Positions 1 to 20,344 of a stretch of DNA of 20,344 bases are shown piece after piece. The DNA comes from JBHIER01 sp046760705 [NCBI: bacterium] (lineage in GTDB: Bacteria; JBHIER01; G020348925), in NCBI GenBank assembly GCA_046760705.1, contig JBHIER010000007.1, positions 1-20,344 on the forward strand, given 5' to 3'. The position numbers were made by a program, and so were the translations under genes. Numbering within the stretch: the first letter of the stretch is position 1; the number at the start of each line of letters is the position of its first letter. The notes under the pieces are model-generated. The model searched no databases, had not been told where the DNA came from, and saw nothing but the letters and a program-made list of their open reading frames with translations.

Positions 1-1546
1 AATCGCCAAGAATGTATCTCCAGACGATACAGAGGGCATCGCCAGGGGTGATCTGACCGTCACAGTTTATTCCAGCAGTCATCTCTGAGTATTCACATTC
101 GCATTCTGATTGAAAGTGGCCCAGGATGTAACGCCAGAAAGCACACAATGCATCGCCGGGAGTGATCTGGCCATCGCAGTTCACGTCGCCACAAAGCTCG
201 GGTCGGGTAGTATCTTCACTGACAGGGGCAACCGAGACAATGCCCCTTGTGGCCACGAAATGATACATATACAGCGCCCCCCAGCCCACGTACCAGACAT
301 CCTTTCTCCCCTTGATATGGTCTATGTGATTCTGGAGCTTTCCACCATCAGACCAATCCAGACGTACGGGGTGCCCTGCACCGTGATAGATACCACCCTG
401 ATCGTATGCGGTGTCAAAATAGCCATTCAGCTCTTCCTCGCTTTTCAACTCCCAAAGCCCACTAAAATAGGATTCCTCGTACAAAGAATCGGCTGCTACC
501 CAAGACGTCCATGAATATTGATGTTCTGAAGTCGAAAAATCTCTATCAGCTAAAAAGTGGAGATGGCCCAACCTTTTCCTGATCGAATCGGCTGTTTCTC
601 CGTGAGGCTGAATCCATGCCCACAAGTATTCCCGATCCGCTCTCTTCATGAAATCTGGAAGGTCCAGGTTATCTATGATGTCGGCTCTGGCAGAATCGAT
701 TTCCAGATTCAAAATATATCCTTTCTCGTGGGGCATATAATGGTTCGCACTGTGGCACCCAGGTTCCACAAAACCTCGATCAATCACGGCCTGGACACTG
801 TCCCAGGTGGGTTCCATGTTCCCCTCGTCGTGGAAGCCCCGGGTGATTATCCCTGGTGTCCACCACAGCTTAGCATCTTTGAGCGCGGCGGCCGCTGCCA
901 AGAAAGAGCCCTCATCGGCCTGAGTTCTGCCCCAGTCGTCCAGAGTGATCGTTACCACCGCCTTTCGGCCGTCATAATATTCGGGGATCTCAATGAAACT
1001 CATGCTTACGGGATCGTCGGCTCCGTCTGCGAGCCTCACGTATGTGGTGTCGCTCCCACTACTGAAAGCAACACTTATGTAGACATTACTGTTGGCTGTG
1101 TCAAACCGCGCCGCTTCAATCCCGTTGAAAAGATCCGAGCTGTTCTTTCTCGCCAACTCATTCCAACAAAACGGAAAAGAATGGCAATACTGAACGGTAA
1201 GATTGCTCGAGCCGGATGGATACGAGAACTTATATGTTATCGGATAACCTAAGCCATAATTAACATGATTTACCGAGTCCACAACTATCCGATAGACGTT
1301 TAACCTCGAACTGTCGGGTTCTCCTGAAGTCTCCGAGCCCAGCGATTCATCGCACGTTGCTTTTATGACCCCGTTCTTGGCATTGATGCCGGACAGGGTG
1401 TGGGGGACTAATACGAACACAATCGTTGCCGCCATCATCATAATCGTCAACAACCTCAAGAACAGTCCCTTCAACTTTTGCTCCGCTCGATCAAGGCTCT
1501 TTGGGAATATCCGGAAAGGGCTCTCCTCCATTCCACAAATCGGCAT
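1..1546 (-). CDS. Secreted NodB-like polysaccharide deacetylase with dockerin-like repeats (partial, C-terminus off left edge)
   Basis: The minus frame stays open from an ATG at 1546 to the window edge, giving 515 visible residues. The N-terminus has a hydrophobic stretch (about residues 28-53) that reads as a signal peptide or anchor. About residues 80-195 look like a beta-rich linker domain. The NodB (polysaccharide deacetylase) signature follows: TITLDDW with the Asp pair at 203-204, the metal motif HSANH at 265-269, WIQPHG at 311-316 and a late His in YHGAGHP (388-392). This family removes acyl groups from extracellular glycans. The C-terminus carries two copies of the calcium loop NCDGQITPGDALC, 38 residues apart, as in dockerin type I repeats. 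The start is uncertain: a TTG at 1474 has GGAG six bases upstream and would give a cleaner signal peptide. The gene begins 48 bases after the upstream repeat protein stops, so cotranscription is likely. The assignment rests on motifs, and the substrate cannot be told. Confidence 0.8.
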   Translation of the reverse strand, partial: MPICGMEESPFRIFPKSLDRAEQKLKGLFLRLLTIMMMAATIVFVLVPHTLSGINAKNGVIKATCDESLGSETSGEPDSSRLNVYRIVVDSVNHVNYGLGYPITYKFSYPSGSSNLTVQYCHSFPFCWNELARKNSSDLFNGIEAARFDTANSNVYISVAFSSGSDTTYVRLADGADDPVSMSFIEIPEYYDGRKAVVTITLDDWGRTQADEGSFLAAAAALKDAKLWWTPGIITRGFHDEGNMEPTWDSVQAVIDRGFVEPGCHSANHYMPHEKGYILNLEIDSARADIIDNLDLPDFMKRADREYLWAWIQPHGETADSIRKRLGHLHFLADRDFSTSEHQYSWTSWVAADSLYEESYFSGLWELKSEEELNGYFDTAYDQGGIYHGAGHPVRLDWSDGGKLQNHIDHIKGRKDVWYVGWGALYMYHFVATRGIVSVAPVSEDTTRPELCGDVNCDGQITPGDALCAFWRYILGHFQSECECEYSEMTAGINCDGQITPGDALCIVWRYILGD

Positions 1547-1593
1547 TGGTGGGCCGATTTTACCTCGTCTTCTCTTCTCAATATTTCTCCCCC

Positions 1594-4239
1594 TCACGGC
1601 CGGAGTACTTTGTTGACAATGGCCGTGACGTCGGCCACCGTTATCTCCCCGCTGCTGTTGCAGTCGGCGCGCCAGAATTCACATCCGTCAGGTTCATCAA
1701 CCCCAATGATGATTCTGACACAGAGAACCACGTCAAGCACATTGATGCGAATGTCATCATTGACATCGCCCTTTAACCCGCACAAATAATCGGAGCTCGT
1801 ATTGAACAGAACTGTCACCGTGTTGCTCTTGGCATTGACCACCGCCAGGTCACCGTCCCCGTCGCCGTCAAAATCCCTCGTCAGCAGGACTGTCGGTTCC
1901 TGACCTACTCCGTAGTCGACCGTTTCCTGAAAAGTTCCGCCTTCAGCGTTCAAAAGGACCGACACATTGCCGCTGTTGGAATTTGTCACCACCAGGTCTC
2001 GATCCCCATCTTCATCCAAGTCTTCGGCCACGGCGCTATATGGCCAGACTCCGACAGGGTAACGGAGCGCATCCCGGAAGGTTCCATCCCCAGCGTTCAA
2101 TAAGACAGCGACGTCGTCACTGAAATAATTGACCACCACTAAATCGCCATCGCTGTCACCGTCCAAGTCTGCGGCCTCGATGAAAGAGGGCTTTTCTCCA
2201 ACAGTGTACAAAACGATATCTTCGAACGCACCATCACCTCCGTTTCTGAGAACAGAAACGCTGCCGCTTCCCCGATTGGAGACGACCGCATCCTGGTCGC
2301 CATCGCCATCCAGATCCTGAACAATGAGAGCGGACGGGACCTCACCTACGCGGTAGTTGATCGCCCCTTGAAACGTACCATCTCCGGTATTCAGAAGAAC
2401 GGAGAGGTCCCCGCTGTTGCTGTTGATTACGATCAGATCGACGGTCTCATTCCCATCCAGATCCACTGCCCTCAGGTGAGTCGGTCCATCTCCGACCGGG
2501 TACTCCGCCGTCTTCTCGAACCGACCTGCTCCGATATTTCGAAGTAGAGCGACGCTGTTCCCACTTCTATTGGACACCGCAAGATCCCTACCCCCATCCC
2601 CGTCAAAATCTTCAGCAACCACTGAGTGCAGCTCGCCACCGATCGCGTAGTTGTGCGTCTCCTGGAACGTTCCATCCCCATTGCCCACAAGGACGGAGAG
2701 GTTACTACTCCCTCGATTGGCCGTCACAATGTCCAATGCCTCGTCGCCATTGAGGTCCACGCCGATGAGGGAATGAGCATCGACTCCAACATCGTAGTCC
2801 CTTTTTCCCTCAAAGCGACCATTCCCGGTGTTCAACAGCACAGACAGATCGCTGCTCCCCCCATTGGCTATTGCCAGATCGTACGATCCATCGCTGTCGA
2901 AATCTTCGGAAAGAAAGGCTCCTGGGTCTTCCCCGACTGCGTAACCAAGACGAGACTGAAAGCTCCCCTCACCATCGTTTGTGAGTACGGAGAGGCTGTT
3001 GCCACCCTCGTTTGTCACGGCTACATCAGGACTACCGTCGCCGTTGAAATCCCCGCTCACTAAGAAGAGGGGCCAGACTCCAACTGTATAGTGTATAGGC
3101 GTTTCAAAGCCCCCGTTGCCGTCATTCTTCACCACAGATATTTCATTGCTCACTCGATTCGTTACAATGATATCGAAATGTCCATTGTTATCGATGTCTG
3201 GGATGAGAAGGAAATAAGGCCGATTGCCGACATCAATATTGTGCGCCTGTTGAAAGGTACCATCTCCTCTATTCATGAAGATTGAAACATTGTCACTGTT
3301 CAAATTCGTCACCGCCACATCGGGATACCCGTCTCCATTGAAATCTTCCGAAGCAATGAAGAACGGCTCTAAACCGGCGTCATAATTGACCGGCTGTCCA
3401 AACGTGCCGTCCCCGGCGTTTAGAAGCAATGAGACGTTGTCGCCCTCTCCATTGGTCACGGCAAAATCTGGGTATCCATCACCATCAAAATCGGCGGAGG
3501 CGACAAAATAGGGCTCCTTCGCCACGGGATAATTTGCCGCTGCTTCAAACGTCCCGTCGCCTCTGTTTATGAGAACAGAGACGTTGTTCGATCCACGATT
3601 TGGAGTGACAATATCGCAAGCTCCATCATTGTCCAAGTCATCGGTGGTGAGAGAATACGGTCTGCTCCCAACAGGATAGTTTTCTGCCTGCCCAAATGTC
3701 CCGTCCCCTCGATTCATCAGTACGGAGACGGTGCCGCCCTCCCAGTTGTTCACGGCCAGATCAGGATAACCATTGCCGTTTAAATCCACAATCGCTATAA
3801 AACGAGGATCTGTCCCCACGTTGTAATCGGTTGCCTCATTGAAGGTGCCGTTCCCTCTGTTCAGCAAGACTGAAACCGTCTTACCCCCTGAATTGGTGAC
3901 GGCAAGATCTGAAAATCCGTCTCCGCTCAAATCCTGCACCGCGATAAAATATGGTCGAGGGCCGACACTATAATACACAGCCGGTTGAAAAGTACCGTCC
4001 ATATCATTTCGCAACACAGAGACTGTTTGACTCGACTTATTGACAATTGCCAAGTCCGAGCAGCCGTCCCTATTAAAATCCTCGGCCACACAGAACAATG
4101 GGCTCCCCCCCACATCGTAATCGATTCGAGTGCAGCAAAAGAGGCGCTCAAAGCCTCGCCCGGGTGAAGCGACCATCCATAGGCCAAATGCCAGACCGGC
4201 TATCATTCTGAACACCTTGCCAGGGGTTTGTTTGCTCAT
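1594..4239 (-). CDS. Secreted FG-GAP/VCBS repeat protein with C-terminal dockerin-like domain
   Basis: This 881-aa protein has a signal peptide (KVFRMIAGLAFGLWMVASPG), then sixteen tandem 49-residue repeats of FG-GAP/VCBS type, then a 65-residue C-terminal domain. Each repeat has the pattern YxVGxxPxxxxxxDxDGDGxxDLxVxN...VSVLxNxGDGTF. It contains a DxDxDGxxD calcium loop, as in integrin-like beta-propeller blades. The C-terminal domain has two calcium loops (GDVNDDIRINVLD and ADCNSSGEITVAD) and resembles a dockerin. I chose the ATG at 4239 rather than the one at 4257 because GGAGG lies eight bases before it and a candidate promoter ends just upstream. The protein is probably exported and binds calcium, glycan or other proteins; no catalytic residues are visible. 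It sits between the mannosidase and the NodB-like deacetylase on the same strand. Confidence 0.85.
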   Translation of the reverse strand: MSKQTPGKVFRMIAGLAFGLWMVASPGRGFERLFCCTRIDYDVGGSPLFCVAEDFNRDGCSDLAIVNKSSQTVSVLRNDMDGTFQPAVYYSVGPRPYFIAVQDLSGDGFSDLAVTNSGGKTVSVLLNRGNGTFNEATDYNVGTDPRFIAIVDLNGNGYPDLAVNNWEGGTVSVLMNRGDGTFGQAENYPVGSRPYSLTTDDLDNDGACDIVTPNRGSNNVSVLINRGDGTFEAAANYPVAKEPYFVASADFDGDGYPDFAVTNGEGDNVSLLLNAGDGTFGQPVNYDAGLEPFFIASEDFNGDGYPDVAVTNLNSDNVSIFMNRGDGTFQQAHNIDVGNRPYFLLIPDIDNNGHFDIIVTNRVSNEISVVKNDGNGGFETPIHYTVGVWPLFLVSGDFNGDGSPDVAVTNEGGNSLSVLTNDGEGSFQSRLGYAVGEDPGAFLSEDFDSDGSYDLAIANGGSSDLSVLLNTGNGRFEGKRDYDVGVDAHSLIGVDLNGDEALDIVTANRGSSNLSVLVGNGDGTFQETHNYAIGGELHSVVAEDFDGDGGRDLAVSNRSGNSVALLRNIGAGRFEKTAEYPVGDGPTHLRAVDLDGNETVDLIVINSNSGDLSVLLNTGDGTFQGAINYRVGEVPSALIVQDLDGDGDQDAVVSNRGSGSVSVLRNGGDGAFEDIVLYTVGEKPSFIEAADLDGDSDGDLVVVNYFSDDVAVLLNAGDGTFRDALRYPVGVWPYSAVAEDLDEDGDRDLVVTNSNSGNVSVLLNAEGGTFQETVDYGVGQEPTVLLTRDFDGDGDGDLAVVNAKSNTVTVLFNTSSDYLCGLKGDVNDDIRINVLDVVLCVRIIIGVDEPDGCEFWRADCNSSGEITVADVTAIVNKVLRP
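1792..4125 (-). repeat. Sixteen tandem 147-bp (49-aa) coding repeats, the last slightly short
   Basis: Aligning the translated repeats by the VG..P and NxGDGTF anchors gives fifteen units of exactly 49 residues and a sixteenth of 43, with no insertions or deletions. The units have diverged in sequence but hold their length, which fits successive duplication of a propeller blade. Sixteen blades could form two propellers of seven or eight blades each (inference). Confidence 0.85.
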
Positions 4240-4265
4240 TCCGTCGACCTCCCTCATTGTGACCT

Positions 4266-4294
4266 AGTATAGCGTCTCAAAAGTTTTGTCTCAG
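4266..4294 (-). promoter_or_regulatory. Candidate sigma70-type promoter for the FG-GAP repeat gene
   Basis: On the minus strand CTGAGA (-35, 4 of 6 consensus positions) and TATACT (-10, 5 of 6) are separated by exactly 17 bases. Initiation about seven bases downstream would leave a 5' leader of roughly 20 bases with GGAGG before the ATG at 4239. This also argues against the upstream ATG at 4257. It lies in the 155-base gap after the mannosidase gene, so the downstream pair could be transcribed independently of that gene. Confidence 0.4.
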
Positions 4295-4394
4295 CCGGAA
4301 TGACAGTGCATAGCTGAAGAGTTACAAATACGAACCTTCAAAATCCAAAACAGAAGCAGTTGACCAGAATATTCCGAGAGATTTTCCGTTCGGG

Positions 4395-7300
4395 TTAGAA
4401 CTCAACCGTAATCGTTTTTATTTCATAAGGATTCGTCGGGAGATAGACTGTGTTGCCTCTGGTCTCAAGTTTGGCCTGAACGTTCTCCAAAAGATCCGCT
4501 TCGAAGGCACTTCTAAACCCCATCGAAAGGTCTATCTCAGCTCGGGTCTTCTCTCCAAAGAGCTCATAGAACCTGAGGACCAGATCCTCCCGGGCCTCGG
4601 CCTTTTTGACGACTGAGAGGACAACACCTTCAGGACGGATCGTGGCGAAGGAGCCTTTTGAGGGTAGATCGCCCCTGTGGGGAGATTCTAACACCGCAAT
4701 GAGGGGATAGTTCAACTCGTAACCGCGCCGATGTGTCAGGGCCTGTCGCCAGTTCCCTGAGTGAGGATAGAGGGAGTATGTAAAGGTGTGGTGCCCCATG
4801 TCGGCATTTGGATCGGGCCACTTGGGGGAACGGAATAGCGTAATACGCATGAGATTGCCTTTCACATCGTGCCCGTATTTGCAGTCGTTGAGCAGGCTCA
4901 CTCCGTAAGTGCTATCTGAAAGATCGATCCACTTGTGGGCCGAGACCTCAAACTTGGCGCTGTCCTGAGGGGTTACAGGCACGGATCGTCTGACAATTGT
5001 CCCGTAGGGAATTTCGTAGGTGGCAACATCGCTCTTTACGTTAATGGGGAAAGCAACCTTCAGCAAGATATGATCCTCGTGCCATTCAACCTCATTGAAG
5101 ACCTCGATCCGCGGAAGACCATCATAAAGGAGAACGTCCTGGACGAAGCGCGAATTTCCGAAGGTGCGGGTCACCCTCAGTCTGGCTCTGACCGGGCCCC
5201 TTTCAACAATCTCAATACTCTCAACTTGTTCAATATCCCAGATTTTGCCTGTATATCCAATGTTCCATGCATCCCATGCCTGCGGCAAATCCTCAAAGGC
5301 TTGAAGCACGTTACCCTCCCGGCCAGGTTCCAGGACCTCCCGGATGTGCCGCTTATCAAAAAGCCTGCTCCAGTTACCTGTTTTCGGATTGATCTCGATT
5401 CTGTAAAATTGGGTTTCGAGGAAGTGACGCCCAGTGCGAAGTTGTGATTTCTCCTTAGGTTCATCTTCCGATTTCAACCAGAAGGTCTTGTACCCGATCG
5501 AAGGGATGTCCTCGGCCACAAAGATGAGTGTGTCTTCATACACCTGTGATGGTATCCGGTGACCGTTGCGGTCAAAAACGGAAATGTGTCCCCTCAACTC
5601 CTCGGGGAGCCCAACTTCAACAGCGTCGTCCCTCAACCAAGAGAGGGGGTTGAAGACGACAACCGGTGTGCCTTCTCCCTCAGTTTCGATTCTCCCACAT
5701 ATCTCCCTGAGCGAACGGTTGAGCACCCCCTCCACGGACTCTTCAATCAGATCGTAGTCCCTGTTGGCATCGACGTACACTTCGGAGATGCTGGAGCCGG
5801 GAAGGATGTCGTGAAATTGGTTAAAGAGCGCCCTCTTCCAGGCATCTTCGAGTTTCTGACTGGGATACTCTAATTGAGAGAAGAAGGCGAACTTTTCGGC
5901 CGTCTCCAGAAGGGCCTCGCATCGTCGGTTCCGTTTCTTGATCCGGGCCTGGGTGGTGTAGCAGCCTCGGTGGTACTCTAAATAAAGCTCGTCGTTGCAC
6001 ACCGGGAGGGCAGGGCCATCTTCCTCCACTCTCTTCATAAAGTTCAAAGGGGTGTCGTGGATGACCGTGGGAAATGTATCTATCTCCCATAGCTGGGCAA
6101 CTCGCTCGATCATCTCCTCCGACGGCCCTCCACCGTGATCACCCTCACCGTACAAAACAAGTTGATCCTTCAACCCGGTGCGTTCCTCGTAATCAACAAA
6201 GTGGGAGGCCAACCTCTCAGGTCTGAGATCGTGAACGTACGTATACGGAAAGTAGGAGAAGAGCTGACTACCATCAGGGCTCTGCCAGTAGAACACTTTG
6301 TACGGAAACTCGTTCGTGTCATTCCACGTCAGCTTCTGGGTGATGAAGTACCTGAACCCGGACTTCCGATAGATCTGGGGGAGCGTCCAGGCAAAGCCGA
6401 AGGAGTCCGGAATCCAGGCGATTTTCACATCGATACCGAACTTCTCCTGGAAATACCGTTTCCCGTACAGAATCTGGCGGACCTGGGACTCCCCACTGGG
6501 AAGGTTGTTGTCGGGCTCCACCCACGTCCCGCCGACAATGAGCCATCGCCCATCTTCAACCCTTCTTCGTATCTCCTCGAATAGCTCGGGGTAGTTCTCT
6601 TCCATCCAGACGTAGGCTTGGGCCTGACTCTGAGCATAAACGAAGTCAGGATACTCTTCTATATGCTGAAGGGCCCGCGCAAACGTAGTGCTGCAGACCT
6701 CCACTGTCTCCGACCAGGGCCACAGCCAGGCCATGTCGATATGGGCGTTGCCCACCACATGAAGTGTGTTGGCCTTTATCTCCGGGGAGGTGGACAAGAT
6801 GTACCTGTTCTCTTCTTCAAGCAGTCGGTAAAACTCAGATTTATCGAGCTCGAGAGCCGTTACGAGCAGCTCTGACTTTGCCTCATCCCCCAGTTGAATG
6901 GCGTCTCTGGTAAAAACCGCCGCCCATTTTGCATTGGTGGTCAGTTTGTTGAAATCATCGCTAACCGGCACCAGTTTTGGATCAAGACAGAGGGGAGCCT
7001 GAAAATCCCTCACTTCCACAACGACGGTGAAAGTTTCTCCAAATTGGGCAGAGCTCGTGACCGACACTCTCTCTTCGGAGATAGGTTCTTCAATGCCGTT
7101 GATGAAAGTCCTCTTCGTTCCAAGCAAGTCTCCCAGCTCCAGAGCTAACGGATAGGTTGAGAGTTCCGGGGGCACGCCAATGGTTACACCGAAAGCCACT
7201 GCTCTATGAGTCGTATCAATTTCGGCTCCCTCGGTGTAGACTGCCCAATCTGACGAACGCAGGTCAACCCGCTCGATCGCTCCAATTATACCCCGTTTAT

Positions 7301-8282
7301 ATTGCCACCCTTCAACATCGACGCCCGCAAAGAGCAGGCTCAGGATATCCAGAGGTACGAGTTCAACGGCGAGTCCGTTTCTCTCACCATCCCATTCGAT
7401 CTCGATTTCGAGTTTAGATGTACTCTGCGCCAATTGAGAGATTTCAGTCGCCGTGAAATTGAACCGGAGGGTCTCCTCAGGATAGGACCTCATCTCAAGC
7501 TGGCGGGGGGCAACCCGTGGCTCGTCGGGCCTTTCTTGGACGTGAAGGATAGCCCTTTTCGGACACAGAGTGCCCAGGTTTCCAACCGTGACGTCCAAAG
7601 CAAGCCGGAGGTTTTCCTCCTTCAAGGTGAACTCGGAGAAGGAGGCCTCCTTCACCCGAAGCCAGGGGCTGACGCGGACCGTCTCAAAGGGGCCTTCACC
7701 CACCGGGTTGCCGGCTTGAAATTGGATATGAGGGAGCGGTCCCCCTTGCTCGTCGACCAAGCGCACCGACAGAGCGAAGTCTCCCACACCATTGGCCACC
7801 TTGGCCAGTATGCGGTTCCAGCCGGCGCCCATTCGGACCAAGACCGTATCCTGATCGGGCCGCCACCCCCGGGCCACCTCGCGGGAGTGAACTTCGATGC
7901 CATTCACGTAGATCTTGACCGCATCGTCGCTGCCGACAAGAAGGAGCGCGTTTCGTTCTATCGGGCTCTTTAAAAAAGTGTGGGCGTAACAGACGGTATT
8001 TTCTGTATTGCCGAAATCGCCGGAAGCAACAAAGTCCAGCTTGCCCTTGCGGTCAACGTGCATCCTCTTCCACCTTCTGCCAGCCGTGACCGCACCGTCG
8101 TATGGAACAACCTCCTGTTCTCTTCCGAGAAAATCGACGGCCAGACGCTCCTTCCCTTCCTGGTAAGAAAAAACTCCCAGAACCAGCCACTCTTCAACGA
8201 ACCCTTCTTCTCCAAAAACCGGTACTCCTGCTCCCAGGAGAAAGGGAAGAATAAACGCCAAAAAAATAAACCGTCGTCTCAC
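4395..8282 (-). CDS. Secreted glycoside hydrolase family 38 alpha-mannosidase, very large
   Basis: This 1295-aa protein begins with a GTG that has AGGAGG eight bases upstream, followed by a clear signal peptide (RRRFIFLAFILPFLLGAGV). Residues about 90-180 look like a beta-sandwich accessory domain (VKIYVNGIEVHS...GWNRILAKV). A further 300 or so residues have no motif I can name. The GH38 catalytic region starts near 507: HVVGNAHIDMAWLWPW gives zinc ligands His514 and Asp516. WIPDSFGF gives Asp626 as nucleophile and zinc ligand, and NQFHDILPGSS gives His824. GEGDHGGGP (712-720) is also typical. The family hydrolyses alpha-mannosidic bonds with retention; here it should act outside the cytoplasm on mannose-containing glycans. 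The all-beta C-terminal GH38 domains follow to the end. Many bacterial GH38 enzymes are 800-1050 aa and cytoplasmic, so the export signal and roughly 500-aa N-terminal extension are notable. Exact linkage specificity is unknown. Confidence 0.93.
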   Translation of the reverse strand: MRRRFIFLAFILPFLLGAGVPVFGEEGFVEEWLVLGVFSYQEGKERLAVDFLGREQEVVPYDGAVTAGRRWKRMHVDRKGKLDFVASGDFGNTENTVCYAHTFLKSPIERNALLLVGSDDAVKIYVNGIEVHSREVARGWRPDQDTVLVRMGAGWNRILAKVANGVGDFALSVRLVDEQGGPLPHIQFQAGNPVGEGPFETVRVSPWLRVKEASFSEFTLKEENLRLALDVTVGNLGTLCPKRAILHVQERPDEPRVAPRQLEMRSYPEETLRFNFTATEISQLAQSTSKLEIEIEWDGERNGLAVELVPLDILSLLFAGVDVEGWQYKRGIIGAIERVDLRSSDWAVYTEGAEIDTTHRAVAFGVTIGVPPELSTYPLALELGDLLGTKRTFINGIEEPISEERVSVTSSAQFGETFTVVVEVRDFQAPLCLDPKLVPVSDDFNKLTTNAKWAAVFTRDAIQLGDEAKSELLVTALELDKSEFYRLLEEENRYILSTSPEIKANTLHVVGNAHIDMAWLWPWSETVEVCSTTFARALQHIEEYPDFVYAQSQAQAYVWMEENYPELFEEIRRRVEDGRWLIVGGTWVEPDNNLPSGESQVRQILYGKRYFQEKFGIDVKIAWIPDSFGFAWTLPQIYRKSGFRYFITQKLTWNDTNEFPYKVFYWQSPDGSQLFSYFPYTYVHDLRPERLASHFVDYEERTGLKDQLVLYGEGDHGGGPSEEMIERVAQLWEIDTFPTVIHDTPLNFMKRVEEDGPALPVCNDELYLEYHRGCYTTQARIKKRNRRCEALLETAEKFAFFSQLEYPSQKLEDAWKRALFNQFHDILPGSSISEVYVDANRDYDLIEESVEGVLNRSLREICGRIETEGEGTPVVVFNPLSWLRDDAVEVGLPEELRGHISVFDRNGHRIPSQVYEDTLIFVAEDIPSIGYKTFWLKSEDEPKEKSQLRTGRHFLETQFYRIEINPKTGNWSRLFDKRHIREVLEPGREGNVLQAFEDLPQAWDAWNIGYTGKIWDIEQVESIEIVERGPVRARLRVTRTFGNSRFVQDVLLYDGLPRIEVFNEVEWHEDHILLKVAFPINVKSDVATYEIPYGTIVRRSVPVTPQDSAKFEVSAHKWIDLSDSTYGVSLLNDCKYGHDVKGNLMRITLFRSPKWPDPNADMGHHTFTYSLYPHSGNWRQALTHRRGYELNYPLIAVLESPHRGDLPSKGSFATIRPEGVVLSVVKKAEAREDLVLRFYELFGEKTRAEIDLSMGFRSAFEADLLENVQAKLETRGNTVYLPTNPYEIKTITVEF

Positions 8283-8553
8283 CGTTTCTTCCTCCTAACG
8301 CGCTTGAATACATACATTATCTTAAGGTCTTCAAGAGCGAACCTCTCAAAGCCCTGGAAAGGAATTCTATTAGATTCACCGGCAAGCAATTGAACAGATT
8401 GGGACGTTGTTAAAGAAGAGTGGGGTTGCGAGGTCATAACTGCTCAGGAACCAATAGACAAAGCCCTTCTTCCTTATCAAAGTGACAGTTCTTCCCTAAT
8501 AGTCATGGTCTATATCGTACATATCATCATCCCACAGTTCACTTTTCAATTCC

Positions 8554-8976
8554 TCAGAAACATTGAACACCATGGGCCCAACGTGTCTGCTCCGTGTTGA
8601 GGCGCGCCATGACAGCGCTCCGAGCCGCATCGAACAATTTTCGGAGGCCCGCGGCAATGTCCTTGCCAATTTTCTCCCCGGGTTCACGCACCATAAGGTC
8701 TACGGTCACCGGTGAATCTACCGCTGCCTCCAAGTATACTGCATAATCTCTCTTCGAATGCGTAGTAACTACCAGATCTATGTCAAGTGCTGCGTCCGGG
8801 GCATAAATTGAGGAGCCAAACTGTATTATATCGCGAATATGTGGATCGTTCCTAAGCAGCTCTTCACATAAGCACCGAATAAGTCCGGAACTTTTCTGAA
8901 TGGGCACCAAGCGGGCTTTTTCCAATTTCCATTCCTCCTGAGTTACTTCTAAGTCAAAATATGCCGATCTCACCAA
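8554..8976 (-). CDS. Nucleotidyltransferase-domain protein (MNT type)
   Basis: This 140-aa protein has the DNA polymerase beta-type nucleotidyltransferase signature: FGSS at 53-56, DIDLVV with the Asp pair at 65 and 67, and a third acid at Asp93 in VTVDLMV. All catalytic positions are kept. Such small proteins often transfer nucleotides to a partner or act as antitoxins for HEPN proteins, but no HEPN gene is adjacent here. It begins with TTG (8976) or the next codon GTG (8973), without a strong ribosome-binding site and with no in-frame ATG. The C-terminus may be shifted: after the stop at 8554 another minus frame stays open to 8496 and encodes an acidic tail. It has lower GC than the genes around it. 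It stands alone, with 271 bases before the mannosidase start in which I see no gene. Confidence 0.7.
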   Translation of the reverse strand: MVRSAYFDLEVTQEEWKLEKARLVPIQKSSGLIRCLCEELLRNDPHIRDIIQFGSSIYAPDAALDIDLVVTTHSKRDYAVYLEAAVDSPVTVDLMVREPGEKIGKDIAAGLRKLFDAARSAVMARLNTEQTRWAHGVQCF

Positions 8977-9163
8977 CCCGACAACTGAATTTACACCATT
9001 CTCATAGTCATGTCAATGAAATTATACGTGCAAGCAGAAGAGCTATTTGGATCTCAGATGGATGATGTGAGTTGCGGCATTCATAGAGCCTCTCTCGTGA
9101 GTTTCCTAATTTTTGAGATTCTGATGTTACATGATGGTAGGCCAAATTGCAAGGTGTCATGTC

Positions 9164-9249
9164 TGTCATTGTCCGACTCGACCGGGCAATCCAGGGGTGA
9201 GGTGGCAGGGCAGAGGCCCTGGATCATCTGATCGAGTCGGATGATGACG
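9164..9249. repeat. Nested palindromic intergenic element (REP-like)
   Basis: The outer arms TCATTGTCCGACTCGA (9166-9181) and TCGAGTCGGATGATGA (9232-9247) pair at 14 of 16 positions. Inside them ATCCAGGG (9189-9196) and CCCTGGAT (9217-9224) pair perfectly. The layout TGTCATT...AATCCAG...CTGGAT...ATGAC resembles a class of dispersed palindromic repeats common between genes in several proteobacterial and other genomes (from memory, not searched). It could be a mobile non-autonomous element or an RNA or DNA structural element. Confidence 0.6.
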
Positions 9250-9305
9250 CCTCCGCTCGGGGGGAGTTGCACTCCCACCCGCATTGGCTCCACCATTTCG
9301 GTTTG

Positions 9306-9357
9306 GGGGCAGGAGTGCCTGTCTGCGTGCGACGCACAGGCAGGCAACTCCTGCCCC
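9306..9357. repeat. 52-base near-perfect inverted repeat (hairpin)
   Basis: GGGGCAGGAGT at 9306-9316 pairs exactly with ACTCCTGCCCC at 9347-9357. The inner parts GCCTG and TGCGT also pair with CAGGC and ACGCA, leaving small bulges and a three-base GCG loop. There is no following run of T, so it is not a standard intrinsic terminator. It may be a dispersed repeat unit or a protein-binding cruciform. Confidence 0.6.
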
Positions 9358-9448
9358 GGTACGCCAAGTTTTGCTGGTTCCTTTTCCCCTTTGGGTGGCA
9401 ACAAGAGAAGTGAGATAGGAGCTGCGGATTCTGAATTGTAGAAATTGG

Positions 9449-9477
9449 TTGACCTCAGATGCCGTTTACGTTAAATT
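9449..9477 (+). promoter_or_regulatory. Candidate sigma70-type promoter for the PP-loop/nnr operon
   Basis: TTGACC (9449-9454, 5 of 6 matches to -35) and TAAATT (9472-9477, 4 of 6 to -10) are separated by 17 bases. Initiation would fall near 9484. That excludes the ATG at 9481 as the start of the next gene and supports the ATG at 9520. Confidence 0.45.
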
Positions 9478-9519
9478 TCAATGGGAAGATGTGGAACTGA
9501 AAAAGGTCCCAGAGAAGAG

Positions 9520-10533
9520 ATGACGATCACATCAAGCAAAAGAGTCAAGGCGATAGCCCTCCTCTCCGGCGGGCTCGATAGTAGGTTGGCCGTTAAGCTC
9601 ATTCTTGACCAGGGTATTGGAGTCCTGGCGGTCAACTTTATCGGTCCTTTCTGCACCTGCAACCGGCCCGGCCGGTGCGAGGCCAAGGAGGTCTCGGAAA
9701 AACTTGATGTCCCTTTGAAGCGTTTCGCTCTGGGGCGAGAGTACATCGAGATGGTAAAGTCACCAAGGTACGGGTACGGCAAGAACATGAACCCGTGCCT
9801 GGACTGCCGGATCATGACCTTCACCAAGGCGCGGGAACTTATGGAGGAGATGGGGGCCGACTTTGTCTTCACCGGTGAGGTGTTGGGGCAACGGCCCATG
9901 TCCCAGCGGCGTGATGCCATGCGTATTGTGGAGCGGGACTCCGGGCTCGAGGGCCGCCTGCTGAGACCACTGTCGGCTAAACTGATGAAGCCGACTATTC
10001 CTGAGAGGGAGGGCCTGGTCGACCGGGAGAAGCTCCTGAACATTCAGGGCCGGTCGCGGAAACCCCAGATGAGACTGGCGGAGGAGCTCGGCCTCACCGA
10101 CTATCCCTGTCCGGCCGGAGGGTGCTTGCTCACCGACAAGGGCTTTGCGGACAGGCTCCGGGACCTCTTCCAGCACGGTGAGGACTCCCTATACGACATC
10201 AATCTTCTGAAGGTGGGACGCCATTTCAGACTTCCCACCGGCCAGAAGATCATTGCCGGGCGAGATGAGGAGGAGAATAGAACGTTGGCCGCCCTGGCCA
10301 GGGGGGAGGATCTCAAATTGAGCGCGGAGGAGTACGGGAGCCCCCTCGTCATCCTGCGCAAGAGCAGGGCCAGGAGGGCTCTTGAGAGGGCCGCAGCCAT
10401 CTGTGCCCGCTACAGCGCTGGCCGAAACCGGGCTGAGGTCTCTGTGAGATATTGGCTCGACTCGAAGGAACCGATGGGGAGGTTTGTGGTTGCGCCGATT
10501 CCGGACCGGCTCCTGGCGCGATATCGGGTGTAG
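9520..10533 (+). CDS. ThiI-like PP-loop ATPase, probable tRNA thiolation-type enzyme, cysteine-rich
   Basis: This 337-aa protein starts with a PP-loop ATP-pyrophosphatase domain, with the signature SGGLDS at residues 16-21. Members of the ThiI/MnmA/TtcA superfamily adenylate a tRNA base and then insert sulfur. Seven cysteines stand in motifs: CTC...C (45, 47, 53), CLDC (93, 96) and CPAGGC (197, 202). They could hold a metal or iron-sulfur centre or carry persulfide. The last 110 or so residues (KVGRHFRLPTGQKIIAGRDEEE onward) resemble an NFACT-R-type RNA-binding domain that some ThiI-like proteins carry. An upstream in-frame ATG at 9481 would overlap the predicted transcription start, so I chose 9520, although its ribosome-binding site is weak. 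It is followed after 30 bases by the NAD(P)H-hydrate repair gene. The exact tRNA position modified cannot be read from sequence. Confidence 0.8.
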   Translation: MTITSSKRVKAIALLSGGLDSRLAVKLILDQGIGVLAVNFIGPFCTCNRPGRCEAKEVSEKLDVPLKRFALGREYIEMVKSPRYGYGKNMNPCLDCRIMTFTKARELMEEMGADFVFTGEVLGQRPMSQRRDAMRIVERDSGLEGRLLRPLSAKLMKPTIPEREGLVDREKLLNIQGRSRKPQMRLAEELGLTDYPCPAGGCLLTDKGFADRLRDLFQHGEDSLYDINLLKVGRHFRLPTGQKIIAGRDEEENRTLAALARGEDLKLSAEEYGSPLVILRKSRARRALERAAAICARYSAGRNRAEVSVRYWLDSKEPMGRFVVAPIPDRLLARYRV

Positions 10534-10563
10534 GTCCCAGCAGGCCGTATTTGTGAGGCGGAT

Positions 10564-12114
10564 ATGAAGGTCGCTACTACCCAGCAGATGCGGCAGATCG
10601 ACCGCATCACCATCGAAGAGGTCGGAATCCCCGGGCTCGACCTCATGGAGCGGGCCGGCCAAGGTGTGGTCAACGCTATCGAGGGGACGTTGATCGACAT
10701 CGGCCACAGTCGGGTCGTTATCTTCTGCGGCCGGGGCAACAACGGTGGCGACGGATTCGTGGTCGCCAGGCTCCTGGCCCAGAGGGAGGCCGAGGTGGAC
10801 GTCTATCTCTTAGGGGAAAGGGCTGAGGTCGGAGGCGACGCCAAGGTGAATCTCGATCGGGCTCTCAGTATGGGACTGAGGGTGAAGGAGGTGCGCAGCC
10901 TCGAGCAGATCGCCCATCCTTTGAGGACCGATGTGGTTGTCGATGCCATCTTCGGCACTGGCATAAAGGGTCCTGTCCGGGGGTTCCCGGCCGAGGTTAT
11001 CGATCTCATAAACAGATCCGAGGGCCGGATCGTGGCGGTGGACGTCCCTTCAGGGTTGAACACAGATACCGGAGAAGTGGAGGGGCCTTGCGTCCGGGCC
11101 GAGGTGACGGCCACCATGGGGCTTCCCAAGCTCGGCCTGCTGCTCTTTCCTGGGAAAGCCTGTGTGGGCAGACTGGAGGTAGTGGATATCGGTGTGCCGC
11201 CCCAGGTTGTTGAGCGCGCCGGTATTGCCATCGAACTGATGGAGCCCGAGGAGATAGCCCACCTGGTCCCCAGACGGAGCCCCAACGCCCACAAAGGCGA
11301 CTGCGGGCGGGTGGCGGTGGTGGCCGGATCCGTAGGCATGACAGGGGCAGCCGCTCTGTGCTGTCAGGCCGTCCTGCGGTCTGGGGCCGGGATGGCCATC
11401 CTCGGTATCCCCAAGAGCCTCAACGACCTCATGGAAGTCAAGCTGACAGAGACGATGACCAAACCCCTGCCTGAAACCGAAGAGAGGACGCTGAGCCTGG
11501 CGGCCGAGCAGGAGATCGAGGAACTTTTGGACTGGGCCGACGTTTTGGCCCTCGGGCCGGGGCTCTCTCAAAACAGTGAGACCCAGGAACTGGTCCGAAA
11601 GGTGATCCGAAGGGTGAGTGTACCCACGGTGATCGATGCCGACGGCCTCAATGCCCTCTCCGGCCATTTAGACTGCTTGACAGAGAGTGAGGCCGAGCTG
11701 ATCCTCACTCCCCACTCTGGAGAGCTGTCGCGACTGATTGAGCGGCCGATCTCCAATATTGAGGCGAACAGAGTAGAAGTGGCTCGGCAAGCGGCCAGAA
11801 GCTTCGGTACGGTGTTAACCCTCAAAGGTGCCCCCACAGTTGTGGCCGATCCCTCCGGGCACGTCCACATCAATCCAACGGGAAACGCCGGTATGGCCAC
11901 AGCCGGCTGCGGCGACGTGCTGACGGGCTTGATCGGAGGTATGCTGGCTCAAGGGCTGAAAGGGATCGATGCGGCCAGGGCAGGGGTCTACCTCCACGGG
12001 CTGGCCGGAGATCTGGCGGCCCAAACCAAGGGGGAGTGGGGCGTTATGGCTGAGGATATGGTTGAAGCTCTCCCAGAGGCTATGTTGGGGGTGAGTGGTA
12101 AACACTACGATTAA
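10564..12114 (+). CDS. nnr: Bifunctional NAD(P)H-hydrate epimerase / ADP-dependent NAD(P)H-hydrate dehydratase
   Basis: This 516-aa protein fuses the two metabolite-repair enzymes that restore NAD(P)H from its damaged hydrate forms. The N-terminal YjeF_N epimerase half (to about 215) has MERAGQGVV, the loop GRGNNGGDGFVVARLL, DAIFGTGIKG and VDVPSGLNTDTGEV. The C-terminal ribokinase-like dehydratase half has NAHKGDCGRVAVVAGS, LGPGLS, VIDADGLNAL, LTPHSGELSRL, LKGAPTVV and NPTGNAGMATAGCGDVLTG, which ends in the catalytic GCGD motif. Length and domain order match the usual fused enzyme. The ATG at 10564 has GAGG five bases upstream. It is probably cotranscribed with the PP-loop gene. Confidence 0.97.
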   Translation: MKVATTQQMRQIDRITIEEVGIPGLDLMERAGQGVVNAIEGTLIDIGHSRVVIFCGRGNNGGDGFVVARLLAQREAEVDVYLLGERAEVGGDAKVNLDRALSMGLRVKEVRSLEQIAHPLRTDVVVDAIFGTGIKGPVRGFPAEVIDLINRSEGRIVAVDVPSGLNTDTGEVEGPCVRAEVTATMGLPKLGLLLFPGKACVGRLEVVDIGVPPQVVERAGIAIELMEPEEIAHLVPRRSPNAHKGDCGRVAVVAGSVGMTGAAALCCQAVLRSGAGMAILGIPKSLNDLMEVKLTETMTKPLPETEERTLSLAAEQEIEELLDWADVLALGPGLSQNSETQELVRKVIRRVSVPTVIDADGLNALSGHLDCLTESEAELILTPHSGELSRLIERPISNIEANRVEVARQAARSFGTVLTLKGAPTVVADPSGHVHINPTGNAGMATAGCGDVLTGLIGGMLAQGLKGIDAARAGVYLHGLAGDLAAQTKGEWGVMAEDMVEALPEAMLGVSGKHYD

Positions 12115-12235
12115 GGCCTGCACCAACTGTTCTTCTGACAATCAAGGCCCAATGGTATGAGTCCGTCAAGTTGCAAACAGGGAAAACTATGGAAATGAAA
12201 TAGGAGAAATTCAGCCAGTTTCTAAGGAGAGATAC

Positions 12236-12349
12236 ATGGCCATAATTGCGAAACATCTCTCTTTAGTGGCTGAATCCCATCGTATTCGCTATACCTATTC
12301 CTATGACCCCTCCTTTATTATTGGCAAACTGGAAAAGTATATTGAGTGA
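12236..12349 (+). CDS. Small ORF of 37 aa upstream of the AbiEii-type module
   Basis: An ATG with AAGGAG six bases upstream opens a 37-codon frame (MAIIAKHLSLVAESHRIRY...KLEKYIE) ending in TGA, 28 bases before the next gene. The ribosome-binding site and spacing are as good as those of the two genes behind it. The protein has no signal or membrane segment and matches no family I recognise. It could be a short antitoxin-like partner, a leader peptide or a remnant. The base composition is AT-rich like the next two genes. Confidence is limited because so short a frame can occur by chance. Confidence 0.35.
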   Translation: MAIIAKHLSLVAESHRIRYTYSYDPSFIIGKLEKYIE

Positions 12350-12377
12350 AGATGCCTTTTTCAGGAGGTAGAAAGTT

Positions 12378-12605
12378 ATGAAGATAAAACCAAAAAGATA
12401 TATTGTCTGGTCTACTGATAAAGAGATCGATTTAAGCGACCCCTGGCAGAGGAAGTGGTATATTGGTGAGGTGTTATCTAATGGGAGAGCAGAGGATATT
12501 GCTGAGCTCGACTGGGAAGAAGTGAGAAGACTCCTTCCTGAACTTAATTTACCCAAAAGGGTCAGAAATCTGTGGGAGGATTATTTTGAGTATTCTAAAA
12601 GGTAA
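12378..12605 (+). CDS. Small protein paired with AbiEii-type nucleotidyltransferase, putative antitoxin
   Basis: This 75-aa protein has AGGAGG before its ATG. Its recognisable core is DPWQRKWYIGEVLSNGRAED followed by LDWEEVRRLLPELNLPKRVRNLWEDYF. Small proteins with this pattern (about 70-100 aa, helix-rich) often precede AbiEii nucleotidyltransferase genes; I infer the role of cognate partner or antitoxin from that arrangement. Its last 20 bases overlap the start of the AbiEii gene, so the two are probably translationally coupled. It has no DNA-binding motif I can point to, so control of the operon by this protein is not evident. Confidence 0.75.
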   Translation: MKIKPKRYIVWSTDKEIDLSDPWQRKWYIGEVLSNGRAEDIAELDWEEVRRLLPELNLPKRVRNLWEDYFEYSKR

Positions 12606-13284
12606 AGGGGTTCTCTTATCCATTCAGAGAAATCTATTGGTTGAGTTGGGGAAGATTAATGAGACATCTTTCTTTTGTTTGACTGGAGGTACCGCCCTTT
12701 CTGAATTCTACTTAGCACACCGTCGCTCTTATGACTTAGACCTCTTTACATCTGAATTGGAGCTAATTCTTCCCTTTACAAAGGCTTTGGAAGAAAAGCT
12801 TTTTGAAGAACAATACACTTTTAAGACCACCCGTAGATTTGAGTCCTTTGTAGAGTATGAAGTTGAGAAAAAAGGTGAAAGTACAATACTTCATTTTGCC
12901 TACGACTCTCCATTTAGGCTTGAAGAGCCACAACCTTCAGAGTATGGGATAAAGGTAAATGACTACCGGGATCTTGTGGCGGACAAACTTCTCACATTTT
13001 TCGGACGATGGAAACATCGGGACGCGGTGGACCTCTTTTTCATTTTGAAAAACGAACCTTTTAAGGATCTTATCAGAATGGCCAAGCATAAAGATCCTGG
13101 CTTCGATCTTTACTGGTTCAGTGTAGCTCTCAAGGAGGTTGACCAGTTTCCAGACGAGATCAGCCAGTGGCCCGTAGATATGCTGGTTGAACTGAATGTT
13201 AAGCAGCTAAAAGATAAATTTAGAAATCTTTCCCGAGGAGTTATGAATAAGATTGGGATGGGTAGAAGTGAAGATGAGATCTAA
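12586..13284 (+). CDS. AbiEii/AbiGii-type nucleotidyltransferase toxin-like protein
   Basis: This 232-aa protein carries the AbiEii nucleotidyltransferase signature LTGGTALSEFYLAHRRSYDLDLFT, with Gly34-Gly35 and the metal-binding Asp50 and Asp52. The second signature DLVADKLLTFFGRWKHRDAVDL lies near 129-150. In type IV toxin-antitoxin systems related proteins transfer nucleotides to tRNA or other targets and cause growth arrest or abortive infection. The start is TTG, with GGAGG six bases upstream inside the preceding gene. The AT-rich composition contrasts with the flanking GC-rich genes, which suggests acquisition by transfer. The 3' end overlaps the start of the next gene by 11 bases. Whether it acts as a toxin here is inferred from the family. 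Confidence 0.85.
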   Translation: MSILKGKGVLLSIQRNLLVELGKINETSFFCLTGGTALSEFYLAHRRSYDLDLFTSELELILPFTKALEEKLFEEQYTFKTTRRFESFVEYEVEKKGESTILHFAYDSPFRLEEPQPSEYGIKVNDYRDLVADKLLTFFGRWKHRDAVDLFFILKNEPFKDLIRMAKHKDPGFDLYWFSVALKEVDQFPDEISQWPVDMLVELNVKQLKDKFRNLSRGVMNKIGMGRSEDEI

Positions 13285-14869
13285 AACGTTCTTATCACTC
13301 TTTGTTTTGCCTCTCTTAGTGGCTACCGCGATGGGTCAATCCCTTCGCTCGCGATATGAGGAGGGGGATTGGGTGAGCTACACCGACTTCAGGTATGTCA
13401 CCTCCATCTCCGTTGGTTACCAGGATGTCTATTTTGGAACAACGGGCGGTGTGACGCGGTACGACCGTTATTTAAATCGGTGGGACGCTCCTTACACCAC
13501 CAGCGACGGTCTCTCCGAAAACTGGATCGAGCGGGTGGCCTTCGATCCGGCCACCGGGTACGTCTGGTGTCTCACCCGGTCCGGATTTGTCAACTATTAT
13601 CAACCTACAGAGAAGAGATGGCACACAGCCCCAGCCTTTCCGGAGGGGCTCTTGGCCACCGAGCCGCCCAAGGTCAAATACCCCGACTTCTTCACCGAGT
13701 TTCAGTACACCTTCTTGGCCGAGGGGGACGAGGCCATGATTCAGGATCGGAACCTCCGCACCTACCCTCTCCAGCAGTCTGTGGTCGACAACTGGGACAA
13801 TATGTGGATTGCCACCTGGGGGTTGAATGTGGGGGTGGCCGATTTGCGCACCCAGAGGCTGGAGATGATGCGCTTTGGTCTCATCGAACCGAATGTGGCG
13901 GCTCTGATCTTCGACGGTGATGAGATGTGGTTCGGTGGCATCGGCCAGCTTCAGGGCTCTCAGGGGATCACCCGGTACAACCGGAAGAGCGGCGATTGGG
14001 TTTACTTTGAGGCCCGCTACATCGACGGCCTGCGCAGCGACAACGTCACCTCCATGGCCGCCGACAGCCAGCACGTTTGGTTCGGGACCTACAGCGGGCT
14101 GGCACAATTGAAGAAGGGGAAGCGGTCCTGGAAGACATTTACCATCCTGGACGGGCTGAGCGACAACGAGGTCATTGACCTGGCCCTCGATGAAAATCTC
14201 CTCTGGATCGGGACAGCTTTCGGATTGTGTTCCATGGATGTGAGGACCGGGGCCATCAGCAGGATAGCCAACGAGAACCTGGCCACTGCCATTGTGTATG
14301 ATGTCGAAGTGGACGAGTCCGCGATCTGGTTAGCCACCAATCGCGGGCTCTTCTCCCGACCGAAGGGGAGGGGAGAGTGGGAGTTCTTCGTCGACCGGGA
14401 GGGCCATCTGGGCGGTGTTGTGGCCGAGATCGCTGCCGACAGTGGAACGGTGTGGTTTGCGGCACTGCCGACCTGGGCCGCTGACGAAAAGCTCTTCCTC
14501 AAGACCCAAGTTCACCGATTGGCCACCGGGAAACCCACTGTGGCCGGAAAGGAACCACTCCCCATTGCTTTCTTCCTCTCGATGCTGGACAAAAGAACCG
14601 GCCAGTGGCAGCAGCACTTTCCCCCAGGGACCTTCCCCTTCAGCACCATCCACGATCTGGCCGTCAACGACCGATCGGTCTGGATCGCCACCGATGAAGG
14701 GGCCCTCAAGTTCGATCGCCAGCGGTCCACGTGGCGCCGTTTCACCACAAAGGACGGCCTTCTGGACAACACCGTCCAAACGATGCTTCTCGACGGTGAT
14801 TACATCTGGTTCGGGACGGTCAAAGGGGCCACTCGGTTCTACTGGAACGACCCCCTTCGGATCGATTGA
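13274..14869 (+). CDS. Secreted beta-propeller protein with regulator-propeller-type repeats
   Basis: This 531-aa protein begins with a signal peptide (MRSKTFLSLFVLPLLVATAMGQ). That supports the ATG at 13274 over a TTG at 13253 that would add seven residues in front of it. About ten blade motifs of the form VWFGTxxGLxRYD recur, such as VYFGTTGGVTRYDR, VWFGTYSGLAQLKK, LWIGTAFGLCSMDV, VWIATDEGALKFDR and IWFGTVKGATRFYW, often with xDGLxxNxV between them. These are the repeats of two-component-regulator propeller sensor domains, but no kinase, membrane segment or other output domain follows. It is probably a periplasmic or secreted binding protein of unknown ligand. The start lies within the end of the AbiEii gene, although the GC-rich composition returns at this gene. 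Confidence 0.8.
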   Translation: MRSKTFLSLFVLPLLVATAMGQSLRSRYEEGDWVSYTDFRYVTSISVGYQDVYFGTTGGVTRYDRYLNRWDAPYTTSDGLSENWIERVAFDPATGYVWCLTRSGFVNYYQPTEKRWHTAPAFPEGLLATEPPKVKYPDFFTEFQYTFLAEGDEAMIQDRNLRTYPLQQSVVDNWDNMWIATWGLNVGVADLRTQRLEMMRFGLIEPNVAALIFDGDEMWFGGIGQLQGSQGITRYNRKSGDWVYFEARYIDGLRSDNVTSMAADSQHVWFGTYSGLAQLKKGKRSWKTFTILDGLSDNEVIDLALDENLLWIGTAFGLCSMDVRTGAISRIANENLATAIVYDVEVDESAIWLATNRGLFSRPKGRGEWEFFVDREGHLGGVVAEIAADSGTVWFAALPTWAADEKLFLKTQVHRLATGKPTVAGKEPLPIAFFLSMLDKRTGQWQQHFPPGTFPFSTIHDLAVNDRSVWIATDEGALKFDRQRSTWRRFTTKDGLLDNTVQTMLLDGDYIWFGTVKGATRFYWNDPLRID

Positions 14870-14934
14870 CTCATCTTTGAATGGGGGATTTTCAAGTATC
14901 TCTTTTGGTCAGAAAGGTCATGAGCTATGGGCCA

Positions 14935-14971
14935 TGGGTTCTGCATCTTATACCAGAAAAGGCAGAACCCA
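14935..14971 (+). other. Ten-base-pair perfect stem-loop in the leader before thiL
   Basis: TGGGTTCTGC (14935-14944) and GCAGAACCCA (14962-14971) are exact inverted repeats around a 17-base loop, in the 222-base gap between the propeller gene and thiL. There is no run of T after it, so it is not a classic terminator. I see no TPP-riboswitch core around it. Confidence 0.45.
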
Positions 14972-15091
14972 GAACGCACGACAGGAGAGATTTGTTTAAC
15001 CTTTTGATGGGTGGCTTCGCCGGGCGACGTTGTCCACACCTCGTCTCTGTGGCCAGGGAGGCGAAGCTTCCCTCAGGATGTTGGGGCCGTT

Positions 15092-16126
15092 ATGAAGCTG
15101 AGCCAGATCGGGGAGTTCGGACTCATCGACCGCATTAAGAAAAGGGTGGACAGCTCCTCCGAGGGGGTTCGCTTAGGTATTGATGATGATGCCGCCGCCT
15201 TCGGGCCGACCAGAGGAATGGTGTTATTGCTTACGACAGACATCTTTGTAGAGGGCATCCATTTCGATCCGGCGTACGCTACGCCGTACCAGATCGGCTG
15301 GAAGGCCATGGCTGCGAACCTGAGCGATATTGCCGCCATGGGAGGGGTGCCGCGCGTCGCCGTCGTCTCAGTCTGCATGCAGGAGAAGACGGAGGTTGAG
15401 TGGGTGGAGGAGATGTACCGCGGTATGGAGGACGTGATCCATCGGTTCGGGGGAAGCATCGTCGGTGGCGATACATCGGCCGCCCTTTCCGAAACGGTCA
15501 TCAGCATCGCCCTGGCCGGGGAGGTGGAGAACAAGAGGCTGACTACGAGAGCCGGAGCACAGGTGGGCGATGTGATCTGCGTCTCAGGTGATGTGGGCGG
15601 CTCGGTGGCAGGATTGAAGGTTCTGAGGGAGGAGAGAAGAACCGGTGGAAAGATCCAAGCACAGTGGCCCTATATCGTAAAGAGGCACCTCCTTCCCCTC
15701 CCCCGGATTGAGGAGGCCCGGATTCTGGTGGGGGAGACGAGGGTGAACGCAATGATCGATATCAGCGACGGGCTGGCCTCTGAGGTTCACCACATCTCGG
15801 CCATGAGCGGTACCGGGGCAAAAATCTATGTGGCGGAGATCCCCCTCCATCCCCAGACCGTGCGGGTGGCTCAGGAGTTCAAAACACCCCCCCAACACTA
15901 CGCCCTCTACGGCGGAGAGGATTTGGAACTGTTGTTTACCCTTCCTCAGAAAGGAGCCGGGGAGGTTTTCGATATCATTGAGGGCCAGACGGGGACAAAA
16001 GTGTCGGTGGTCGGAGCCGTCGTGGAAGCAGATCAAGGCATTACGCTCATTGACGAACGGGGCGACCAACAGCCACTGCCCTTTCGAGGGTACAATCACT
16101 TTTGCAAAAGGATGGTTAAGAGATGA
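15092..16126 (+). CDS. thiL: Thiamine-monophosphate kinase
   Basis: This 344-aa enzyme phosphorylates thiamine monophosphate to thiamine diphosphate with ATP, the last step of the cofactor pathway. It shows the ThiL/PurM-superfamily landmarks: start MKLSQIGEFGLIDRI, the metal loop GIDDDAA (29-35), TTDIFVEGIHF, AANLSDIAAMGG, GGDTS (125-129) and DISDGLASE. Full length is about 330 aa in the family, so I chose the ATG at 15092. A GTG at 15011 would add 27 residues that look unrelated. The ribosome-binding site is only GGGG five bases upstream. No other thiamine gene is in the window. Confidence 0.95.
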   Translation: MKLSQIGEFGLIDRIKKRVDSSSEGVRLGIDDDAAAFGPTRGMVLLLTTDIFVEGIHFDPAYATPYQIGWKAMAANLSDIAAMGGVPRVAVVSVCMQEKTEVEWVEEMYRGMEDVIHRFGGSIVGGDTSAALSETVISIALAGEVENKRLTTRAGAQVGDVICVSGDVGGSVAGLKVLREERRTGGKIQAQWPYIVKRHLLPLPRIEEARILVGETRVNAMIDISDGLASEVHHISAMSGTGAKIYVAEIPLHPQTVRVAQEFKTPPQHYALYGGEDLELLFTLPQKGAGEVFDIIEGQTGTKVSVVGAVVEADQGITLIDERGDQQPLPFRGYNHFCKRMVKR

Positions 16127-16249
16127 CCGCGTGCCGTCCCATCCGACGCTACTGTGCTATCGCTGCGTAGCTCACTACGAGCGGGCTGAGGAGGCTGGAG
16201 TTCAGAGGGTGAGAGAACACGGTAGATACATAAACAGGAGGAGAATAAG

Positions 16250-17098
16250 ATGAGGAGGCTATACACAAGACGACTCAGACCCGCTCTTCTCAGTGTGATC
16301 TTCCTTGCAATGGGCGGACTGAGCTGTCAAAAGCCGCAGGTGGCTGAAAAGAGGGAGCTGCTCTCCCTTCGTTTAGAGCACAAGCCGGTGCACGAGCACA
16401 TCGGTCCGGGAGGGCAGCAGATCCGGGCAAAGATCATCTCTTCCCCCGAATTGGAAGAAGGGGAGGCGAAAATCTTCTATCGGAAGGGGCGGGACGACTT
16501 CATCTCTTTGCCCATGACCTTGACAGGACAAGAGAACGAGTATGTGGCCGTTATCCCCCATCAGCCGAGGGGGACGACAGTGCGGTACTACATCCAAGCG
16601 AGCAGTATCACCGGGACTCAAGTGACCCTGCCGAAAGATGCCCTCGAAACGGGAGAATCGTATGAGCTCACTTTCAAGGGCCGGGCCTCATTGGCCCTAT
16701 TGGGGCTTCACGTTGGGGGCATGATCGGGGGACTGTTGCTGCTTCTGCTGGCGGGATATTGGGCCTCTCTCTTTCTCCGAAAAGGGGAGCGGTTGAACGC
16801 TCTGGCAAAGGCGGCTTTTGGGGGAACGGTCTTCTTCTTTTTGGGAGGGATTCCCTTAGGCATTGCGGTGGAGTACCAGGTCTACGGGACCGTGTGGACG
16901 GGGATCCCCGTGGGGACGGATGTGACCGATTCCAAGACCCTCATCCTGGTCCTCTACTGGATCGGGGTTCTGCTCCTCTTCAAAGGGACCCTCTTCCAAC
17001 GAGGGGAAGGCAAGAACCTTGTCTCCGATAGAACGTTCGCCTGGGCAGTGCTCATCGGGGCCATTTTGACCGTCATCGCCTTTCTCATTCCCCATTAA
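16250..17098 (+). CDS. Membrane protein with periplasmic beta-domain, function unknown
   Basis: This 282-aa protein has AGGAGG eight bases before its ATG. An N-terminal export signal ends in GGLSCQ with Cys26, a near-lipobox. Residues about 35-145 form a polar, beta-rich region (EAKIFYRKG..., VRYYIQASS...) resembling small Ig-like domains. Four hydrophobic segments follow (about 148-176, 188-207, 230-246, 263-280), with short loops between them. I do not recognise a family and see no catalytic motif. It lies between thiL and the arginine decarboxylase gene, only 35 bases before the latter's putative start, so it may be cotranscribed with the polyamine genes. Confidence 0.75.
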   Translation: MRRLYTRRLRPALLSVIFLAMGGLSCQKPQVAEKRELLSLRLEHKPVHEHIGPGGQQIRAKIISSPELEEGEAKIFYRKGRDDFISLPMTLTGQENEYVAVIPHQPRGTTVRYYIQASSITGTQVTLPKDALETGESYELTFKGRASLALLGLHVGGMIGGLLLLLLAGYWASLFLRKGERLNALAKAAFGGTVFFFLGGIPLGIAVEYQVYGTVWTGIPVGTDVTDSKTLILVLYWIGVLLLFKGTLFQRGEGKNLVSDRTFAWAVLIGAILTVIAFLIPH

Positions 17099-17118
17099 GC
17101 TGCGGGTCGTAGAGAGAG

Positions 17119-17136
17119 AGGAGGTGAACAGCTACG
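17119..17136 (+). promoter_or_regulatory. Strong Shine-Dalgarno followed by a probable ACG start codon
   Basis: AGGAGGTGA at 17119-17127 is a perfect match to the 3' end of 16S rRNA. The in-frame codons after it are TGA (17125), ACA, GCT and ACG (17134). The ACG stands nine bases after AGGAGG, where the ATG of homologues would be. The next conventional in-frame start is GTG at 17167, 33 bases farther on, inside a conserved segment. Confidence 0.5.
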
Positions 17137-17676
17137 GTTCCAGGGAAGATCTTTCTCACCAAGGGGGTGGGAAAGCACAAGGAGAAACTGAGATCCTTCG
17201 AAGCGGCTCTCAGAAAGGCCGGGATCGAGAAGTACAACCTGGTCCGGGTCTCCTCCATTCTTCCCCCTGGATGTCGGATCATCTCCCGGGAGAGGGGCCT
17301 CAGCATGCTAAGGCCGGGCGAGATTGTCCATTGCGTCATCTGCAAGAACAGCACCAACGAACCCAACCGGCTCCTGGTGGCCTCCATCGGAATCGCCGTG
17401 CCCACCGAAGAGCAGCAGTACGGCTATCTGAGTGAACATCATGCCTTCGGGCAGACCGACGATGTGGCCGGGGACTACGCCGAAGATTTGGCGGCCAGTA
17501 TGTTGGCCTCAACCCTGGGCATCGAATTTGATCCGGACCTTGCCTGGGACGAACGGCGGGAGGTGTACCGGATGCACGGTAAGATCGTCAAGACCCGCAA
17601 TATCACCCAGTCGGCTGTGGGGGACAAGAAGGGGCTGTGGACAACCGTCGTTGTGGCGGCTGTCTTCATACCCTGA
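17134..17676 (+). CDS. pdaD: Pyruvoyl-dependent arginine decarboxylase, probable ACG start
   Basis: The enzyme decarboxylates arginine to agmatine, the first step of this polyamine route. It is made as a proenzyme that cleaves itself between two serines, the second becoming the pyruvoyl group. Here that site is VSSILPPG, with Ser40-Ser41 counted from ACG. Other family motifs are [64 protein letters not shown] and [20 protein letters not shown]. Homologues I remember start near [19 protein letters not shown]. The matching segment here is [18 protein letters not shown], directly after ACG at 17134. A GTG at 17167 would give 169 aa and cut this beta-strand off; the ACG start gives 180 aa. It heads a cluster with a deoxyhypusine-synthase-like gene and agmatinase. 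Family assignment is firm, the start less so. Confidence 0.9.
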
Positions 17677-17684
17677 CATTAAAA

Positions 17685-17724
17685 GATGAGAGGGGATGAG
17701 AAGGGATCAGAAGGCATGAGAGGA
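17685..17724 (+). repeat. Four imperfect 10-base tandem repeats, purine-rich
   Basis: GATGAGAGGG, GATGAGAAGG, GATCAGAAGG and CATGAGAGGA follow one another directly, just after the decarboxylase stop and about 60 bases before the next gene. The 10-base phase is close to one helical turn. It could be a binding site or simple slippage. Confidence 0.5.
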
Positions 17725-17784
17725 TGATCTCTGGGCATACTCTCATGTGGCTGACTTCAGTGCTGTTCGCAGACCTCATTTTCT

Positions 17785-18837
17785 ATGGAGGAGATGAAGT
17801 TGAAGGAGGAAGAGAAGGTATTGGACACACCCATCTCGCCCTTCGAAGTGAAATCTGGGCAAACGGTGCGTGAAGTTTTGCGAAGGATGGAGTCGATCTC
17901 TTTTCAGGGCCGAAGCTTAGGCACAGCTTTTAGGGTCTGGCGGGAGATGTTAGCGGACGATGCGACCGTAATAATGGGCCTCTCAGGGGCCATGGTGCCA
18001 GCCGGGATGAGAAGCGTCATCGCATACCTGATAGAGAACCGCTTCATCGATTGCCTGGTCTCAACTGGGGCGAACCTCTTCCACGACTGTCACGAAACAT
18101 TGGGGCGGTTCCATTTCAGAGGAGACCCCCATTTTGACGACATCACTCTCTATCAACGCGGAGTCGACAAAATCTACGACACCTATGCCAGCGAGGAGGA
18201 GTTTAGACGATCGGATAAGTTCGTTGCCGATTTCGCCGGAGGCCTCAACTCCCAGCGGATCTATACGACCAGGGAATTTCTAAAACTTCTGGGAGAATGG
18301 CTTGGAGAAGAAGGCCCTGCCGAGGGAATCCTGACATCGGCAGCCAAAGCAAACGTTCCCGTATACTGTCCGGCCATAGGAGATTCGTCCTTAGGGATTG
18401 CCCTTACGTTGCTCACCTCCAAAATTGGTCGGAGATTCCAGTTTGACGTCATAGGCGACGTGGAAGAACTGACGAACATTGTGGCCAAATCCAAAAAGAC
18501 AGGGGTCATCTATGTCGGGGGTGGGACTCCGAAAAACTTCATACAACAGACCGAGGTGGCGGCCTCGATTCTGGGGCACGACGTGAAGGGTCACCATTAT
18601 GCCATCCAGATCATTGTCGATGCTCCCCACTGGGGAGGGCTTTCAGGGGCCACTTTCGAAGAAGCGCAGTCCTGGGGGAAGATATCCGCCTCTGCAAAGA
18701 AGGTGACCCTTTACTGTGATGCCACCATCGCTCTGCCTCTTCTGGTTACCGCCTTAGCGGAGGAGGCAGGAGAGATACGCCGCGGAGTGTCCGTCACTTT
18801 CCGTTTGAACGAAACCCTGGAGATGACCATATCGTGA
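17785..18837 (+). CDS. Deoxyhypusine synthase-like protein, probable homospermidine-forming enzyme
   Basis: This 350-aa protein is homologous to deoxyhypusine synthase, an NAD-dependent enzyme that transfers an aminobutyl group from spermidine. The catalytic lysine region is intact: LSGATFEEAQSWGKIS with Lys299, aligned with the active-site lysine of the eukaryotic enzyme in SWGKI. Other marks are GLSGAMVPAGMR, LVSTGANLFHD, YVGGGTPKNF and DATIALPLL. Bacteria generally lack the eIF5A target, and bacterial homologues are linked to homospermidine synthesis from putrescine (established in some lineages). Location between arginine decarboxylase and agmatinase supports a polyamine role. The start is uncertain among ATG 17785, ATG 17794 and TTG 17800; GGAGG at 17788-17792 is best spaced for the TTG. 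The stop overlaps the next gene by four bases (GTGA). Confidence 0.88.
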   Translation: MEEMKLKEEEKVLDTPISPFEVKSGQTVREVLRRMESISFQGRSLGTAFRVWREMLADDATVIMGLSGAMVPAGMRSVIAYLIENRFIDCLVSTGANLFHDCHETLGRFHFRGDPHFDDITLYQRGVDKIYDTYASEEEFRRSDKFVADFAGGLNSQRIYTTREFLKLLGEWLGEEGPAEGILTSAAKANVPVYCPAIGDSSLGIALTLLTSKIGRRFQFDVIGDVEELTNIVAKSKKTGVIYVGGGTPKNFIQQTEVAASILGHDVKGHHYAIQIIVDAPHWGGLSGATFEEAQSWGKISASAKKVTLYCDATIALPLLVTALAEEAGEIRRGVSVTFRLNETLEMTIS

Positions 18838-19706
18838 CGGAAACCCGGAGAGAGAACTTCCTCGGACTGCCCGGGCGGTTCTCAAAGGAGGCCGACTCGC
18901 GCTTTACTGTTCTGCCCATCCCGTACGAACAGACAACGACCTATGTGAGAGGAACACGGTACGGGCCCCAGGCCATCCTCGAGGCATCGCACCAGGTTGA
19001 ACTCTACGACGAGGAGCTCGATCTGGAGCCATACGAGGTGGGGATTCACACCGCATCGGATCTTGATCTCAGCGCCTCACCGCAGCAGGCCCTGGAAGAG
19101 ATCTATAGGACGGTCTCAGATGTCCTTAAGAGAGGCAAGATCCCCGTGGCTCTGGGGGGGGAACATACCCTGACGATCGGGGTGGTCAGGCCGTTGGCTG
19201 AGGTATACGGTGGCCTCACCGTTCTCCAATTGGACGCTCACGCCGATCTGCGGGATGAATATTTCAACTCGAAGCTGAACCACGCCTGCACTGCCCGGCG
19301 CCTTCTCGAACATGGACCTGTAATTCAGGCAGGAGTTCGAAGCATGAGCAAACCTGAGGCCGACTACGTGAGGGAGCACAACCTCAAGGTGTTCTATACG
19401 CAGCAGGTGAGAGGGAAGGAGGGACGCGAGGAGGTGGTCTCGCGCCTTTCGAACGATGTCTACGTGACCGTTGACTTAGATGTTTTCGACCCGGGGATCA
19501 TGCCTGCCGTGGGCGCGCCCGAACCCGGGGGGCTGGACTGGTACGATGTCCTGGGGTTGATACGGGCTGTCTCCCAGAGGAGCAGAATCGTCGGATTTGA
19601 TGTGGTCGAACTCTGCCCCCAGTCTGGGAACATCGCCCCCAACTTTTTGGCGGCAAAATTGGTCTACAAGGTGATTGGCTATATTGTGGCCTCGGACCAG
19701 ATCTGA
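18834..19706 (+). CDS. speB: Agmatinase (agmatine ureohydrolase)
   Basis: This 290-aa member of the ureohydrolase family hydrolyses agmatine to putrescine and urea. The manganese ligands are all present: GGEHT (His111), DAHADLRDEY (Asp134, His136, Asp138) and VDLDVFDPGIMP (Asp214, Asp216). FDVVELCP follows near 255. The start is GTG at 18834, overlapping the stop of the preceding gene in GTGA, which suggests translational coupling. It uses the product of the arginine decarboxylase two genes upstream and supplies putrescine to the deoxyhypusine-synthase-like enzyme. Agmatinase is preferred over formimidoylglutamase or arginase because of the neighbours and the compact length. Confidence 0.95.
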   Translation: MTETRRENFLGLPGRFSKEADSRFTVLPIPYEQTTTYVRGTRYGPQAILEASHQVELYDEELDLEPYEVGIHTASDLDLSASPQQALEEIYRTVSDVLKRGKIPVALGGEHTLTIGVVRPLAEVYGGLTVLQLDAHADLRDEYFNSKLNHACTARRLLEHGPVIQAGVRSMSKPEADYVREHNLKVFYTQQVRGKEGREEVVSRLSNDVYVTVDLDVFDPGIMPAVGAPEPGGLDWYDVLGLIRAVSQRSRIVGFDVVELCPQSGNIAPNFLAAKLVYKVIGYIVASDQI

Positions 19707-19888
19707 GAATGGACTCCCCCCGGTAAGAAAGTGACCGTTGCCATGATCATTAACCCAGAAAATGCATCTCCCTCCTGGTTTAGTCAGAGGTGATCCACTC
19801 GGATGAGGTGGGCTCATCTTGATGTGGCCCTCATCTCAGAGGAATCTTGGCCCTTCAGACGGATTCGATTTCTCTTCATATTGAGCGA

Positions 19889-20293
19889 TTACATTGAAAG
19901 GCGGGTGTAGAGTTTTTTTAAATCCCCGCTCTCTTTGTGGAGAATCTCATAAAGTTCACTCACATCGACGGTGTTATATTCATGGACTACCCGATTACGA
20001 AATCCGATCATCTCAATATACCCTCTGACTTCCTTTTCTGGAATGAGACTCTCGTCTTTCAATATGTCAATGACCTCTGCACTTGTGGTGGGAATCCGAA
20101 GGCCGAGACTTGAAATGATATACCTTCCGATGTCCAACAGGGCTTCGATGGTGGTCTGGAGTCTGTGTAATACGGAAGCAACCCTCTCGAAATGGGATAA
20201 CAGCTCGTCAAGACTGTACTTTTTTAGCCTCCTCAGTTTTTCAAAATTATCTATGAGGAAATCTATTTTGTGTTGTATGTCACGCTGTTTCAT
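19889..20293 (-). CDS. hepT: HepT-like HEPN ribonuclease toxin (DUF86 type)
   Basis: This 134-aa helical protein ends its core in IGFRNRVVHEYNTVD, which holds the HEPN ribonuclease motif RX4H (Arg99, His104). The following Tyr106 makes the full RX4HXY motif of HepT toxins, whose tyrosine is AMPylated by the MntA antitoxin. The N-terminal helices (KIDFLIDNFEKLRRLKKYS, RVASVLHRLQTTIEALLDIG) match the DUF86 layout. The ATG at 20293 has GGAG eight bases upstream. The partner nucleotidyltransferase gene normally precedes hepT, so it would lie on this strand beyond the right edge. Two frames are open into the edge and I cannot tell which is coding. It converges on speB, with 182 bases between them. 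Confidence 0.85.
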   Translation of the reverse strand: MKQRDIQHKIDFLIDNFEKLRRLKKYSLDELLSHFERVASVLHRLQTTIEALLDIGRYIISSLGLRIPTTSAEVIDILKDESLIPEKEVRGYIEMIGFRNRVVHEYNTVDVSELYEILHKESGDLKKLYTRLSM

Positions 20294-20344
20294 GACTCAA
20301 TCTCCAGAGCAGCCCCTGGATACGATATTTCTCCATAAATCGGA

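What the first reader, a model, noticed from the sequence alone, without database searches (positions are those of the whole stretch)
17119..17170. Arginine decarboxylase gene seems to start at ACG behind a perfect Shine-Dalgarno
Seen: AGGAGGTGA, nine bases after AGGAGG an in-frame ACG, then codons for [18 protein letters not shown], the conserved N-terminus of bacterial pyruvoyl arginine decarboxylases. An in-frame TGA sits within the Shine-Dalgarno, and no ATG, GTG or TTG occurs before GTG 17167. Starting at that GTG would lose a conserved strand of the enzyme core. Inference: a natural ACG initiation codon, perhaps tuning expression of a polyamine enzyme, or a single T-to-C error in the assembly.
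Basis: partly seen in the sequence, partly recalled or inferred. Interest (0 to 1): 0.6.

Follow-up and report, generated by a model that had tools for sequence, protein, structure and literature searches.

The report
Arginine decarboxylase gene starting at ACG
A well-conserved bacterial gene for a polyamine-making enzyme begins, in this sequence, with ACG instead of a normal start codon, right behind an unusually strong ribosome-binding site; it is either a rare natural weak start propped up by strong ribosome binding, or a one-letter error or strain variant that only the reads can settle.

Summary
In detail: AGGAGGTGA (17119-17127), then in-frame ACG 17134-17136; an in-frame TGA lies inside the Shine-Dalgarno (SD), and the next ordinary start is GTG 17167. 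The frame encodes a pyruvoyl-dependent arginine decarboxylase (PF01862, 6.5e-62), intact and under purifying selection. ACG sits where the closest, syntenic relative (L001, CP070758.1, 86% identity) has ATG. Of 109 other loci none has ACG in this column, and 108 have ATG, GTG or TTG 0-15 codons upstream of it. GTG 17167 would delete invariant F7, T9, G11 and most of strand 1. So translation very probably starts at 17134. The SD is exceptional: predicted -17.9 kcal/mol against -5.9 in L001; 1 of 220 ORFs of the relative and 0 of 108 homologous loci match it. That fits a weak start codon offset by an extended SD. But no reads, window genome or second copy were available, no relative shares ACG, and a T-to-C error or strain variant at 17135 is about as likely.

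The parts
17119..17127 (+). Extended Shine-Dalgarno AGGAGGTGA
   Evidence: Read; predicted duplex with an assumed canonical anti-SD -17.9 kcal/mol, 11 pairs
17125..17127 (+). In-frame TGA stop inside the SD, bounds the frame upstream
   Evidence: translation
17134..17136 (+). ACG, the proposed start codon
   Evidence: Same alignment column as ATG of L001; 81 of 109 loci have ATG/GTG/TTG in this very column
17134..17676 (+). Pyruvoyl-dependent arginine decarboxylase gene, 180 codons plus stop
   Evidence: PF01862 6.5e-62; TIGR00286 125.4 bits, cut-off 106.95; model pLDDT 93.6 matches 1n2m/2qqd
17167..17169 (+). GTG (Val12), first ordinary start codon in frame, rejected as the start
17251..17256 (+). 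Ser40-Ser41 codons, the presumed self-cleavage site (Ser41 gives the pyruvoyl group)
   Evidence: S40, S41 invariant in 35 sequences; Ser41 aligned with residue 53 of the S53A proenzyme 1n2m (entry title)
16250..17098 (+). Upstream hypothetical protein, ends 35 bases before ACG
   Evidence: syntenic in L001; no Pfam or NCBIfam match at E 0.001
17785..18837 (+). Deoxyhypusine synthase family gene
   Evidence: PF01916 8.3e-96; NF002006 442.6 bits, cut-off 434
18834..19706 (+). Agmatinase gene, overlaps the end of the preceding gene by 4 bases
   Evidence: TIGR01230 246 bits, cut-off 174.3

Best explanation
The gene is a functional pyruvoyl-dependent arginine decarboxylase whose translation starts at ACG 17134. 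The 30S subunit is held on the mRNA by an extended SD-anti-SD helix (AGGAGGTGA) that puts ACG in the P site at normal spacing, where initiator fMet-tRNA (anticodon CAU) pairs at positions 1 and 3 and tolerates the middle mismatch, so the protein still starts with (f)Met. The strong SD offsets the weak codon, giving low to moderate synthesis of the first enzyme of an agmatine/putrescine pathway. Shown: the intact conserved frame, the homology-defined start column, the outlying predicted SD, ATG in the relative. Inferred: that ACG is the true base, that it is used, how the tRNA pairs, and that expression is lowered.
For: Start site: L001, syntenic across thiL-hypothetical-argDC-DHS-agmatinase, has ATG in this column; 108 of 109 loci have a canonical start 0-15 codons upstream of it, 103 of 109 within 0-2. 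Coding upstream of GTG 17167: residues 2-11 conserved, with synonymous changes against L001; strand 1 = residues 5-15 in the model. Function: dN 0.093, dS 1.34, no gap or stop against L001; frames intact in 5 of 5 correctly framed syntenic gene pairs. Compensation: SD energy -17.9 kcal/mol against -5.9 in L001 and -11.0 for the strongest of 16 other start candidates in the window; as strong in 1 of 220 ORFs or 1 of 201 5'-proximal starts of the relative and 0 of 108 homologous loci. Literature, passages only: genes with GUG/UUG starts more often have a strong SD (PMC5622118); three S. aureus AUA/AUU starts are predicted to have extended SDs (PMC13009471); ACG variants still gave working genes in E. 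coli constructs (PMC10449621; crtZ in the best strain of PMC6925171).
Against: No relative has ACG here (0 of 109), so no conservation supports it. One transition restores ATG, and PMC5622118 reports switches to AUG from GUG (4.0%) and UUG (1.7%) as far commoner than the reverse (passage), so a weak start should be short-lived. In the RFP library of PMC6925171 ACG is in the same 0.1-1.5% group as the stop codon TAA, i.e. perhaps background. PMC5622118 says the SD trend is not universal among phyla, and PMC13009471 saw no strong SD difference between AUG, GUG and UUG; in the relative's genome median SD is no stronger before GTG (-6.1) or TTG (-6.3) than ATG (-7.3). The SD and the CG of ACG are paired in the predicted fold, which is no stronger than shuffles (z 0.33). 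Matches of -17.8 also occur at non-start codons inside ORFs of the relative, and matches to -15.8 inside window ORFs. The anti-SD was assumed: no 16S 3' end was found in G001. The 108 homologous loci span many phyla and archaea, where SD use may differ. The SD drew attention to the site, which is a selection bias.
Confidence: 0.45

Rival explanations
1. The true base at 17135 is T: the gene starts with an ordinary ATG, and C is a consensus error, a chimeric join of strains or a minority strain variant in a (probably metagenome) assembly.
For: The relative has ATG at exactly this column; ATG is the codon in this column in 72 of 109 loci; one transition explains everything; no window genome is held, and no second copy turned up in the collections searched.
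Against: No other sign of poor sequence: five syntenic genes have intact frames, though that tests for indels, not substitutions. The outlying SD is then a coincidence (1 of 220).
Confidence: 0.43
2. C is real but is a recent start-loss mutation; the decarboxylase is made poorly or not at all in this strain and the frame has not had time to decay.
For: ACG initiates weakly in E. coli constructs (PMC6925171, PMC10449621 passages); none of 109 other loci has ACG here.
Against: Frame fully intact with the lowest dN of the five compared genes, and the SD is stronger than in any of 108 homologous loci instead of decaying. A recent mutation would leave the same picture, so this is weak.
Confidence: 0.07
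3. Translation starts at GTG 17167 and makes a protein shorter by 11 residues.
For: It is the first ATG/GTG/TTG in frame, so software limited to these codons would choose it or omit the gene.
Against: It removes invariant F7, T9, G11 and 7 of 11 residues of strand 1, cutting the predicted 40-residue beta chain to 29; its SD match is -6.2 kcal/mol and directly abuts the codon; 108 of 109 other loci have a canonical start before this point.
Confidence: 0.03
4. A one-base indel error between 17124 and 17134 hides a start at GTG 17124.
For: GTG 17124 is one base out of frame.
Against: Its SD match is -5.1 kcal/mol and it overlaps the strong SD; it would leave that SD and its spacing to the conserved start column unexplained.
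Confidence: 0.02

Closest known systems
Extended-SD non-canonical starts of Staphylococcus aureus (infC AUA, cvfC1 AUU, ccpN AUA; PMC13009471, passages seen)
   Same: A codon outside ATG/GTG/TTG behind an unusually long SD that is thought to direct its choice; effect is low, adjustable expression
   Different: Those codons mismatch at position 3, were found by ribosome profiling and two of them are described as conserved; this one mismatches at position 2, is seen once and is unproven. The gene here is a metabolic enzyme
E. coli infC and pcnB AUU starts (recalled; pcnB seen only as a reference title)
   Same: Natural inefficient start codon keeping expression low
   Different: AUU, not ACG; experimentally established (recalled)
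Pyruvoyl-dependent arginine decarboxylase, Methanocaldococcus jannaschii (1mt1, 1n2m, 2qqd)
   Same: Fold, Ser-Ser cleavage site, family profile
   Different: About 20% identity over the structural alignment; start codon of the archaeal gene not examined
Polyamine modulon of E. coli (PMC4405209, passages seen)
   Same: Inefficient UUG or GUG starts whose initiation is raised by polyamines
   Different: The members named in those passages are not polyamine synthesis genes and none is given an ACG start; no polyamine effect was tested here

Membership tests
Pyruvoyl-dependent arginine decarboxylase (PF01862, TIGR00286) | Profile match above curated cut-off | tested here: met
   PF01862 208.6 bits (cut-off 22.7), TIGR00286 125.4 (106.95); NF009064 just below its cut-off, 206.3 against 207
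Pyruvoyl-dependent arginine decarboxylase (PF01862, TIGR00286) | Self-cleaving Ser pair that yields the pyruvoyl group | tested here: met
   S40 and S41 invariant in 35 sequences; Ser41 aligned with residue 53 of 1n2m. Cleavage itself not tested
Pyruvoyl-dependent arginine decarboxylase (PF01862, TIGR00286) | Common fold | tested here: met
   AlphaFold model pLDDT 93.6; Foldseek best hit 1n2m_B E 2.4e-22, TM 0.74 (query) and 0.82 (target)
Pyruvoyl-dependent arginine decarboxylase (PF01862, TIGR00286) | Arginine decarboxylase activity | not testable with these tools
   Needs an enzyme assay
Non-canonical start codon with extended SD | Codon other than ATG/GTG/TTG at the homology-defined start, with no ordinary start between it and the upstream stop | tested here: met
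   As the sequence stands
Non-canonical start codon with extended SD | SD longer or stronger than the genomic norm at proper spacing | tested here: met
   1 of 220 ORFs of the relative as strong; norm taken from the relative, anti-SD assumed
Non-canonical start codon with extended SD | Conservation of the codon in relatives | tested here: not met
   0 of 109 loci with ACG; nearest relative ATG. No relative closer than 86% protein identity was available
Non-canonical start codon with extended SD | Base confirmed by reads and initiation shown by ribosome profiling or N-terminal peptide | not testable with these tools
   No genome of this window is held; reads and proteome data are not among the tools

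The most novel reading that the evidence does not exclude
A natural bacterial ACG start on a polyamine-synthesis enzyme, held in place by an extended SD and used as a sensor: polyamines promote initiation at inefficient start codons, so output of the arginine decarboxylase responds to the cell's own polyamine level (feed-forward, or a brake if excess polyamine represses).
Probability: 0.07. Interest if true: 0.75.

Novelty: new variant of a known kind. Interest (0 to 1): 0.35.

Why it matters
If the base is real, it is a natural bacterial gene initiated at ACG, a codon that bacterial gene finders normally do not allow (recalled), and a clear case of a strong SD offsetting a start codon with a mismatch in its middle base. 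It would argue for allowing such codons, with an SD condition, in bacterial gene finding. If the base is wrong, it is a reminder that one-letter errors at start codons can truncate or remove good genes from annotation.

Tried and rejected
GTG 17167 as the start: rejected because it removes invariant residues and most of strand 1. GTG 17124 with an indel: weak SD, wrong frame. Pseudogene: no stop or gap, dN/dS about 0.07. Structured leader or riboswitch: no Rfam match at gathering score in the window, fold not stronger than shuffles. Viral-contig copies: 5 stretches matched a pattern, none encodes a relative. Closer relatives through the genome search: class and phylum searches around G001 returned only G001 itself; 'relatives' gave matches in 52 of 145 genomes, G001 among them, the next best at 71% identity. 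16S 3' end of the relative, to read the anti-SD: not found, only a 16S fragment (model positions 54-354) near runs of N. ACG elsewhere in the relative: of 20 ORFs with no canonical start in the first 30 codons, 6 have an in-frame ACG there, the best SD match being -9.4 kcal/mol; not pursued. A published natural bacterial ACG start: I saw none in the listings of searches of one open-access library (judged from titles and opening lines, mostly viral, organellar, eukaryotic or engineered); Hecht et al. 2017 (all 64 codons) is not held there. This is not proof of absence. (a ribosomal protein family in G001) was not used.

Own slips: registers four loci by hand; one search treated minus-strand loci as plus and its homologue counts are replaced; the sixth pair (beta-propeller gene) was mis-framed by me and is not counted; L081 is a second copy of L001 and was dropped, leaving 109; possible overlap between L001-L080 and L082-L110 was not checked. 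The alignment and fold used 35 rows of the 110 available (window plus 109 loci).

Full report
What is there. The sequence reads AGGAGGTGA-ACAGCT-ACG-GTTCCAGGG at 17119-17145. The frame from ACG 17134 runs 180 codons to TGA 17674-17676; an in-frame TGA at 17125-17127 closes the frame upstream, and only ACA and GCT lie between it and ACG. GTG 17167 is the first ordinary start in frame. The product is a pyruvoyl-dependent arginine decarboxylase (PF01862 E 6.5e-62; TIGR00286 above its cut-off), with the Ser40-Ser41 cleavage pair and a confident model (pLDDT 93.6) that matches the M. jannaschii enzyme.

Where translation starts. One scan of GTDB-species contigs kept the best 80 of 388 related stretches. 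The closest, L001 (CP070758.1, titled Gemmatimonadota bacterium bin29), is 86% identical and shares gene order thiL, hypothetical, argDC, DHS, agmatinase. It has ATG exactly where the window has ACG. The one exception, L086, lies in a frame open for 638 codons and has ATG four codons downstream of the column. Of the 28 loci without a start in the column, 24 have one 1-3 codons upstream; in the window the upstream stop rules that out.

Why not GTG 17167. It lies at Val12. F7, T9 and G11 are invariant and P3 nearly so in 35 aligned sequences, and residues 5-15 form the first strand of the model. The codons before GTG show synonymous changes against L001. Its SD match is -6.2 kcal/mol and touches the codon.

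Is the gene alive? Against L001 argDC has dN 0.093 and dS 1.34, no gap and no stop; of the five correctly framed syntenic pairs it has the lowest dN, and none of the five has a broken frame. That speaks against a pseudogene and against indel-rich sequence; it says nothing about single substitutions.

The Shine-Dalgarno. Predicted pairing with a canonical anti-SD is -17.9 kcal/mol over 11 pairs. L001's own argDC start has -5.9; 16 other start candidates in the window, some of them alternatives for one gene, reach at most -11.0. In 400 kb of the relative's genome, 1 of 220 long ORFs (best start in the first 35% of the ORF) or 1 of 201 starts in the first 30 codons is as strong, and the latter is a GTG start. 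Among 108 homologous loci none is (strongest -13.8). Two very strong 5'-proximal SDs in the relative stand before GTG (-18.8) and TTG (-17.7), an anecdote only: medians by start codon show no such trend (ATG -7.3, GTG -6.1, TTG -6.3). Cautions: the anti-SD was assumed; equally strong matches (-17.8) occur at non-start codons inside ORFs of the relative, and to -15.8 in window ORFs; the 108 loci span many phyla including archaea; and the site was probably noticed because of its SD.

Mechanism. In 36 groups of prokaryotes, genes with GUG or UUG starts more often have strong SDs, though not in every phylum (PMC5622118, passages); of 61,358 ancestral AUG starts it reports 2 switches to CUG and 1 to AUU, and the text does not contain ACG. 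In S. aureus, three non-canonical starts (infC AUA, cvfC1 AUU, ccpN AUA) are predicted to have extended SDs, and reporters of three such starts gave about 10% of AUG output in poor medium (PMC13009471, passages; the same paper saw no strong SD difference between AUG, GUG and UUG). In E. coli, ACG is listed in a 0.1-1.5% group in one RFP library, together with the stop codon TAA, so possibly background; yet the best zeaxanthin strain of that paper has ACG as the crtZ start (PMC6925171, passages). An ACG variant of bjaR still worked, at a lower initiation rate than ATG or CTG (PMC10449621, passages). An ACG start with this SD would therefore be weak but may be workable. I give 0.45 to a natural ACG start and 0.43 to a misread or strain-variant ATG; the site of initiation itself I hold at about 0.95.

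Regulation. The gene stands before a deoxyhypusine-synthase-family gene and an agmatinase, so it probably makes agmatine for a polyamine pathway (inferred from families). Polyamines raise initiation at UUG and GUG starts in E. coli (PMC4405209, passages), and excess polyamine is reported to repress modulon proteins (PMC7177335, title and opening of abstract in a listing). A polyamine-responsive ACG start is possible but untested. The predicted fold around the start pairs the SD and part of ACG, but it is no more stable than shuffled sequence (z 0.33), and Rfam finds nothing in the window at gathering scores.

What could not be done. No genome of this window is held, reads are not available, viral contigs gave no relative, and the metagenome collection had a cap of zero. 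The central question, C or T at 17135, is therefore open.

Noticed in passing
window 17134-19706: Cluster pvlArgDC, deoxyhypusine-synthase-family gene, agmatinase, kept in L001. The middle gene scores as deoxyhypusine synthase (NF002006), but bacteria are not known (recalled) to have the IF5A substrate, so it may make a homospermidine-like polyamine instead.
   Followed up: partly
L115:3539 and L115:8319: In the relative's genome two very strong 5'-proximal SDs stand before GTG and TTG starts; medians over 201 starts show no such trend.
   Followed up: partly
L086: An argDC homologue sits in a 638-codon open frame with no start codon within 15 codons upstream of the usual position: fusion, later ATG start or high-GC open frame.
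   Followed up: no
window 1594-4257 (-): Large protein with 15 FG-GAP repeat stretches and a C-terminal type I dockerin domain (25.4 bits, cut-off 22.9); the neighbouring 2-1597 (-) protein has no Pfam match but ends, by eye, in a similar dockerin-like repeat.
   Followed up: no
window 4395-8282 (-): Glycoside hydrolase family 38 (alpha-mannosidase) protein.
   Followed up: no
window 12586-13284 (+) and 19889-20293 (-): AbiEii-like nucleotidyltransferase (PF08843) and HepT-like protein (PF01934), possible toxin-antitoxin parts; partners were not examined.
   Followed up: no
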